From NCBI RefSeq assembly GCF_030817535.1, contig NZ_JAUSZL010000002.1, positions 1,736,001 through 1,800,000 of the forward strand: 64,000 nucleotides of DNA, read 5' to 3'. Shown piece after piece: positions 1-64,000 of the stretch. The first letter of the stretch is position 1. Each line of letters starts with the position of its first letter. This stretch comes from Streptomyces sp. V3I8. Its GTDB lineage: Bacteria; Actinomycetota; Actinomycetes; Streptomycetales; Streptomycetaceae. Position numbers and translations under genes: made by a program. Under the pieces are notes generated by a model. That model saw only the letters and a program-made list of their open reading frames with translations, did not search any database and was not told the DNA's origin.

Positions 1-560
1 TCGAGGAGCAGCACCTCGTCGGTGCCGCGCAGCAGCGCCTCCAGCACGAGCCGTTTCTGCTCGCCGCCCGACAGGGTCCGTACCTCGCGGAACTGCGCCT
101 TGTCGTAGGGCACGCCGAGCGCGGCCGTGGTGCAGATGTCCCAGAGCGTCTCGGCCTCGTACCCGCGGACCTCCGCCCAGTCGGACAGGGCCTGCGCGTA
201 CTGGAGCTGGGCGGCCTCGTCGTCGACCGTCAGGAGGGCGTGCTCGGCGTGGTCCACGGCCTGCGCCGCCTCGCGGATCCGCGGCTGGGCCACGGACACG
301 AGCAGGTCGCGCACGGTCGTCTCGTCCCGTACGGATCCCACGAACTGGCGCATCACGCCGAGCCCGCCGCTCACCGTGACGGTGCCGCCGTGCGGTTTCA
401 GCTCACCGGAGATGAGCCGCAGCAAGGTCGTCTTGCCCGCGCCGTTGGGTCCCACGAGCGCGACCGCGGCCCCTTCGCCCACCCGGAAGGAGACGTCGCC
501 GAGCAGCGCCCTCCCGTCGGGGAGGTAGTACTCCAGGTGCGCGGCTTCGAGATGTCCCAT
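1..560 (-). CDS. ABC-F family ATP-binding protein (3' end cut off by window edge)
   Basis: About 186 N-terminal residues are visible; the gene runs off the left edge. The start is the ATG whose first base is 560, giving [20 protein letters not shown]. Walker A (GPNGAGKTT) is near residues 37-45 and the ABC signature LSGGEQKR near residue 161, followed by the hydrophobic run leading into Walker B at the edge. There is no membrane segment in the visible part. The second cassette expected of ABC-F proteins (ribosome-associated or resistance ATPases) would lie outside the window, so ABC-F rests on the N-terminal style of the sequence and the soluble character. A stand-alone transporter ATPase remains possible. 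Confidence 0.75.
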
Positions 561-641
561 GGTCGCGCATTGTCCGGGTCGGACAGGCGGCGGGGCAAAC
601 CGATATGCGCGGCGGGGGCCCGCCAGGGTAGACGATGGAGC

Positions 642-2132
642 ATGACCGCAGACGTAGACCTCACCGCCGCCAGGGCCGCCCACGGCCTGCTCGACCGGCT
701 GATGGCCCTCGACCACCGCCTCTTCGAGGCGGTCGCGACCCGGCACTGGCCGGGCGCCGACCCACTGCTGCCGAGGCTGAGCCGCAGCGCGAACCACGGG
801 GTGCTGTGGTTCGGCGCGGCGGCGGCCCTGGCGGCGACCCGCTCGCCGCGGGCGCGCCGCGCGGCCGTCCGCGGCATCGCCTCGCTCGCCGTGGCCTCGG
901 CCACGATCAACACGGTGGGCAAGCGCTCGGTGCGCCGCCCGCGCCCCCGGCTGGACTCCGTGCCGGTGATGCGGCAGCTGAAGCGCCAGCCGATCACCAC
1001 CTCCTTCCCGTCGGGGCACTCGGCGTCGGCGGCGGCCTTCGCGGCGGGCGTCGCCCTGGAGTCGCGCTCGCTCGGTGCGGTGGTGGTCCCGGTGGCCGCG
1101 GGGGTGGCGCTGTCCCGTATCTACACGGGTGCGCACTTCCCGAGCGACGTGCTCGCCGGGGCGGCGTTCGGCGCGGGCACCGCCTTCGCCGTACGCGCGC
1201 TGGTGCCGACGCGCGACCAGCTGCCGCCCCCGGGGCGTCCGCGCGCGGACGTGCCCGCGCTGCGGGACGGCGAGGGGCTGGTGCTCGTGGTCAACAAGGC
1301 GGCGGGCACCGCGGACCGGATGCGCGCCGTCGCGGACCTCCTGCCGCTCGCCGAGGTGGTGGAGTGCGAACCGGACCGTCTGCTCCCCGAGTTGGAGAAG
1401 GCGGCGGCCCGCGCCGAGGTGCTGGGGGTGTGCGGCGGCGACGGCACGATCAACACGGGCGCCACGGTGGCGCTGCGCCACGGCCTCCCGCTCGCCGTGC
1501 TGCCCGGCGGCACGCTCAACCACTTCGCGCAGGACCTGGGCGTGGAGGACGTACGCGGCCTGAGCCGGGCCCTGACGGAGGGCGACGCCGTACGGGTCGA
1601 CGTGGGCCGGTTCTCCGCCGGTGACCAGGAGGGCTACTTCCTCAACAACTGCAGCCTGGGCGTCTATCCGGAGCTGGTGCGCGAGCGGGACCGCTGGTCC
1701 GGGCGGATCGGCGGCTGGCCGGCCGGGGTCGTGTCGACCCTGCGTGTCGTGCGCGCGGGCCGGCACCCGTTGCGCGCCCACTTCGACGGCAAGGAGCGGC
1801 CGCTGTGGCTCCTGTTCGCCGGGAACGGCACCTACCACCGGATGGGGCCGATCCCCGCCCGCCGTTACGACCTCGCGGACGGCCGCCTCGACGTGCGGGT
1901 CGTGCACGGCGGCCGCTTCCCGGCCGTACGCCTGCTGGCCGCGGCCGTGGCCGGACCGCTGACCCGCTCCCCCGTGCACGCGGCGCTCCGGGTCGGCGGC
2001 CTGCGCGTCCAGGGGGTCGAGCCGGGCACCTGGCTGGCCTTCGACGGCGAGGTGGCGCCGGTGGAGGGCGATGTGACGATCCAGAAGCTTCCGGAGGCAC
2101 TCACGGTCTACCGCCCGAGCGGCCCCCGCTGA
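642..2132 (+). CDS. PAP2 phosphatase / diacylglycerol kinase-type lipid kinase fusion
   Basis: This is a 496-residue bifunctional membrane-lipid enzyme. The N-terminal half is a PAP2 (phosphatidic acid phosphatase type 2) domain with its three motifs in order: KRSVRRPRP near residue 94, SFPSGHSAS near 121 and [13 protein letters not shown] near 157. The C-terminal half is a DAGK catalytic domain with GGDGTIN near residue 265 and [14 protein letters not shown] shortly after. Such fusions occur in actinobacteria and probably interconvert phosphatidate/diacylglycerol or polyprenyl phosphates at the membrane; the exact substrate is unknown. The open frame extends upstream, but ATG 642 is chosen because the protein then begins at the conserved region and clears the divergent ABC-F start at 560. 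Confidence 0.9.
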
Positions 2133-2284
2133 CCGTCCGCCGGCCGGCTGCCGATCGACCGCCGGCCGTTCCGTCGGTCCATATGGCAAGACGCGTATCT
2201 CAATATCCGACATGGCGGCGTAGGTTGACACGTACCCCGGCGGAGGCGCTCCGCGGGGCCCGGTACGAGTGAACGGATGCCGCC

Positions 2285-3100
2285 ATGCCGAAGGAGACCG
2301 CCGTCTACACGCACGGCCACCACGAGTCCGTGCTGCGCTCGCACACCTGGCGCACGGCCGCCAACTCGGCGGCCTACCTCCTGGGCTCGCTGAAGCCGCA
2401 CATGCGGATCCTGGACATCGGCTGCGGTCCCGGCACCATCACCGCCGACCTGGCCGCGCTGGTCCCGCAGGGACACGTCACCGGTGTCGACCACGCGCCG
2501 GGCATCCTGGACCAGGCACGTGCCACCGCCGCCGGACGCGGCGTGGAGAACGTCGACTTCGCCGTCGCGGACGTCCACGCGCTGGAGTATCCGGACGACA
2601 CCTTCTGCGTCGTCCACGCCCACCAGGTGCTGCAGCACGTGGGCGACCCCGTGCAGGCGCTGCGGGAGATGTACCGGGTCACCAGGCCCGGCGGGCTCGT
2701 CGCCGTCCGGGACTCGGACTACGCGGCGATGACCTGGTTCCCGCAGGTCGCGGGCATGGACGACTGGCTCGACCTGTACCGGCGGGTGGCCCGCGCCAAC
2801 GGGGGTGAGCCGGATGCCGGGCGGCGTCTCAAGTCCTGGGCGCTGGCGGCCGGCTTCCCCGACGTCGACGCCTCGTCGAGCACCTGGTGCTACTCCTCCG
2901 CCGGGGAGCGCGCGTGGTGGAGCGGGCTGTGGGCGGACCGTACGGTCGCCTCGGCGTACGCGGACCGCGCCACGGAGGGGGGCCATGCCACCGGGGAACA
3001 GCTCGACGCGGTGGCCGCCGCGTGGCGGGAGTGGGGGCGGCGGGAGGATGCCTGGTTCTCCGTCCTGCACGGGGAGATCCTGTGCAGGAAGCCGGTCTGA
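2285..3100 (+). CDS. class I SAM-dependent methyltransferase
   Basis: This 271-residue protein has a Rossmann-type SAM-binding motif [16 protein letters not shown] near residues 40-55, an acidic residue at the end of strand 2 (VTGVDHAPG) and a post-I motif [16 protein letters not shown]. It resembles UbiE/Coq5-like methyltransferases (Methyltransf_11 class). No substrate can be inferred from the neighbours: it sits alone, convergent with the gas-vesicle operon and separated from it by a long hairpin. The ATG at 2285 follows an AT-richer promoter-like stretch (2178-2230) that contains a TTGACA hexamer without a convincing -10. Confidence 0.85.
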
Positions 3101-3126
3101 TGCCGCTGCGGGCCGGTGGGGGCTTG

Positions 3127-3205
3127 TCGCGCAGTTCCCCGCGCCCCTGAAAAGCGGGGCTGCGCCCCGGCTTTTCGTCCTTCAGGGGCGCGGGGAACTG
3201 CGCGA
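3127..3205. terminator. Long palindromic repeat, probable bidirectional terminator
   Basis: Two perfectly complementary 24-nt arms (3127-3150 and 3182-3205, core CGCGCAGTTCCCCGCGCCCC) flank a 31-nt centre. The centre itself folds, with AAAGC..GGGGC pairing to GCCCC..GGCTTT. The element lies between the convergent ends of the methyltransferase gene and gvpK, which suggests two-way termination. Its sequence belongs to a repeat family with four other members in this window. Confidence 0.75.
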
Positions 3206-3239
3206 ACGGCCCGCAGCCGACCCGCAATCCGGCCGGAGG

Positions 3240-3581
3240 CTACTCCCGGGGAAGCAGCGGGCCCAGCGGCCCGAGGTCCAGGTTCAGGTCCTCGGGCCGC
3301 AACCCGTACCGGTCCCGGAGTTCGGCCATCCGGTCGTCCAGGAGCATCAGCGTGAGCCCGATCCGCTCCTCCTGGTCCTCCGACAGGTCCCCGGTGTCGA
3401 ACCGCCGCACGGCCTGCCGCTCCATCAGCTGCCGCAGCAGCTCGACGACGGTCAGCACCAGCTTGATGAGGTCCCGCTCCACGGTGTCCGGTTCGAAGTC
3501 GAGACGGTTGCGCCCGGCCTTCCCCCCGGTCCCCAGGACCGCGTCGTCGACAACCCTCCGGAGGGCTTCCCCGCCGCTCAC
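3240..3581 (-). CDS. gvpK: Gas vesicle protein GvpK
   Basis: This 113-residue protein matches the GvpK family, with the characteristic RLDFEPDTVERDLIKLVLTV, LMERQAVRRF and a C-terminal EERIGLTLMLLDDRM block. GvpK is a small conserved accessory protein needed for gas-vesicle assembly in organisms where it has been tested. It is the last gene of the operon, and its start overlaps the gvpS stop by 4 nt (ATGA), implying translational coupling. Confidence 0.93.
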   Translation of the reverse strand: MSGGEALRRVVDDAVLGTGGKAGRNRLDFEPDTVERDLIKLVLTVVELLRQLMERQAVRRFDTGDLSEDQEERIGLTLMLLDDRMAELRDRYGLRPEDLNLDLGPLGPLLPRE

Positions 3582-3766
3582 AGCATCTCCTCCCAGGGCG
3601 CGGGAACGTTCTCGTTCACCGAGCTGATGAGTGCCTTCAGATCGATGCGTACGAGATCGACGTCCGCGATGCGCAGCGTGAGGTCGCCGGAGATGACGAC
3701 CCCGCCCGCGAGCAGCCGGTCGAGCAGGTCGACGAGCGCGACCTCCCGGCGTTCGACGACAGTCAC
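3578..3766 (-). CDS. gvpS: Gas vesicle protein GvpS (GvpA/GvpJ family)
   Basis: At 62 residues from a GTG start at 3766, this is a minimal GvpA-fold protein: VALVDLLDRLLAGGVVISGDLTLRIADVDLVRIDLKALISSV carries the helix-strand-strand-helix pattern of the shell-protein family. It overlaps gvpL by 4 nt upstream and gvpK by 4 nt downstream. It is one of three GvpA paralogues here (A, J, S). The short S form, lacking terminal extensions, is characteristic of Streptomyces-type gvp clusters, where it is thought to be a minor shell or tip/nucleation protein. That role is inferred from GvpJ/GvpM, not shown. Confidence 0.9.
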   Translation of the reverse strand: MTVVERREVALVDLLDRLLAGGVVISGDLTLRIADVDLVRIDLKALISSVNENVPAPWEEML

Positions 3767-4554
3767 GTGTCCTCCCCGCTGAAGGAGTAGGCCGCCCACG
3801 GACCGGTGAGCTCCACGCGCAGCCCGGGGTCGTCGTCCTTCGTGCGGTCCACCAGTTCCACGAACGCCTCGGACTCCGTGCGCGGCACCAGATAGGCCGC
3901 GTTCAGGATGTTGCGGCCGGGCGCGCGGGAGAGCGCCGCGTTCTGCGGGGCGTGCATCCGGGTGTCCTCCGCGTACCCGGAGAGGGACTCGTGGAGCCGG
4001 CTCGCGAACCGCTCGGCCCGCTCCCACTTCTCCTCGCCCTCCTTGCGCTGGTCGCGCCGCCGGCGCAGGTAATCGCGCCCCGACCCGGCCCCGCCGGAAG
4101 AGGGGACCGGCCGCGTACCCGTACCGCCCGGGGTCTGCGGGTCCTCGGCCGTCCCGGTGGGCTCCGAGTACACCTTGACGCCCCACTCGACCCGGCCGTC
4201 GAGCCGGTCGAGGGTCCGCCGGAAGGTCTCCTCCCGCTCCTGCAGCATCTGCCGGACGCCGCTGTCGTCCCGGAACACCGTGGCGAGCCGGAGCGGCAGC
4301 GGCGAGGTGACGACGGTGAGGGCGTCGATCACGTTCTGGTGGGCCCTGGCGGTCGCGCCGAGCCAGTCCAGGTCCTCCAGGTGGGCCCGCAGCGGTTCCT
4401 CCGCGAAGTCCTCCTCGGCGACGTGGCCGACAACCGCGACCAGGTCACCGTGGACCAACTGCCTGGGCGGCGCCCCTGCCACCCCCGTCAGCTGGGCCGG
4501 CAGGGGCGTACCGAACGGGCGGCAGACGGCGTACACGTAACGCAGACCACTCAT
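3763..4554 (-). CDS. gvpL: Gas vesicle protein GvpL (GvpF/GvpL family)
   Basis: This 263-residue protein opens MSGLRYVYAVCRP, the typical Y-V-Y-A/G start of the family. It has the two alpha/beta halves seen in GvpF structures, including VIDALTVVTSPLPLRLATVF and a C-terminal NILNAAYLVPRTESEAF. A low-complexity linker rich in Gly, Pro and Ser followed by a basic stretch (about residues 135-170) separates the halves. GvpF/L proteins bind GvpA-type shell proteins and probably chaperone assembly. It is a paralogue of gvpF at the other end of the operon. Overlaps of 4 nt on both sides couple it to gvpJ and gvpS. Confidence 0.92.
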   Translation of the reverse strand: MSGLRYVYAVCRPFGTPLPAQLTGVAGAPPRQLVHGDLVAVVGHVAEEDFAEEPLRAHLEDLDWLGATARAHQNVIDALTVVTSPLPLRLATVFRDDSGVRQMLQEREETFRRTLDRLDGRVEWGVKVYSEPTGTAEDPQTPGGTGTRPVPSSGGAGSGRDYLRRRRDQRKEGEEKWERAERFASRLHESLSGYAEDTRMHAPQNAALSRAPGRNILNAAYLVPRTESEAFVELVDRTKDDDPGLRVELTGPWAAYSFSGEDT

Positions 4555-4916
4555 TCTCGGGCTTCCTCCTGTGCGGGTTCACGCTCACGCTCACGCGCGG
4601 GCAGCGCGCCCCGCGCCTCCTCCAGCTCGGCGACGTGCGCGCGCAACTCGGCGTTCTCACGGGCGAGTTCGTCACGGCCGGCGCGGGAGGACAGCTGTGG
4701 ATCCGTCTCCCACCAGTCGATGCCCATCTCCTTCGCCTTGTCGACGGAGGCGACAATGAGCCGCAGCTTGATGGTGAGCAGCTCGATGTCGAGCAGATTG
4801 ATGCGGATGTCGCCCGCGATGACGATGCCCTTGTCCAGGACCCGTTCGAGGATGTCCGCGAGGTTGGCGCCGCCACCGCTCCCGTAGGGGTCGGGGAGGC
4901 GCTGAGCCGTGGTCAT
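4551..4916 (-). CDS. gvpJ: Gas vesicle protein GvpJ (GvpA family)
   Basis: This 121-residue protein has the GvpA-fold core NLADILERVLDKGIVIAGDIRINLLDIELLTIKLRLIVASVDKA at about residues 18-62. A hydrophilic C-terminal tail follows (IDWWETDPQ, then a charged helix ENAELRAHVAELEE that could form a coiled coil). The tail distinguishes it from the short GvpS. In other organisms GvpJ is a minor shell protein acting in nucleation or at the conical tips. Overlaps of 4 nt bind it to gvpZ and gvpL. Confidence 0.92.
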   Translation of the reverse strand: MTTAQRLPDPYGSGGGANLADILERVLDKGIVIAGDIRINLLDIELLTIKLRLIVASVDKAKEMGIDWWETDPQLSSRAGRDELARENAELRAHVAELEEARGALPAREREREPAQEEARE

Positions 4917-6088
4917 CGACGGCTCCGCGCACCGGCGGGCTCACGCTCGTCCGCCTCTTCCTCGGGCACGTCCTCGTCCTCGTACTCGGCCTCGGGGGCG
5001 TCCTCGTCCTCGTACGCCTCCTCGTCCTCGGGGACCTCTTCGTCCTCGGGGACCTCTTCGTCCTCGTACTCGGCCTCGGGGGCGTCCTCGTCCTCGTACG
5101 CCTCTTCGCCCTCGGGAAGCTCCTCGTCCTCCGCGGAGGCTTCCGCGTCCTCAGCGTCCTCCGCGTCCGCGTCCTCGTCCTGCGCGTTCTCCGCGTTCTC
5201 GGAGTTCTGCTCGGACTCCTCCTCCTCGGCGACCGCGTCCTCGTGGCTCGTGACGACCTCGCCGTCACGGATCTCACCGCGCCAGCCGTCGTCGGCCTCG
5301 CCCTTGATCGTGATGAACCGGACGTAGTTCTTGAGGTCGAGACGTGCCCGGCGGCCCTGGGCGCGCCAGATGTTGCCGGTCTTCTCGAACAGCCCCTTGG
5401 GGTAGTACTCGATGACCAGCAGCACGCGGGTGAGGTTCTCGGCGAGCGAGTGGAAGGTGACGACGCCCTTCGTGGTGCCCTTGGCGCCCTCGGAGGTCCA
5501 GCTGATCCGCTGGTCCGCCACCTGCTCGGTGGTGTGGGCCTTCCAGCTGCGGTTGGACCAGAAGATCTTCATCTGCCAGTCGGACGTCGTGTCGTCGGCG
5601 CGGTTCGCGCTCTTGACGCCCTTGGCGAAGGTGCTGAAGTCCTGGTACTGGGTCCACTGGTCGTAGGCCGTGCGCAGCGGCACACCGACGTCGATGAACT
5701 CGATGATGACGGTCGGCTTCTTGCCGGCGCCGCCCTTGCGCTTGCCCTTGCCGCCGGTCAGGTTCTTGAAGGCGCCCACCACGCTGTCCTTGGCCTTGCC
5801 CGCGCCCAGTTCCAGCGCGGTCCTCATCGGCCCCTTGCCGTCGGCCAGCTTGCGGCCGCCGTCGAGGGCGAGCTTGGCGAAGCCGGGGCTGTCGCCGGAG
5901 GCGATGTCGTTGAGCTTGCCCGTCGTCTGGCCGAGCTTGGTGCCGACTCCGACCAGCAGACGCTGGGTCTGGGCGGCCAGGTAGGCCTGGGCCTCCTCCT
6001 TGAGCCGGTCGACCGCCGCGCTCTGGGCCACGGAGGTCAGCGGGTTGCTCTTGGCCTGCTTGGTCGCGGACCCGAGGGTGTCACTCAT
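4913..6088 (-). CDS. gvpZ: Streptomyces-type gas vesicle cluster protein GvpZ: SRPBCC domain with polyacidic tail
   Basis: This 391-residue protein starts at ATG 6088 (MSDTLGSATKQAKSNPL), overlapping the gvpY stop by 8 nt. About residues 1-120 are helical and amphipathic. A Gly/Lys-rich linker (LTGGKGKRKGGAGKKPT) leads into a START-like SRPBCC/polyketide-cyclase domain at about 135-290 (VIIEFIDVGVPLRTAYDQWT, then WSNRSWKAH, ISWTSEGAKGTTKGVVTF). The last roughly 75 residues are nearly all Glu, Asp, Ala and Pro with internal duplication (see the repeat at 4976-5104). GvpY and GvpZ occur in Streptomyces gvp clusters and not in the classical haloarchaeal or cyanobacterial sets. Their function is not established to my knowledge. 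The SRPBCC fold suggests binding of a hydrophobic ligand or surface. Confidence 0.88.
   Translation of the reverse strand: MSDTLGSATKQAKSNPLTSVAQSAAVDRLKEEAQAYLAAQTQRLLVGVGTKLGQTTGKLNDIASGDSPGFAKLALDGGRKLADGKGPMRTALELGAGKAKDSVVGAFKNLTGGKGKRKGGAGKKPTVIIEFIDVGVPLRTAYDQWTQYQDFSTFAKGVKSANRADDTTSDWQMKIFWSNRSWKAHTTEQVADQRISWTSEGAKGTTKGVVTFHSLAENLTRVLLVIEYYPKGLFEKTGNIWRAQGRRARLDLKNYVRFITIKGEADDGWRGEIRDGEVVTSHEDAVAEEEESEQNSENAENAQDEDADAEDAEDAEASAEDEELPEGEEAYEDEDAPEAEYEDEEVPEDEEVPEDEEAYEDEDAPEAEYEDEDVPEEEADEREPAGARSRR
4976..5104. repeat. 45-bp direct repeat plus 18-bp repeat inside gvpZ
   Basis: Two identical 45-bp copies (4976-5020 and 5060-5104), 84 bp apart, encode the same AYEDEDAPEAEYEDE block of the GvpZ acidic tail. 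Between them a shorter 18-bp unit encoding EVPEDE is present twice in tandem. All units are in frame, so copy-number change would alter tail length without breaking the gene. Confidence 0.85.
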
Positions 6089-6788
6089 CGTCGCCGCCTC
6101 CCCTCGTCGTACGGGCCCGCGGCACGCGACGCGTGGCGGACTTCGCCGCGGCCGTCTTCTTGGCCGGGGCCTTCTTCGCGGTCCTCGCCGCCGTCTTCTT
6201 CTCCGGAGCCTCCTTGCCGGGGCTCCGCTTCTGCGCGCTCTTCTTCGCGGGGGCCTTCTTCGCGGGAGCCCGCTTGCGTGACCGCGGCTCCTCCTCGTCG
6301 TCGTCCTCGTCCGCGTCGTCCGCGTCACGTGCGTCGCGGCCCGAGTCGTCGGAGCCGTCCGCGTCGTGGTCCTGCTCGTCCTCGTCGTCGTACTCGTCGT
6401 CCGCCTCGTCGTCCCGGCTGCGGCGCTTCTTGCCGCCGGTCCCGGGTACGTCCGGGACGTCGACGGGGACCACGCCCGCGAGCTGGTCCTTCACCTGGCT
6501 GGTGCGGCCGTGCAGCCGGTCGGCGAGACCCGTGATCTGCCGCTCGACGAGCGCTCCGGAAGCGGCCTTGCCCACTCCGCGCAGGTCGCCGCGCAGCTGG
6601 TCACCGATCTCCTTGAACTGCGGGTTGTTCTGCAGCTGCGTCGAGACCAGGTCCGCGAGCGCCCGCGGGCTCAGGTGCATCCGCTTGCCCGCCACCATCG
6701 TCCCGACGGCGAACGCCAGTTTCATCTTCTTCGTACGTCCGAGGACGTACCCGGCCCCTACGGCGAGGCCCAGCCCTACTCGATTCAT
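6081..6788 (-). CDS. gvpY: Streptomyces-type gas vesicle cluster protein GvpY
   Basis: This 235-residue protein has an N-terminal glycine-rich hydrophobic segment (MNRVGLGLAVGAGYVLGRTK) that may insert in or lie on a membrane or shell. A conserved helical region follows (HLSPRALADLVSTQLQNNPQF, then GKAASGALVERQITGLADRL). After about residue 118 comes a polyacidic stretch (DDEADDEYDDEDEQDHDADG). Then there is a strongly basic tail of repeated APAKKAPAKK-type units resembling histone H1 or HU C-termini. It overlaps gvpG by 4 nt and gvpZ by 8 nt. The gene is limited to actinobacterial gvp clusters and its function is unknown. Confidence 0.88.
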   Translation of the reverse strand: MNRVGLGLAVGAGYVLGRTKKMKLAFAVGTMVAGKRMHLSPRALADLVSTQLQNNPQFKEIGDQLRGDLRGVGKAASGALVERQITGLADRLHGRTSQVKDQLAGVVPVDVPDVPGTGGKKRRSRDDEADDEYDDEDEQDHDADGSDDSGRDARDADDADEDDDEEEPRSRKRAPAKKAPAKKSAQKRSPGKEAPEKKTAARTAKKAPAKKTAAAKSATRRVPRARTTRGGGDDE

Positions 6789-7048
6789 CGTTGCGTCCCG
6801 TCGCCTGCTTGGGTGCCCCTGGTCATGGCTATCTCCAGCCTGTCGAGGAGCTCGTCCTCCCTGCGGTCGAACTCCGCCTCGTCGATCTCGCCGGCCTCGA
6901 GGCGCTCCTCGAGGATGCCGAGTTCGGCACGGACCGCCGCCGGGTCGTAGTACTGGCGCTCGGCCTCGTTCACCACCTGCTTCATCGCCCAGAGGCTGCC
7001 GCGCACGGGGGCGAACGGCAGCATCAGGACCTCTCCGATCAGCCCCAT
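6785..7048 (-). CDS. gvpG: Gas vesicle protein GvpG
   Basis: This 87-residue protein matches the GvpG family: MGLIGEVLMLPFAPVRG at the N-terminus, WAMKQVVNEAERQYYDPAAV, and an acidic coiled-coil-prone C-terminus (ELGILEERLEAGEIDEAEFD). GvpG is an essential assembly accessory protein in several systems and interacts with other accessory Gvp proteins. It lies 25 nt downstream of gvpF and overlaps gvpY by 4 nt. Confidence 0.92.
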   Translation of the reverse strand: MGLIGEVLMLPFAPVRGSLWAMKQVVNEAERQYYDPAAVRAELGILEERLEAGEIDEAEFDRREDELLDRLEIAMTRGTQAGDGTQR

Positions 7049-7073
7049 AGCGGCAACTCCTCTGCTTCGTACG

Positions 7074-7823
7074 TCAGTTGTGCGCCTCGGCGGGCTCGGA
7101 AGGGCCCGGCTCGACGAAGCTGTAGGGGGGCAGCGGCCCGTGCACGCGCAGGTCGAGGTGCGGGTGCGCCTTGCGGACCTCCTCGACGGCGGCGATGAAC
7201 GCCTCGGCCGACTCGCGGTCCACGAGGAACGACAGGTTGGCCAGCCACCCGGTGGACTCGGGGCCCACGCTGACGGCGGCGGCGACCGGCTCCAGGGCCT
7301 GCTGGATCTCGGCGGCGTCCTCCACCTCGCGGTTCTTCACCGCGGCGACCACCATCTCGCCGAGTCGCAGCTTGTCGTCGTAACTGCCGCCGCCCGCACC
7401 GCGGTTGGCCTCGGTGAGCGCCCGGACCTCCGGGTTCTCGGACATCACGCGGTGCAGTACGGCCTCTTCGTCGTGCGTGGCCTTGACGTTGTACTCGACC
7501 TTGCCCGCCAGGACGTCGAGGCGCTCCTTGAAGTGGTCGGCGCGCTCGGCCAGGACATGGGTCACGGCCGCGTCGTCCGGCGAGACACTGCCGAACCGCA
7601 TGGGCAGCACCGGGCCGCCCGCGCCGGTCTCGGCCAGTACGTTCTGGTGGGCGAGCAGGTCCTTGCGCTTGGGGCGCAGGCCTTCGGGCGCGTCACTGAC
7701 GACGGCGGCGAGCTCGCCCTCCTTGATGATGCGGACCTCGCGTGCCGGGTCACCGACGCCGTCCATGCCGTCGGGGAGCGAGGGGTGCGAACCGGCCGTG
7801 ATGCCGTAGACGTACGTGCTCAC
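7074..7823 (-). CDS. gvpF: Gas vesicle protein GvpF (GvpF/GvpL family)
   Basis: This 249-residue protein starts MSTYVYGITAGSHPSLPDG, the family signature. It contains VLPMRFGSVSPDDAAVTHVL and the C-terminal LANLSFLVDRESAEAFI block, then a LRVHGPLPPYSFVE terminus. GvpF is the shell-binding accessory protein that recruits GvpA. The start overlaps the gvpA stop by 4 nt (ATGA), so it is coupled to the main shell gene. Confidence 0.93.
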   Translation of the reverse strand: MSTYVYGITAGSHPSLPDGMDGVGDPAREVRIIKEGELAAVVSDAPEGLRPKRKDLLAHQNVLAETGAGGPVLPMRFGSVSPDDAAVTHVLAERADHFKERLDVLAGKVEYNVKATHDEEAVLHRVMSENPEVRALTEANRGAGGGSYDDKLRLGEMVVAAVKNREVEDAAEIQQALEPVAAAVSVGPESTGWLANLSFLVDRESAEAFIAAVEEVRKAHPHLDLRVHGPLPPYSFVEPGPSEPAEAHN

Positions 7824-8245
7824 TCCTGCTCCTCCTTACGGCGCGAGGCTGCGGTCTTGCGGGCGCGCGGGCGGGACTCGCTCTGGCTCTCCTCGCGGGA
7901 CTGCTTGAACGCGTCGGAGATGGTCTCGGCGGCGCCGGACAGCGCCCCCTTGGACTTGCCCTTCGCACCGGACTCGGTGATCGAACCCACCAGGTCGGGA
8001 AGTCCGGGGCTGCGCTTGGGCCCGGCCTCCAGGTCGAGCCGGTTGCACGCCTCGGCGAAGCGCAGGTACGTGTCGACGCTGGCTATGACCACGCGGACGT
8101 CGATCTTGAGGATCTCGATGCCGACGAGGGAGACCCGGATGAAGGCGTCGATGACGAGCCCCCGATCGAGTACGAGCTCGAGAACGTCGTAGAGGCCGCT
8201 GGAGCCGCCTCCGCCACCTGACTGCTGTGCGGGAACCACGGTCAT
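7820..8245 (-). CDS. gvpA: Gas vesicle structural protein GvpA
   Basis: This 141-residue protein carries the GvpA core LYDVLELVLDRGLVIDAFIR..LVGIEILKIDVRVVIASVDTYL at about residues 19-65. It also has a Gly/Ser-rich N-terminal leader and a long hydrophilic, basic C-terminal tail (ESRPRARKTAASRRKEEQE). Classical GvpA is about 70-75 residues, so the tail doubles the usual size; that is typical of Streptomyces. It is the presumed main rib-forming shell protein. The gene follows gvpO by 48 nt and precedes gvpF with a 4-nt overlap. Confidence 0.93.
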   Translation of the reverse strand: MTVVPAQQSGGGGGSSGLYDVLELVLDRGLVIDAFIRVSLVGIEILKIDVRVVIASVDTYLRFAEACNRLDLEAGPKRSPGLPDLVGSITESGAKGKSKGALSGAAETISDAFKQSREESQSESRPRARKTAASRRKEEQE

Positions 8246-8293
8246 ACCGATCGGCCCTCCTTGTCTGTTGGGGTGTGTTGCGGGACGGACGGC

Positions 8294-8650
8294 CTAACGG
8301 CCGCCGGATGTGCGGGAGTCGGCCCGCCCCCGCTCGTATCTGCGCACACGCCGGTACCCGGTGATGTCACCACGCGGGTCGAGGCTCACCTCGTACGTCG
8401 CGAGCAGGCTCATCGTGTCGGGGACCCGAACGAGTTCGAGTACCTCGACCTCGAGCGTCCAGCCGTCCTCGGTGCGCTCGAACGAGGACACCGACTCGGC
8501 CTCCATGCCGGTCAGTTCGGCGAGTTGTGCGCGTGCCTCGCGCAGCACGTCCATGGGGCGCAGCTCTTCGTCTTCCGTCACGTCTTTCCGCTTGCCCTTG
8601 GATGCGTTCGATGAACTCTGTGAACCTGATGTGTTGGATGTGTTCGACAT
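8294..8650 (-). CDS. gvpO: Gas vesicle protein GvpO
   Basis: This 118-residue protein begins with a Ser/Asn/Thr-rich leader (about 20 residues). The GvpO domain follows: LREARAQLAELTGMEAESV, then WTLEVEVLELVRVPDTMSLLATYEV and YRRVRRYERGR. It is the first gene of the operon. Only 61 nt separate it from the polymerase-domain gene upstream on the same strand, so the promoter must be in that gap or farther upstream. I cannot identify a convincing -35/-10 pair there. Confidence 0.93.
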   Translation of the reverse strand: MSNTSNTSGSQSSSNASKGKRKDVTEDEELRPMDVLREARAQLAELTGMEAESVSSFERTEDGWTLEVEVLELVRVPDTMSLLATYEVSLDPRGDITGYRRVRRYERGRADSRTSGGR

Positions 8651-8711
8651 GGGCCACCTCGCACATACGGGTGACCGGCCGATCGTTGGCCAAACCTGCG
8701 AGTGTCGGCGC

Positions 8712-9632
8712 TCAGCCCCGCAGGGCGTCCAGCCGGCCCCTGGCCGGCCCGAGGGCGCGACCGCCGTGCGACATGCCTGACCAGGGCTTCGTGCGCGCCT
8801 GGTCGGCCGCGTCGGCGATCGTCCAGCGGCGTGCGCCGAGTTGGGGATCGTCGAGCTGTTCCCAGCTGACGGGTACGGCGACCGGGGCGCCCGGTGCGGC
8901 GCGGACCGTGAAGGGGGCGACCACGGTCTGGGCGTAGGCGTTGCGCTGGATGTCCAGGTAGAGCCGGTCGCCGCGGTCCTTCTTGCGCGCCCGGGTGGTC
9001 AGCCGGTCGGGGTGGGCCGCGGCGAGCGTGTCGGCCACGTCCCCGGCGAAGGTGTGCACCTCGTCGAAGTCGTGGTGTCCGTCGAGCGGCACGACGACGT
9101 GCAGTCCGCGTGAGCCGGTGGTCATCAGGGCGGCGGGCAGCCGCAGTTCGTCGAGGAGTTCGCGCAGGAGCCGGGCGGCGTCGCGTACCGGCCCGAAGTC
9201 GTCGGTGGCCGGGTCGAGGTCGAAGACCATCCGGTCCGGGTGGCCGAGCGAGCCGTCGGGCGTGACCCGGGCGAGCCACCGGTGCAGGGTCAGGCAGGCC
9301 TGGTCGACGAGGTAGACGAGGGTCGCGGTGTCGTCGCAGACGGGGTGCAGGACCGTGCCGCCCTCCTTGGCCACCTCGACGCGGTGGATCCAGTCCGGGT
9401 AGTGGTCCTGGACGTTCTTCTGCATGAACATGGGTCCGCCGAGCCCGTCCGGGTGCCGCTCCAGCATCAGGGGCCGGCCCTTCAGGTGCGGCAGCATGAA
9501 CGGGGCGATCTCCTGGTGGTACGCGACGAGGTCCGCCTTCGTGTACTCCTTCGCCCCGCCGCCGCCGGGGAACAGCACCTTGTCCGGCCGGTGCACCTCG
9601 ACCGTGCGCCGGCCGGCCCGTACGGCGGTCAT
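8712..9632 (-). CDS. Stand-alone LigD-type polymerase domain (archaeo-eukaryotic primase family)
   Basis: This 306-residue protein covers only the PolDom/primase part of LigD; there is no ligase or phosphoesterase domain. The catalytic carboxylates are visible as FDLDP near residue 136 and the later Asp in LYLDIQRNA. The SRGLHVVVPL block with the nucleotide-binding His is also present. These enzymes do gap filling and ribonucleotide addition in non-homologous end joining. Streptomyces commonly encode separate LigD-domain proteins. The start overlaps the transketolase stop by 4 nt (ATGA), so the two are probably co-transcribed even though no metabolic link is obvious. Confidence 0.88.
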   Translation of the reverse strand: MTAVRAGRRTVEVHRPDKVLFPGGGGAKEYTKADLVAYHQEIAPFMLPHLKGRPLMLERHPDGLGGPMFMQKNVQDHYPDWIHRVEVAKEGGTVLHPVCDDTATLVYLVDQACLTLHRWLARVTPDGSLGHPDRMVFDLDPATDDFGPVRDAARLLRELLDELRLPAALMTTGSRGLHVVVPLDGHHDFDEVHTFAGDVADTLAAAHPDRLTTRARKKDRGDRLYLDIQRNAYAQTVVAPFTVRAAPGAPVAVPVSWEQLDDPQLGARRWTIADAADQARTKPWSGMSHGGRALGPARGRLDALRG

Positions 9633-11476
9633 CGCAGCACCGCGCTCTCCACGAGGAGCTGGGCCGCCGCCGCGATGGACTCGGCGTCGATGCCGGCCGT
9701 GCGCAGCTGCTCGGCGGGGGTGGCCGAGCCGGGCATGTCACGCACGGCGAGGCGGACCAGGCGGGGCGTGGGGCGGCCGTCCAGGAAGGCCTCGACGACC
9801 GCGTCACCGAGGCCGCCCTCGGGATGGTGGTCCTCGACGGTCAGCAGACAGCCGGTCTGCCCGGCGGCGGTGCGCAGGGTCTCCCGGTCCACGGGCTTGA
9901 CGGAGTAGAGGTCGATCACCCGTACCGGGACGCCGTCGGCGGCGAGGGCGTCCGCGGCCTTCAGGGCCTCGTGCACGGTCACCCCGGCGGCGACCACGGT
10001 CAGCCGGTCGTCCGCGGAGCTGCGCAGCACCTTGCTGCCGCCGACGGGGAACTCCTCGTCCGGCCCGTACAGGACGGGGGTCTTGCCGCGTGAGGTCCGC
10101 AGGTAGCGGATGCCGTCGAGGTCCGCCATCGCGGCGACCAGCGCGGCCGTCTGGTGGGCGTCGCACGGGTACAGCACGGTCGAGCCGTGCACCGCGCGGA
10201 ACATGGCCAGGTCCTCGACGCCCATCTGCGAGGGCCCGTCCTCGCCGATCGCGACGCCCGCGTGCGAGCCGACGACGTTGATGCCCGCGCCGCCGACCGC
10301 CGCCATGCGGACGAAGTCGTGCGCGCGGGTGAGGAACGCGGCGAAGCTGGAGGCGTACGGCACCCAGCCGCGCGTGGCGAGTCCCACGGCGGACGCGACG
10401 AGCTGCTGCTCGGCGATGTAGCACTCGAAGAACCGGTCGGGGTGCTCCTTGGCGAAGAACTCGGCGCGCGTCGAGTCGCTCACTTCGCCGTCGAGGGCGA
10501 CCACGTCGCCGCGGGCGGTGCCGAGCGCGGCGAGCGCCTTGCCGTAGGCGTCACGGGTGGCGACCTCGTCACCGGTCTCCCAGCGCGGCAGCCGCAGGTC
10601 CCCGGAGCGCACGGGATGCGGCGCCCGCGCGGCGGGCGGCTCCTGGACCCGGACCCGCAGGTCGCGCTGCCCGCCGAGTTCCGCGATCGCCTCATCGGCG
10701 TCGGGCAGCGGTTTGCCGTGCAGGCCCTCACGGTCCTGGACGTCCTGGACGCCCTTGCCCTTGAGGGTGCGGGCCAGGATCGCGGTCGGCTGTCCGGCCG
10801 TGGACACGGCCTCGCCGTACGCGCGCCCGATGTCCTCGACGTCGTGGCCGTCGACCTCGACCGTGTGCCAGCCGAAGGCCCGGAAGCGGCGGGCGTACGC
10901 GTCCAGGTCGTGGCCGTGCCGGGTCGGGCCGCGCTGGCCGAGCCGGTTGACGTCCACGATCACGGTGAGGTTGTCGAGCTCCTCGTACCCGGCGTGCTCG
11001 GCCGCCTCCCAGACGGACCCCTCGGCCAGCTCGCTGTCGCCGCACAGCACCCACACGCGGTAACCGGCCCGGTCCAGCCGCTTGCCGGACAGGGCGATGC
11101 CCACGCCGACGGGCAGGCCCTGGCCGAGCGATCCGGTGGCGGTCTCCACCCACGGCAGCCGGCGCGGTGTCGGGTGCCCTTCGAGGCGGCTGCCGAGCAT
11201 GCGGTAGGTCAGCAGTTCCTCGTCGTCGATCGCCCCGGCCGCCTTGTACGCGGCGTACAGCAGCGGCGAGGCGTGTCCCTTGGAGAGCACGAAGCGGTCG
11301 TTGCCCGGATGGGCGGGTCGCTCGAAGTCGTAACGGAACCGCCGGGCGAACAGGACCGCCAGCAGGTCGGCGGCGGACATCGACGAGGTGGGGTGCCCGG
11401 AGCCCGCGGCGGCGGCGGCACGCACGCTGTCGACACGCAACTGCTGACCCAGTTCGACGAGCCGGGGGGAGTCCAT
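9629..11476 (-). CDS. tkt: Transketolase
   Basis: This 615-residue thiamine-diphosphate enzyme transfers two-carbon ketol units in the pentose phosphate pathway. The N-terminal TPP domain has SGHPTSSMSAADLLAVLF and the binding motif GDSELAEGSVWEA near residue 145 with the downstream VIVDVNRLGQ. The pyrimidine-binding domain has ECYIAEQQLVASAVGLATRG, and the C-terminal domain has TVEDHHPEGGLGDAV. The length is shorter than Escherichia coli TktA (about 660) but normal for this actinobacterial subgroup. The housekeeping Streptomyces transketolase normally sits near zwf/tal, so this looks like a second copy. That is inferred from context. Confidence 0.93.
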   Translation of the reverse strand: MDSPRLVELGQQLRVDSVRAAAAAGSGHPTSSMSAADLLAVLFARRFRYDFERPAHPGNDRFVLSKGHASPLLYAAYKAAGAIDDEELLTYRMLGSRLEGHPTPRRLPWVETATGSLGQGLPVGVGIALSGKRLDRAGYRVWVLCGDSELAEGSVWEAAEHAGYEELDNLTVIVDVNRLGQRGPTRHGHDLDAYARRFRAFGWHTVEVDGHDVEDIGRAYGEAVSTAGQPTAILARTLKGKGVQDVQDREGLHGKPLPDADEAIAELGGQRDLRVRVQEPPAARAPHPVRSGDLRLPRWETGDEVATRDAYGKALAALGTARGDVVALDGEVSDSTRAEFFAKEHPDRFFECYIAEQQLVASAVGLATRGWVPYASSFAAFLTRAHDFVRMAAVGGAGINVVGSHAGVAIGEDGPSQMGVEDLAMFRAVHGSTVLYPCDAHQTAALVAAMADLDGIRYLRTSRGKTPVLYGPDEEFPVGGSKVLRSSADDRLTVVAAGVTVHEALKAADALAADGVPVRVIDLYSVKPVDRETLRTAAGQTGCLLTVEDHHPEGGLGDAVVEAFLDGRPTPRLVRLAVRDMPGSATPAEQLRTAGIDAESIAAAAQLLVESAVLR

Positions 11477-11557
11477 GGTGTTCCTTCCGCAAGGGATTCG
11501 GACCCGTACCGTCGGTTACGCGGCCAAGCCGGACGTACGGGGCTTTCCGCGTCCCCC

Positions 11558-12061
11558 TCACCCGGGTCCCCAAACGTCCGGCGCATGCCGCGCAGCGGCC
11601 GTCCGGACGGCGAAGACCGGGGCCACGCCGTCGTGACCCTGGTCGGCACATGGTCGGCACCCGCCGCGCGTCACCGCTCCCGCGGACGCGGCGCCGGCAC
11701 GGACGGCACGGACGGCGGCACGGGCGGCACGACCGGCTCCGCGGGCGGCGGCCGTCGCCTCCCGGCCCCCCGACGGCCGCGCCGCACTCCGCAGCGCGTA
11801 CGCCACCGCGCCCAGCACCGCGGCGGTGATCAGCGCGGCGGCCCAGCCGGGCAGACCGAGCGCGAGGGCGAGGCCGACGGCGAGCGCGAGGGCCGCGCCC
11901 GCGTACAGGGCGACGGCGCCGGACGCGGCGTAGAGCGCCGCCGTACGGCGCTGCTTGCGGGTCTGCTCCCGCAGTTCCTCGCGTACGGCGTCCCGGGCCA
12001 CCTGCGCCGGCTCGTCGGCCAGGTGCCTGTCCGGATGTTCCAGGTGATCGATGCGGTCCAT
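11558..12061 (-). CDS. Phage-holin-family-like membrane protein (hypothetical)
   Basis: This 167-residue protein starts at ATG 12061 (MDRIDHLEHPDRHLADEPAQ). A charged amphipathic N-terminal region (VARDAVREELREQTRKQ) precedes two hydrophobic segments, about residues 46-70 (YAASGAVALYAGAALALAVG) and 73-95. This resembles the small actinobacterial Phage_holin_3_6/actinobacterial holin-X family. The tail after residue 100 is Ala/Arg/Gly-rich and its coding value is uncertain. A TTG 54 nt upstream is an alternative start. A GGAAGGAG sequence lies between the two candidates at a distance unsuited to either. It is not evidence of a prophage, since no other phage genes are nearby. Confidence 0.6.
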   Translation of the reverse strand: MDRIDHLEHPDRHLADEPAQVARDAVREELREQTRKQRRTAALYAASGAVALYAGAALALAVGLALALGLPGWAAALITAAVLGAVAYALRSAARPSGGREATAAARGAGRAARAAVRAVRAGAASAGAVTRGGCRPCADQGHDGVAPVFAVRTAAARHAPDVWGPG

Positions 12062-12129
12062 GCCCGCCGGGACCCGCGATCCGTCCGAAACGATCTCCTT
12101 CCCGCGCCACCCCAACTAGGCTCTTGCGC

Positions 12130-12480
12130 ATGGATATTCTGGGAGCCACGCTGCGCGTCTGCGTCGACGACCTGGAGACTGCGGTCCCCTTCTACGAGAG
12201 ACTCGCCGGCGGTCCGGCACAGCGCTTCGAGCGCGGCGGGGTGTCCGTCGCCGCCGTCGGCTGCTTCCTGCTGATGAGCGGCCCGGAGGCCGAACTGGAG
12301 GTGCTGCGCAAGGTGTCGGCGACCATCGCGGTGAAGGATGTCGACGAGGTCGACCGGGTCCTCACCGAATCGGGCGCCCACGTCCTGGCGGGCCCGGTCG
12401 CGACGCCCGCCGGACGCAACCTGATCGCGATGCACCCGGACGGTTACGTGTACGAGTACGTGGACCGCCGCACGAGGTAG
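12130..12480 (+). CDS. VOC (glyoxalase/bleomycin-resistance fold) family protein
   Basis: This 116-residue protein starts at ATG 12130 (MDILGATLRVCVDDLETAVPF). It has the beta-alpha-beta-beta-beta repeat of vicinal oxygen chelate proteins: YERLAGGPAQRFERGGVSVA in the first half, KDVDEVDRVLTESGAHVLAG and LIAMHPDGYVYEYV in the second. Whether the metal ligands are complete cannot be decided by eye. It may be a small-molecule binding or resistance protein. It stands alone on the plus strand between two minus-strand genes. Confidence 0.75.
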   Translation: MDILGATLRVCVDDLETAVPFYERLAGGPAQRFERGGVSVAAVGCFLLMSGPEAELEVLRKVSATIAVKDVDEVDRVLTESGAHVLAGPVATPAGRNLIAMHPDGYVYEYVDRRTR

Positions 12481-12497
12481 CGGGCCGGCCGCACGGG

Positions 12498-14483
12498 TCA
12501 GCCGGCGGCACCGGCGCCGGGCGGCCGCATCCGGAAGTCGTAGCGTCCGGGCAGGGGGTCGTCGGTGATCCGGGACCACAGCTCCCCGATCGCCTCGGCC
12601 CCCTCGCGCAGGTCGGCCACCTCGAAGCCGGCGTCGAAGACGGCACGCGCCGCGGCCCGGTCGCCCTCGGCGAGCAGCAGCCGCGCCTCGATCAGCCGGA
12701 ACCGGCCGCGTTCGCGGGTCGCCGGGCGCAGCCGCTCCCACACGGACCGCGCGTCGGCGGTGCGGCGCGCCGCGAGCAGCGCGCCGATCGCCTCGCGCCC
12801 CAGTGCCGCGGTGGCCGCCGTCCAGCTCTCGCCGTCGTCGCGCCGCTCCTGGCACAGGTCGTCGAAGGCGTCCAGGTACCGGTCGGCGGCCCGTTCGTGG
12901 TGGCCCGACTCCTGGTCGGCGACGGCCAGGCAGCGCAGCAGCGGCCAGCGCGAGGGCGCCAGTTCCAGACCGCGTTCCCAGCTGCGCACGGCCTGGGCCA
13001 GGTCGCCCGCGTGCCACTGGGCGACGCCGAGGTGGTACTCGGTGAGCGGCTGCGCGGGCGCGGTCTCCAGCATGTCCCGCCAGTGCGGGGCGACCAGCGT
13101 CCCGCCGGGCGGACCGGCCCGGCGCGACTCGGGGAAGCAGCCGGATTCGAGCAGCCGCAGCCAGGGCTGCTGGGCGTCGCCGAGCGTGGACGCGTCGAAG
13201 GGCGTGCCGGGCAGCTTGTGGGCGGCCCGGAGCACTTCGAGCGCGCCCCAGCCGGAGCCGGTGGCCAGCACCTCACCGGGTTCGGTGTCGGCGGCGGCCC
13301 GCCAGCGCTCGTACGCCGTCCCGAACTCCGCTCGCGGCAGCGCCCGTTCCAGCCGGTCCCCGACCGCGGTGCGCGCGGCGGCCCAGTCGTCCCCGTGCAC
13401 CAGCGGGGCGTCGGCGTCCAGCGGACCGTACGCCTCCAGCCACGCCACCTCGCTCCCCGCGTCGAGGCGTACGTGCTCCAGCTGGGTGCGGGCGAGGCCC
13501 GCCTGGATCTCGCAGTAGCCGCCGGTGCCGGGCTCGGTGAGCCACTCCTGCCAGCGGCGTCCGCCGGTACCGGAGCCCCACACGAAGAGTTTGCGTCCGC
13601 GCAGCACGTCGGTGGACGTCTGCACCAGGCCCCGCCCGCTCCCGTCCAGGGCGGCGATCCAGCGCCGCTGCCCGTCGGGCACCTCGTAGAAGTAGTCGGC
13701 CGGGTGCTCGCCGCGCGGCGGATACGTGCGGTCGACGCCCTCGTGCACCGGGACGGGCACCCGGCGCAGCCGCCGCTCGTACCCGAAGTGCCAGGCCTCC
13801 TCGGCGGGCGCGAGGACCCTGCACTCCTGCGGGACGGCGGTGTTGGACCACCAGTACAGCGGCGCGGCCCTCTCGTGCGGATTGCGGACGCGTACGCCGG
13901 CGTACAGGAAGTCGGAGTCCTCCGGCAGCCACAGGTCGACCTGGAAGGGCAGGTCGCGCAGCCGTTCCCACTCCCACAGGCGCAGCATCCGCGTACCGTC
14001 GGGCGCGGTGACACGGGCGGCGTGCAGGGGCGCGCAGGCGAGGGCCGAGTGGCCGGTGGCGCCGATGTTCCACTCGATGCCGCCGGAGAACCAGGCGCCG
14101 TTGAGCGCGAAGTCGGCGGGCTGCAGCACCGGGTTGCGGTAGAGGAGTTCACGGTCGGACGGCTTGTGGAACAGGGAGACGACCCGGCCGCCGAAGCCGG
14201 GCAGCACGGTCGCGCGCAGCCGGTCGTTCTCCAGGACGATCGTCTCGACCTCGCGGGGTGCGCGGTCCCTGCCGTATCCGTCCCGGACACGTTCGGGCAG
14301 GAGGCTGTGCAGCGGCTCGTACGCGATCTGGCGGGCCATGTCGCGGGGCAGGCCCTCGCGGTCCCGCTCGTCCACGTGGTGGGTCCGGGCGAGGGGGCGC
14401 AGCGGGGGCAGGGGGTTGGCGGGACCGGGTTCCGCGACCGGAAGCGTCAGTACGTCACGTCGGATGGTCGTCACGCCGACCAT
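12498..14483 (-). CDS. DUF5107 domain protein with tetratricopeptide-like C-terminus
   Basis: At 661 residues, the first about 380 form a galactose-mutarotase-like beta fold (DUF5107 type): LRATVLPGFGGRVVSLFHKP, FSGGIEWNIGATGHSALACA and WWSNTAVPQE. The C-terminal about 270 residues are alpha-helical with TPR-like repeats (YHLGVAQWHAGDLAQAVRSW, LRCLAVADQESGHHERAADR, LRPATRERGRFRLIEARLLL). Family members are found beside carbohydrate-use genes and are presumed to act on or bind sugars, but no sugar genes are adjacent here. ATG 14483 was chosen; GTG 14474 is an equally plausible start, as neither has a strong ribosome-binding site. Confidence 0.8.
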   Translation of the reverse strand: MVGVTTIRRDVLTLPVAEPGPANPLPPLRPLARTHHVDERDREGLPRDMARQIAYEPLHSLLPERVRDGYGRDRAPREVETIVLENDRLRATVLPGFGGRVVSLFHKPSDRELLYRNPVLQPADFALNGAWFSGGIEWNIGATGHSALACAPLHAARVTAPDGTRMLRLWEWERLRDLPFQVDLWLPEDSDFLYAGVRVRNPHERAAPLYWWSNTAVPQECRVLAPAEEAWHFGYERRLRRVPVPVHEGVDRTYPPRGEHPADYFYEVPDGQRRWIAALDGSGRGLVQTSTDVLRGRKLFVWGSGTGGRRWQEWLTEPGTGGYCEIQAGLARTQLEHVRLDAGSEVAWLEAYGPLDADAPLVHGDDWAAARTAVGDRLERALPRAEFGTAYERWRAAADTEPGEVLATGSGWGALEVLRAAHKLPGTPFDASTLGDAQQPWLRLLESGCFPESRRAGPPGGTLVAPHWRDMLETAPAQPLTEYHLGVAQWHAGDLAQAVRSWERGLELAPSRWPLLRCLAVADQESGHHERAADRYLDAFDDLCQERRDDGESWTAATAALGREAIGALLAARRTADARSVWERLRPATRERGRFRLIEARLLLAEGDRAAARAVFDAGFEVADLREGAEAIGELWSRITDDPLPGRYDFRMRPPGAGAAG

Positions 14484-14529
14484 GGAACAGGGTGAACGAC
14501 GAGTCGACCAGGGGCTCTTCCGGTCAGGA

Positions 14530-15432
14530 TCACGCAAAGGCGGCGACGACGACGTCGGCCAGCAGGGCGCCGGCGGTGCCGTCGGGGTCCAGGTCGGGGT
14601 CGTAGATGGTGACGTTGAAGCCGGCGCAGTGCGGCGAGCGCACCAACGGCCGCAGCAGCGCAATCAGTTCGTCGGGCAGCAGTCCGTGGGGGTCGGGGCT
14701 GTCGACGGCGGGCATCACGGACGGGTCGAGCACGTCGGCGTCCAGGTGCACCCAGAAACCGTCCAGGTCCGGTACGTCGAAGGCCTGGGCGGTGGCCCGC
14801 GCGAGGGCGTCGGCGCCCCACTCGCGGAGGTCGCCGACGGTCACCGTGGGGATCTTCAGGGCGGTCAGCTCGGCCCGGTCGTCCTCGAAGGCGTCGCGGA
14901 TCCCGAAGAACCGTACGTCCTCGTCCCGCAGATAGGGCTTCAGCCCCTCCAGGTCGGTCAGGTCGTCCTGGCCGCGTCCGGTGGCCAGGGCCACCTCCTC
15001 GCCGCCCGCCGCGCCGATCCGGTCGGAGTTGCCCGGGTGACGGAAGTCGTGCGAGGCGTCGACGGCCACGAGCCCGTAGCGTCCGATGCGGCGCAGGGCG
15101 AGACACGCGCCGAGCTGGATGGAGCAGTCGCCGCCGAGGACGACGGGCAGTTCCCCGGCCCGTACGTGCCCCTCGACGCGGTCGGCGAGCGTGCGGGTGT
15201 AGGCGGCGAGCGCGGTCGCGTTGAAGACGCCGTCGCCCTCCTGCCAGTCGCCCCGGTCGTAGCGCGGCGGGACCACCACCCCGCCCTCCAGTGCGCCGAG
15301 CCGCCGCACGATCCGCTGCTCGCGCAGGGCGCCGGCGAGCTTGTAGCAGCCGGGCACCGTGCCCGGGGCGGGCGGGCGCAGCCCGAGGTTGGAGGGTGCG
15401 TCCAGGACGACGAGGTGGCGCGGAGCACTCAT
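14530..15432 (-). CDS. Arginase/agmatinase (ureohydrolase) family protein with unusual metal-site residues
   Basis: This 300-residue protein starts at ATG 15432 (MSAPRHLVVLDAPSNLG). Ureohydrolase landmarks are recognisable: VVLGGDCSIQLG near residue 94, VDASHDFRHPGNS near 122 and WVHLDADVLDP near 222. Canonical enzymes have GGDHS and DAHxD; here the first His is Cys and the second is Ser, with a His one residue later, while the Asp ligands remain. Cys at the first position is seen in an actinobacterial subgroup as I recall, so it may bind metal differently or act on another guanidine compound. It overlaps the downstream-positioned GNAT gene by 4 nt (stop 15429). Confidence 0.8.
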   Translation of the reverse strand: MSAPRHLVVLDAPSNLGLRPPAPGTVPGCYKLAGALREQRIVRRLGALEGGVVVPPRYDRGDWQEGDGVFNATALAAYTRTLADRVEGHVRAGELPVVLGGDCSIQLGACLALRRIGRYGLVAVDASHDFRHPGNSDRIGAAGGEEVALATGRGQDDLTDLEGLKPYLRDEDVRFFGIRDAFEDDRAELTALKIPTVTVGDLREWGADALARATAQAFDVPDLDGFWVHLDADVLDPSVMPAVDSPDPHGLLPDELIALLRPLVRSPHCAGFNVTIYDPDLDPDGTAGALLADVVVAAFA

Positions 15433-15992
15433 GTGCGCACCATATCGGCGGTGAGCGCCCAGCGTTCGTGGTCCCGCCAGGCTCCGTCGATGTGCAGGAA
15501 CGCGGGCGAGAAGCCCTCCAGCCGGAAGCCGCGGCGGCGGGCCAGCGCGATCGAGGCGGCGTTGTCCGGCTGGACGTTGATCTCCAGCCGGTGCAGGCCG
15601 AGCGGGCCGAACGCGTACCCCACGACCAGGCCGAGCCCCTCGCTCATGAGCCCGCGGCCGGCCGCGTGCGCGAAGGCGCCGTATCCGAGCGCCCCGCACA
15701 GGAAGGCGCCCCCGACGATGTTGTTGATGTTGATGAACCCGGCGATCCGCCCGGCGCCCTCCGCCCCGTCCCCGTCCTTCTCGCAGACGAGGAACCCGGC
15801 CTTCGCCGGATCGTCGATCAGTTGCCCCGCGTACGAGGCGTAGGCGGCCGGGGTGGTGGGCGGGAAGAGCCACGGCCGGTGCAGCGCCGTGCTCTCCCGT
15901 GCCCGCGCGGTGAACTCGGCGCCGTCCTCCCGGGTGAAGTGGCGCAGGCCCACGCGGGGGCCCTCGGCGAGATACGAGGTGGTACCGGACAT
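15429..15992 (-). CDS. GNAT family N-acetyltransferase (RimJ/RimL type)
   Basis: This 187-residue protein starts at ATG 15992 (MSGTTSYLAEGPRVGLRHF). It has the RimJ/RimL-like pattern: DGAEFTARARESTALHRPWL, central beta strands INNIVGGAFLCGALGYGAF, LEINVQPDNAASIALARRRG carrying the acetyl-CoA-facing motif, and GFSPAFLHIDGAWRDHERWA. It probably acetylates a protein N-terminus or small amine. It is coupled by a 4-nt overlap to the arginase-family gene, suggesting a shared transcript. Confidence 0.85.
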   Translation of the reverse strand: MSGTTSYLAEGPRVGLRHFTREDGAEFTARARESTALHRPWLFPPTTPAAYASYAGQLIDDPAKAGFLVCEKDGDGAEGAGRIAGFININNIVGGAFLCGALGYGAFAHAAGRGLMSEGLGLVVGYAFGPLGLHRLEINVQPDNAASIALARRRGFRLEGFSPAFLHIDGAWRDHERWALTADMVRT

Positions 15993-16367
15993 CCCGCCAC
16001 GGTACGCGGCCCGCCGGGACGCTGTCCTGCCGCTTCCGCCCGGCGGAGCCCGGCCCGGCACCGCGCAGGAGCCATGGGGCGCGGCCGGGGGCGAGGAACG
16101 CGGTCACCGCGACGTCCTCGGGTCTCCGGGACGCCCCGGGCGCTCCCAGGGCCGGAGCCGTCCGGGGCAGGCCCCGCACAGCGCGCCGGTCGCCGCGGTG
16201 GCGAGCAGGGCCGGCGCGGCGACGGCCACCGGGCCGGGCGTCAGCGGCCGCCCGCCGCCGGCCCCCGTGCCGTCGCCACCGCTGCGCGGACTCCTCGGAC
16301 CCATGCGTCCAGGACGAGCCCGGGGACGGGGGTCCCGCGGGGAGCGGCCCGTCCGGAACCCCGCGTG
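15993..16367. other. Intergenic gap without a convincing gene
   Basis: These 375 bases separate the GNAT and LD-carboxypeptidase genes. A 66-codon minus-strand frame (16104-16304) would encode a basic peptide with one hydrophobic stretch (VAVAAPALLATAATGALCG). It has no good ribosome-binding site and its composition is also compatible with random high-G+C sequence, so I do not call it. The gap probably holds the GNAT promoter. Confidence 0.5.
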
Positions 16368-17294
16368 TCAGGCCAGTGCCGGCGCCTCCAGCGTCAGCGT
16401 CCCCGCCCCCGCGTCCAGCTCCGCCGCCACCCCGAACGGGATGGTCGGTGCCCCCTCGGCGTGCCCGAAGCCGAATTCCTCGGCGATCGGTACGCCGAGT
16501 CCGCCGAGCCGGTCGAGGACCAGGTCCCGCACCCGTTCGTAGGGACCGCACCGCTCCCAGGAGCCGAGCAGGATCCCGGCGACGCCGTCGAACCAGCCGG
16601 CGCGCAGGAGCTGGGTGAGGTGGCGGTCCAGGCGGTACGGCTCCTCGCCCACGTCCTCCAGGCAGAGCAGGCCGCCGCGCGCGCAGAGCCGGGCGTGCGG
16701 GGTGCCGAGCTCGGCGGCGAGCAGGCTCAGGCAGCCGCCGAGGAGGACGCCCGTGGCCCGGCCCGGGACCAGGGCCCGTCCGGTGGCCGACGTGACGGTC
16801 CGCACCGACTCCGGCGCGAAGAGGGTCGCCCGCAGGTGGTCCTGCGCGCGGGCGTTCTTGATGAAGTCGATGCCCGCGGCCATCGGCCCGTGCAGCGTCA
16901 CGAGTCCGAGCCGGGTCGCGAAGGCCTCGTGCAGGGCCGTGATGTCGCTGAAGCCGAGGAACACCTTGGGTCCCGCGGCCCGCAGGGCGTCCCAGTCGAG
17001 CAGGTCCGCCATGCGCTGCGCGCCGTAGCCGCCGCGGGCGCAGAACACCGCGTCCACGGACGGGTCGCACCAGGCCGCCCCGAGGTCCGCCGCCCGGTCC
17101 GCGTCCGTGCCGGCCAGGTACGCGAACCGCCCGTGCCGGTCCAGGACATGGGGCGCCACCACGGGGTCCAGGTCCCAGCCGCGCAGGATGTCCAGGCCCG
17201 CCTGCAGCCGTTCCTCGGGCACCGGCCCGCTGGGCGCGACGACGGCGACCCGGGCCCCGGCGACGAGGCGCCGGGGCCTGGTGAGCTCTCTCAC
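16368..17294 (-). CDS. LD-carboxypeptidase-type S66 family serine peptidase
   Basis: This 308-residue protein matches the LdcA/MccF family: VAVVAPSGPVPEERLQAGL at the N-terminus, FCARGGYGAQRM, the nucleophile-containing GFSDITALHEAF, then LVTLHGPMAAG, the catalytic-Glu block LLCLEDVGEEPYRLDRHL and the catalytic-His block FGFGHAEGAPTIPFG. These enzymes cleave the L,D bond of peptidoglycan tetrapeptides in the cytoplasm during murein recycling. A self-immunity role (MccF-like) is the alternative. It is first in a series of peptidase genes and lies 29 nt from the S9 peptidase gene upstream. Confidence 0.9.
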   Translation of the reverse strand: MRELTRPRRLVAGARVAVVAPSGPVPEERLQAGLDILRGWDLDPVVAPHVLDRHGRFAYLAGTDADRAADLGAAWCDPSVDAVFCARGGYGAQRMADLLDWDALRAAGPKVFLGFSDITALHEAFATRLGLVTLHGPMAAGIDFIKNARAQDHLRATLFAPESVRTVTSATGRALVPGRATGVLLGGCLSLLAAELGTPHARLCARGGLLCLEDVGEEPYRLDRHLTQLLRAGWFDGVAGILLGSWERCGPYERVRDLVLDRLGGLGVPIAEEFGFGHAEGAPTIPFGVAAELDAGAGTLTLEAPALA

Positions 17295-17323
17295 CGTTGC
17301 CTCACCGTTCCCTCACCACTGCC

Positions 17324-19309
17324 TCACTTGCTCAGCTCCAGTGCCGGGATGCCGGGCGGGTTCAGGCCGAACACCTGGGCGTACAGGCCGAGTTCGGCCT
17401 CCAGGACCCGTACCGTCGTGTCGGCCCGGCGGAAGCCGTGCCCCTCGCCCTCGAAGGCGATGTACGCGTGCGGCACGGGCCGCGCCCGCTCCTCCAGCCT
17501 CGCCAGGAAGCGCTCGCACTGGGCCGGCGGGCAGATGACGTCGTCGAGGCCCTGGAGCAGCAGGAAGGGCACGGAGACCTGGTCGGCGTGCTCGGTGGGC
17601 GACCGCTCCGCGTACCGGCCGGGCACCTCGGCGAGCGGTCCGACCAGGCTCTCCAGGTACTGGGACTCGAAGTCGTGGGTCTCGCCCTCGCCCCAGCCCA
17701 GCAGGTCGAGTACGGGGTAGAGGATCGTCCCGCACGCGTACACGTCCGTGCTCACGAGCGAGGCGGCCGAGGTCCAGCCGCCGGCGCTGCCGCCCCGCAC
17801 GGCCAGCCGGTCGCGGTCGGCGGTGCCCTCCTCGGCGAGGGCGAGGGCGACGGCCGCGCAGTCCTCCACGTCCACCACACCCCACTGCTCGCGCAGCCGG
17901 TTGCGGTACTCCCGCCCGTACCCGGTGGACCCGCCGTAGTTGACCTCGGCGACCCCGATGCCGCGCGAGGTGAAGTACGCGATCTCCAGGTCGAGGACGA
18001 GCGGGGACCGGCTGGTGGGGCCGCCGTGCGCCCACACGACGTACGGCGGGAGCGCGCCGCCGGGGGCCACGTGGCCGGGGTGGTGGGGCGGGTAGACGTG
18101 CGCGTGGACCTCGCGTCCGGCGGGCCCGGTGAACGTACGGATCTGCGGTTCCGGGTAGTGGCTGGGGTCCACCGGGTCGTTGTGCGCGGCCCCCACGACG
18201 CGGGCCCGTCCGGTGCGGGCGTCCAGTTCCACCACCTCGTACGCGCTGCGCGGGCTGGCGGCGACGGTGACGACGCGGCTGCCGTCGACGGCGAGGGTCG
18301 CCTCGTACTCGCTCCAGGGACCGGCCGCGTCGACGACCTCGCCGCTCTCCGGGTCGAGGATGCCGAGCGCGGTGGCGCCCCGGCCGTGCACGACGGCGAT
18401 CAGGCCGCTGTCGAGCGGCGCGAACCAGCGCCGGCCGATCGTCCACAGCGGCCCGCCGAACTCCTCCTCACGCGGGCACAGCGCCGCACCGTCGCGGTAG
18501 AGGTTCCACCAGCCGGTGCGGTCGCTGGAATAGAGCAGGGACCCGTCCCGGCCCCACTCGGCCTGGGCGACGGACTCGTCCGGTCCGCCCGCGGCCCTCC
18601 GGGGCTCCCCCAGCGTTCCGTCGTCGGCCACGTCGGCCACCAGCAGCTCGGTGCCGTCCCACGGCATCCGCGGGTGGTCCCAGGCCAGCCAGGCCGCCCG
18701 CCGTCCGTCGGGCGAGACCCGCGGCCCGGTGACGAACCGGTTCCGGTCGTCGGTGAGTTCGCGCACCGCGGACCGGTCCCCGGCGGCCGAGCCGTCCAGC
18801 GGCACCGCGGCGACGAGCCGCCGCACGTCGCCGGGGCCCTCGCCGGTGAACTCCTCCAGGACGCACCAGACCTCGTCCCGGTCCAGCCGCACCTGCGGGT
18901 CGGCCCAGCGCAGTCCGCCGCCCACGGACGACACGGGGGTGAGGGGGCGCGGTCCGCCGGCGGGGTCGGCGGGGTCGAACGCGTACAGCCGCTGGTCGGC
19001 GAAGTTCACGAACACCACCACCGGGCCCCCGTCGCCGACCGCGCCGGCCCAGGGCTGTCCGCCGTACTCGATGACGCGGCTGCGGACGTTCCACGGGGCG
19101 GGCAGCACCTGCTCCTCCGCCCCGTCGGGCCGGCGGCGCACCAGCGTGCGGCGGCCGTCCTCGGCGGGCCGTGGCTCGGTCCACCACGCCTCGTCGCCGA
19201 CGAAACCGACGTGGTCCGGGTGCCCGTCGTGCGCGGCGGCGAGCGCCGCGTCGATGGGCGAGGGCCAGGAACCGTAGGCCAGCGTCTGCACTGTGTCCCC
19301 CATCTTCAT
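17324..19309 (-). CDS. S9 family prolyl-oligopeptidase-like peptidase
   Basis: At 661 residues, the N-terminal about 390 form a beta-propeller (DPQVRLDRDEVWCVLEEF, QAEWGRDGSLLYSSDRTGWW). The C-terminal alpha/beta-hydrolase domain carries the triad: Ser in VRGGSAGGWTSAAS near 507, Asp in LQGLDDVICPP near 590 and His in EGEGHGF near 622. No signal peptide is visible, so it is likely cytoplasmic, trimming short peptides. It is separated by only 3 nt from the M20 gene upstream, indicating one operon with M20 and M55. Confidence 0.92.
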   Translation of the reverse strand: MKMGDTVQTLAYGSWPSPIDAALAAAHDGHPDHVGFVGDEAWWTEPRPAEDGRRTLVRRRPDGAEEQVLPAPWNVRSRVIEYGGQPWAGAVGDGGPVVVFVNFADQRLYAFDPADPAGGPRPLTPVSSVGGGLRWADPQVRLDRDEVWCVLEEFTGEGPGDVRRLVAAVPLDGSAAGDRSAVRELTDDRNRFVTGPRVSPDGRRAAWLAWDHPRMPWDGTELLVADVADDGTLGEPRRAAGGPDESVAQAEWGRDGSLLYSSDRTGWWNLYRDGAALCPREEEFGGPLWTIGRRWFAPLDSGLIAVVHGRGATALGILDPESGEVVDAAGPWSEYEATLAVDGSRVVTVAASPRSAYEVVELDARTGRARVVGAAHNDPVDPSHYPEPQIRTFTGPAGREVHAHVYPPHHPGHVAPGGALPPYVVWAHGGPTSRSPLVLDLEIAYFTSRGIGVAEVNYGGSTGYGREYRNRLREQWGVVDVEDCAAVALALAEEGTADRDRLAVRGGSAGGWTSAASLVSTDVYACGTILYPVLDLLGWGEGETHDFESQYLESLVGPLAEVPGRYAERSPTEHADQVSVPFLLLQGLDDVICPPAQCERFLARLEERARPVPHAYIAFEGEGHGFRRADTTVRVLEAELGLYAQVFGLNPPGIPALELSK

Positions 19310-19312
19310 CCC

Positions 19313-20686
19313 CTAGGCCGTGCGCAGGAAGCGGTCGAGTACCCGGACGCCGAAGTGCAGTGCCTCCACGGGCACCCGCTCGTCGACGCCGTGGAAGAGT
19401 GCCTGGTAGTCGAAGCCCGGCGGGAGCTTCAGCGGTGCGAACCCGTAGCCCGTGATCCCCAGGCGCGAGAACTGCTTGGCGTCCGTGCCGCCCGACATGC
19501 AGTACGGCACGACGTTCCCCTCGGGCGCGAACTCCTCCACGGCGGCCCGCATCCGGGCGTACGTCGTCGAGTCCAGCGGCGCCTGCAGGGCGACCTCGCG
19601 GTGGACGAACTCCCAGTCCACGTCCGGCCCGGTCAGCTCGTCGAGGGTGGCCCGGAACTCGTCCTCGGTACCGGCCAGGAAGCGTCCGTCGACCTGCGCG
19701 ACGGCCTCCCCGGGGATCACGTTGACCTTGTACCCGGCGTCCAGCATGGTCGGGTTGGCGCTGTTGCGGACCGTGGCCTCGACGAGGGAGGCGGCGGGCC
19801 CGAGCCCGCGCAGCAGCCCGTCGACGCCGTCGGGGGTGTCGAGGTCGGCCTCGACGCCGTACAGCGCGGCGAGTTCGGTGAGCGCGGCGCGGACCGTCGG
19901 GGTGAGCCGGACGGGCCACTCGTGGGCGCCGATGCGTGCGACCGCGGCGGCGAGGCGGGTCACCGCGTTGGACCGGTTCACCTTGGAGCCGTGGCCGGCC
20001 CGGCCCCGGGCGGTCAGCTTCAGCCAGCCGGTGCCGCGTTCGCCGGCCGCGAGCGGGTACAGCTGGCGGCCCGCGCCGTCGTGGAAGGTGAACGCCCCGG
20101 ACTCGCTGATGCCCTCGGTACAGCCCTCGAAGAGCCCCGGGTGCCGGTCCGCGAGGAAGCCCGAACCGTCGGCGGCGCTCGCCTCCTCGTCCGCGGTGAA
20201 CGCGATCACCAGGTCACGGCGGGGGCGTACGCCTGCGCGTGCCCACTGCCGGACGACCGCGAGGATCATCGCGTCCATGTTCTTCATGTCGACCGCGCCG
20301 CGCCCCCAGACGACCCCGTCGCGGACCTCGCCGGAGAACGGGTGGACGCTCCAGTCCTGCGCCTGCGCCGGTACGACGTCCAGGTGACCGTGGACGAGGA
20401 GCGCGTCGGCGGACGGGTCGGTGCCCTCCAGGCGCGCAACGACGTTCGTACGCCCCTCGGTGCGCTCCAGGAGGGTCGGCTCCAGCCCCGCCTCGGCGAG
20501 CCGCGCGGCCGCGTACTCGGCGGCCGGACGTTCCCGGCAGTCGCCGCCGCCCCGGTTGGTCGTGTCGATCCGGATGAGGTCGGAGGTGAACCGGACGACC
20601 TCGTCCAGGGCCCGTTCGTCGACGGACCGCTCCTCGGTCGGGCTCAGGCCGGCCGTGCTCGGGCCGGCCGCACTCATGTCAGCCAT
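19313..20686 (-). CDS. M20/M25/M40 family metallopeptidase
   Basis: This 457-residue protein carries M20 metal-binding and catalytic residues: LLVHGHLDVVP near residue 100, WGRGAVDMKNMDAMIL, AFTADEEASAADGSG near 165 with the Glu-Glu pair, and a C-terminal GGTDAKQFSRLGITGYGF and LFHGVDERVPVEAL. A bacterial exopeptidase dimerisation domain lies between. It is probably a cytoplasmic di- or aminopeptidase. It overlaps the M55 gene by 8 nt on one side and nearly touches the S9 gene on the other. Confidence 0.92.
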   Translation of the reverse strand: MADMSAAGPSTAGLSPTEERSVDERALDEVVRFTSDLIRIDTTNRGGGDCRERPAAEYAAARLAEAGLEPTLLERTEGRTNVVARLEGTDPSADALLVHGHLDVVPAQAQDWSVHPFSGEVRDGVVWGRGAVDMKNMDAMILAVVRQWARAGVRPRRDLVIAFTADEEASAADGSGFLADRHPGLFEGCTEGISESGAFTFHDGAGRQLYPLAAGERGTGWLKLTARGRAGHGSKVNRSNAVTRLAAAVARIGAHEWPVRLTPTVRAALTELAALYGVEADLDTPDGVDGLLRGLGPAASLVEATVRNSANPTMLDAGYKVNVIPGEAVAQVDGRFLAGTEDEFRATLDELTGPDVDWEFVHREVALQAPLDSTTYARMRAAVEEFAPEGNVVPYCMSGGTDAKQFSRLGITGYGFAPLKLPPGFDYQALFHGVDERVPVEALHFGVRVLDRFLRTA

Positions 20687-21515
20687 AGGTCTCCTCCACG
20701 GCAGCCGAGGCGATCGTGGTGACCGCCTTGAAGGTCCGGATGCCCTCGTACATCGTGGCGCTGGTGTACGCCACCTTCCGTTCCCCGGTGCGCCCGACGC
20801 CCGGGACGACCGTGACCGCCGCCGAGAGGTGCTCGGCGTCGAACTCCAGCTCCACGGTGTGGGGGCCCTCCCGGGCGGGCTCGTGCCGCACCGCGAGCCG
20901 CGCCGCCTCCTCGGCCGCCGAGCGGATGTCCGCGGCGGTACGGGCCGGGGTGCGGCACACGGCCGCGTACCGCGAGACGTGGTCCTTGACGGCGACCTTC
21001 AGCGCCCCGGGCGCGTAGCCGAGCGCGTCCTCGCAGGCCACGTCGTCCCCGGTGACCAGGACGACGGGGACCCCGTACTCGGCGACGACGCGTGCGTTGA
21101 GCAGTCCCTCGCTGGCCCGCACGCCGTCCACCCACACGCCGGTGATCGAGTTGGCGAGGTAGGTGTGGGCGAGGACGCCCTCCATGCCCGCTCCGGCGTG
21201 GTAGCCGACGAAGGCGATGCCGTCGACGTCCCCGTGCTGCACCCCCTCCACCATGGAGAGTGATTTGTGCCGCCCGGTCAGCATCTGGGCCCGTTCGTCC
21301 AGTTGCTCCAGGAGGAGGTTGCGCATGGTCCAGTGGGCCTCGTTGACGAGGACCTCGTCGGCGCCGCCGTCGAGGAAACCGCGGACCGCGGCGTTCACGT
21401 CCGAGGTGAACATCGAGCGGCACCGCTCCCACTGCGGTGTGCCCGGCAGCACGTCGGCCGGCCAGGTCACCCCGGTGGCGCCCTCCATGTCGGCGCTGAT
21501 GAGGATCTTTACCAT
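20679..21515 (-). CDS. M55 family D-aminopeptidase (DppA-like)
   Basis: This 278-residue protein begins with the family signature MVKILISADMEGATGV (zinc-binding Asp and Glu). It continues with VLVNEAHWTMRNLLLEQL near residue 55, AFVGYHAGAGMEGVLAHTY near 100 and VVLVTGDDVACED. DppA-type enzymes are D-aminopeptidases acting on D-Ala-containing peptides. Next to S66, M20 and S9 peptidases this suggests salvage of peptidoglycan-derived peptides. It is the promoter-proximal gene of the peptidase operon. Its start overlaps nothing upstream. Confidence 0.9.
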   Translation of the reverse strand: MVKILISADMEGATGVTWPADVLPGTPQWERCRSMFTSDVNAAVRGFLDGGADEVLVNEAHWTMRNLLLEQLDERAQMLTGRHKSLSMVEGVQHGDVDGIAFVGYHAGAGMEGVLAHTYLANSITGVWVDGVRASEGLLNARVVAEYGVPVVLVTGDDVACEDALGYAPGALKVAVKDHVSRYAAVCRTPARTAADIRSAAEEAARLAVRHEPAREGPHTVELEFDAEHLSAAVTVVPGVGRTGERKVAYTSATMYEGIRTFKAVTTIASAAVEETYG

Positions 21516-21560
21516 GCTCCAGTTGTATCGCAGTCGCGTGGCGGTCCACAGGGCCAGGGG

Positions 21561-23261
21561 TCAGCGGGCGCGGCCCACCGAGACCCGCACCCGGCCGTCG
21601 GCGTACTCCTCGTCGACCCTGATCGTGGTCCCGGAGTCGGCGTCGTGGCTCGATCCGTGGGGCGCGGCGCCGTGGCGGTAGGTGCCCATGAGGTCGTCGA
21701 AGACCGGAACCGCGGGACGGGACGGGACCGTCGTGCGCACCCCGCCGAGGCGGAGGACGAGCGGGGCGGTGCGGCGCAGCCCGAAGGGGGCGTCGTAGGA
21801 CTGCAGGCGGTTGCGGAGCACCGCTCCGGAGGCGGTCCGCGCGGGTTCGGCGTGGGCGTCGACCGGCAGGATCAGACCGTGACCCCCGTGTGCCTGGGTC
21901 CTGTTGTCCCGGTATGCGGTGTCCCAGTACCAGATCAGGACGCCGCTCTCGTAGTGCAGCCGCTCCTTGAGCCTGGGCCTGCCGGGGGTCCCGCCCAGGT
22001 GGAAGGGGGCGGACCGGAGGTACGCGTCCTCGCCGGTGTACTGCCTGTTCTCGACGATGTAGTGGCGCGCGTTCCGGTCCTTGTCGGGCGGGAGGTTCAC
22101 CAGGAGCGCTTCCGGGCCCGGGGTGGCGGAGCCGGCCGACAGCGGATTGAGGGTGACCGTGGCGGCGGCCCCCGCCTCCACGGTCGCGTGGTCGAGCCAG
22201 CCGAGCCGCAGTTTGGCCCAGGCGCCCAGGTCACCGGGGTACGCCGCCAGTTCGCTCTCCGACGACAGGAGCGAGCCCTGTGCCATGAGGGACCAGAAGC
22301 CGGTGGAGTTCTCGGCGCCCGAGGTGTCGTACAGGTCGGGCAGACCCAGGTCGTGGCCGTACTCGTGGGCGAGGGTGCCCAGGCCCCGGTTCTCGTTGGT
22401 CATGGTGTAGTCGTTCACCCGGACACCCGAGTCGCCCACCTCGCTGCCGCCGTCGCGGTCGCCGTCGGCCGGCCCCCGTGTGCCGGCCCCGGCCTGCAGG
22501 TCGCCGACGGTGCCGCGGTGGGAGCCGATCGCGTCGGAGCCGTTGACTCCCCCGCCGTTGACCTGCGACTCCCCCGCGAACATCAGCATCACGCGGTCCA
22601 GGTAGCCGTCGGGTTCGCCGAAGACGCCGTCCCGGTCGTGGTCGTGGCGGTCCCACTTGTCGTACGTGGACAGGTACGTGGCCAGGGAGGCGGCGGTCCG
22701 GCCGGTGGCGCGCTGGTCCTCGTACCACTGGTTCAGCCCGTCGGTGACGAGCCGCCGGTTGCAGTGGTACGTCGGGACCGGTTTGCCGTCCTTCCTGCAG
22801 GCGTCGGTGCCGTAGTACGCGAGGGGCCGGTCCACGCGGGTCCAGTCGTGGACGGTGCCGGTGATCGTGTAGGCGCCGCCGGACTGTCTGCGCAGGTACG
22901 ACGCGAGGGTGTCGGCCGGGCCACCGCCCGGGGCGCCGGCCGTGCCGAAGATCTGCCGCTGGTAGTAGGCCCGGCTGTAGTCCGCGGTCCACACCGTGGA
23001 GTTGTCGGTGCGGCGGTCGGGCGCGGGGATCCGGTTGTGGGTGTGGTCGGCGAACTCCACCGGCAGCACGAAGACCTTGTCCTCGGGGTTCCTGGTCGGG
23101 CGCGGGTCCGCCGTTGCTGGTGGCGCGGTTCCCCGCGCCCCTGGAAGATCGCGCGGGGAACCGCGCCCCTGAGTGTGTGCCGCCGCAGCAAAGGCGTCCG
23201 GGGCGGGTACGGCGAGGGCGACGGCGACGGCGGCCACCGCCCCGCGGATGCGCATGCTCAC
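21561..23261 (-). CDS. Secreted M6 family metalloprotease (immune-inhibitor-A-like)
   Basis: This 566-residue protein starts at GTG 23261, preceded by AGGAG at 8 nt. A signal peptide (MSMRIRGAVAAVAVALAVPA, then cleavage after about AFA at 25) indicates export. The zinc-binding HEYGHDLGLPDLYD lies near residue 300, followed by a downstream Met-turn-like FWSLMAQGS. A C-terminal domain with LINLPPDKDR-like and LPVDAHAEP segments follows. Residues about 31-47, just after the signal peptide, are encoded by a member of the palindromic repeat family found elsewhere between genes. This gives the odd sequence RGSPRDLPGARGTAPP. It is likely an extracellular nutrient protease. Confidence 0.9.
   Translation of the reverse strand: MSMRIRGAVAAVAVALAVPAPDAFAAAAHTQGRGSPRDLPGARGTAPPATADPRPTRNPEDKVFVLPVEFADHTHNRIPAPDRRTDNSTVWTADYSRAYYQRQIFGTAGAPGGGPADTLASYLRRQSGGAYTITGTVHDWTRVDRPLAYYGTDACRKDGKPVPTYHCNRRLVTDGLNQWYEDQRATGRTAASLATYLSTYDKWDRHDHDRDGVFGEPDGYLDRVMLMFAGESQVNGGGVNGSDAIGSHRGTVGDLQAGAGTRGPADGDRDGGSEVGDSGVRVNDYTMTNENRGLGTLAHEYGHDLGLPDLYDTSGAENSTGFWSLMAQGSLLSSESELAAYPGDLGAWAKLRLGWLDHATVEAGAAATVTLNPLSAGSATPGPEALLVNLPPDKDRNARHYIVENRQYTGEDAYLRSAPFHLGGTPGRPRLKERLHYESGVLIWYWDTAYRDNRTQAHGGHGLILPVDAHAEPARTASGAVLRNRLQSYDAPFGLRRTAPLVLRLGGVRTTVPSRPAVPVFDDLMGTYRHGAAPHGSSHDADSGTTIRVDEEYADGRVRVSVGRAR
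23123..23166. repeat. Palindromic repeat copy inside the M6 protease gene
   Basis: A perfect 16-bp inverted repeat (GCGCGGTTCCCCGCGC at 23123-23138 and its complement at 23151-23166) has a 12-nt loop. Its sequence matches the repeat family at 3127, 24122, 32666 and 52427. All other copies are intergenic; this one is in frame within coding sequence. Confidence 0.85.
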
Positions 23262-23359
23262 CGTGCGGGCTCCTGGGGCTGCGGGGCTTCTGGGGCGCCC
23301 TCAGGAGAGCACGGGGGCGTGGGCGGGGCCGGTTGCCGGGCAGCGTGTCGCCGCCGGGG

Positions 23360-24037
23360 TCACCCGGCCGCCCACAGTCCCCGTACGTGCCCGAGGTGGC
23401 GGGTCATGACGGCGCGTACCGCCTCCTCGTCGCGGGCCACCAGCGCGTCGAGGATCTCCAGGTGCTCCTCGGCGGAGGACTCCAGGCGGCCCGCCTCGAC
23501 GAGGGCCTGCAGCCCGTAGAGCCGGGAGCGCTTGCGGAGGTCACCGACGACCTCGACCAGGTGCGCGTTGCCCGCGAGGGCGAGCAGGCCGAGGTGGAAG
23601 CGGACGTCCGCCTCGACGTACGCGATGAGGTCACCGGCCGCGGCGGCCGTGACGATCTCCCGCGCGACGGGGCGCAGCGCCTCCAGCGCGGCGGGGTCGG
23701 CGGAGCGGGCGAGCCCCGCGGTGGTGGGGATCTCGACGAGCGAGCGGATGTGGGTGTACTCGTCGAGCTGCTGCTCGGAGACGGCGGTGACCCGGAAGCC
23801 CTTGTTGGGCACGGTGTCGAGCAGGCCCTCCTTGGCGAGGTCGAGCAGGGCCTCGCGGACGGGGGTGGCGGAGACGCCGAAGCGGGCGGCGAGGGCCGGC
23901 GCGGAGTGCACCTCGCCCGGCCGCAGCTCCCCCGCGACGAGGGCGGCCCGCAGGGCGTCCGCCACGCGCTCACGGTAGCTGGGCTTCTTGCCGCCCAGCG
24001 GGGGCAGGGCGGGGGCACGGGTGCGCTGGGCGGCCAT
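23360..24037 (-). CDS. GntR family regulator, FCD subfamily
   Basis: This 225-residue protein has an N-terminal winged helix (SYRERVADALRAALVAGELR, HSAPALAARFGVSATPVREA). A C-terminal FCD ligand-binding domain follows, with the metal/ligand His and Asp pattern (VEADVRFHLGLLALAGN, AEEHLEILDALVARDEEAVR). The ATG at 24037 is preceded by a strong GAGGAG. Position just downstream of the hydroxyproline epimerase gene on the same strand marks it as the probable regulator of that operon. The likely target is the TATGTCACATA palindrome at 29156-29166, since FCD regulators typically bind TGTnnACA-like sites. Confidence 0.88.
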   Translation of the reverse strand: MAAQRTRAPALPPLGGKKPSYRERVADALRAALVAGELRPGEVHSAPALAARFGVSATPVREALLDLAKEGLLDTVPNKGFRVTAVSEQQLDEYTHIRSLVEIPTTAGLARSADPAALEALRPVAREIVTAAAAGDLIAYVEADVRFHLGLLALAGNAHLVEVVGDLRKRSRLYGLQALVEAGRLESSAEEHLEILDALVARDEEAVRAVMTRHLGHVRGLWAAG

Positions 24038-24121
24038 CGGACGATCTCCTCGAAGGGGGCGGTACGGGCGACTGCGCAGTCTTCCAGGCGCGCAGGGCCC
24101 CTTGGGGGCCCGGGGAACCGT

Positions 24122-24145
24122 TCAGGGGCGCGGGGAACCGCGCGA
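24122..24145. repeat. Intergenic repeat family, single arm
   Basis: One 24-bp arm (core AGGGGCGCGGGGAACCGCGC) of the family at 3127-3205 lies between the epimerase stop and the GntR start. A degenerate second arm (GGGGAACCG) sits just to the left, so hairpin formation is weak. Confidence 0.7.
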
Positions 24146-24176
24146 TCGCCGAGGCGCGCGGAACACGCACGGGGGG

Positions 24177-25178
24177 CTACAGGACGAACCCCGCCGGGAA
24201 CGGGTCACTCGGATCGAGCAGGTACTGGGCGGTCCCCGTCACCCACGCCCGCCCGGTGAAGCTGGGCAGGACGGCCGGGATCCCGGCCACCTCGGTGGTG
24301 CCGTGCAGACGCCCGGTGAAGTGCGTGCCGATGAACGACTCGTTCAAGAACTCGGTCTCCAGCGGAAGCTCACCACGCGCGTGCAACTGCGCCATGCGCG
24401 CACTGGTGCCCGTGCCGCAGGGCGAGCGGTCGAACCACCCCGGGTGGATGGCCATCGCGTGCCGCGAGTGCCGGGCCGTCGAACCGGGTGCGACCAGGTG
24501 CACGTGGTGGCACCCGCGGATGGAGGGGTCCTCCGGATGGACGGGCTCCCCCTCGGCGTTGACGGCGTCCATCAGGGAGAGACCGGCGGCGAGGATGTCG
24601 TCCTTGCGGGCCCGGTCGAAGGGCAGGTCGAACTGCTCCAGCGGCAGGATGGCGTAGAAGTTCCCGCCGTACGCGAGGTCGTAGGTCACCGTCCGCCCGT
24701 CGGCGAGCCGGATCTTCCGGTCGAGGGCAACGACGAAGGACGGCACGTTCCTGAGCGTGACCGACCGGGCGGCCCCGTCCCTGACCTCGACCTCGGCGAC
24801 GACGGGTCCGGCCGGGGTGTCGAGCCGGATGGTCGTCACCGGTTCGACGACCTCGACCATGCCGGTCTCCACGAGGACGGTCGCGACCCCGATGGTCCCG
24901 TGCCCGCACATCGGCAGGTAGCCCGACACCTCGATGTAGATGACGCCGTAGTCGCAGTCGGGCCGGGTGGACGGCTGCAGGACCGCGCCGCTCATCGCCG
25001 AGTGGCCGCGCGGCTCGTTCATCAGCAACTGTTTGATGTCGTCGCGGTGTTCACGGAAATACAGTCGCCGCTCGTTCATGGTCGCGCCGGGGACCGTGCC
25101 GATACCGCCGGTGATCACGCGGGTCGGCATGCCCTCGGTGTGCGAGTCGACGGCGTGCAGGACCAGTGTGCTGCGCAT
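24177..25178 (-). CDS. 4-hydroxyproline 2-epimerase (proline racemase family)
   Basis: This 333-residue protein has both catalytic cysteines of hydroxyproline epimerases: YLPMCGHGTIGVATVL near residue 90 and DRSPCGTGTSARMA near 252. It also has the N-terminal AVDSHTEGMPTRVITGG. Two Cys distinguish it from Thr-containing 3-hydroxyproline dehydratases. It converts trans-4-hydroxy-L-proline to cis-4-hydroxy-D-proline, the first step of the bacterial D-hydroxyproline route. The dehydrogenase subunits and the deaminase for the next two steps are encoded immediately upstream on the same strand (gap of 31 nt to the DapA-like gene). Confidence 0.92.
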   Translation of the reverse strand: MRSTLVLHAVDSHTEGMPTRVITGGIGTVPGATMNERRLYFREHRDDIKQLLMNEPRGHSAMSGAVLQPSTRPDCDYGVIYIEVSGYLPMCGHGTIGVATVLVETGMVEVVEPVTTIRLDTPAGPVVAEVEVRDGAARSVTLRNVPSFVVALDRKIRLADGRTVTYDLAYGGNFYAILPLEQFDLPFDRARKDDILAAGLSLMDAVNAEGEPVHPEDPSIRGCHHVHLVAPGSTARHSRHAMAIHPGWFDRSPCGTGTSARMAQLHARGELPLETEFLNESFIGTHFTGRLHGTTEVAGIPAVLPSFTGRAWVTGTAQYLLDPSDPFPAGFVL

Positions 25179-25209
25179 GACTCTGTCTCCCTCGAACCCG
25201 GTCTCCGGC

Positions 25210-26166
25210 TCAGACGAGCCCGGCCGCCACGGCCTTCTCGGTGGCGGCCCGGACGGCGGCCTCCTGGTCGGCCCGCAGCGGCACCCGCGGCGGGCGCACC
25301 GGACCGCCGTACCGGCCGACGACGTCCATCGACAGTTTGATCGCCTGGACGAACTCGACCCGGGAGTCCCAGCGCAGCAGCGGGTGCAGCTGCCGGTACA
25401 GGGGCAGCGCGGTGTCGAGGTCGCCGCGCACGGCGGCGCGGTACAGCTCGACGGACGCCGCGGGCAGCGCGTTCGGGTAGCCGGCGACCCAGCCCTTGGC
25501 GCCGGCCACCGCCAGCTCCAGCAGGACGTCGTCGGCGCCGACCAACAGATCCAGTTCGGGAGCGAGTTCGGCGATGCGGTAGGCGCGGCGCACGTCGCCG
25601 GAGAACTCCTTGACGCCCTGGACGTACCCTTCGCCGTGCAGCTGGGCCAGCAGCTCCGGCACCAGGTCGACCTTGGTGTCGATCGGGTTGTTGTACGCGA
25701 CGATCGGCAGGCCGGCCTTCGCGACCTCGGCGTAGTGGGCCAGGACCGAGCGCTCGTCGGCCCGGTAGGCGTTCGGGGGCAGCAGCATCACGGAGGCGCA
25801 GCCCGCGTCGCGTGCCTGCTCGGCCCAGCGCCGGGCCTCGGCGGAGCCGTACGCGGCGACGCCGGGCATCACGCGCGAACCGCCGATCGCCGCCACGGCC
25901 GTCTCCACGACCCTGGCGCGCTCCTCGGGGGTCAGCACCTGGTACTCGCCGAGCGAGCCGTTCGGAACGACGCCGTCGCAGCCGTTCCCGACGAGCCACG
26001 CGCAGTGGTCGGCGTAGGCGTCGTGGTCGACGGAGAGGTCGGCCCTGAGCGGAAGCGCGGTGGCGACGAGGACACCGCGCCAGGGGCGGTTCCCGGTCCC
26101 GGCGTCGGTGTCGGTCTTGATCTGGGTCTGGGTCTGGGTCCGGGTCTTGTCGATGGCGTCGGTCAT
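25210..26166 (-). CDS. DapA-family lyase, probable 1-pyrroline-4-hydroxy-2-carboxylate deaminase
   Basis: This 318-residue TIM-barrel protein has the Schiff-base Lys in VQGVKEFSGDVRR near residue 184 and the Tyr in GLPIVAYNNPIDTKVD near 160. Members in hydroxyproline operons deaminate 1-pyrroline-4-hydroxy-2-carboxylate to 2-oxoglutarate semialdehyde, and context here supports that over dihydrodipicolinate synthase. The N-terminus (about residues 6-22, TRTQTQTQIKTDTD) is a low-complexity run from a hexanucleotide repeat. A tandem 13-bp array lies immediately upstream. The 2-oxoglutarate-semialdehyde dehydrogenase needed next is not in the window. Confidence 0.87.
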   Translation of the reverse strand: MTDAIDKTRTQTQTQIKTDTDAGTGNRPWRGVLVATALPLRADLSVDHDAYADHCAWLVGNGCDGVVPNGSLGEYQVLTPEERARVVETAVAAIGGSRVMPGVAAYGSAEARRWAEQARDAGCASVMLLPPNAYRADERSVLAHYAEVAKAGLPIVAYNNPIDTKVDLVPELLAQLHGEGYVQGVKEFSGDVRRAYRIAELAPELDLLVGADDVLLELAVAGAKGWVAGYPNALPAASVELYRAAVRGDLDTALPLYRQLHPLLRWDSRVEFVQAIKLSMDVVGRYGGPVRPPRVPLRADQEAAVRAATEKAVAAGLV

Positions 26167-26190
26167 GAGGATTCCCGTCCGGTCCGTAGG

Positions 26191-26268
26191 GCGTACAGGT
26201 CAGGCGTACAGGTCAGGCGTGCGGGTCGGGGGTACAGGTCGGGCATGCGGGTCGGGCGTGCGGGTCAG
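26191..26268. repeat. 13-bp x 6 tandem repeat in the hydroxyproline operon
   Basis: Six tandem 13-bp units run from 26191 to 26268. The first two are identical (GCGTACAGGTCAG); the rest differ at a few positions (for example GCGTGCGGGTCGG). The array fills the spacer between the FAD/NAD oxidoreductase gene and the DapA-like gene (start 26166). The last unit contains that oxidoreductase's TGA stop. Confidence 0.9.
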
Positions 26269-27659
26269 GGTGCCTCGTCGGGTTCGCGCGCGAGTACGCC
26301 CAGGGGTACGGGCCGGGCGAACGGCCGTCGCGAGGGCGTCGGCGGGCATCCCGCGAGCCCCGCCACGGCCGGACCGCACATCCGGCCCTGGCACCAGCCC
26401 ATCCCTGCGCGGGTCAGCAGTTTCACGGTGCGCTCGTCCCCTGCGCCGAGTTCGTCGACGGCCTCCCGGATCGCGGAGGCGGGCACTTCCTCGCAGCGGC
26501 ACACGAGGGTGTCGTCCCCGATCCGCCCGGTCCAGCCGACGGGTGGGGTACAGACGCGGTCGACGGCCGCGAAGAACTTCCGCAGCCCGGCCCGCGCCCC
26601 GGCGGCCCGGGCGTACGAACCGGGCTCCGGTGCACGCGCGTCGAGCCGCGCCGCGGCGGACAGTCCCGCGATCCGGCCCTCGGCCAGCGCGAGGGCCGCG
26701 CCGCCGATGCCGGTGGTCTCGCCGGCCGCCCAGACGCCCGGTACGTCGGTGCGCTGCTCGTCGTCCACGGCGACGTCCACCCCGTCGAGGCGGCAGCCGA
26801 GCGTCTCGGCGAGGTCGGTGTGCGGGAGCATGCCGTGGCCGACGGCGAGGCTGTCGCAGGGGATGTGCCGCTCGCTGCCGTCCCTGATCCGCCCGTCGCT
26901 GCCGAGCGCCGCCACGGTCACGGCTTCGAGCCGGCCGGTGCCGTGCGCCGCGACGACGGTGTGGCGGACATGGACCCGGACCCGGTGCCGCGCCAGTGCG
27001 GCCGCGTACCACGCGCCTTCGGCGAGCTTGTCCGGGCGGGCGGCGAGGACCCGGGCGTGCCGTACGAGGTCCTTGGGGTCGGCGGATTCCACGAGGGCCG
27101 CCACCCGGGCCCCGGCGGCGGCCAGTCCGGCGGCCACGGGCATCAGCAGCGGCCCGGTCCCGGCGACCACGGCGGTACGCCCCGGCAGCACGAGCCCGTC
27201 CTTGAGCATGGCCTGCGCCCCGCCCGCGGTGACGACTCCCGGGAGGGTCCAGCCGGGGAAGGGCAGTACCCTCTCGTACCCGCCGGTCGCCAGGAGCACG
27301 GCGTCGGCACGGACCGTGACGGACTCCTCCTGCCCGGGCCCGCGCAGGGCGTGCACCCGGAAGGCGCCGGACTCCCCCTCCACGCACCACACGTGGTGGT
27401 CGGCCAGGTGTGTGACGCGCCCCGCCGCGGTGTGCGCCGCGAGTCCGTCGCGCAGCGCCTCCCAGGTACGCCACTGGTGGTGCAGGACATGGGGGCGGCG
27501 GGCACCGAGCCCGGCGGCGGGCTGCCGGTAGAACTGTCCGCCGGCGTCCGCCGCGGCGTCCACGAGGGTGACCCGCACGCCGCGCGCGGCGGCGGCGAGG
27601 GCGGCGGCGAGCCCGGCGGGTCCCGCGCCGACCACGGCGAGGCGGGGCGGTTCAGTCAT
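26265..27659 (-). CDS. FAD/NAD(P)-dependent oxidoreductase, D-hydroxyproline dehydrogenase subunit
   Basis: This 464-residue protein has the N-terminal FAD dinucleotide fold LAVVGAGPAGLAAALAAA and a second nucleotide-binding GRTAVVAGTGPLLMPVAAGL. DVPGVWAAGETTGIGGAALA is characteristic of disulfide-reductase-like flavoproteins. The C-terminal region has four Cys in a BFD/[2Fe-2S] arrangement: CRCEEVPASAI near 386 and WCQGRMCGP near 421. It corresponds to the large dehydrogenase subunit of heteromeric D-hydroxyproline dehydrogenase, as in Pseudomonas LhpE. It overlaps the ferredoxin-like subunit gene by 8 nt. Confidence 0.88.
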   Translation of the reverse strand: MTEPPRLAVVGAGPAGLAAALAAAARGVRVTLVDAAADAGGQFYRQPAAGLGARRPHVLHHQWRTWEALRDGLAAHTAAGRVTHLADHHVWCVEGESGAFRVHALRGPGQEESVTVRADAVLLATGGYERVLPFPGWTLPGVVTAGGAQAMLKDGLVLPGRTAVVAGTGPLLMPVAAGLAAAGARVAALVESADPKDLVRHARVLAARPDKLAEGAWYAAALARHRVRVHVRHTVVAAHGTGRLEAVTVAALGSDGRIRDGSERHIPCDSLAVGHGMLPHTDLAETLGCRLDGVDVAVDDEQRTDVPGVWAAGETTGIGGAALALAEGRIAGLSAAARLDARAPEPGSYARAAGARAGLRKFFAAVDRVCTPPVGWTGRIGDDTLVCRCEEVPASAIREAVDELGAGDERTVKLLTRAGMGWCQGRMCGPAVAGLAGCPPTPSRRPFARPVPLGVLAREPDEAP

Positions 27660-27960
27660 GGTGCCCGGTCCCTTCCTGGGTGCGGATCACGTCACCGGGC
27701 TCGGCCCGCACCAGGCAGGCCCGCTGGTCGGGCCGCCCGTTGACGGTCACCAGGCAGTCGAAGCACACCCCGATGCCGCAGAAGACACCGCGGGGTTCGC
27801 CCGTCGCCCGGGTCGTGCGCCAGGACACGACTCCCGCCGACCACAGCGCGGCCGCGATCGTCCGGCCGGGCAGGACGGTGATCTCCCGGCCGTCGAACGT
27901 GACGGTGAAGGACGGTTCCGGCCTGGCCCGGACCAGCTTCAGGGGCGTACGCGGTCTCAC
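27652..27960 (-). CDS. (2Fe-2S)-binding protein, D-hydroxyproline dehydrogenase small subunit
   Basis: This 102-residue protein starts at GTG 27960. It has a plant-type ferredoxin motif GVFCGIGVCFDCLVTVNG near residues 57-75 and a final Cys in DQRACLVRAEPGD near 80, giving the C-x4-C-x2-C...C pattern. It corresponds to the small iron-sulfur subunit (LhpF-like) of the dehydrogenase. The GTGA overlap with the preceding flavoprotein gene and 8-nt overlap with the next show strict coupling of the three subunits. Confidence 0.9.
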   Translation of the reverse strand: MRPRTPLKLVRARPEPSFTVTFDGREITVLPGRTIAAALWSAGVVSWRTTRATGEPRGVFCGIGVCFDCLVTVNGRPDQRACLVRAEPGDVIRTQEGTGHHD

Positions 27961-29147
27961 AGGGCCTCCTCGGACGGCGGGTCGGCGGTGCGCCCGGCGA
28001 AGCGGTCGGGGCGGAACGGGGCGAGGTCCAGGTCGGGCGTCCTGCCCGTGAGCACCTGGGCGATCAGGTGGCCCGTCCCCGTGGAGAGCCCGATCCCCGC
28101 GCCCTCGTGCCCGCACGCGTGGAAGAGGCCCGGGACGCGCGCGTCGGGCCCGATGGCGGGGAGGTGGTCCGGCATGTACGGCCGGAAGCCGAGGTAGGCG
28201 CGCACGGCCCGCACCTGTGCCAGGAACGGGAACAGCAGGGTCGCCCCTGCCGCGAGCCGCCGGGTGACGGGCAGCGAGAAGGAGCGGTCGAAGCCGACCC
28301 GTTCCCGGCTGGCGCCGATCAGCACCGGTCCCGCCGCCGTGCCCTCGACCACGGGCGAGGTCTGGAGCGCCGCCGAGTCGCTGGCCACGTCGGCCACGTA
28401 GTCCGCCGCGTACACCTTGTGGTGCACCCGGCGCGGCAGCGGCTCGGTGACGAGGACGAAGCCGCGCCGTGGCAGCACGGGCAGGGACACCCCGGCCAGG
28501 GCGGCCAGTTCCCCGCCCCAGGTCCCGGCCGCGTTGACGACGGCGGGCGCGTGGATGTCCCCCTGCGGGGTACGGACCCCGCGCACCGCCCCCGACGCCG
28601 TACGCAGTACCCGGGTGACCGTCCGTCCGGTCCGCAGCGAGGCCCCGGCCGTGCGGGCGAGGCGGACCAGACGGGCCGCCGCGAGAGCCGGCATCACCTG
28701 GGCGTCCTGCGGATAGAGCACGCCACCGGCGAGGCCCTGCGCCAGGTACGGCTCGTGGTCGTGGAGCCGGTCCGGGGCCACGGACACGGCCTCGACCCCG
28801 GCCGCCCGCTGGGCGGCGGCCAGCACGTCGAGCGCGGCCAGCCCCTGTTCCCCGGAGGCGACGACCAGCCCTCCCTTGGCCTCGTACTCCACGGACCGCG
28901 CCACACCGGGTTCGGCGGCGAGGCCGGCCCACAGCCGCCCGGAGAGCAGCGCGAGGTCGAGCTCGGCCCCGGGCTCCTTGTCGGAGACCAGCAGGTTGCC
29001 CTCCCCCGCCCCGGTGGTGCCGCCGCCCACGGGCCCGCGGTCCACCAGCACGACACGCAGCCCCGCCCGAGCGGCGTACAGAGCGGCGGCCGCCCCCACC
29101 ATCCCGGCCCCCACCACGACGACATCGCAGGTCAGCGCCTCGTTCAC
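27957..29147 (-). CDS. FAD-dependent D-amino-acid-oxidase-like subunit of D-hydroxyproline dehydrogenase
   Basis: This 396-residue protein has an N-terminal FAD-binding fold CDVVVVGAGMVGAAAALYAA with VVLVDRGPVGGGTTGAG, as in the DAO/glycine-oxidase family. Its C-terminal GFRPYMPDHLPAIGPDAR and HACGHEGAGIGLSTGTGHL belong to the same fold. In this operon it is the catalytic subunit (LhpB-like) oxidising cis-4-hydroxy-D-proline to 1-pyrroline-4-hydroxy-2-carboxylate. It is the first gene of the operon. The GTG at 29147 lacks a ribosome-binding site, and a -10-like CATAGT ends 6 nt upstream, so the mRNA may be leaderless. Confidence 0.9.
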   Translation of the reverse strand: MNEALTCDVVVVGAGMVGAAAALYAARAGLRVVLVDRGPVGGGTTGAGEGNLLVSDKEPGAELDLALLSGRLWAGLAAEPGVARSVEYEAKGGLVVASGEQGLAALDVLAAAQRAAGVEAVSVAPDRLHDHEPYLAQGLAGGVLYPQDAQVMPALAAARLVRLARTAGASLRTGRTVTRVLRTASGAVRGVRTPQGDIHAPAVVNAAGTWGGELAALAGVSLPVLPRRGFVLVTEPLPRRVHHKVYAADYVADVASDSAALQTSPVVEGTAAGPVLIGASRERVGFDRSFSLPVTRRLAAGATLLFPFLAQVRAVRAYLGFRPYMPDHLPAIGPDARVPGLFHACGHEGAGIGLSTGTGHLIAQVLTGRTPDLDLAPFRPDRFAGRTADPPSEEAL

Positions 29148-29182
29148 GCCAGTACTATGTCACATACCCCAGGATTGGCACA
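29148..29182 (-). promoter_or_regulatory. Hydroxyproline operon promoter with TATGTCACATA operator
   Basis: An 11-bp perfect palindrome with a one-base centre (TATGTCACATA, 29156-29166) overlaps a -10-like hexamer (CATAGT on the minus strand, 29159-29154). Six bases later comes the GTG start of the operon at 29147, which would then be +1 of a leaderless transcript. The -35 (about TGTGCC) is poor. The palindrome has the TGT-n-ACA form bound by FCD-type GntR proteins, and such a gene closes this operon. Confidence 0.65.
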
Positions 29183-29203
29183 GGGGTGCGGGCGCCTCGG
29201 CCC

Positions 29204-29926
29204 TCAGGCGCGCCGCAGCACCGTCCACCGTGACGGCAGCTCGATCCGCGAGCCGTCGGCACGGCACTCCGTGGTGACCAGCGGCAACTCCCCCTCCGCC
29301 AGCACCACGAGACCCGCGGCCCGCAGAAACCCGGGAACGGCGGCGTCGGCCACCTCCCCCGGCGTGAGCCCGTGCCGGAGAACGGGCGCGAGCTTCGCCG
29401 GTGGTCCCCCGGGCCCGCCGGCGAGCCCTCGCAGTACCGCCCCCGCCGCCTCGGCGAGCTCCACGGCGAACGCCCGCCCCCGGTCACCGACGAGCGTGGC
29501 GATCCCGTCGACGAGCGCCTGCCGGTCCCCCTCCTCGCACTGGTGCAGCACGCCCCGCATGTACACGTTGGCGTCGCCCAGTTCGGCGTGCAGCACCTCG
29601 GCCTCCACCGCCTCCGCCGCGTCGAACAGCCGGTAGGACGCCTGCCCCGCCGGATCCGCGAGCCGGGCGTGGTCGAGGGCGGCGGCCGACAGATCGGCAC
29701 CGACGACCCGCGGGTACCGGTCGGCGAAGAACCGCGTCTGCGTGCCGTTGCCGCAGCCGAGGTCCACGAACGGCAGCCCGGGAGCGGCCAGATGCGGTTC
29801 GAACAGCGCGAGGTGGACACGTGCGGTGAGCGCGGGTTCGGCGTCCCAGAAGACGGCCCCCCGCTCGTCGGGGGCCTCGCGCCAGAAGCCCTCCCAGGCC
29901 TCTCTGTACCGAGTAGTCACGCTCAT
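29204..29926 (-). CDS. class I SAM-dependent methyltransferase
   Basis: This 240-residue protein starts MSVTTRYREAWEGFWREAPD. The SAM-binding motif LPFVDLGCGNGTQTRFFADR lies near residue 52, followed by VVGADLSAAALDHARLADP and a motif-III-like ANVYMRGVLHQCEEGDRQA. No neighbour indicates a substrate. It ends 57 nt before the hydroxyproline operon start and could read into it in the absence of a terminator; I see none. Confidence 0.85.
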   Translation of the reverse strand: MSVTTRYREAWEGFWREAPDERGAVFWDAEPALTARVHLALFEPHLAAPGLPFVDLGCGNGTQTRFFADRYPRVVGADLSAAALDHARLADPAGQASYRLFDAAEAVEAEVLHAELGDANVYMRGVLHQCEEGDRQALVDGIATLVGDRGRAFAVELAEAAGAVLRGLAGGPGGPPAKLAPVLRHGLTPGEVADAAVPGFLRAAGLVVLAEGELPLVTTECRADGSRIELPSRWTVLRRA

Positions 29927-30099
29927 GCCGGCTCCCCAGGATGCGACCGCGGACCGCCCTGAACTGACGGGCAGTCCGGTCTACCGCGCCCGGGGCGAGG
30001 CGACAAGGACACGGCGCGCACGTTCACGGCGCATCCGGCGGCCGTCCGCCGCCGTCCGCAGCCGTGCGCCCCCCGGACCCGGCGTGCGACGCGGCACGG

Positions 30100-32544
30100 T
30101 CAGCGCGAGCGCCGCGGCACGGTCAGCTCGAACCACACCGTCTTGCCGGAGTCGGTCCGGCTGGTCCCCCACTCACGCGCCAGCGTGCTCACCACCCGCA
30201 GGCCCCGGCCGGCGTCGTCGAGCGGGCCGGCGCTGAGCAGCGTGGGCAGGGTGTGGTCGTCGTCGCCCACCTCGCACAGCAGGGTGTCGCCGCGGACGAG
30301 CCGCAGGTCGACGGGCCTGCTGTGGGAGTGCCGTACGGCATTGGTGACGAGCTCGCCGACCAGCAGTTCGGCGGTGTCGGCGAGGGAGCCGAGACCCCAC
30401 GCGTGGAGCTGTTCACGGACCGCCGCACGCGCCCTGCCGGCCTCCCGGGGGTCGTGCCCGATCCGCCACTCGGCGACGTCCTCGGGCTCGATGCCGTTGA
30501 GCCGCGCCATCAGGAGCGCGACGTCGTCCTTGCGGCCACCGCGGGTGTTGAGGGTTCGGATGATGGTGTCGCAGGCGTCGTCCATGGACGCGGCCGGATG
30601 GGCCGCCGACTCGCACAGCGTGGCCAGTCCGACACCGATGTCCTCGCCGCGCACCTCGACCAGTCCGTCGGTGCACATCACGAGCCGGTCGCCGGGCGCC
30701 ACCCGCACCCGTACGGACTCGAAGGGCACCCCGCCGACGCCGACGGGCGCGCCGGTCGGCAGGTCGAGCAGATCACTGCGGCCGTTCTCGGCGCGGACCA
30801 GCACGGGCGGGATGTGGCCCGCGTTGGCGATCTCCAGCTCGCTCGCGATGGGGTCGTAGATCGCGTACAGACAGGTCGCCAGGTAGTGCTCGCCGAGCCG
30901 CTGCGCCAGGTCGTCGAGATTGCGCAGGAGTTGGGCGGGCGGCAGGTCGAGGGCCGCCATGGTCTGGACGGCGGTGCGCAACTGCCCCATCATCGCCGCC
31001 GAGTTGAGGCCGTGGCCCATCACGTCGCCGACGACGAGCGCCGTCCGCGAGCCGGGCAGTTTGACCGAGTCGAACCAGTCGCCGCCGACCCGGCCGAGCA
31101 GCGTGCCCGGCAGGTAGCGGGTCGCGATGTCGCAGCCGGACATCCGCGGGGCGATGTGCGGCAGCATGCTGTCCTGGAGGGTCTCGGCGACACTCTCCTG
31201 GTACGTGTACATACGGGCGTTGTCGAGCACGAGCCCGGCGCGGGCGGCGAGTTCGGCGCCGGTGACCCGGTCCATGTCGTTGAACTCGACGCGCTCCGGG
31301 TGGCGCAGCAGGATCATGAAGCCGAGGACGACGTTGCGGGCCTTGAGGGGCACGACCAGCATGGAGCGGCCCGTGATGAGCGGCCGGATGTCGCGCTTCT
31401 CGAACTGCGCGGCGATCATGTGGCCCAGCTGCTCGCTGATGCGGGGCACGAGGACGGGTTCGCCGGTGGTCATGCACTGGAAGAACGGCGTGTGCGCCGG
31501 GAACGGCATGGCCTCGCCGACCGGTACGACGTCGTCCCAGCGGCCCGGCTCGTCCGTGTGCTCCAGCGCGACCCGGTGCCACATGGTGGTGGTGTCGGGC
31601 ACGCCCTCGGAGAAGCCCTCGCCGGCGACGACCTGTTCGCGCAGATAGGTCCCGGCCACGTCGGTGAAGCGCGGGACGACGGCCCGGCTGACCTCGACGA
31701 CGGTGCGGGACAGATCCAGCGAGGTGCCGATGCGTCCGCTGACCTCGTTCAGGAACTCCAGGCGCTCCCGCACGGCCGCGTACTCGAGGTCCTGGACCTC
31801 GTCCTCGGCGTCCTCGGGCAGGGGTTCGCCCGACCTGGCCGCCGCGGCGGCCCGCTCCTGGCGCGCCTTGCGCCCGGCGCGCCGCGGCACGCCCCAGTCG
31901 GGGGTGACGGGAACGCGGTCGTTCTGGCTGAACTCCAGTACCGGATAGCCCAGTTCGAGGACCTGGGCGACGATGCGGGCGCTCTCGCCGACGCTCATGC
32001 TCGGCAGGATCTCGGGCAGTCCGCGGGCCAGCTCCTCGGCGCCGGGGAAGTCGGTGTGCAGGGCGAAGCCGGGCGCGATGCGCTCGACGGCCGCGGCCGT
32101 GCCGATGCCGTCGTCGCGACGCAGCGCGTCCGTATCGGCGGCGAGGACCAGCAGCCGCTCCGGGCCGGGTCCCACCAGCGGGTAGGCCCACCACAGGACG
32201 TCGATGCGGCCGGGTCCCGCGGCGGTCAGCCGGGCGCGACCGGCCGCCGGGTAGAACAGCCGCCCGTCGAGGGAGGATTCGAGGTCGGGCCCGAACCCGT
32301 CGTAGGCGGCGTAGGCCCCGTAGGGCGCGTTCCCGTCGTCCTCGGGCAGGGCACCGGAGACGGGCAGCAGATCGACGGCGAGGCGGCCGACGGCCTCCTC
32401 CCTGGCGGTGCCGAAGAGGCGCCGTGCGCCCTGGCTCCAGTGCGTGACCAGGCCCTCGCGGTCCACCACGACCACGGCCAGTGGAATCCGTCCCGCCGCG
32501 GCGATCCCCCTCGGAGGGACACCTTTCTCGGTGCCACGGTCCAT
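30100..32544 (-). CDS. PAS-GAF-SpoIIE phosphatase with C-terminal anti-sigma-type ATPase domain
   Basis: This 814-residue protein has a PAS domain at about 15-130 (VVVDREGLVTHWSQGARRLF) and a second sensor-like region. A GAF domain spans about 265-450 (LEFLNEVSGRIGTSLDLSRT). A PP2C/SpoIIE domain spans about 465-680 (LLGRVGGDWFDSVKLPGSRT with metal-binding Asp, VVGDVMGHGLNSAAMMGQLR, IANAGHIPPVL). The C-terminal HATPase_c domain runs about 690-814 (VGELVTNAVRHSHSRPVDL). This architecture, common and expanded in Streptomyces, dephosphorylates anti-anti-sigma factors and may also bind sigma factors. The cognate partners are not encoded nearby. Confidence 0.92.
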   Translation of the reverse strand: MDRGTEKGVPPRGIAAAGRIPLAVVVVDREGLVTHWSQGARRLFGTAREEAVGRLAVDLLPVSGALPEDDGNAPYGAYAAYDGFGPDLESSLDGRLFYPAAGRARLTAAGPGRIDVLWWAYPLVGPGPERLLVLAADTDALRRDDGIGTAAAVERIAPGFALHTDFPGAEELARGLPEILPSMSVGESARIVAQVLELGYPVLEFSQNDRVPVTPDWGVPRRAGRKARQERAAAAARSGEPLPEDAEDEVQDLEYAAVRERLEFLNEVSGRIGTSLDLSRTVVEVSRAVVPRFTDVAGTYLREQVVAGEGFSEGVPDTTTMWHRVALEHTDEPGRWDDVVPVGEAMPFPAHTPFFQCMTTGEPVLVPRISEQLGHMIAAQFEKRDIRPLITGRSMLVVPLKARNVVLGFMILLRHPERVEFNDMDRVTGAELAARAGLVLDNARMYTYQESVAETLQDSMLPHIAPRMSGCDIATRYLPGTLLGRVGGDWFDSVKLPGSRTALVVGDVMGHGLNSAAMMGQLRTAVQTMAALDLPPAQLLRNLDDLAQRLGEHYLATCLYAIYDPIASELEIANAGHIPPVLVRAENGRSDLLDLPTGAPVGVGGVPFESVRVRVAPGDRLVMCTDGLVEVRGEDIGVGLATLCESAAHPAASMDDACDTIIRTLNTRGGRKDDVALLMARLNGIEPEDVAEWRIGHDPREAGRARAAVREQLHAWGLGSLADTAELLVGELVTNAVRHSHSRPVDLRLVRGDTLLCEVGDDDHTLPTLLSAGPLDDAGRGLRVVSTLAREWGTSRTDSGKTVWFELTVPRRSR

Positions 32545-32665
32545 GGCTCAGGCCCTCTCTCCCGCGGTCCGCAAGATCTGCGCCGCCACACCACCACGGT
32601 ACGTCCGCCCGCACCGACGATGTGCACCAATCCCCGAATTGCCCCGGCGCACACCGGCACCCCGT

Positions 32666-32688
32666 GAGGGGCGCGGGGAACTGCGCGA
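32666..32688. repeat. Intergenic repeat family, single arm
   Basis: One arm (core GGGGCGCGGGGAACTGCGCG) of the family at 3127-3205. The flank (CCAGCCCCCACCGGCC) also matches the flank of the 3127 copy. It lies between the SpoIIE-type gene and the MFS gene. Confidence 0.75.
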
Positions 32689-32738
32689 CCAGCCCCCACC
32701 GGCCGGCGGCCGGCAACCGACCCGCGGCCCCCTCCCGC

Positions 32739-35237
32739 TCAGTCCTCGTGCCCCAACTGGAGGTCCCGCTCGGTCCTCCCGCCCCCGGCCACCTGCAGAA
32801 CCGTGGCCACCGGCGGGTACCCCGCCGCGATCACCGTGTACTCCCCGGACGACAGGTCGACGAACCGGAACGCCCCGTCGCCCCCGGTGGTCAGCGTGTC
32901 CACCACGTTCCCCGCCGCGTCGAGCAACGTCACCCGCGCGTCCTCTACGGGCCGCCCGCCGCTGGCCCGCACGGTCCCCCGCAGTACCGCCCCGCCCGCG
33001 AGCTCGACGTCCTGCCGGGTCTCGCGCGCGGCCTGCACGCTGACGGGCAGCGCGGCGGGCCGGAAGGCCGGAGCGCTCCCGGCGAGGGTGTACTCCCCCG
33101 CGACCAGCTCGGTGATGACGTACCCGCCCTCCCGTCCGCTGCGGGTGGCGGCGACCACCTCCCCGTGCACGTTGGTGAGCGTGACGGTCGCGTCCCGCAC
33201 CGGGGTCCCGTCCGCCGTGACCACGCTCCCGGCCAGCCGCCCCGCGCCGCCCAGCACGACGTCCAGCTCCACGGGCCGCTCCCCGACGGTGACGCTGACC
33301 GCCTGCGGCTGGTGCCCGCCGGCCGCGGCGATCAGGACGTACGCACCCGCTCCGGGCGTCGACAGCGCGTACCGTCCGTCCTCGCCGCTCGCGCCCCGCC
33401 CGATCTGCTGCCCCCCGACGTCGATGAGGGTCAGCGCGGCGCGGGGCACGACGGTGCCGTCGGGGTGCTGCACGGTCCCGCAGACGGGAATGCCGGCGGC
33501 GTACGACGAACGCGCGCCGGGAAGAGCGGTGTGGTGCTGCGTGCCGGTGTGCTGCGGGGTGCTGTGCCGCGGGGTGCTGTGCTGCGCGGGGTCGAGCGGC
33601 GTGGCCGTCTCGGGGGCCGTGGTGGTGGGGGTGTGGTGGGACACCAGTGGTTTCTCCTTGAGGAAGAGGGCGACGAGCAGGCCCAGGACGAGCACCGGCA
33701 CGAGGTAGAGGAAGATCCGCGGCATCGCGTCGGTGTACGCCGCGACGTAGTCCTCCCGCAGGTCGGCGGGCAGCGCGTGGACGAGCTGCGGGGTGAGGGA
33801 CTCGGCGTCGGGCAGGCCGGCGCCGGACCCGGCGGGCAGCCGGTCGGCGAGGGCGTCGGCGAGCCTGTTCGCGAAGAGCGTGCCGAAGACCGCCGCGCCG
33901 ACGCTGCCGCCGATCTGCCGGAAGTAGTTGTTGGCGCTGGTCGCGGTGCCGAGGTCGTGCGGGTGCACGGAGTTCTGCACGGCGAGGATCAGCACCGGCA
34001 TGACCAGCCCGATCCCGGCGCCGAGCAGGGCCATCCACACGCTGTAGTGCAGCCGGGGTGTGTCGGCATCGAGCCGCGAGAGCAGCCACATGCCGACGGC
34101 GGACAGGGCGCCGCCGAGCACCGGGTACACCTTGTAGCGGCCGCTGCGGCTGATGAGGTGGCCCGAGACGACGGAGGCGCCGACGATCCCGCCCATCATG
34201 GGGAGCATCAGCAGGCCGGACTCGGTGGCGCTGGCGCCGTCGACCATCTGCAGGTAGGTGGGCAGGTAGCTGGCCGCCCCGAAGAGGGCGACCCCGACGA
34301 TCACGCCCACCACACCGGTGATGTTGAAGACGCCGTCGCGGAACAGCCGCAGCGGGATGAGGGGTTCGGCCGCGCGGTGCTCGGCGACGAGGAAGAGCAC
34401 GGTCGACACGACGGCCCCCGCGGCGAGAGCGAGGACGACGCGCGAGCCCCACGCGTACTGCGTGCCGCCCCAACTGGTCAGCAGGACCAGGCAGGTCGAG
34501 GCGGCGGCGAGCAACAGGGCGCCCAGGACGTCGAGACGGGGCCGGGCGGCGGGCTTCGGCAGGTCCAGGACGACGGCCACGACGACCAGCGTGAGGAGGC
34601 CGAAGGGCACGTTGACGTAGAAGCACCAGCGCCAGGAGAGGTGATCGGTGAAGTAGCCGCCGAGCAGCGGGCCCGCGACGGAGGCGATCCCGAACGCGGC
34701 GCCGATCAGCCCCATGAAGCGGGCCCGTTCCCGGGGCGGCACGATGTCCGCGATGATCGCCTGCACGCCGATCATGAGGCCGCCGGCACCCACGCCCTGG
34801 AGGGCGCGGAAGGCGATCAACTGGTCCATGGTGCGCGACCAACCGGCCAGCGCGGAGCCGATCACGAAGACGACGATCGCGAACTGGAAGACGCCCTTGC
34901 GGCCGTAGAGGTCACCGGCCTTGCCGTAGACGGGCAGTCCCACGGTGGACGTGAGCAGGTACGCGGTGATCGCCCAGGACATCCGGTCCAGGCCGTGCAG
35001 CTCTCCGACGATCTTCGGGAGCGCGGTGGCGACGATCATCTGCTCCAGCGCGGCGAGCAGCAGGGCCAGCATGAGCGCGCAGAACACCGTGCGCACGCGG
35101 CGCGGGCTGAGCGTCACCGGCTGCCGTTGCGCCGCCCCTTCCGCCCCCGACCGCCGCTCCGGTGACGGCACTCGGGGGGTGTCCGGGTCCGGAGCCGAGA
35201 CCTCCCGTCCGCTCCGCGCCAGTGCCGTCCCGCCCAC
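32739..35237 (-). CDS. DHA2-type MFS transporter fused to carboxypeptidase-regulatory-like domains
   Basis: At 832 residues, about 45-545 form a 14-helix drug:H+ antiporter of the DHA2/EmrB type: [50 protein letters not shown] and [16 protein letters not shown] (motif C). A His/Thr/Gln-rich linker ([18 protein letters not shown]) follows. Then come three beta-sandwich CarboxypepD_reg-like repeats: [36 protein letters not shown] and [18 protein letters not shown], each ending in a Gly-(E/A)-Y-x-(I/L)-type strand. Typical DHA2 pumps end near residue 500. The GTG start at 35237 has GGGGAG 7 nt upstream. Confidence 0.9.
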
Positions 35238-35426
35238 GTGCTGCTCCCCTCGTCGCGCCTGCGCGGCCCATTTCTCGCATTACGCGACATCTGGGAGCAA
35301 GCGCGACGAGTCACCCTGAGGCGGGTCGCGGGGACGTATGCGCCGGTGGGAGCCCTACGGCGCACAGCCGGGCCGCACCGAGAACCACTCGAAACGGTGA
35401 GTGCCCGCAGCAACTACCGGGCCGGG

Positions 35427-35870
35427 CTACTTCTCGACCTCGGCGGCGAGGTTCGCCAGCACGCCGTCGTGGATGCGGCCGAGGCCCTTGGGCGCGAAGG
35501 TCCTCTCGAAGAAGCCGCCGATGCCGCCGGCGCCGTCCCAGACGGTGGTGACGACGACCCGGGACTTCCCCTCACCGGCCGGGGTGACCCGCCAGGTGGT
35601 GACCATCGAGGAGTTGCGGTCCTTCTCCACCAGCTCGCCGTCGGTGGGCTCGGTCACCTCGAGCAGGCAGTCACGGATCCGCTTGCTGGTGGCCTGGAGC
35701 TTCCAGTGGACGAGGGTGCCCTCGCCGTCGCCGCCCTCCCGCACCTCGTACTCGCTGAAGTGTTCGGTCAAGATCTTCGAACGCGTGCCGTTGTAGTCGG
35801 CCAGCGCATCGAACACGTCGTCCGGCTGACCCGTGACGACTCGCTCCGTGGTGGCCTCGACCTGCGCCAT
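35427..35870 (-). CDS. SRPBCC family protein
   Basis: This 147-residue protein starts at ATG 35870 with a GGAGGAA ribosome-binding site. It has the START-like pattern: VVTGQPDDVFDALADYNGTR, VHWKLQATSKRIRDCLLEVT, MVTTWRVTPAGEGKSRVVVT and a C-terminal helix GLGRIHDGVLANLAAEVEK. It probably binds a hydrophobic ligand; the partner is unknown. The fold is also found inside GvpZ in this window, but sequence similarity by eye is only at fold level. Confidence 0.85.
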   Translation of the reverse strand: MAQVEATTERVVTGQPDDVFDALADYNGTRSKILTEHFSEYEVREGGDGEGTLVHWKLQATSKRIRDCLLEVTEPTDGELVEKDRNSSMVTTWRVTPAGEGKSRVVVTTVWDGAGGIGGFFERTFAPKGLGRIHDGVLANLAAEVEK

Positions 35871-35986
35871 TGCGTTCCTCCAGCACTCGGGATCTCGGGC
35901 GTCAGCGCTCAGCCAACCATCACGCGCCCGAGCCGCCCAAATCGGGGCCCCGCTCACCGATCAGAAACGGGTTCGCACGATCAAGG

Positions 35987-35998
35987 GAACATGTGTTC
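35987..35998. promoter_or_regulatory. LexA-type SOS box
   Basis: GAACATGTGTTC fits the actinobacterial LexA consensus GAACrnnyGTTC exactly. It lies 32 nt upstream of the radical SAM start codon (36031), where bound LexA would block initiation. The facing SRPBCC gene start is 116 nt away on the other side and could also be affected. Confidence 0.75.
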
Positions 35999-36030
35999 TA
36001 TTCTGTGGTCAGTGCTATCGAGGAGGCGTC

Positions 36031-37062
36031 ATGCGGTGGGAGAACCTCACAGCGGAGTCCGACGGGAACCCGCCCAAAGACCCCGCCCTCTTCGGCGCGG
36101 ACACGGTGACCACCCGTACGTTCGACACGCCGGAGTTCCGCGGGATCACCTTCCACGAGATCCGGGCCCGGTCGATCGTCAACCGCGTGCCGGGGGCCTC
36201 GCGCATGCCGTTCGAGTGGACGGTCAATCCCTACCGCGGCTGCTCACACGCCTGCGTCTACTGTTTCGCCCGCAAGTCGCACAGCTATCTGGACCTCGAC
36301 ACCGGTCTCGGCTTCGACAGCCAGATCGTGGTCAAGGTGAACGCCCCGGAGCTGCTGCGGCGGCAGTTGGGCTCACGCCGCTGGCCCGGTGAGCACATCG
36401 CGATGGGCACGAACGTGGACTGCTACCAGCGCGCCGAGGGCCGCTACCGGCTGATGCCGGGGATCATCGCGGCCCTGCGCGACCACGCGAACCCCTTCTC
36501 GATCCTCACGAAGGGCACGCTGATCCTGCGCGACCTCGACCTCCTGAAGCAGGCGGCGGCCGTCACGGAGGTCGGCATCTCCGTCTCCGTGGGCTTCACC
36601 GACCGCGAGCTGTGGCGGACCGTGGAACCGGGCACCCCGGCCCCCGAGCGCCGCCTGGACGTCGTCCGCACCCTGAGCGCGCACGGCGTCGACTGCGGGG
36701 TCCTGATGGCCCCCGTGATCCCCTTCCTGGGCGACGACCCGTCCCAACTGCGGGCGACGGTACGGGCCGTCGCCGCGTCCGGCGCGACCTCGGTGACCCC
36801 GCTGGTGCTGCATCTGCGGCCGGGGGCGCGCGAATGGTTCATGGCCTGGCTGGGACACCACCACCCGCATCTGGTGCGCCGGTACGAGCGGCTGTACGCG
36901 GAGGGCGCGTACGCCCCGAAGTGGTACCAGCGCCGGATCACCCGGCAGGTCCACGAACTGGCCGAGGAGTACGGCATAGGCCCCACGCGCCCGGGAATGC
37001 CCCGCAGGATCCCCCTCCCGGAGCCGGCCGCGCCGGAACCCACCCAGCTCACCCTGCTGTGA
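36031..37062 (+). CDS. Radical SAM protein, Rv2578c family
   Basis: This 343-residue protein starts at ATG 36031 after a strong GAGGAGG. The radical-SAM cluster motif C71-x3-C75-x2-C78 is visible in NPYRGCSHACVYCFAR. TNVDCYQRAEGRYRL, PFSILTKGTLILRDLDLL and VSVGFTDRELWRTVEPGTP match the family also called SplB-like/Rv2578c. The resemblance to spore photoproduct lyase and the LexA box just upstream suggest a DNA-damage role, but the substrate is unknown. It stands alone, followed by the TAP-like hydrolase gene 196 nt later. Confidence 0.9.
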   Translation: MRWENLTAESDGNPPKDPALFGADTVTTRTFDTPEFRGITFHEIRARSIVNRVPGASRMPFEWTVNPYRGCSHACVYCFARKSHSYLDLDTGLGFDSQIVVKVNAPELLRRQLGSRRWPGEHIAMGTNVDCYQRAEGRYRLMPGIIAALRDHANPFSILTKGTLILRDLDLLKQAAAVTEVGISVSVGFTDRELWRTVEPGTPAPERRLDVVRTLSAHGVDCGVLMAPVIPFLGDDPSQLRATVRAVAASGATSVTPLVLHLRPGAREWFMAWLGHHHPHLVRRYERLYAEGAYAPKWYQRRITRQVHELAEEYGIGPTRPGMPRRIPLPEPAAPEPTQLTLL

Positions 37063-37258
37063 CCCGCGTCCTTCCGTGACCCGCGTCCTCACACGCGACG
37101 TCCCGCACGCCCTGCCCGGCATCCGGCCGCATCCCGCGGCCCGATGGGGTCACGTCTCGGCGGAAACGGTCCTTGCGGACATCCGCCCCGGAACGATACG
37201 GCCATGGCCGTGCCGTGCGCGGCCTCCTGTCCGGTCCGTCGATGTGAGGCGATTCATT

Positions 37259-38869
37259 GTGAACCGACGTGCAGCCGCTCTGTGCGGTGCCGCCGCCGTG
37301 GTTGCCGGAATGATCACCGCGGTCCCGGCCGGCGCGGTCCCGGCCGGCGCGGACCGGGGCCCCGCGGGCGGCCGGTACGGCGCCCCGTCCGCCGGCGTGG
37401 CGAAGCCCGTCTGGAAGAAGTGCGCCACCAAGAAGTACCCGGCACTGCAGTGCGCCTCCCTGAAGGTGCCGCTCGACCATGCGGACCCGCGCGGCCGGAA
37501 GATCACGCTCGCGCTGTCACGGGTCCCGCACACCTCGAAGAAGGCGTACCAGGGGCCCCTGCTGGTGAACCCGGGCGGGCCCGGCGGCAGCGGGCTCACC
37601 CTCGCCGGGTTCGTCGCGGCCTCGCTGCCGAAGGGCGTGGCGGCGCAGTACGACGTCATCGGCTTCGACCCGCGCGGCGTCGGGAGGAGCAAGCCCGCCC
37701 TGGACTGCGGACCCGGTCACTTCACCCCGGTGCGCCCCGACTCGCTGCCGGTGGGCGACGCCCTGGAGAAGGCGAACCTGGACCGCGTGCGAACCTTCGC
37801 GAAGAACTGCGCGAGCAGGTACGGGGACCTGCTGCCGTACATCGACACGGTGAGCGCGGTCCGGGACATGGACGCGGTCCGGCGCGCCCTCGGAGCCGGG
37901 CGGATCACCTACTTCGGGTACTCCTACGGCACCTACCTCGGCGTCGTCTACGCCAAGCTGTATCCCGGGCGGGTGCGGCGCATGGTGCTGGACTCCGTCG
38001 TCGATCCCACCGGCGTCTGGTACGACGACAACCTGGCGCAGGACCACGCCTTCAACTCCCGCCACCGGGCCTTCATGGCCTGGGTCGCCCGGCACGACGC
38101 AAAGTACGGGCTGGGCAGGGACCCGGAAGAGATCGAGACGGCCTGGTACGCGATGCGGGCGGCCCTCGCGAAGAAGCCCGCGAACGGGAAGGTCGGCGCC
38201 TCCGAGCTGGAGGACACCTTCTCCCCCGGCGCCTACTACGACGGCTACTGGCCGTCCCTCGCCGCCGCCTTCGCGGCCTACGTGAAGGACGGGAACGACG
38301 ACCTGCTGGCCGAGGCGTACGAGGACTTCGGCGCCGTCGACGCGGCCGGTGACAACGGCTACAGCGTCTACACCGCGGTGCAGTGCCGTGACGCGCACTG
38401 GCCGCGTGACTGGGACGAGTGGCGCGACGACAACTGGGCGGCGTACGAGAAGGCACCGTTCATGACCTGGAACAACGCCTGGTACAACGCCCCGTGCGCC
38501 TTCTGGCCCACGGACGCGAAGGAGCCCGTGGACGTCGCGAACGACTCGGTACCACCGGTCCTGCTGTTCCAGGCGACGGACGACGCGGCCACCCCGTACG
38601 AGGGCGGCGTCATGGCCCATCGCCTGCTGGCGGGCTCCGGCCTGGTGGTCGAACAGGGCGGCGGCAACCACGGCATCACGCTGAGCGGGAACGCCTGCCT
38701 GGACAGGCACCTCGCCGCCTACCTGGCGGACGGCCGGGTACCGCGCGGCGACGGTGAGGCCGACGCGGTGTGCGACAGACTGCCCGAGCCCGAACCGCCG
38801 GCCTCCGGTGCGGCCGGCGGGGCGTCGAAGGGGACCGCGCTGCACGGACTGCTCGGCTTCCGGGGCTGA
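37259..38869 (+). CDS. Secreted alpha/beta hydrolase, TAP-like tripeptidyl aminopeptidase family
   Basis: This 536-residue protein starts at GTG 37259, with GAGG 9 nt upstream. A signal peptide (MNRRAAALCGAAAVVAGMIT, cleavage after about AVPAGA) indicates secretion. The hydrolase fold shows the oxyanion-hole GPLLVNPGGPGGSGL, nucleophile Ser in YFGYSYGTYLG near residue 221, Asp in LLFQATDDAATPYEGG near 441 and His in GGNHGITLSG near 471. A C-terminal Cys (NACLDRHLAAYL) is typical of the SlpD/SlpE/TAP family of mycelial peptidases. It cleaves tripeptides from protein N-termini outside the cell; exact specificity is not predictable. Confidence 0.9.
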   Translation: MNRRAAALCGAAAVVAGMITAVPAGAVPAGADRGPAGGRYGAPSAGVAKPVWKKCATKKYPALQCASLKVPLDHADPRGRKITLALSRVPHTSKKAYQGPLLVNPGGPGGSGLTLAGFVAASLPKGVAAQYDVIGFDPRGVGRSKPALDCGPGHFTPVRPDSLPVGDALEKANLDRVRTFAKNCASRYGDLLPYIDTVSAVRDMDAVRRALGAGRITYFGYSYGTYLGVVYAKLYPGRVRRMVLDSVVDPTGVWYDDNLAQDHAFNSRHRAFMAWVARHDAKYGLGRDPEEIETAWYAMRAALAKKPANGKVGASELEDTFSPGAYYDGYWPSLAAAFAAYVKDGNDDLLAEAYEDFGAVDAAGDNGYSVYTAVQCRDAHWPRDWDEWRDDNWAAYEKAPFMTWNNAWYNAPCAFWPTDAKEPVDVANDSVPPVLLFQATDDAATPYEGGVMAHRLLAGSGLVVEQGGGNHGITLSGNACLDRHLAAYLADGRVPRGDGEADAVCDRLPEPEPPASGAAGGASKGTALHGLLGFRG

Positions 38870-38892
38870 CCTGCCGCCGGTGCCCGTCGCCG

Positions 38893-38920
38893 GTGCGGTG
38901 GTGCGGTGGTGCGGTGGTGC
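38893..38920. repeat. 8-bp tandem repeat upstream of ridA-like gene
   Basis: GTGCGGTG is repeated 3.5 times (38893-38920). It ends 11 nt before the RidA start codon, covering the space where a ribosome-binding site would lie. Confidence 0.85.
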
Positions 38921-38931
38921 AGGATTGATCC

Positions 38932-39330
38932 ATGACCGGACCGATCCGCATCACCGCGCCCGACGGTGTCGCCCCCGCCGCCGCGTACTCCCACGTCGTC
39001 ATGGGCACCGGCCGCTTCGTGGCGGTCTCGGGCCAGCTGGCGCTCGACGAGGACGGCCGACTCGTCGGTGAGGGCGACCCGGCGGCCCAGGCCCGTCAGG
39101 TCTTCGAGAACCTGCGGCGCTGCCTGGCCGCGGCGGGCGCCGGTTTCGACGACGTGGTCAAACTGACCTTCTTCCTCACGGACATGGCCCACCTGCCGGC
39201 CGTCCGCGCGGCCCGGGACGAGCACATCGCGCCGGACCGCCTGCCGGCCGCCTCGGCCGTGCAGGTCGCCGCCCTGGTGCGCCCGGAGTTCCTGATGGAG
39301 ATAGAGGCGTTCGCGGTGGTGTCCGGGTGA
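38932..39330 (+). CDS. RidA family (YjgF/YER057c/UK114) protein
   Basis: This 132-residue protein has AAAYSHVVMGTGRFVAVSGQ near the N-terminus, ARQVFENLRRCLAAAGAGFD in the middle and a C-terminal AVQVAALVRPEFLMEIEAFA. The Arg of RidA deaminases (usually in an R-x-x-x-x-V segment) appears as ALVRPEFLMEIEA. RidA hydrolyses reactive enamines/imines from amino-acid metabolism. The 4-nt GTGA overlap couples it to the GNAT gene. Confidence 0.9.
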   Translation: MTGPIRITAPDGVAPAAAYSHVVMGTGRFVAVSGQLALDEDGRLVGEGDPAAQARQVFENLRRCLAAAGAGFDDVVKLTFFLTDMAHLPAVRAARDEHIAPDRLPAASAVQVAALVRPEFLMEIEAFAVVSG

Positions 39331-39878
39331 GTCACGGACCGGCCGTCCGCGCGATGACCCTCGCCGACTGTCCCCGCGTGGCGGAGATCCGCGTACGCGG
39401 CTGGCAGCACGCGTACGCGGGGCTGATGCCGCGGTCGTACCTCGACGGGCTCGACGTGGCGGCCGAACTGCCGCGCCGCCGGGCCCACTTCGAGCGGGCG
39501 GGCGAGGGGGTGGTGAACCTCGTCGCGGAGTGGGCCGGGGAGGTCGTCGGCTGGTCCTGCCACGGCCCGTACCGCGACGGCGAACACCGCACCGCGGACG
39601 CCGAGCTGTACGCGATCTACGTCGCTCCCGACCGGCTCGGACGCGGTGTGGGCCGCGCGCTGCTGCGGGAGTCGGTCACGCGCTGCGCCGCGGCGGGCCA
39701 CGGGCGGATGCTGCTGTGGGTGGTGCGGGAGAACGCGGACGCACGCCGCTTCTACGAGAAGGCGGGGTTCGCCGCGGACGGCGTCGAGGAGCCCTTCGAG
39801 GTGGCGGGTGCACAGGTGCCCGAGGTGCGTTACGTCCGTCCGCTGGACGGCGTCACGGGGAATCCCCCTTTGGCCTGA
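39327..39878 (+). CDS. GNAT family N-acetyltransferase
   Basis: This 183-residue protein starts at GTG 39327 overlapping the RidA stop. It shows VRAMTLADCPRVAEIRVRGW, the strand LYAIYVAPDRLGRGVGRALL containing the acetyl-CoA motif RxxGxG/A near residue 105, and ARRFYEKAGFAADGVEEPF. It is the classical GNAT architecture with unknown substrate. Confidence 0.9.
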   Translation: MSHGPAVRAMTLADCPRVAEIRVRGWQHAYAGLMPRSYLDGLDVAAELPRRRAHFERAGEGVVNLVAEWAGEVVGWSCHGPYRDGEHRTADAELYAIYVAPDRLGRGVGRALLRESVTRCAAAGHGRMLLWVVRENADARRFYEKAGFAADGVEEPFEVAGAQVPEVRYVRPLDGVTGNPPLA

Positions 39879-40335
39879 GGTCCTCCCCGGGATCTCGCGC
39901 GCCCGTGCCGACGCTCCGCGTCGGCTGCCGGAACCGGCCCGTCCACGCCGGTGACGCCCCCTGTCCGGCAACGGTCGGACAGGCGGTACGCCCCGCACAT
40001 CAGGCGCGGGCCCGCCGTCCCGGACACCTGCGGCACGGGAACCGGACGGGGCGCCGTCCCCGGCGCCCCCTGCCGCCTGCCGCTGACCGCCCGTGCCCCG
40101 CGCCTGCCGCCGGCTCCTGACCGTGCGCCCGGCGTCGGGGTGGGGACGGACGGCACAATTGCGGGTACGTCCGGGCTCCGCCGCAGGCGTGCGGCACTAC
40201 GCTCGGAGCGCGTCGCCACAACCCGCGTGCAGGCCGACCCGGGCCGCGGCGACGCGGTGGGTACGGTCGACGAGGCGCCGCGGGAGGCGACCCGTCGGCC
40301 TCCCCCCGCGGCGCGCACGGGGAAGCCGCCGTCCG
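39879..40335. other. Intergenic gap, weak hairpin only
   Basis: These 457 bases lie between convergent genes. I see a small perfect hairpin (CCGACGC-tcc-GCGTCGG, 39908-39924) 29 nt after the GNAT stop that may terminate it, and a 7-bp inverted repeat (CTGTCCG/CGGACAG, 39961-39982). No gene with codon bias or a ribosome-binding site is apparent on either strand. Confidence 0.5.
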
Positions 40336-40929
40336 TTACCTCCGTCGCGCCCGTTGGGCCGGGAGCCGTTTCAGCGCGTCGGTCGCGGCGCGGGCCAGTT
40401 CCGGATGGACGAGGGCCTCGTTCAGCACGGGCCGCGCCTTCTCGTCGCCGAGCGCGCCCAGCCCCTCCACACACGCGAGGGCGACCCGGCGGTACGGGTC
40501 GTGCGGCCGGAACCTGCGGGCCAGGGTGGTGATGAGCGCGGGGACGGACTCCGGCGCACGGAGTTCGACCAGGAGCCGGACCGGGTGCAGGGCGTAGGCA
40601 ACGCGCAGTTCGTTGGTGGCGAGGGCGGCCGCCGCGCGGGCGGTGCGCGGGTCACCGAGCCGCGCCAGGGCGTACGCGGCGGACGCGCAGCGCTGCGGGT
40701 CCCGGTGGTTGAGCAGCAGGACGAGCGCCTCGAAGGCCCGCCGGTCACCGGCGACACCGAGCCTGAAGGCGGCGAGTTCCCGTGCCCACAGCGGCTGTTC
40801 GGGTGCGACGAGCACCCCGGCCAGTGCGTCCAGGTCGTGGGTCGCAGCCAGCCGTTCGTACGAGAAGGACGCCGTCGTACCCGCCTCCTGCCGTAAGCGC
40901 TGCGTGAGCGCTCGCAACTCTTCGTCCAT
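40336..40929 (-). CDS. HEAT-repeat-like protein
   Basis: This 197-residue protein starts at ATG 40929 (MDEELRALTQRLRQEAGTTA). Successive helical pairs fit HEAT repeats: WARELAAFRLGVAGDRRAFE, RCASAAYALARLGDPRTARA, AYALHPVRLLVELRAPESVP and ALACVEGLGALGDEKARPVL. HEAT proteins are usually scaffolds; no enzymatic motif is present. It is monocistronic by position and related proteins are conserved in Streptomyces. Confidence 0.8.
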   Translation of the reverse strand: MDEELRALTQRLRQEAGTTASFSYERLAATHDLDALAGVLVAPEQPLWARELAAFRLGVAGDRRAFEALVLLLNHRDPQRCASAAYALARLGDPRTARAAAALATNELRVAYALHPVRLLVELRAPESVPALITTLARRFRPHDPYRRVALACVEGLGALGDEKARPVLNEALVHPELARAATDALKRLPAQRARRR

Positions 40930-41371
40930 GACGCAGAGGGTAGCGGTGGCGACGCAGGTCACACAGACCCGTTCCGCATGCGGTCTGGTGCGCTCGTTAC
41001 TCGCAGGTTAAGCTCAATCGAGCGAGTTACCCACTCGTCGACTCACCCGTGGTGGCCTGGTGACGCAGCCGCCGCGGGATCACCCCCACACCTCAGGGCC
41101 GTGGGGGAGCTGGTCGGTTCGGTACTTCGGGTACCGCAGTACGGCACGGCTCCGGGACAGGGCCGGTCGGATCCTCCTCACCGTCGCGCGGACCGTGCTC
41201 CGCACCGCGCGAACGGCACCGGGCGTGTGCGCTGCGCAGCCCGGCGGCATCGGCATCCTCACCCGCATGCGTATCCGCATCCGCGTCCGCATGCGTGACC
41301 TCCGCACTCCGTGCGCCCGTCGGCGTATCCCGGTGCGTCCCTCAGCCGTCACTCATTCCTGGAGTCCCGCG
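40930..41371. other. Regulatory region upstream of the double hydroxyacyl-CoA dehydrogenase
   Basis: These 442 bases lie between divergent genes. An inverted repeat GTTACTCGC (40996-41004) / GCGAGTTAC (41022-41030) has 8 of 9 matching bases and a 17-nt spacer containing GGTTAAGCTC, a plausible operator or promoter core. Farther down, CGCATGCG occurs twice (41264-41271, 41288-41295), 24 bp apart, within GCATCCGC-like repeats. The function of both is unproven. No gene is apparent. Confidence 0.45.
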
Positions 41372-43198
41372 ATGGCCGCTCCCCTGTCCGCACCCTCCTC
41401 GTCCTCCCCGTCGTCGTCGGGGACAGCCCTCAGGACCGTCGCCGTCGTCGGCCTCGGCACGATGGGCACCGGTATCGCCGAGATCCTCGCCCGGGCCGGC
41501 CGCGAGGTCGTCGGCATCGACGTCAGCGAGGCGGCCGCGGCGCAGGCCGTCGGCGCGCTCGAGTCCGCGACCGCCCGTGCCGTGCGGCGCGGGCGTCTCA
41601 CCGAGCAGGAGCGCGACGACACCCTCGCCCGCTTCCGCACCTTCACCGACCTGCGGGCCGCGGCCGACGCCGACCTGGTGATCGAGGTGGCGCCCGAGTC
41701 GTACGAGGTCAAGCACCAAATCTTCAGGGAACTGGACGACGTCGTGCGGCCGGGGACGATCCTGGCGACCGGTACGAACGCGCTGTCGGTCACGCGGCTG
41801 GCCGCCGACTCGGCGCACCCCGAACGGGTGCTGGGGCTGCACTTCTTCAACCCGGCGCCGGCGATGAAGCTCGTCGAGGTCGTCTCGTCCGTGCTGACCG
41901 CGCCGGACGCCGTCGCGGCCGTCACCGACCTCGCGCTCGAACTCGGCAAGGAGCCCGTCGCGGTCGGCGACCGCCCCGGTTTCGTCGCCGACGGCCTGCT
42001 CTTCGGCTACCTCAACCAGGCCGCCGCGATGTACGAGGCGAAGTACGCCAGCCGTGAGGACATCGACGCCGCGATGAGGTTCGGCTGCGGCCTGCCGATG
42101 GGCCCGCTCGCCCTGCTCGACCTGATCGGCGTCGACACCGCGCGTACGGTCCTGGAGGCCATGTACGCCGAGTCGCACGACCGGCTGCACGCGCCGGCGC
42201 CCGTCCTGAAGCAGCTCAGCGAGGCGGGGCTGACCGGGCGCAAGTCGGGGCGCGGCTTCTACACGTACGACGCGCCGGGCAGCGCGACCGTCGTCCCCGA
42301 CGCGCTGACCCCCTCCGCCGCGGGGTCCCCGTCCGCCGCCCGGCCGGTCCGCTCGGTGGGTGTCGCGGGGTCCGGGACGATGGCGTCCGGCATCGCCGAG
42401 GTGTTCGCGAAGGCCGGGTACGAGGTCGTGCTCGCCGCACGCAGCCAGGAGAAGGCGGCGACGGCGAAGGCCCGGATCGGCAGGTCGCTCTCACGCTCCG
42501 TCGACAAGGGCCGTATGACGGCCGAGGGGGCGGCCGAGACGCTGGGGCGCATCACGGCGGCGGGCTCGTACGACGCCTTCGCCGACGTCGACCTGGCGCT
42601 GGAGGCCGTCGCCGAGGACCTGGAGGTCAAGCGGCAGCTGTTCGCGGTGTTCGACAAGGTCTGCAGGCCGGGGGCGATCCTGGCCACCACGACCTCCTCG
42701 CTGCCCGTCGTCGCCTGTGCCCGCGCCACCTCGCGGCCGCAGGACGTGATCGGCATGCACTTCTTCAACCCGGCGCCCGCGATGAAGCTGGTCGAGGTCG
42801 TGCGTACGGTCCTGACCGCGGACGACGTGCACGCCACGGTCCGCGAGCTGTGCGCGAAGGTCCGCAAGCACCCGGTGGACTGCGGCGACCGGGCGGGCTT
42901 CATCGTGAACGCGCTGCTGTTCCCGTACCTGAACAACGCGATCAAGATGGTCGAGCAGCACTACGCGACGCTCGACGACATCGACGCCGCGATGAAGCTC
43001 GGCGGCGGCTACCCGATGGGCCCCTTCGAGCTCCTCGACGTGGTCGGTCTGGACGTCTCGCTCGCCATCGAGAAGGTGCTGCACCGCGAGTTCCGTGACC
43101 CGGGACTCGCCCCGGCGCCCCTCCTGGAGCACCTGGTGGCCGCGGGCTGCCTCGGCCGCAAGACGGGCCGCGGCTTCCGCGAATATGCGCGGCGCTGA
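41372..43198 (+). CDS. Tandem (double-domain) 3-hydroxyacyl-CoA dehydrogenase
   Basis: This 608-residue protein is a head-to-tail duplication of a roughly 290-residue 3-hydroxybutyryl-CoA dehydrogenase. Each half has an NAD fold (VAVVGLGTMGTGIAEIL near 24; VGVAGSGTMASGIAEVF near 330). Each half also has the catalytic-His block (GLHFFNPAPAMKLVEVV; GMHFFNPAPAMKLVEVV) and a C-terminal domain (GLPMGPLALLDLIGVDT; GYPMGPFELLDVVGLDV). It starts at ATG 41372 after TGGAG. It probably supplies crotonyl-CoA, via a hydratase elsewhere, to the ccr pathway encoded downstream. Confidence 0.92.
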   Translation: MAAPLSAPSSSSPSSSGTALRTVAVVGLGTMGTGIAEILARAGREVVGIDVSEAAAAQAVGALESATARAVRRGRLTEQERDDTLARFRTFTDLRAAADADLVIEVAPESYEVKHQIFRELDDVVRPGTILATGTNALSVTRLAADSAHPERVLGLHFFNPAPAMKLVEVVSSVLTAPDAVAAVTDLALELGKEPVAVGDRPGFVADGLLFGYLNQAAAMYEAKYASREDIDAAMRFGCGLPMGPLALLDLIGVDTARTVLEAMYAESHDRLHAPAPVLKQLSEAGLTGRKSGRGFYTYDAPGSATVVPDALTPSAAGSPSAARPVRSVGVAGSGTMASGIAEVFAKAGYEVVLAARSQEKAATAKARIGRSLSRSVDKGRMTAEGAAETLGRITAAGSYDAFADVDLALEAVAEDLEVKRQLFAVFDKVCRPGAILATTTSSLPVVACARATSRPQDVIGMHFFNPAPAMKLVEVVRTVLTADDVHATVRELCAKVRKHPVDCGDRAGFIVNALLFPYLNNAIKMVEQHYATLDDIDAAMKLGGGYPMGPFELLDVVGLDVSLAIEKVLHREFRDPGLAPAPLLEHLVAAGCLGRKTGRGFREYARR

Positions 43199-43355
43199 GC
43201 CGCCGCGCGACGACGGCCCCGGCCGGCGCGGCCCGGGGCCGGGCCGCGGACGGCTCGGGTGGGGCGGGCTGCTCGACCCCGGCACCGGGGCGCCCGCGGA
43301 CGGGGAAAGACCCGGTCACGAGCGCTCCGGCGCGTCCATGCAGTACGTTCGGGGC

Positions 43356-44171
43356 ATGTCCCGGTCCGCCAAGTCCTCCCGTACACCAGCCTCGTCCGAC
43401 GCGCCGGAGAGCGCCGCGGGCGGCCGCGCGGCGGCGCAACGGCTCAAGATGCGCCGCGAGCTGGCGGCCGCCGCGATGGAACTCTTCGCGACGAAGGGGT
43501 ACGAGGCGACGACGGTCGACGAGATCGCGGCCGCGGCCGGGGTCGCCCGGCGCACCTTCTTCCGGCACTTCCGCTCCAAGGAAGAGGCCATCTTCCCCGA
43601 CCACGACGACACCCTGACCCGGGCCGAGGCCGTGCTCAACGCCGCCCCGGCCCACGAGCACCCACTGGACACGGTGTGCCGCGGGATCAAGGAAGTCATG
43701 CAGATGTACGCGGCCCGGCCGGAGATCTCGGTCTCGCGCTACAAGCTCACCCGTGAGGTGCCGACCCTGCGCGAGGCGGAGATCGCCTCGGTGGCCCGCT
43801 ACGAGCGGCTGTTCACGCGCTATCTGCTGGGGCACTTCGACGAGCACGCCCACGACGACGACGCCAACGACGACCCGCTGCTCGCGGAGGTCGCCGCGTC
43901 GGCCGTGGTCACCGCCCACAACCACGTCCTGCGCAGGTGGCTGCGGGCCGGCGCGCAGGGGGACGTCGAGGCCCAGCTGGACCACGCCTTCTCGATCGTC
44001 CGCAAGACCTTCGGCACCGGGATAGGCGCCGGGCGGGACGCCTCCACGCACACGGCGCCCCTGTCCACCGCCTCGGTGGAGGGCGAGGTGCTGGTGACCG
44101 TCGCCCGCGTCGACGCACCGCTCCACCAGGTCATGCGCACGATCGAGCAGGCTCTCAAGGAACGGTCGTAG
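43356..44171 (+). CDS. TetR family transcriptional regulator
   Basis: This 271-residue protein (from ATG 43356; ATG 43338 is an alternative) has the N-terminal helix-turn-helix ATTVDEIAAAAGVARRTFFR near residue 55, followed by HFRSKEEAIFPDHDD. The C-terminal ligand domain is followed by an unusual tail (VEGEVLVTVARVDAPLHQVM). It lies between the hydroxyacyl-CoA dehydrogenase and ccr and is closed by its own terminator. It is therefore a candidate regulator of one or both, probably responding to an acyl-CoA; that is inferred from position only. Confidence 0.88.
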   Translation: MSRSAKSSRTPASSDAPESAAGGRAAAQRLKMRRELAAAAMELFATKGYEATTVDEIAAAAGVARRTFFRHFRSKEEAIFPDHDDTLTRAEAVLNAAPAHEHPLDTVCRGIKEVMQMYAARPEISVSRYKLTREVPTLREAEIASVARYERLFTRYLLGHFDEHAHDDDANDDPLLAEVAASAVVTAHNHVLRRWLRAGAQGDVEAQLDHAFSIVRKTFGTGIGAGRDASTHTAPLSTASVEGEVLVTVARVDAPLHQVMRTIEQALKERS

Positions 44172-44191
44172 AGCGACCTCCAGCACCGTCG

Positions 44192-44226
44192 AAGGGGCAC
44201 GCCCACAAGGGCGGTGCCCCTTTTTT
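44192..44226 (+). terminator. Intrinsic terminator after the TetR gene
   Basis: A GGGGCACGCCC stem pairs, with one bulged G, to GGGC..GTGCCCC around an ACAA loop and is followed directly by six T. This is one of the few classical rho-independent terminators in the window. Confidence 0.9.
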
Positions 44227-44576
44227 GCGTCCTCCGCCTTTTTGCGTCCCCGACTGATCGATCATCGCTCATCCGTGACGACCGGATGACAGATGAGAGA
44301 AATTTTTGGCACTCGGTGCCTTGCTAGATGGCACGGCGTGTCATACGTTGAAGAGGTCCGGGCGGCCGGCGTGCAGGGATCCTCCGTACGCCGGCTGTCC
44401 CCGCACACCACGGTGTGCGCGCCCGGACGCCTGCGTCACAGGCACCCTTCCGCGCCACAAAGCGCTGCCGACACCACCACCCTCCGCCGGACCGACGGCA
44501 CACCCCACCAGCAGCTACCCACCCCGACGTAACCCTCAGCGTCCTTCCCCGGACGCTCATCGCCGGAGGCGACACC
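44227..44576 (+). promoter_or_regulatory. ccr upstream region with paired GGCAC inverted repeats
   Basis: This 350-nt leader contains an AT-rich run (AATTTTT at about 44301) followed by GGCACtcgGTGCC (44308-44320, perfect). A second, imperfect copy GGCACggcGTGTC (44330-44342) follows; the two start 22 bp apart, about two helical turns. TAGATG between them could be a -10. The arrangement suits a dimeric repressor such as the adjacent TetR protein, but this is inference. The remaining 230 nt to the GTG start shows no reading frame I trust. Confidence 0.5.
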
Positions 44577-45914
44577 GTGAAGGAAATCCTGGACGCGATC
44601 CAGTCGCGGACGGCCACGTCCGCCGACTTCGCCGCCCTGCCGCTCCCCGAGTCCTACCGCGCGGTCACCGTGCACAAGGACGAGACGGAGATGTTCGCCG
44701 GGCTCACCACCCGCGACAAGGACCCCCGCAAGTCCATCCACCTGGACGACGTGCCGGTGCCGGAGCTCGGCCCCGGCGAGGCCCTGGTGGCCGTGATGGC
44801 CTCCTCGGTCAACTACAACTCGGTGTGGACCTCGATCTTCGAGCCGGTGTCCACCTTCAGCTTCCTGGAGCGCTACGGCAGGCTCAGCGAGCTGACCAAG
44901 CGCCACGACCTGCCGTACCACATCATCGGTTCGGACCTCGCGGGCGTCGTGCTGCGCACCGGCCCTGGCGTGAACGCCTGGCATCCCGGTGACGAGGTCG
45001 TCGCGCACTGCCTGTCCGTCGAGCTGGAGTCCAGCGACGGGCACAACGACACCATGCTCGACCCCGAGCAGCGCATCTGGGGCTTCGAGACCAACTTCGG
45101 CGGGCTCGCCGAGATCGCGCTCGTCAAGTCCAACCAGCTGATGCCGAAGCCGGACCACCTGTCGTGGGAGGAGGCCGCCGCACCGGGGCTCGTGAACTCC
45201 ACGGCCTACCGGCAGCTGGTCTCGCGCAACGGCGCCGGCATGAAGCAGGGCGACAACGTCCTGATCTGGGGCGCGAGCGGCGGCCTCGGCTCGTACGCCA
45301 CCCAGTTCGCGCTGGCCGGCGGCGCCAACCCCATCTGCGTGGTGAGCAGCCCGCAGAAGGCGGACATCTGCCGGGCGATGGGCGCCGAGGCGATCATCGA
45401 CCGCACCGCCGAGGACTACCGGTTCTGGAAGGACGAGCACCACCAGGACCCGAAGGAGTGGAAGCGCTTCGGCAAGCGCATCCGTGAGCTCACCGGCGGC
45501 GAGGACGTCGACATCGTCTTCGAGCACCCGGGCCGCGAGACCTTCGGCGCCTCCGTCTACGTCACCCGCAAGGGCGGCACGATCGTCACCTGCGCCTCCA
45601 CCTCGGGCTACAACCACGAGTACGACAACCGCTACCTGTGGATGTCCCTGAAGCGGATCATCGGCTCGCACTTCGCCAACTACCGCGAGGCCTGGGAGGC
45701 CAACCGGCTGATCGCGAAGGGCAAGATCCACCCGACGCTCTCCAAGGTGTACTCGCTGGAGGAGACCGGGCAGGCCGCCTTCGACGTGCACCGCAACCTC
45801 CACCAGGGCAAGGTCGGCGTCCTGGCGCTGGCGCCCGCCGAGGGCCTCGGCGTGCGCGACCCGGAGAAGCGCGCCCGGCACGTCGACGCCATCAACCGCT
45901 TCCGGAACGTCTGA
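44577..45914 (+). CDS. ccr: Crotonyl-CoA carboxylase/reductase
   Basis: This 445-residue protein starts at GTG 44577 after CCGGAGGC. It is an MDR-superfamily enzyme with cofactor-binding WGASGGLGSYATQFALAGG near residue 231. The four residues reported to hold CO2 in the Kitasatospora setae enzyme fall at identical numbers here: N81 (SSVNYNSVW), F170 and E171 (WGFETNFGG) and H365 (IIGSHFANY). It makes ethylmalonyl-CoA from crotonyl-CoA, CO2 and NADPH, feeding both acetate assimilation and polyketide extender supply. It is followed 10 nt later by meaA, the next pathway step. Confidence 0.96.
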   Translation: MKEILDAIQSRTATSADFAALPLPESYRAVTVHKDETEMFAGLTTRDKDPRKSIHLDDVPVPELGPGEALVAVMASSVNYNSVWTSIFEPVSTFSFLERYGRLSELTKRHDLPYHIIGSDLAGVVLRTGPGVNAWHPGDEVVAHCLSVELESSDGHNDTMLDPEQRIWGFETNFGGLAEIALVKSNQLMPKPDHLSWEEAAAPGLVNSTAYRQLVSRNGAGMKQGDNVLIWGASGGLGSYATQFALAGGANPICVVSSPQKADICRAMGAEAIIDRTAEDYRFWKDEHHQDPKEWKRFGKRIRELTGGEDVDIVFEHPGRETFGASVYVTRKGGTIVTCASTSGYNHEYDNRYLWMSLKRIIGSHFANYREAWEANRLIAKGKIHPTLSKVYSLEETGQAAFDVHRNLHQGKVGVLALAPAEGLGVRDPEKRARHVDAINRFRNV

Positions 45915-45924
45915 GGGTCCCCCC

Positions 45925-47953
45925 ATGACTGAGCGCCAGAAGGACCGGCCGTGGCTCATGCGCACCTACGCCGGTCACTCCACCGCCGAGGCGTCCAACG
46001 AGCTGTACCGGCGCAACCTCGCCAAGGGGCAGACGGGTCTGTCGGTCGCGTTCGACCTGCCGACCCAGACCGGCTACGACCCCGACCACGTCCTCGCCCG
46101 CGGCGAGGTCGGCCGGGTCGGTGTGCCGGTGTCGCACCTCGGTGACATGCGCCGGCTGTTCCAGGACATCCCCCTGGAGCAGATGAACACCTCGATGACC
46201 ATCAACGCCACCGCCATGTGGCTGCTGGCGCTCTACCAGGTCGTCGCCGAGGAGCAGGGCGCCGACATCACCCGGCTCCAGGGGACGACCCAGAACGACA
46301 TCGTGAAGGAGTACCTGTCGCGGGGCACGCACGTGTTCCCGCCGGTCCCCTCCCTCCGTCTGACGACGGACATGATCTGCTACACGGTCAACAACATCCC
46401 CAGGTGGAATCCGATCAACATCTGCAGTTACCACCTGCAGGAGGCGGGGGCCACCCCGGTCCAGGAGATCGCGTACGCGATGTCCACCCGCGATCGCCGT
46501 GCTCGACGCGGTGTTCGCGTCCGGGCAGATCCGCGAGGACCAGAAGGGGGACGTGGTCGCGCGCATCTCCTTCTTCGTGAACGCGGGCGTCCGCTTCGTC
46601 GAGGAGATGTGCAAGATGCGGGCGTTCGGCCGCATCTGGGACCGTGTCACACGCGAGCGGTACGGGATCGAGAACCCCAGGCACCGCCGGTTCCGGTACG
46701 GGGTCCAGGTCAACTCCCTGGGGCTGACCGAGGCCCAGCCGGAGAACAACATCCAGCGGATCGTCCTGGAGATGCTGGCCGTGACCCTCTCCAAGGACGC
46801 CCGCGCGCGTGCCGTGCAACTGCCCGCCTGGAACGAGGCGCTGGGGCTGCCCCGGCCCTGGGACCAGCAGTGGTCGCTGCGGATGCAGCAGGTCCTCGCC
46901 TACGAGAGCGACCTGCTGGAGTACGCGGACATCTTCGAGGGCTCGCACGTCGTCGAGGCGAAGGTCGCCGAGCTGGTCGAGGACTCGTTCGCCGAGATGG
47001 ACCGGATCGAGGAGATGGGCGGCGCGATGGCGGCCGTCGAGTCGGGCTACCTGAAGTCGCAGCTCGTCTCGTCGCACGCGAAGCGCCGGGCCCGTATCGA
47101 GTCCGGCGACGAGAAGATCGTCGGCGTCAACATCTTCGAGTCGACCGAGCCGAACCCGCTCACCGCCGACCTGGACGCCGCGATCCAGACGGTCGACCCC
47201 GCGGTCGAGGCGCGGGTGACCGCGGCCCTCCGGGAGTGGCGCGACACCCGGTACCAGCCGCCCTTCAACCACCCGCGCCCCTGCAAGGCGCTGGAGAGGC
47301 TGAAGGAGGCCGCGCAGGGCACCGGCAACCTGATGCAGGCCACCCTGGAGTGCGCCCGCGCCGGGGTCACGACCGGCGAGTGGGCGGGCGCCCTGCGCGA
47401 GGTGTTCGGCGAGTTCCGCGCCCCCACCGGTGTGTCGTCCGCGCCCGTCGCGGTGACCGCCGAGGAGGGCACCGCGATGGCCGCGATCCGCCGCAAGGTG
47501 GACCTGACCGCGAAGGACCTCGGCGTCGGCAAGCTCCGCTTCCTGGTGGGCAAGCCGGGCCTGGACGGGCACTCCAACGGCGCCGAGCAGATCGCCGTAC
47601 GGGCCCGGGACGCCGGGTTCGAGGTGGTCTACCAGGGCATCCGGCTCACGCCCCAGGAGATCGTGTCCGCGGCGGTCGCCGAGGACGTCCACGGCATCGG
47701 CCTGTCCATCCTGTCGGGCTCCCACGCCCAGCTGGTGCCCGACGTGCTGGAGCGGCTGCGCGAGGCCGGCGCCGACGACATCCCGGTGATCGCCGGCGGG
47801 ATCATCCCGAACGCCGACGCCGAGCGGCTCAGGGCCGCGGGAGTGGCCGCGGTCTTCACCCCGAAGGACTTCGACATCACCGGAATCATCGGCCGTATCG
47901 TCGACGAGATCCGCACAGCGAACAAGCTCGACCCTCTGGAGGTCCCCGCATGA
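45925..47953 (+). pseudogene. meaA: meaA, ethylmalonyl-CoA mutase-type, frameshifted by one extra base
   Basis: From ATG 45925 the frame encodes mutase sequence ([54 protein letters not shown]) up to about residue 187 (IAYAMST). Mutase sequence then continues in the next frame (AIAVLDAVFASGQI onward) to the TGA at 47951. Removing one C from the CCC at 46487-46489 restores a 675-residue protein. The distal part carries the cobalamin motif DGHSNG, then SILSGS and AGG. Coding quality is intact on both sides, so this is a very recent mutation or a sequencing error. If real, ethylmalonyl-CoA would not be converted to methylsuccinyl-CoA by this copy. Confidence 0.92.
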
Positions 47954-48924
47954 CCAGCCCCGCCCCCCAGGTCGACCGCCTGCGTCCGCGGCGTTCCTGC
48001 CTGGCCGTGCCCGGTTCGAACCCCCGCTTCCTGGAGAAGGCCCAGGGCCTGCCCGCCGACCAGGTCTTCCTGGACCTGGAGGACGCGTGCGCGCCGCTCG
48101 CCAAGCCGGAGGCGCGGCACACCATCGTCAAGTTCCTCAACGAGGGCGACTGGACGGGCAAGACGCGGGTCGTGCGGGTGAACGACTGGACGACCGAGTG
48201 GACGTACCGCGACGTCGTGACGGTCGTCGAGGGCGCGGGGCCGAACCTGGACTGCATCATGCTGCCGAAGGTCCAGGACGCCCAGCAGGTGGTGGCCCTC
48301 GACCTGCTGCTGACGCAGATCGAGAAGACGATGGGTTTCGAGGTCGGCAGGATCGGCATCGAGGCGCAGATCGAGAACGCCAGGGGCCTGAACAACGTCA
48401 ACGAGATCGCGGCGGCCTCCCGGCGCGTCGAGACGATCATCTTCGGCCCGGCCGACTTCATGGCGTCGATCAACATGAAGTCGCTGGTCGTGGGCGAGCA
48501 GCCGCCCGGCTACCCGGCGGACGCCTACCACTACATCCTGATGAAGATCCTGATGGCCGCCCGCGCCAACGACCTCCAGGCGATCGACGGCCCCTACCTG
48601 CAGATCCGCAACGTCGAGGGCTACCGCGAGGTCGCCGGGCGGGCCGCCGCCCTCGGCTTCGACGGCAAGTGGGTGCTGCACCCCGGTCAGGTCGAGGCGT
48701 CGAACGAGATCTTCTCGCCCTCCCAGGAGGACTTCGACCACGCCGAGCTGATCCTGGACGCGTACGAGTACTGCACGTCGGAGGCGGGCGGCCGGAAGGG
48801 TTCCGCGATGCTCGGCGACGAGATGATCGACGAGGCCAGCCGCAAGATGGCCCTGGTGATCTCCGGCAAGGGCCGGGCCGCCGGCATGCGGCGCACCTCG
48901 AAGTTCGAAGTCCCGGAGGCCTGA
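47950..48924 (+). CDS. HpcH/HpaI-CitE family lyase, probable malyl-CoA/beta-methylmalyl-CoA lyase
   Basis: This 324-residue protein starts at ATG 47950, overlapping the meaA stop (ATGA). It has the CitE-like barrel: RRSCLAVPGSNPRFLEKAQG, VFLDLEDACAPLAKPEAR with metal-binding acids, IEAQIENARGLNNVNEIAAA, IIFGPADFMASINM and GKWVLHPGQVEASNEIF. In the ethylmalonyl-CoA pathway this enzyme cleaves beta-methylmalyl-CoA to glyoxylate and propionyl-CoA and makes or cleaves malyl-CoA. Because of the meaA frameshift, the meaA start frame reads without a stop into this gene. Confidence 0.9.
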   Translation: MTSPAPQVDRLRPRRSCLAVPGSNPRFLEKAQGLPADQVFLDLEDACAPLAKPEARHTIVKFLNEGDWTGKTRVVRVNDWTTEWTYRDVVTVVEGAGPNLDCIMLPKVQDAQQVVALDLLLTQIEKTMGFEVGRIGIEAQIENARGLNNVNEIAAASRRVETIIFGPADFMASINMKSLVVGEQPPGYPADAYHYILMKILMAARANDLQAIDGPYLQIRNVEGYREVAGRAAALGFDGKWVLHPGQVEASNEIFSPSQEDFDHAELILDAYEYCTSEAGGRKGSAMLGDEMIDEASRKMALVISGKGRAAGMRRTSKFEVPEA

Positions 48925-48928
48925 TCCC

Positions 48929-49441
48929 ATGCAGTTCGGACGCACCTACGAGGAGTTCGAGGTCGGCGCGGTCTACAAGCACTGGCCCGGGAAGACCGTC
49001 ACGGAGTACGACGACCACCTCTTCTGTCTCCTGACCATGAACCACCACCCGCTCCACCTGGACGCCAACTACGCCGAGAACACCACCGACTTCGGCAAGA
49101 ACGTGGTGGTCGGGAACTACATCTACTCCCTGCTGCTCGGCATGTCCGTCCCCGACGTGTCGGGCAAGGCGATCGCCAACCTGGAGATCGAGTCGCTCAG
49201 GCACGTCGCGCCGACCTTCCACGGCGACACGCTCTACGGCGAGACCACGGTCCTCGACAAGACGCCCTCCCGGTCGAAGGACGACCGCGGGATCGTGCAC
49301 GTCGAGACCAGGGGTTACAAGCAGGACGGCACGCTGGTCTGCGTGTTCCGCCGCAAGGTGATGGTGCCGACCGAGACGTACATCAAGGAGCGCGGCGGCG
49401 AACAGCCCGGCCGGCCCCAGCTCAAGGAGCAGGAGAAGTAG
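48929..49441 (+). CDS. MaoC-family dehydratase, probable mesaconyl-CoA hydratase
   Basis: This 170-residue single hot-dog protein has the hydratase region LTMNHHPLHLDANYAENTTD near residues 34-53, with the catalytic His (PLH) present but Asn where the usual Asp stands. It also has VVVGNYIYSLLLGMSV and a C-terminal ETRGYKQDGTLVCVFRRKVM. Position between the malyl-CoA lyase and acyl-CoA dehydrogenase genes points to hydration of mesaconyl-CoA to beta-methylmalyl-CoA. Alphaproteobacterial Mch proteins are about twice as long, so equivalence is by context. It starts 4 nt after the lyase stop. Confidence 0.85.
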   Translation: MQFGRTYEEFEVGAVYKHWPGKTVTEYDDHLFCLLTMNHHPLHLDANYAENTTDFGKNVVVGNYIYSLLLGMSVPDVSGKAIANLEIESLRHVAPTFHGDTLYGETTVLDKTPSRSKDDRGIVHVETRGYKQDGTLVCVFRRKVMVPTETYIKERGGEQPGRPQLKEQEK

Positions 49442-49443
49442 CC

Positions 49444-50658
49444 ATGGCGCGACTCGCCCAGACCGCCGGTCTCACCGACATCCAGCGGGAGATCCTGTCG
49501 ACCGTACGGGACTTCGTGGACAAGGAGATCCTCCCGGTCGCGACCGAGCTGGAGCACCGCGACGAGTACCCGCAGGCGATCGTCGACGGACTCAAGGAGT
49601 TGGGCCTCTTCGGCCTGATGATCCCCGAGGAGTACGGGGGCCTCGGCGAGTCGCTCCTCACCTACGCGCTGTGCGTGGAGGAGATCGCGCGCGGCTGGAT
49701 GTCGGTGTCCGGCATCATCAACACCCACTTCATCGTGGCCTACCTGCTCAAGCAGCACGGCACGCAGGAGCAGCGGGAGTACTTCCTGCCGCGCATGGCG
49801 GCGGGCGAGGTGCGCGGCGCGTTCTCCATGTCCGAGCCGGCGCTGGGCTCCGACGTGTCGGCCATCACCTCCAGGGCGGTGAAGGACGGCGACGGATATG
49901 TCCTGAACGGGCAGAAGATGTGGCTCACGAACGGCGGTACGTCGACGCTCGTGGCCGTTCTCGTGAAGAGTGACGAAGGCCATACCCCTGAAGAGGTGGC
50001 CGCCGCGCCCCACCGGTCGATGACGACCTTCCTGGTGGAGAAGGAGCCCGGCTTCGGTGAGGTCCGCCCCGGCCTGACCATCCCGGGGAAGATCGACAAG
50101 ATGGGCTACAAGGGCGTCGACACCACCGAGATGATCATGGACGGTCTGCGCGTTCCGGCCGACCGGGTGCTCGGCGGCACCACCGGCCGGGGCTTTTACC
50201 AGATGATGGACGGCGTCGAGGTCGGCCGGGTGAATGTGGCCGCGCGCGGCTGCGGGGTCGCCCAGCGCGCCTTTGAGCTGGGCGTTTCCTATGCCCAGCA
50301 GCGTCACACCTTCGGCAGGCCCATCGCCCAGCACCAGGCGATCCAGTTCAAGCTGGCCGAGATGGCTACCAAGGTCGAGGCCGCCCATGCGATGATGGTC
50401 AACGCGGCACGCAAAAAGGACTCCGGGGAGCGAAACGACCTCGAGGCAGGGATGGCGAAGTACCTCGCCTCCGAGTACTGCAAAGAGGTCGTGGAGGACG
50501 CCTTCCGGATCCACGGCGGCTACGGCTTCTCGAAGGAGTACGAGATCGAGCGCCTCTACCGGGAGGCCCCGATGCTGCTGATCGGCGAAGGTACCGCCGA
50601 GATCCAGAAAATGATCATCGGCCGCAGGCTGCTCGAGGAGTATCGGCTGCAGGGCTGA
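49444..50658 (+). CDS. Acyl-CoA dehydrogenase family protein, probable methylsuccinyl-CoA dehydrogenase
   Basis: This 404-residue FAD enzyme has FGLMIPEEYGGLGESLLTYA, SMSEPALGSDVSAITSRAV, YVLNGQKMWLTNGGTSTLVA and RQAHTFGRP-like QQRHTFGRPIAQHQAIQFKL. The C-terminal FRIHGGYGFSKEYEIERLYR precedes LIGEGTAEIQKMI, whose Glu is at the usual base position. It is the last gene of the ccr cluster (2 nt after the MaoC gene) and would oxidise methylsuccinyl-CoA to mesaconyl-CoA. Isobutyryl- or butyryl-CoA dehydrogenase cannot be excluded by sequence alone. Confidence 0.88.
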   Translation: MARLAQTAGLTDIQREILSTVRDFVDKEILPVATELEHRDEYPQAIVDGLKELGLFGLMIPEEYGGLGESLLTYALCVEEIARGWMSVSGIINTHFIVAYLLKQHGTQEQREYFLPRMAAGEVRGAFSMSEPALGSDVSAITSRAVKDGDGYVLNGQKMWLTNGGTSTLVAVLVKSDEGHTPEEVAAAPHRSMTTFLVEKEPGFGEVRPGLTIPGKIDKMGYKGVDTTEMIMDGLRVPADRVLGGTTGRGFYQMMDGVEVGRVNVAARGCGVAQRAFELGVSYAQQRHTFGRPIAQHQAIQFKLAEMATKVEAAHAMMVNAARKKDSGERNDLEAGMAKYLASEYCKEVVEDAFRIHGGYGFSKEYEIERLYREAPMLLIGEGTAEIQKMIIGRRLLEEYRLQG

Positions 50659-50827
50659 ATATACCGATTCGGGGTGTTTTCATCGAGTTGAAGATCACAC
50701 CCCGCCAGCGGTCCTCGGACACCGACTCGGCTTCCTGGCTTACCCAGTTGTGGCCTGCGACCGGTACGATTCGGGAAAGCCGCCGTCCCCAGTCACCGTG
50801 CGGCATCATCCGCTACGAAGGTCATCC

Positions 50828-51484
50828 ATGCCCCACAGCCAAACCTCTGCACCACGCGACAGCCGGGCCGGCGTACGTCTTGCGCGCGGAGCATCGCCGT
50901 GGCTCTTCCCGACCGTCGCCACCGCAGCCCTCAGCCTGGTACGCGCGCGCAAGTCCGGCGCCGCCAAGGCAGTGGCCGTGCCCGCCACCGCTCTGGCGGC
51001 AGGCATGCTGTGGTTCTTCCGCGACCCCGAGCGCGAGATCACCCAGGGCCGGGTCATCTCGCCCGCCGACGGCGTGGTGCAGAGCATCATGCCGTGGAAG
51101 GACGGGCGCACCCGCGTCGCGATCTTCATGAGCCCGCTGAACGTCCACGTCAACCGCGCGCCCCTCTCCGGCACGGTGACGTCGGTCGAGCACATCCCCG
51201 GCGGGTTCGTTCCGGCGTTCAACAAGGAGAGCGAGAACAACGAGCGCGTCGTCTGGCACTTCGACACCGAGCTCGGTGACATCGAGATGATCCAGATCGC
51301 CGGTGCGGTCGCGCGGCGCATCGTGCCGTACGTCCCACGGGGCACGAAGGTCGAGCAGGGCGAGCGGATCGGGTTGATCCGTTTCGGGTCGCGCGTCGAC
51401 ATCTACCTGCCCGAGGGCGTGGAGGTCGACGTGGAGGTCGGTCAGAAGACCGTGGCTGGGGTGACTCGCATTGACCGTGACTGA
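50828..51484 (+). CDS. psd: Phosphatidylserine decarboxylase proenzyme
   Basis: This 218-residue protein starts at ATG 50828 (MPHSQTSAPRDSRAGVRLA). It has the short-form Psd pattern: WFFRDPEREITQGRVISPAD, GVVQSIMPWKDGRTRVAIFM, SPLNVHVNRAPLSGTVTSVE and ERVVWHFDTELGDIEMIQIA. The self-cleavage Gly-Ser lies in GLIRFGSRVDIYLPEG near residue 187; the Ser becomes the pyruvoyl group. It makes phosphatidylethanolamine at the membrane. It overlaps pssA by 14 nt, pairing synthesis and decarboxylation of phosphatidylserine. Confidence 0.95.
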   Translation: MPHSQTSAPRDSRAGVRLARGASPWLFPTVATAALSLVRARKSGAAKAVAVPATALAAGMLWFFRDPEREITQGRVISPADGVVQSIMPWKDGRTRVAIFMSPLNVHVNRAPLSGTVTSVEHIPGGFVPAFNKESENNERVVWHFDTELGDIEMIQIAGAVARRIVPYVPRGTKVEQGERIGLIRFGSRVDIYLPEGVEVDVEVGQKTVAGVTRIDRD

Positions 51485-52325
51485 TCCTGAGGCACGGACC
51501 GGCTGGGTGCCGGAGGCCGACGACGTGGACGACGAGGAGGAGATGCCCCTCTCCCTCCGCCTCTCGATAGCGGACACGCTCACGCTCGGTAACGCCACGT
51601 GCGGCTTCATGGCGGTGTACTTCACCACCACCGGCATCCTCATCCCGCACCTCACGGGCAGCCAGGAGACCGGCATGGCGCGGCACAGCGCCGCGACCGC
51701 CGTGATCCTGATGCTGTGCGCCGCGGTCTTCGACCTGTTCGACGGCCTGGTCGCCCGCAAACTGCGCTCCTCCCCCATGGGCGCGGAGCTGGACAACCTC
51801 TCCGACCTGATCAGCTTCGGTCTGGCACCGGCGTACTTCGTCCTCGTGTACGGCATGGTCGCCGACGACGCGCACCAGCGGGTGGCGGCGGTCGGGGGCA
51901 TCGTGGTCCTGCTGGCCGTCGTGCTGCGCCTCGCGAGATTCTCGTGCGTCACCGTCAAGGACGGCACCTTCCAGGGCATGCCCTCGCCGTTCGGCGCGCT
52001 GACGGTCGTGTCGATCGTGCTGCTCGAGCTGCCGTTCGTCGCCACGCTCATGGCGATCATCGGTACGGCGTGGCTCATGGTCAGCCGGGTCGAGTACCCG
52101 AAGCCGCGCGGGCGCCTCGCCGGGGCGATGCTCTCCTGGATCGTGCTGAGCATGGCGCTGCTGGCCGCGTGGGCGTTCGACGCGCCCGGCGGGCAGCTGC
52201 TGCTCCAGACCGGCTGTGCGCTTCAGCTGGTGATGGGGGCCGTCATCCCCCTCTTCGCCACGGCTCGCAGGGTCAACAATTTTCGCGGCAACCGGCGGGA
52301 AGCGCGGGCTGCGCAGCTGCCGTAG
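51471..52325 (+). CDS. pssA: CDP-diacylglycerol--serine O-phosphatidyltransferase
   Basis: This 284-residue protein (TTG 51471; GTG 51477 is the alternative start) has an acidic N-terminus (EADDVDDEEEM). The CDP-alcohol phosphotransferase motif DG-x2-AR-x8-G-x3-D-x3-D appears in FDGLVARKLRSSPMGAELDN and SDLISFG near residues 85-110. Several membrane segments follow (VGGIVVLLAVVLRLARF, LLELPFVATLMAIIGTAWLM, WIVLSMALLAAWAF). It forms phosphatidylserine for the Psd encoded just upstream. Confidence 0.95.
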   Translation: MTVTDPEARTGWVPEADDVDDEEEMPLSLRLSIADTLTLGNATCGFMAVYFTTTGILIPHLTGSQETGMARHSAATAVILMLCAAVFDLFDGLVARKLRSSPMGAELDNLSDLISFGLAPAYFVLVYGMVADDAHQRVAAVGGIVVLLAVVLRLARFSCVTVKDGTFQGMPSPFGALTVVSIVLLELPFVATLMAIIGTAWLMVSRVEYPKPRGRLAGAMLSWIVLSMALLAAWAFDAPGGQLLLQTGCALQLVMGAVIPLFATARRVNNFRGNRREARAAQLP

Positions 52326-52347
52326 TCGTCGTGTGGTCGTGTGGTGT

Positions 52348-52385
52348 GGGAAGGGCCCCGAACCGTTCGGTTCGGGGCCCTTCCC
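52348..52385. terminator. Strong bidirectional hairpin after pssA
   Basis: A 17-bp perfect stem (GGGAAGGGCCCCGAACC paired to its complement) around a GTTC loop lies 23 nt after the pssA stop and 82 nt from the end of the converging ABC operon. There is no T-tract, as is usual for Streptomyces. Confidence 0.88.
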
Positions 52386-52426
52386 TTGAGCGCTCACCGC
52401 TCACCGTGCGGGTGCGTGGGGGTTGC

Positions 52427-52455
52427 TCGCGCAGCTCCCCGCGTCCCTCACGGGG
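52427..52455. repeat. Intergenic repeat family, diverged arm
   Basis: TCGCGCAGCTCCCCGCGTCC followed by CTCACGGGG is a diverged member of the 3127-3205 family, lying just downstream of the substrate-binding-protein gene. Confidence 0.6.
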
Positions 52456-52466
52456 CGCCCCCTCTC

Positions 52467-53741
52467 CTACGGGGTCACTGTGTACGCCTCCGCCACCGTG
52501 GAGACCTCCGGTTCCCGGACCACCTTCATGCCGCCCGTCACCGACTTGTCGGGCTGCAGGATGACGCTCTCCTTGGAGGAGGCGGCCTTGGGATCGGTGA
52601 AGTTCTGCGCCGTGCCGAAGCCCGCGTCCAGGGCGTCGATGGTGAGCACGGCCTTGTCCACGCCCTCGCGGGTCAGGTCCTTGCTCGCGCAGGCCTTCTT
52701 CAGCGCCTCGCCGAACGTGGCGGCGGCCGTCCAGCCGGCCACCACGCCGTTGTCGAGGGAGTCCTTCGGGTACGCCTTCTTGTAGTCGGCCACCACCTTC
52801 TGGGCCTGCGGGGTGTCCGCGCCGATGGGCAGCGAGGGCGAGGCCACGTAGTAGTTCTTCTCCAGTGCCGGGCCCGCCTGGGTGGCGAGGAGCTGCGGGG
52901 CGAAGGCCGAGTTGTTGCCGATGATCGGGACGTCGAAGCCACCGGCCGCGGCGACGCCGACCAGGGAGGCCGCCTGGCGCGGACCCGCGCTGATCACGAT
53001 CGCCTTGACGCCGGCCTTCTTCAGGGCGGCGACCTGCGCGGTCATGTCGTTGTCGGTCGGTTTGATCTTCTGTTCGACGACGGTCAGGCCCGCCTCCTTC
53101 GCGATGTGCTCGGAGCCGGTCAGCGCGCTCTCGCCGTAGTCGCCCTCGAAGTAGACGTGCCCGAGCTTGTCGCCCTTCTTGAGGCCCTTCTCCTTCATCA
53201 GGAAGTCGACGGCGTTGATCGTCTCGATGTCGTACGTGGACCCGATGACCCGGATGTAGGAGCTGCCGAGCAGCGAGGACGACCAGGCCTGCGGCAGGAC
53301 CAGGCCCTTGTCCTGGCCGTCGATGCGCGGCTTGACCGCGGCGACGAACGGCGAACCGATGAACTGGACGAATCCCAGCACCTTGGGCGCCAGCTCCGTG
53401 TACCCGGAGACGGCCTTCTGCGGGTCGTAGCCGTGGTCGCGGACGGTCAGCTCGACCTTGTAGCCGCACACTCCCCCGCCGGCGTTCAGCTGCTTCACAT
53501 AGAGCTGCTGGGCCTGTGTGACGCTCTTGCCGAGGGTCGCGTACACCCCCGTCATGTCGGTGAGGGCGCCCAGCGTGATGGTCTTGCCGGAGATGCCCTC
53601 ACCGGTCTTCACCTCCCCCGCGGCCGTGTCGCCCTTCTTGTCGTCGTCCTTGACCTTCGAGCTGCAGCCGGACAGCAGCAGCAGCGCTGCGAGGGCGCCC
53701 GCGGTCACCCTGGCCGTACGGGTCGCGTTCATCGTGCTCAT
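52467..53741 (-). CDS. ABC transporter substrate-binding lipoprotein, branched-chain amino acid type
   Basis: This 424-residue protein has a lipoprotein signal (GALAALLLLSGCSS, lipid-anchored Cys near residue 26). The periplasmic-binding type 1 fold follows: ITLGALTDMTGVYATLGKSV, QKAVSGYTELAPKVLGFVQF, LPQAWSSSLLGSSYIRVIGS and IGNNSAFAPQLLATQ. It binds the ligand of the importer encoded with it. The class includes Leu/Ile/Val, amide and urea receptors. It is the last gene of the operon, with a 4-nt overlap with the permease gene. Confidence 0.92.
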   Translation of the reverse strand: MSTMNATRTARVTAGALAALLLLSGCSSKVKDDDKKGDTAAGEVKTGEGISGKTITLGALTDMTGVYATLGKSVTQAQQLYVKQLNAGGGVCGYKVELTVRDHGYDPQKAVSGYTELAPKVLGFVQFIGSPFVAAVKPRIDGQDKGLVLPQAWSSSLLGSSYIRVIGSTYDIETINAVDFLMKEKGLKKGDKLGHVYFEGDYGESALTGSEHIAKEAGLTVVEQKIKPTDNDMTAQVAALKKAGVKAIVISAGPRQAASLVGVAAAGGFDVPIIGNNSAFAPQLLATQAGPALEKNYYVASPSLPIGADTPQAQKVVADYKKAYPKDSLDNGVVAGWTAAATFGEALKKACASKDLTREGVDKAVLTIDALDAGFGTAQNFTDPKAASSKESVILQPDKSVTGGMKVVREPEVSTVAEAYTVTP

Positions 53742-54871
53742 CGTTCCTCCCCTGGATCGGTCCTGAAGCGTCGCCCGGCGGCCACCCTGACCAGGCCGCC
53801 GGGCAGGAAGAGCACCACCGCGACAACGGCGGCGCCATAGAGGTACCGGGATGCCTCGCCCGGTGCGATCCCGCCCGTACCCGGGGCGGAGACCAGGGGC
53901 AGCGCGTCGCTGTAGCGGGTCAGCAGCTGCGGCAGCAGGGAGACGAAGACCGCCCCGACCACCGCCCCCGAGACCGAGCCGAGCCCGCCGATGACGATCA
54001 TGGCGAGGTACTCGAGCGACAGCGTGATGCCGAAGTAGTCCGGCACCGTCCGCTGGAAGACCAGGGCGAGCAGGACGCCCGCGAGGCCCGCGTACATCGA
54101 GGACAGGACGAAGACGGCGGCCCGGTAGCGGGCCACCGGGACACCGATGACACCGGCCGCGATGCGGTGGTCGCGGATCGCGTTCATCGCGCGGCCGGGA
54201 CGCCCGCGCAGCACCCCGCGGGCGAAGAGCCCGCAGCCGCAGAGCAGGACGAGTCCCGCGTACCAGAGCTTCTCCGCGGAGCCGAAGGGGACGTCGGCGA
54301 CGAGGAGCTCGGTGTCGTCGAAGGTCAGCCCGAACAGGCTCAGGGGCGGTACGTCGCGCCCGTTGAAGCCGCCGGTGAGGTCCCGCGCGTTGAACAGCAC
54401 GTGCTGCCCGATGAAGATCAGCGCGAGGGTGGCGATACCCAGGTAGGCGCCGCGCAGACGTCCCGCGATGGGGCTGAAGAGGCCGCCCGCCAGGCCCGCG
54501 ACCAGGACGGCGAGGACGGCCGCGAGCCAGGTCGGCAGGCCGAGGCCGGTCAGCCCGTCACCGCTGTCCGCGGCGAACACGCAGTAGCCGTACGCGCCGA
54601 CCGCGAGGAAGAAGGCGTGCCCCATGGAGAGCTGGCCGGTGGAGCCGGTGAGCAGGTTGAGCCCGATCGCGCCGATCGCCGCGGCCATCGCGAACAGGCC
54701 CGCCTGGAGCCAGAACCGGTCCAGGTAGAAGGGCAGGAGGAGCAGCAGGAGGCCGCCGGCGGCCCACCCGTACGTACGCCTGCGGACGGCGAACCGCGCG
54801 GGGCGGCGGGCGGGGGCTTCGGACACGGGTGCTTCAGGCACGGACGCCTCGGAGACCGACGCTTCAGACAC
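53738..54871 (-). CDS. Branched-chain amino acid-type ABC permease (LivM-like)
   Basis: This 377-residue membrane protein starts at GTG 54871 with a repetitive Ser/Glu/Ala/Pro leader (SEASVSEASVPEAPVSEAPA) before the first helix. It has the LivM hallmarks: GLNLLTGSTGQLSMGHAFFL, GAYLGIATLALIFIGQHVLF, RGRPGRAMNAIRDHRIAAGV and EYLAMIVIGGLGSVSGAVVG. It overlaps livH by 8 nt and the binding-protein gene by 4 nt. Confidence 0.92.
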   Translation of the reverse strand: MSEASVSEASVPEAPVSEAPARRPARFAVRRRTYGWAAGGLLLLLLPFYLDRFWLQAGLFAMAAAIGAIGLNLLTGSTGQLSMGHAFFLAVGAYGYCVFAADSGDGLTGLGLPTWLAAVLAVLVAGLAGGLFSPIAGRLRGAYLGIATLALIFIGQHVLFNARDLTGGFNGRDVPPLSLFGLTFDDTELLVADVPFGSAEKLWYAGLVLLCGCGLFARGVLRGRPGRAMNAIRDHRIAAGVIGVPVARYRAAVFVLSSMYAGLAGVLLALVFQRTVPDYFGITLSLEYLAMIVIGGLGSVSGAVVGAVFVSLLPQLLTRYSDALPLVSAPGTGGIAPGEASRYLYGAAVVAVVLFLPGGLVRVAAGRRFRTDPGEER

Positions 54872-55754
54872 GGGCGAGCTCCTTCGTGCCGAACAGCCCG
54901 GCGGGCCGGATGAGCAGGATCACGGTCATCACGAGGTAGGGGGCGACGTCGCCCAGACCCCGGCCCAGGAAGCTCAGTTCGCTCTGGTAGCCGGTCGCCA
55001 GGGATTCCGTGACGCCGACGACCAGGCCGCCGACGAGCGCTCCGGTCGTGGAGTCCAGGCCGCCGAGGATCGCGGCGGGGAAGGCCTTGAGGGCGGCGAG
55101 CGAGGTGGCCCTCTCCAGGCCCGGCGTGGGGAAGACCGTCAGGAACAGGGCGGCGACGGCGGCGAGTCCGCCCGCCACGGCCCAGGCCCCGAGCGACACC
55201 CGGCCCAGCCGTACGCCCATCAGCGCGGCCGTCTCGGGGCTCTCCGCGGCGGCCCGCATCGCGACGCCCCAGGAGGTGTAGCGGAACGCGAGCAGGAAGA
55301 CCGTGATGAGCAGGCCCGCGGTGACGAAGGCGGCGATGCGCGTGTGCGCCAGCGAGATGGGGCCGACGGTGAGCACCGAGTCGCCCCACGGATCACCGAG
55401 CGGGAGGACGTCGGTGCCGATCCGGCGGGTCAGTTCCGTAGTGAGCAGGATGTCCACGCCGATCGTGACGATGGCGAGGACGCTGTGGTCGTGGCCCCGG
55501 TAGCGGCGCATCACCAGGAACTCGACGGCCGCCCCGACCACCGCGGCCCCGGCGATCCCGACCAGCAGGGCGGGCCAGAAGCCGATGTCGTCGTGGAGCG
55601 TCGCGGTGAAGTACCCGCCCGCGAGGAGCAGCGAGGCGTGGGCGAAGTTGACGACCTCGGTGGCCCGGAAGATGACCACGAAGCCGAGGGCGATGAGGGC
55701 GTAGACCGACCCCATGGAGATGCCGTTGAGGAGGAGTTCGACGAAGGTGCTCAT
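54864..55754 (-). CDS. Branched-chain amino acid-type ABC permease (LivH-like)
   Basis: This 296-residue membrane protein starts at ATG 55754 (MSTFVELLLNGISMGSVYAL). LivH features are IALGFVVIFRATEVVNFAHA, WGVAMRAAAESPETAALMGV and LKAFPAAILGGLDSTTGALV. It overlaps the ATPase gene on the upstream side by 4 nt and the LivM-like gene by 8 nt. Confidence 0.93.
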   Translation of the reverse strand: MSTFVELLLNGISMGSVYALIALGFVVIFRATEVVNFAHASLLLAGGYFTATLHDDIGFWPALLVGIAGAAVVGAAVEFLVMRRYRGHDHSVLAIVTIGVDILLTTELTRRIGTDVLPLGDPWGDSVLTVGPISLAHTRIAAFVTAGLLITVFLLAFRYTSWGVAMRAAAESPETAALMGVRLGRVSLGAWAVAGGLAAVAALFLTVFPTPGLERATSLAALKAFPAAILGGLDSTTGALVGGLVVGVTESLATGYQSELSFLGRGLGDVAPYLVMTVILLIRPAGLFGTKELARV

Positions 55755-56647
55755 GACGTGGCCTCCTCCTCGTCGGGGCGTTCCCCGAGGTAGGCGCGGA
55801 CGACCGCCGGGTCGTTCTGCACGTCGGCGGGGGCGCCGTCCGCGATGCGGCGCCCGAAGTCGAGTACGGTCACCGCGTCGGCGAGCCGCATCACCACCCC
55901 CATGTCGTGTTCCACCAGGACGATCGAGATGCCGAGGCTGTCGCGGACGCCCGCGATCACGGCCGCGGTACGGGTCCGCTCGTCGGCGGTCATGCCGGCC
56001 ACCGGTTCGTCCAGGAGAAGCAGGCGGGGCTCCATGCACAGGGCGCGGGCGAGTTCGGCGAGTTTCTGCTGCCCGTACGGGAGGGAGCCGGCCGGCCGGC
56101 CGAGGCAGGACGAGATGCCGACGAACTCGGCGATCTCACGGACGCGTTCACGGTGACGGCGCTCCTCACGGGCCGCTGCGGGGAGCCTCAGGCCGGCGGA
56201 GAGGAAGCCGCTGCGGGTCAGCCGGTGGCGGCCCAGCAGGAGGCTGTCCTCGACCGTGGCGAGCGGTGGCAGGGCGAGGTTCTGGAAGATGCGGGCGACG
56301 CCCAGGCCGGCGATGCGGTGCGGAGGCATCCCGGTCAGTTCGTGCTCGCCGAAGCGGACGCTGCCGGCGGTGGCGCGGTAGACGCCGGACAGGACGTTGA
56401 AGCAGGTGGACTTCCCGGCGCCGTTCGGTCCGATGAGGGCGTGGACGGTGCCCGGGCGCACGGTGAAACCGATGGCGTCCAGGGCGGTCAGGCCGGCGAA
56501 GCGCACGGTCAGGTCCCGTACGTGCAGCGGCGGTACGCCCGCATCGTGGCCGGTGCCGGTATCGGTGCCGGAGCCGAAACCGGTGCCTGTGCCGTTTCCG
56601 GTGCCTGTGCCTGGTGAAGTGGGCTGTGGTGGCGCGTCGTTCGTCAT
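55751..56647 (-). CDS. Branched-chain amino acid-type ABC ATPase (LivG-like)
   Basis: This 298-residue ATPase has Walker A IGPNGAGKSTCFNVLSGV near residue 75 and the signature SLPYGQQKLAELARALC, a Tyr-containing variant usual for LivG. Walker B is LLLLDEPVAGM and the H-loop IVLVEHDMGVVM. Residues about 11-38 are a Gly-Thr low-complexity run (TGTGNGTGTGFGSGTDTGTG) encoded by a hexanucleotide-like repeat (56555-56615), absent from typical LivG proteins. It starts 10 nt after livF. Confidence 0.93.
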   Translation of the reverse strand: MTNDAPPQPTSPGTGTGNGTGTGFGSGTDTGTGHDAGVPPLHVRDLTVRFAGLTALDAIGFTVRPGTVHALIGPNGAGKSTCFNVLSGVYRATAGSVRFGEHELTGMPPHRIAGLGVARIFQNLALPPLATVEDSLLLGRHRLTRSGFLSAGLRLPAAAREERRHRERVREIAEFVGISSCLGRPAGSLPYGQQKLAELARALCMEPRLLLLDEPVAGMTADERTRTAAVIAGVRDSLGISIVLVEHDMGVVMRLADAVTVLDFGRRIADGAPADVQNDPAVVRAYLGERPDEEEATS

Positions 56648-56657
56648 GGTGGTGTGC

Positions 56658-57464
56658 TCACCCCTTCCATCGGGTCAGCGCCGGGTGCGAGGCGCGGGCC
56701 CGCTCGGCGTCGGCCGCCGCGTCCTCGTCGACCACGCCCAGATAGCGGCGGCGCACCTCGTCGGAGGCGGCGAGTTCGTCCGCCGGGCCGGACAGGGTGA
56801 CCTCGCCGACCTCCAGGACGTAGGCGTGGGAGGCGAGGCGCAGGGCGAGGGCGGCGTTCTGCTCGACGAGCAGGATCGAGGTGCCCTGGGTGCTGATCTC
56901 CCGGACCGTCTCGGCGATCCGCTCGGCCATCAACGGGGCGAGCCCCAGCGACGGTTCGTCGAGGAGCAGCATCCTCGGAGCGGCCATCAGGGCGCGGCCG
57001 ACCGCGAGCATCTGCTGCTCGCCGCCCGACAGGAGGCCGGCGCGCTGCTGGGCGCGGTCGGCGAGGACGGGGAACAGTTCGTGGACGCGGCGCAGGGCGG
57101 CGGCCCGGTCCGCGCGGCTCCCGGTGGCGCCGAGCGACCCGGCCCGCAGGTTGTCCGCGACGGTCATCCGGGCGAACACCCGCCGTCCTTCCGGGATCTG
57201 GGAGATCCCGGCGGCGACCACCCGGTCCGGCGGCACGCCGTCGATCCGGCGGCCGTCCAGGCTCACCGTGCCGCCGGTGACCGCGCCGCCGTGGAAGGAC
57301 AGGGTCCGGCAGATCGCCCGGAGCAGGGTCGACTTGCCCGCGCCGTTGCCGCCGAGGACCGTGACCACGGCTCCCTCCGGCACCTCCAGGGACACCTGGC
57401 GCAGTGCTCGTACGGGACCGTATCCGACCGACAGTTCGTGTACGGCCAGCCCTGGACCACCCAT
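56658..57464 (-). CDS. Branched-chain amino acid-type ABC ATPase (LivF-like)
   Basis: This 268-residue ATPase starts at ATG 57464 after AGGGGG at 6 nt. It has Walker A LGGNGAGKSTLLRAICRTL near residue 37, Q-loop GISQIPEGRRVFARMTVADN, signature LLSGGEQQMLAVGRALM, Walker B MLLLDEPSLGL and H-loop ILLVEQNAALAL. It is the first gene of the five-gene importer operon and is divergent from the PucR regulator gene across a 216-nt gap holding a perfect palindrome. Confidence 0.93.
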   Translation of the reverse strand: MGGPGLAVHELSVGYGPVRALRQVSLEVPEGAVVTVLGGNGAGKSTLLRAICRTLSFHGGAVTGGTVSLDGRRIDGVPPDRVVAAGISQIPEGRRVFARMTVADNLRAGSLGATGSRADRAAALRRVHELFPVLADRAQQRAGLLSGGEQQMLAVGRALMAAPRMLLLDEPSLGLAPLMAERIAETVREISTQGTSILLVEQNAALALRLASHAYVLEVGEVTLSGPADELAASDEVRRRYLGVVDEDAAADAERARASHPALTRWKG

Positions 57465-57610
57465 GGCATTCCCCCTGTCGTCGCGCTCTCGACCGCCGTG
57501 GTCCGGCGGCGTGTTCACGGTCGGTGTGGCGCTCACCACAGCACCGGCAAAGGCGCCCGTCCACGGGGCGCGGGCGAATCGCTGCGGGTGACCAGCGGGC
57601 GCGGGTGCGC

Positions 57611-57628
57611 GTTGTGCGCGCGCACAAC
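57611..57628. promoter_or_regulatory. 18-bp perfect palindrome between the liv-type operon and pucR-type gene
   Basis: GTTGTGCGC followed by its exact complement GCGCACAAC (57611-57628). It is 52 nt upstream of the PucR-family start and 146 nt from the livF start, in the shared divergent region. A dimeric regulator, probably the adjacent PucR protein, is the obvious candidate to bind it. Confidence 0.7.
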
Positions 57629-57680
57629 ACCGCGTGTCAGGGGCCTGTGCGCGGCGGGTGACCGATGGCATCCTCCGGTC

Positions 57681-58865
57681 ATGGGAGCCCGCAGAAGGCG
57701 TACCGGTGACGACTGGAAGCTGCTCGCCGAGTCCTGCACGGCGCTGCTGGAGCGGCTGCCGGAACTCGTCGACGAGCACATGCGACAGCTGGCCGGACAC
57801 TCCCCCGTCTACGGGGAGTTCCTGCCGTACGACCAGCAGTGGCGGGAGGCGGAGGAGGCGATGCGGATCGGGATCGGGACGATCTCCGCGCCGCGGGACT
57901 CGCCGCGCCGCGACCTGGAGTACGCGCAGGACGCGGGGCGGCGCCGGGCCCAGCAGGGGCTGCCGCTGGAGCTGCTGGTGCACGCGTACCGCGCGGCGGG
58001 CTATCTGGTGTGGGACGCGCTGCTGGAGGACGCGGCCGGGAGGGAACCGGAGCGGCTCGGCGCGCTGATGCGGTCGGCGACCATGGTGTGGTCCGCCGTG
58101 GACGCGCAGGCCGCGGCGGCGACCGAGGCGTACCTGACCACCGAGGCGGAGCTCCGGCGGCGTACCGACGAGCGGCTGCAGGCACTGCTCGACGCGCTCC
58201 TTGAAGGGCAGGAGGCGCCCGGCCTGGCGGCGCGCGCCGCGGCGGGGCTCGACCTTCCCGAGCGGGGCCCGTACGCCGTCGTCGTGCTGCGCTCCGAACG
58301 GCGCGAGCCCGTACGGCGGCCCGTGGAGGGCGACGGGCTGCGGTTCGTGTGGCGGATGCGGGCGGACTGCGAGGTCGGGGTGGTGGCCCTCGCGGCCGGG
58401 CAGGGCCTGGACGGGGTCGCGCGGGCGCTCGACGGGCGCTGCTCCGGTCCCGGCGGGATCAGTCCCGTGGTCGCCGGGCTCGCCGAACTCGGGCGGGCGC
58501 GACGGCTCGCCGAGCTGGCCCTGCGGACGTGTCCGCCCGACGCGAATGCCGTCGTACGGCTCGACCAGCGGATGCCGACGGCGCTCGTCGTCAGCCAGCC
58601 GGAGCTGGCCGGGCGGCTGGTGGCGGACGTCTTCGGTGCGCTGCTGGAACTGGAGCCGGCGGACCGGGCGGTGCTGCTGGAGACGCTGGACGCGTGGCTG
58701 TGCTGCGAGGGGTCCGCCGGGCGGGCCGCCGGGCGTCTCTACTGCCACCGCAACACGGTCTTCAACCGCCTGCGGCGTCTGGAGCAGCTCACATCGCGGT
58801 CGCTCGCGCGGCCGCGGGACCTGATCGAGATGACGTTGGCGTTGGACGCGTACCGGTTGAGCTGA
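57681..58865 (+). CDS. PucR family transcriptional regulator
   Basis: This 394-residue protein starts at ATG 57681 (MGARRRRTGDDWKLLAESCT). An N-terminal sensor-like helical region (DLEYAQDAGRRRAQQGLPLE, HAYRAAGYLVWDALLEDAAG) and a central GGDEF-like/CdaR region precede the C-terminal PucR helix-turn-helix. The latter is LLETLDAWLCCEGSAGRAAG and LYCHRNTVFNRLRRLEQLTS, with the characteristic H-R-N-T. Such proteins activate catabolic genes; the divergent importer operon is the likely target. Confidence 0.9.
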   Translation: MGARRRRTGDDWKLLAESCTALLERLPELVDEHMRQLAGHSPVYGEFLPYDQQWREAEEAMRIGIGTISAPRDSPRRDLEYAQDAGRRRAQQGLPLELLVHAYRAAGYLVWDALLEDAAGREPERLGALMRSATMVWSAVDAQAAAATEAYLTTEAELRRRTDERLQALLDALLEGQEAPGLAARAAAGLDLPERGPYAVVVLRSERREPVRRPVEGDGLRFVWRMRADCEVGVVALAAGQGLDGVARALDGRCSGPGGISPVVAGLAELGRARRLAELALRTCPPDANAVVRLDQRMPTALVVSQPELAGRLVADVFGALLELEPADRAVLLETLDAWLCCEGSAGRAAGRLYCHRNTVFNRLRRLEQLTSRSLARPRDLIEMTLALDAYRLS

Positions 58866-58880
58866 GGGTTCCCTCGCCTC

Positions 58881-58983
58881 CGGGGGCTGCGCCCCGGGCC
58901 CCCTTCGTCCTCGGACGCCGGACGGGCTGAAAAACTCAGCCCGTCCGGCGTCCGAGGACCGGGGGTTCGGGGCGCAGCCCCCG
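58881..58983. terminator. About 100-bp imperfect inverted repeat after the pucR-type gene
   Basis: Nested arms: an inner 24-bp perfect stem (58907-58930 with 58936-58959, containing CGGACGCCGGACGGGC) closes a 5-nt AAAAC loop. An outer arm, CGGGGGCTGCGCCCCG, pairs with its complement at 58967-58983 across a small bulge. The hairpin ends 47 nt from the glycerate kinase stop and probably terminates both converging genes. Confidence 0.85.
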
Positions 58984-59029
58984 AGTGGTGACGGGAACGG
59001 GTAGGGGCGGCGGGGGCGAAATCCTCAGG

Positions 59030-60196
59030 TCAGCGGAGGAAGTCCGCGGCGATCCGTTCCCCGACCCGCTCCAGGATCGGGCCCGCCTCCGCGAGGCACC
59101 GGCCGACATCCGGCTCGACCTCCGTCAGCGGATACACCCGCCGGATCCCGGCCCGTCCCAACGCCTCGGGCGCCAGCGCCAACCGCCCGCACACGGCGAT
59201 GACTTCCTTGCCGGCGGCCCGCGCGGCGGCGGCCACCCCGGCGGGAGCCTTCCCGTGCAGGGTCTGCTCGTCGAGCGACCCCTCACCCGTGATGACCAGC
59301 GTCGCCCGTTCCAGCGCGGACGCGAACCCCAGCACGTCGAGCATGACCTCGATCCCGGGGCGGAATCCGGCACCGAGACCCACGAGAGCCCCGTACCCGA
59401 TGCCCCCGGCGGCCCCGGCGCCGGGCGCGACGGCGTACTCCGCCGCCCGGCCCCCGATCGCCTTCTCCAGGACCGCCGCGAAGTGGGCGAGCCCCGCGTC
59501 GAGGACCGCCACGTCGTCGGGAGAGGCCCCCTTCTGGGGTCCGTACACCGCCGCCGCGCCCTTCGGACCGGTCAGCGGGTTGTCCACGTCACTGGCGAGG
59601 ACGACGTCGACGGCGGTGAGCCGGGGGTCGAGACCGGTCAGGTCCGCCGTGGCGAGTTCTCCGAGGGAACCGCCCCCGGGCGGCACGGGCTCGCCGTCCT
59701 CGTCGAGGAACCGGGCCCCGAGCGCGGCCAGCATCCCGGCCCCGCCGTCGGTGGTCGCACTGCCGCCGACGCCGAACACGATCGTGCGCGCCCCGGCGTC
59801 GAGCGCGGCCCGCAGCAGTTCCCCGGACCCGTAGGTGGACGACGTGAGGGGCGCGAAGACCCCGGCGGGCAGCCGCTGCAGCCCGCTCGCCTCGGCCATC
59901 TCCACGACCGCGGTCCCGTCGCGCAGCGCGAACGCGGCGGTGACCTCGTCGCCCAGCGGCCCGGCGACCCGTACCTCGTGCCGCTCGAACCCGGCCGCGA
60001 CCACCGCGTCGACGGTGCCGTCGCCGCCGTCGGCGACCGGGAGGGCCTCCACTTCGACGTCCGGCGCGATCCGGCGCAGTCCCGCCGTCACCCGCTCGGC
60101 TACCTGCACGGCCGTGAGCGTGCCCTTGAACTTGTCCGCGGCGATGAGCACCCGCTGGGTACGGCTGCCGGTCCGATTCACTGCAGCGTCCGCCAC
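59030..60196 (-). CDS. Glycerate kinase (type I, GarK/GlxK family)
   Basis: This 388-residue protein starts at GTG 60196 with AGGGG about 8 nt upstream. It has VLIAADKFKGTLTAVQVAER, ALPVADGGDGTVDAVVAAGF, TIVFGVGGSATTDGGAGMLA, VVLASDVDNPLTGPKGAAAV and ATLVITGEGSLDEQTLHGKA. It phosphorylates D-glycerate to 2- or 3-phosphoglycerate, linking glyoxylate, glycerate and serine metabolism to glycolysis. Glyoxylate from the malyl-CoA lyase step could feed it, but no glyoxylate-to-glycerate genes are adjacent. Confidence 0.92.
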   Translation of the reverse strand: MADAAVNRTGSRTQRVLIAADKFKGTLTAVQVAERVTAGLRRIAPDVEVEALPVADGGDGTVDAVVAAGFERHEVRVAGPLGDEVTAAFALRDGTAVVEMAEASGLQRLPAGVFAPLTSSTYGSGELLRAALDAGARTIVFGVGGSATTDGGAGMLAALGARFLDEDGEPVPPGGGSLGELATADLTGLDPRLTAVDVVLASDVDNPLTGPKGAAAVYGPQKGASPDDVAVLDAGLAHFAAVLEKAIGGRAAEYAVAPGAGAAGGIGYGALVGLGAGFRPGIEVMLDVLGFASALERATLVITGEGSLDEQTLHGKAPAGVAAAARAAGKEVIAVCGRLALAPEALGRAGIRRVYPLTEVEPDVGRCLAEAGPILERVGERIAADFLR

Positions 60197-60332
60197 CTTG
60201 CATTCCCCTTGCTGTTCGGGCCTTGCACACGTCAAGGCAGTCGCGCCGCTGCGACCCTAACCGCAGGAAGGGGCCGCTGCCCAGGGCCGCCCTCCAGGAC
60301 GGCTGCCCGGGACGGCTGCCCGGGACGGCCGC

Positions 60333-60590
60333 TCAGCCCGCGTCGATCGCGCGCGAGTCGTAGAGCTGGTGCGTCAGCGTGCCCTTGTGCCCGAACGGCA
60401 CGCTGATGTGCTCCAGCACGTCCTCCAGGAGGTCGAGGTCCCCCGTCCGCACACCGACGTCCCCGGTCTCGACGAGCGGCTCGGCGCGCGCCGCCCGGGC
60501 CGCGGCGGCACCGGTCCCGGTGGCGGACAGGACGGCGACGACCGCGGCGGCACCGACCGCGAGGACGGTCGTACGGCTCAACGACTTCAT
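60333..60590 (-). CDS. Small secreted hypothetical protein
   Basis: At 85 residues from ATG 60590, it has a clear signal peptide (MKSLSRTTVLAVGAAAVVAV, cleavage near ATGTGAAA). The mature region (LDLLEDVLEHISVPFGHKGT) has no Cys or recognisable domain. An upstream ATG/GTG would add about 9 residues. The region behind it (60600-60740) is unusually AT-rich and may be its promoter. I do not recognise a family. Confidence 0.7.
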   Translation of the reverse strand: MKSLSRTTVLAVGAAAVVAVLSATGTGAAAARAARAEPLVETGDVGVRTGDLDLLEDVLEHISVPFGHKGTLTHQLYDSRAIDAG

Positions 60591-60795
60591 GGGACTCCAG
60601 ACGCGCGACACGGACATGCATATGAATATTAATGCGGGTAAAACCCGACGAGCTTCTCATGTGGCGCGGTACCGAAAGTATGGCCGGAAGCACGGAAAGC
60701 AGGCCGGACCGGCAGGAATTCGGCACACCGGGTGTAAGTACGTCGCGCGTTGACGCTCGTGCGGAACCGCCGCTCGATCTCGTTACGCTGGCCCG

Positions 60796-61293
60796 ATGAC
60801 GACCCTTGACTTCGCCACGTACATCGCGGGCCTCCCGCGTGTGCTCCTCGGCGCCGCCGCGCTCTTCCGTGACACCGAGGGCCGTGTGCTGCTCGTCGAG
60901 CCCAACTACCGCGAGGGCTGGGCGCTGCCGGGCGGGACCGTGGAATCGGACGAGGGCGAGACCCCGCGGCAGGGGGCCCACCGGGAGACCCTGGAGGAGA
61001 TCGGCCTGGACATCCCGCTCGGCCGGCTGCTCGCGGTGGACTGGGTGCCGGGCACCGGGCACCCTCCGGGCGTCGCCTACCTGTACGACGGCGGAGTCCT
61101 GACCGAGGACCAGTTCACGTCGATCCGCCTCCAGGAGTCGGAACTGCTGTCCTGGCGACTGGTCCCGCGCGAGGAGCTCCCCCGGTACCTCTTCGGCTCC
61201 CTGGGCCGCCGCGTGGCCGCCGCACTGGACGCGCTCGCGCAGGGCACCGGGACGGTGGAGCTGGAGAACGGCCACCGGGCCGATATCCGTTAG
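60796..61293 (+). CDS. Nudix hydrolase
   Basis: This 165-residue protein carries the Nudix box at about residues 50-75: ALPGGTVESDEGETPRQGAH followed by RETLEEIGLDI, with the REx2EE metal-binding core intact. Conserved LFRDTEGRVLLVEPNYREGW precedes it. It hydrolyses a nucleoside-diphosphate-linked compound; specificity is not evident. It ends 32 nt before the sirtuin gene, so the two may be co-transcribed. Confidence 0.92.
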   Translation: MTTLDFATYIAGLPRVLLGAAALFRDTEGRVLLVEPNYREGWALPGGTVESDEGETPRQGAHRETLEEIGLDIPLGRLLAVDWVPGTGHPPGVAYLYDGGVLTEDQFTSIRLQESELLSWRLVPREELPRYLFGSLGRRVAAALDALAQGTGTVELENGHRADIR

Positions 61294-61325
61294 CCCCGCG
61301 GAGGCGTGCGCCCTACGCTCGGCCC

Positions 61326-62051
61326 ATGAGCAAGCCCCTGGTCGCCGTCCTGAGTGGCGCCGGTGTCTCCACCGATTCCGGCATCCCCGACTACCACGGC
61401 CCGAACGGTGTGTGGCGGCGCGATCCAAAAGCCCAGAAGCTCGTCACGTACGAGTACTACATGGGTGATCCGGAGATCCGGCGCCGCTCGTGGCGGATGC
61501 GCCGCGAGAGCGGGACCCTGCGGGCGGAGCCGAACGCGGCGCACCGGGCGGTGGCCGAGCTGGAGCGGGCCGGGGTGCCGGTGCGGGTGATCACGCAGAA
61601 CGTGGACGGGCTGCACCAGCTCGCCGGGCTGTCCGCCCGCAAGGTCCTCGAACTGCACGGCAGCGCGCACGGTGTGGTGTGTACGCGATGTCATGTGCGC
61701 GGGCCGATGGAGGACGTCCTGGCCCGGGTCGACGCCGGGGAGGCGGATCCGCCCTGCCTGGAGTGCGGCGGGATCCTCAAGCCGGCGACCGTCATGTTCG
61801 GTGAGCGGCTCGACCCGGTGGTGCTGGGGGACGCGCTCGCCGTCGCCAAGGCGTGCCAGGTGTTCGTCGCCGTCGGCACCAGCCTCCAGGTGGAACCCGC
61901 CGCGGGCCTCGCCGGCGTCGCGGCCGATTACGGGGCCCGCCTCGTCGTGGTCAACGCCGAGCCGACCCCGTACGACGACCGCGCCGACGAGGTGATCCGG
62001 GAACCGATCGGCACGAGTCTGCCCCGGCTGCTGCGGGAGCTGGCCGCCTGA
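61326..62051 (+). CDS. NAD-dependent protein deacylase, Sir2 family
   Basis: This 241-residue protein has the NAD-binding LSGAGVSTDSGIPDYHGPNG near residue 10, VITQNVDGLHQLAGLS and the catalytic His in VLELHGSAHG near 115. A zinc ribbon C-x2-C...C-x2-C is formed by CTRC near 122 and CLEC near 148. VFVAVGTSLQVEPAAGLAGV follows. Actinobacterial sirtuins deacetylate, for example, acetyl-CoA synthetase; proximity to the acetate-assimilating ccr cluster is suggestive but 11 kb away. Confidence 0.93.
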   Translation: MSKPLVAVLSGAGVSTDSGIPDYHGPNGVWRRDPKAQKLVTYEYYMGDPEIRRRSWRMRRESGTLRAEPNAAHRAVAELERAGVPVRVITQNVDGLHQLAGLSARKVLELHGSAHGVVCTRCHVRGPMEDVLARVDAGEADPPCLECGGILKPATVMFGERLDPVVLGDALAVAKACQVFVAVGTSLQVEPAAGLAGVAADYGARLVVVNAEPTPYDDRADEVIREPIGTSLPRLLRELAA

Positions 62052-62095
62052 CCGGGTGGTGCGCGGACCGGGCCGGCCCGTGACGGCGGCCGGTG

Positions 62096-62587
62096 TCAGA
62101 ACAGCGCCGCGGCTCCCTCCCCCCGCTCGAAGTCCAGCAGCCGCTGCTTGCGTGCCAGGCCGCCGCCGTAGCCCGTGAGGCTGCCGTCCGCGCCCACCAC
62201 CCGGTGGCAGGGCACGATGATGCCCAGCGGGTTCCTGCCGTTGGCGAGGCCCACCGCCCGGGATGCGCCGGGGTTGCCGAGGGTGTCCGCGAGTTGGCCG
62301 TACGTGCGGGTCTCGCCGTACGGGATGCGGCGCAGTTCCGCCCAGACCGAGCGCTGGAACGGGGTGCCGTGCAGGTGGAGCCGGACCGAGAAGTCCTTCG
62401 ACTCGCCCGCGAAATAGGCCGCCAGTTCTTCGGTCGCCTCGGCGAACGGCGTGTCGTCCGGGTCGCCGAAGGTCTCCTCGGGCGGGCGGTGGCGCTGGCC
62501 GGTCATGTAGAGCCCGGAGAGGACGCCGTCGGTGGCGACGAGTGTGAGCGGGCCGTACGGGCTGTCGATGACGGTGTGCTGTTTCAC
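62096..62587 (-). CDS. ogt: Methylated-DNA--protein-cysteine methyltransferase
   Basis: This 163-residue protein starts at GTG 62587. The acceptor Cys lies in GIIVPCHRVVGADGSLTGYG near residue 128, with helix-turn-helix RIPYGETRTYGQLADTLG and the conserved Asn in AVGLANGRNPLG. It removes methyl or alkyl groups from O6-alkylguanine by suicide transfer. The GTGA overlap places it directly behind the Ada/AlkA gene in one alkylation-repair operon. Confidence 0.95.
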   Translation of the reverse strand: MKQHTVIDSPYGPLTLVATDGVLSGLYMTGQRHRPPEETFGDPDDTPFAEATEELAAYFAGESKDFSVRLHLHGTPFQRSVWAELRRIPYGETRTYGQLADTLGNPGASRAVGLANGRNPLGIIVPCHRVVGADGSLTGYGGGLARKQRLLDFERGEGAAALF

Positions 62588-64000
62588 TTCGAGTCCTTCG
62601 GTGCGTGGGTCACGTGTCCGGGGAGGAAGTTGACCGGGTGGGTGCTCGTCGCCCAGAGGTACTGGACGGCGTACGCGCGCCAGGGGCGCCAGTCCTCGGC
62701 ACGCGCCGTCAGTGCGGCGGGGGTGGTCGGCAGGCCCAGGTCCCGCGCGGCGTACCGGACTCCGAGGTCGGTGACCGGGAACGCGTCCGGGTCGCCGAGG
62801 GCACGCATCGCGACGGCCTCGACGGTCCAGGGCCCGAACCCGGGCAGGGCGAGCAGCCGCGCCCTGGTCTCCGTCCAGTCCTGCTCGACGCCCAGGTTGA
62901 CCGTGCCGTCCGCCAGCCGGGCCACCAGCGTGGTGAGGGTGGTCCGGCGGGTGGCCGGCATCGCCAGAGTCCCGGGGTCCAGCGCCGCGAGCGCCTCGAC
63001 CGACGGGAAGAGGTGGGTGAGACCGCCCTCGGGGTCGTCGACCGGCTCCCCGTGGGCCGTGACCAGGCGGGCCGCGTGCGTACGGGCCGCCGCCGTGGAC
63101 ACCTGCTGGCCCAGCACGGCCCGCACCGCGAACTCGGCCTCGTCGACCGTGCGCGGCACCCGGCGGCCCGGCGCCTTGTCGACGAGCGGCGCCAGCGCCG
63201 GATCCCTGCGCAGCCGGTCGTCGACCGCGACAGGGTCCGCGTCCAGGTCGAGCAGGCGGCGGCAGCGGCTGATGGCGACGGTCAGGTCGCGCAGGTCGCC
63301 GAGCGTGAGCCGGCAGCCGATGTGCTCGGGCCCCGGGGTGAGCGCGACGACACCGGGGGCGTACGGCAGACGCAGGGTCCGCCGGTACGCGCCGTCGCGC
63401 CACTCCTCCACCCCGGGTACGGCGGTGGCGGCGAGGTGGCCGAAGAGGTTGTCGGGGTTGAGCGGGGCCCGGAAGGGGAGCCGCAGGGTCAGCACCCCGG
63501 GTGTGCCGGTGGAGCGGGAGCCCCTCCTGGGTGCCCTGGCGCGCAGTTCGCCGGGGGCGAGGGCGAAGACCTCGCGGACCGTGTCGTTGAAGGTGCGGAT
63601 CGAGGAGAAGCCCGCCGCGAAGGCGATCTCGGCCATCGGCAGCGCGGTCGTCTCGATGAGCAGCCGTGCCGTCTGGGCGCGCTGGGCGCGGGCCAGGGCG
63701 AGGGGTCCCGCCCCCAGTTCTGCGAGGAGCTGGCGCTCGATCTGCCGGGTGCTGTAGCCGAGGCGGGTCGCGAGCCCCGGTACGCCCTCGCGGTCCACGG
63801 TCCCGTCGGCGATCAGCCGCATGGCGCGGGCCACCAGGTCGGCCCGCCGGTTCCACTCGGGCGAGCCCGGGCTGGTGTCGGGGCGGCAGCGCTTGCACGC
63901 CCGGAAGCCGGCCTGCTGGCAGGCGGCGGCGCTCGGGTAGAACGTCATGTTCTGCGGCTTCGGCGGCACGACGGGGCAGCTGGGCCGGCAGTAGATCCGC
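62584..64000 (-). CDS. Ada-type regulator / AlkA DNA-3-methyladenine glycosylase fusion (5' end cut off by window edge)
   Basis: The reading frame continues past 64000. Visible order: part of the Ada zinc/phosphotriester domain with Cys in RIYCRPSCPVVPPKP and ACKRCRPD (four zinc Cys, the first being the methyl acceptor). An AraC-type helix-turn-helix follows (VPGLATRLGYSTRQIERQLL, MAEIAFAAGFSSIRTFNDTV). The AlkA glycosylase domain has AVLGQQVSTAAARTHAARLV and the helix-hairpin-helix LPGFGPWTVEAVAMRALG, with the catalytic Asp in FPVTDLGVRYAARD. It senses and repairs alkylation damage and likely activates its own operon with ogt. Confidence 0.93.
   Translation of the reverse strand, partial: RIYCRPSCPVVPPKPQNMTFYPSAAACQQAGFRACKRCRPDTSPGSPEWNRRADLVARAMRLIADGTVDREGVPGLATRLGYSTRQIERQLLAELGAGPLALARAQRAQTARLLIETTALPMAEIAFAAGFSSIRTFNDTVREVFALAPGELRARAPRRGSRSTGTPGVLTLRLPFRAPLNPDNLFGHLAATAVPGVEEWRDGAYRRTLRLPYAPGVVALTPGPEHIGCRLTLGDLRDLTVAISRCRRLLDLDADPVAVDDRLRRDPALAPLVDKAPGRRVPRTVDEAEFAVRAVLGQQVSTAAARTHAARLVTAHGEPVDDPEGGLTHLFPSVEALAALDPGTLAMPATRRTTLTTLVARLADGTVNLGVEQDWTETRARLLALPGFGPWTVEAVAMRALGDPDAFPVTDLGVRYAARDLGLPTTPAALTARAEDWRPWRAYAVQYLWATSTHPVNFLPGHVTHAPKDSK

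Follow-up and report, generated by a model that had tools for sequence, protein, structure and literature searches.

The ethylmalonyl-CoA operon and the interrupted meaA gene

The DNA analysed here (the window, 64,000 bases) corresponds to bases 1736001-1800000 of contig C2 (8,846,592 bases) in a genome of 9,319,798 bases on 4 contigs. As shown in Table 1, the genes ccr–meaA–lyase–hydratase–dehydrogenase follow each other on the + strand, and this order is that of the ethylmalonyl-CoA operon. The GTG start of ccr was our choice, the first possible start being at 44415. The genome gave 47 Ccr-family matches, of which one scored above the cut-off. The lyase gene, which is CitE-like, matched TIGR01588 with 165.9 bits, under the cut-off of 443.4. 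From its position, the acyl-CoA dehydrogenase is probably methylsuccinyl-CoA dehydrogenase. The ccr, lyase, hydratase and dehydrogenase genes all gave full-length matches, and no other break was seen in the operon. The sequence-only reading had been right in naming the gene and its cluster.

Table 1. Features of the operon (window positions) and frameshift sites elsewhere in the genome (positions on contig C2).
Feature	Position	Strand	Details
ccr, crotonyl-CoA carboxylase/reductase	44577..45914	+	TIGR01751, 637.7 bits, cut-off 378.55
meaA 5' piece, 188 aa	45925..46488	+	PF01642 positions 41-224, 233.7 bits
999-codon ORF	45925..48924	+	unaltered meaA frame, continuing in frame across the next gene
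CCC run with the extra base	46487..46489	+	one base fewer in 109/109 relatives
meaA 3' piece, 487 aa + stop	46490..47953	+	PF01642 242-512, PF02310 B12-binding domain
CitE-like/malyl-CoA-lyase-type gene	47950..48924	+	ATG overlapping the meaA stop; PF03328, 149.6 bits
Mesaconyl-CoA-hydratase-like (MaoC) gene	48929..49441	+	PF19315, 68.3 bits, cut-off 26.5
Acyl-CoA dehydrogenase	49444..50658	+	PF00441, PF02771, PF02770
Acyl-CoA synthetase-like gene	1970486		candidate frameshift
dnaX, 3' part	4223980	-	two bases more than in G109 and G128
Gene without NCBIfam match, hit twice	4449316, 4449561		one base fewer, four more
3-Hydroxyacyl-CoA dehydrogenase	4461979		candidate frameshift
MobA-like gene	4468479		candidate frameshift
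Split metG (L243, L244)	4511195-4512797	-	frameshift after profile position 105 (4512482)
Unnamed gene	4556799		candidate frameshift

The meaA product was assigned as a predicted (2R)-ethylmalonyl-CoA mutase. PF01642 extended over both pieces and the B12-binding domain was found in the 3' piece, genes of the ethylmalonyl-CoA pathway lay alongside, and nearly all named hits among the 120 listed were called 'protein meaA' or ethylmalonyl-CoA mutase. The product is thus nearer to MeaA/Ecm proteins than to methylmalonyl- or isobutyryl-CoA mutases. The one continuous reading frame of MeaA/Ecm was not found, the frames differing across 46489. The gene contains an extra base, with one frame open over 45925-46488 and the next frame open from 46490 to 47953. 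Positions 46480-46489 read ATGTCCACCC, directly followed on the 3' side by GCGATCGCC. Both pieces matched adjoining stretches of the single profile PF01642, and the cut fell within the catalytic domain, between profile positions 224 and 242 of 512.

The interval 45925-47953 contained 2029 bases, equal to 676 codons including the stop plus one base. It had been claimed that two clean frames join into 675 codons when one base is removed, and this number is therefore right. The claim of a single-base insertion disrupting meaA was likewise confirmed by the open reading frames, the split PF01642 match and the 109 relatives that are one base shorter. The change had also been placed in a short homopolymer; the run is present, but it lends weak support by itself because it has only three C. 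A codon-usage model that was blind to the finding placed a frame change at the extra base; the same model made many other calls. Protein database entry P0001 gives the 3' piece as a 484-aa protein starting at GTG 46499, nine bases into the piece.

Past the extra base, the original meaA frame reached its first stop at 48922-48924 and read the lyase gene (ATG 47950) in frame. The start of the next gene overlapped the meaA stop in 64 of 80 actinobacterial loci among the matches listed. Of these 64, 14 also had the next gene's frame open as far back as the site, so that an open frame at this position is not uncommon in DNA of this kind.

Relatives and other mutase genes

Comparison with relatives had been set beforehand as a test. 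All 109 loci compared (29 from the same genus and 80 actinobacterial records among the matches listed) had exactly one base fewer at 46480-46498, with the same net difference over the surrounding 400 bases, and the extra base was shared by none of them. A sister strain was also sought. With the genome's own protein excluded, the best of the 120 protein matches listed shared 95% identity across the 3' piece. The best actinobacterial locus among the matches listed, which may omit records of this genome, reached 91%.

A search of the whole genome found no second meaA. The remaining places matching PF01642 were a MutA/MutB pair and IcmF, which are separate genes. MutA matched TIGR00642 with 589.1 bits, slightly under the cut-off, and the putative MutB, a 787-aa ORF assigned without an NCBIfam scan, adjoins it. 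The suggestion that the strain might depend on another mutase was thus not borne out, as no spare Ecm was found.

When the genus was searched with the meaA stretch, 197 of 199 genomes, including the present one, gave a DNA match at E <= 0.001. Five of these matches were weak (1.8e-10 to 1.9e-4; G037, G113, G135, G152 and G156), and among the 199 genomes no match was obtained in G010, which is only 93% complete, and G186. The seven genomes may represent natural losses of the pathway.

Conservation of the two meaA pieces

None of 109 otherwise invariant residues was changed in the 5' piece (107 taxa including the present genome), and two of 247 were changed in the 3' piece, both from V to I (91 taxa including the present genome), homologues with less than 72% identity or less than 90% coverage being left out. 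The two private changes placed the 3' piece joint fourth among the 91 taxa, which is on the high side because 85 of the 91 had 0 or 1. The frame of the 3' piece carried no further lesion.

On the branch of the present genome (G000), dN/dS of the 3' piece was 0.246, rank 179 of 260 genes counted from the lowest, in a list without the meaA 5' piece and ccr, the latter being compared separately. The whole-branch values were 0.228 for G000, 0.168 for G109 and 0.195 for G128. Pairwise values between G000 and G109 were 0.213, 0.133 and 0.073 for the 3' piece, ccr and the dehydrogenase, respectively. A block of five genes, from 46490 through the gene at 50828, showed a raised dN/dS in relation to G109 and G128 (relative value 2.44, median 1.20; rank 249 of 252 five-gene blocks), a possible sign of relaxed selection. 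When sets of five were drawn at random 20,000 times from 56 other conserved genes, 30% of the draws reached this dN/dS and 9% reached this excess, and the signal was therefore taken as weak. The meaA pieces show no clear decay.

Frameshifts in essential genes

The only metG in the assembly, encoding methionyl-tRNA synthetase, matched its profile in two adjoining pieces, positions 2-105 and 106-519, that lie in different frames. All other places in the genome scored at most 58 bits. The metG family was present in all 14 control genomes, and the gene was whole in G109 and G128. Methionyl-tRNA synthetase is indispensable to cells, and the metG frameshift therefore cannot be real. The assembly is good overall (completeness 100, contamination 0.22), but at least one single-base insertion in it is false.

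The 3' part of dnaX, a single gene in this genome, was shifted as well, with the N-terminal part intact. Frameshifts in genes that cannot be lost, the mark of indel errors in an assembly, were thus found in metG and also in the 3' part of dnaX. The essential genes rpoB and dnaE were looked up as well, and each lay in a single open frame. A second DnaE-type polymerase (745.5 bits) was observed on another contig, at C3:69154-71916.

Frameshift census in comparison with G109 and G128

Frameshifts were counted in two 400-kb stretches of G000 (sets A and B), of which 249,439 and 320,385 bases were covered by G109 and 197,531 and 276,843 by G128. For G000, G109 and G128, respectively, the codon-usage model gave 29, 33 and 49 calls for set A, and 39, 35 and 63 for set B. 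The model alone was rejected as a frameshift counter because it was too noisy, and a call was therefore counted only if a non-triplet alignment gap lay no more than 20 bases away. Gaps longer than 8 bases were left out, as were places with local identity below 0.85, gaps that further gaps offset inside 100 bases, and calls matched by a model call at the corresponding position of the other genome.

Clean coding frameshifts in sets A and B numbered 2 + 7 in G000, 0 + 1 in G109 and 1 + 5 in G128. Among the nine of G000, seven had extra bases and two had missing bases. They correspond to eight genes, because the sites at 4449316 and 4449561 share one gene, where they jointly restore the frame. Both relatives backed five of the G000 sites, namely meaA, metG, the dnaX 3' part, 3-hydroxyacyl-CoA dehydrogenase and the MobA-like gene (81 bits, under the cut-off), and G109 only backed the other four. 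One site in G109 and three in G128 were backed by both relatives. The lone G109 site was an 8-base difference, and G128 site 6130933 was doubtful, the relative having only a 33-codon ORF there. As the excess over G128 was small (9 vs 6), the count alone is not decisive.

When a third 400-kb stretch (set C) was scanned more strictly, 3 ab initio calls resulted. This set was dropped as evidence because the stricter scan missed metG in set B. One of its calls, at C2:4038836 (- strand), may be an ordinary two-gene junction.

Origin of the extra base

The extra base is most likely an assembly error, and meaA is probably ordinary and unbroken in the living strain. The absence of this base from 109/109 relatives, the impossible frameshift in metG, the frameshift count, with two of its five doubly backed sites in metG and dnaX, and the two pieces of meaA without clear decay all argue for this explanation, the metG site carrying the greatest weight. 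The step from the assembly to this particular site would be that the meaA base is one of its errors; the living strain would then produce a 675-residue ethylmalonyl-CoA mutase from a normal ethylmalonyl-CoA operon. The sequence-only reading had left the choice between real loss and an assembly or sequencing error open, and the second part is now better supported, because the same assembly splits its only metG, while the first part is less so. Points against an error are the small excess in the frameshift count, the completeness and contamination values, the intact rpoB and dnaE, the rank of the five-gene block and the two private changes in the 3' piece.

According to the Kastor paper (PMC12007338), short indels at homopolymers make up most long-read errors, and the insertions in its test genome are described there as not linked to one particular homopolymer. 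A narrow combined search for literature on frameshift indel errors in Streptomyces with PacBio polishing found none.

A real and very recent frameshift mutation, leaving the isolate without ethylmalonyl-CoA mutase, is unlikely. Ethylmalonyl-CoA made by Ccr would then be blocked before methylsuccinyl-CoA and be left for polyketide use or hydrolysis. The extra base does stand in the given sequence, and the block ranked 249 of 252 for dN/dS. Loss of the gene seems to be tolerated, because in seven of 199 genus genomes the meaA match was either weak (five) or missing (two). The gene may also not be needed on rich medium, since disruption of ccr1 in the emc operon of S. tsukubaensis is reported to have made no significant difference on ISP4 (PMC4606968). 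However, the same assembly carries the impossible metG frameshift, neither piece of meaA is clearly decayed, and ccr, lyase, hydratase and dehydrogenase all give full-length matches.

A true isocitrate lyase was sought in the genome and was not found; the only PF00463 match (54 bits) was a methylisocitrate-lyase-like protein, with 249.6 bits against TIGR02317, under the cut-off of 354.4. The ccr1 disruption in S. tsukubaensis is described as abolishing growth on acetate (PMC4606968), and S. lividans is described as having no isocitrate lyase and as thought to depend on the ethylmalonyl-CoA pathway (PMC3017869). If the break in meaA were real, no growth on acetate alone would therefore be predicted. 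The fuller picture is a little more doubtful still than the mutation itself. It would be a Streptomyces-like isolate without isocitrate lyase, with an otherwise intact operon, that has just lost ethylmalonyl-CoA mutase, in which the Ccr product goes to polyketide extender and the lyase is made partly as the tail of the 999-codon readthrough. As a naturally occurring ecm mutant that lacks the glyoxylate cycle, such an isolate would be useful for testing the effect of ethylmalonyl-CoA supply on polyketides.

A break used by the cell, by a ribosomal frame change or by separate pieces assembling into an active enzyme, is very improbable: a GTG lies nine bases into the 3' piece and both pieces stay conserved, but the extra base occurs in 0/109 relatives, so that no recoding site is conserved, the cut is inside the catalytic domain (PF01642 224-242 of 512), and by our own reasoning the ACC codon would lack a good partner one base on. 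A programmed ribosomal frameshift is likewise not supported, as none of the 109 relatives has the shift site.

With an assembly error as the preferred explanation, this is mainly a data-quality matter, and no new type of system is involved. Before a check of the reads, the assembly is unfit for arguing that the strain lacks MeaA, MetG or full-length DnaX. Protein searches already list the meaA of the window as a 484-residue protein.

Comparison with known systems

The site resembles the gene-fragmenting indels of long-read assemblies described in PMC12007338 in having a single-base insertion beside a short run and an essential gene broken too. The S. tsukubaensis ccr1 mutant, as described in PMC4606968, is comparable as a true loss of the pathway in a strain without a glyoxylate cycle, with no growth on acetate. 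That mutant was constructed and confirmed by complementation, whereas the present change is one base known from an assembly. With Streptomyces MeaA, the locus shares the gene order ccr–meaA–lyase–hydratase–dehydrogenase, and each of its two pieces aligns to complete proteins roughly 675-685 residues long, with a best identity of 95% over the 3' piece among the matches listed. It differs from them in that meaA of the present assembly spans two reading frames.
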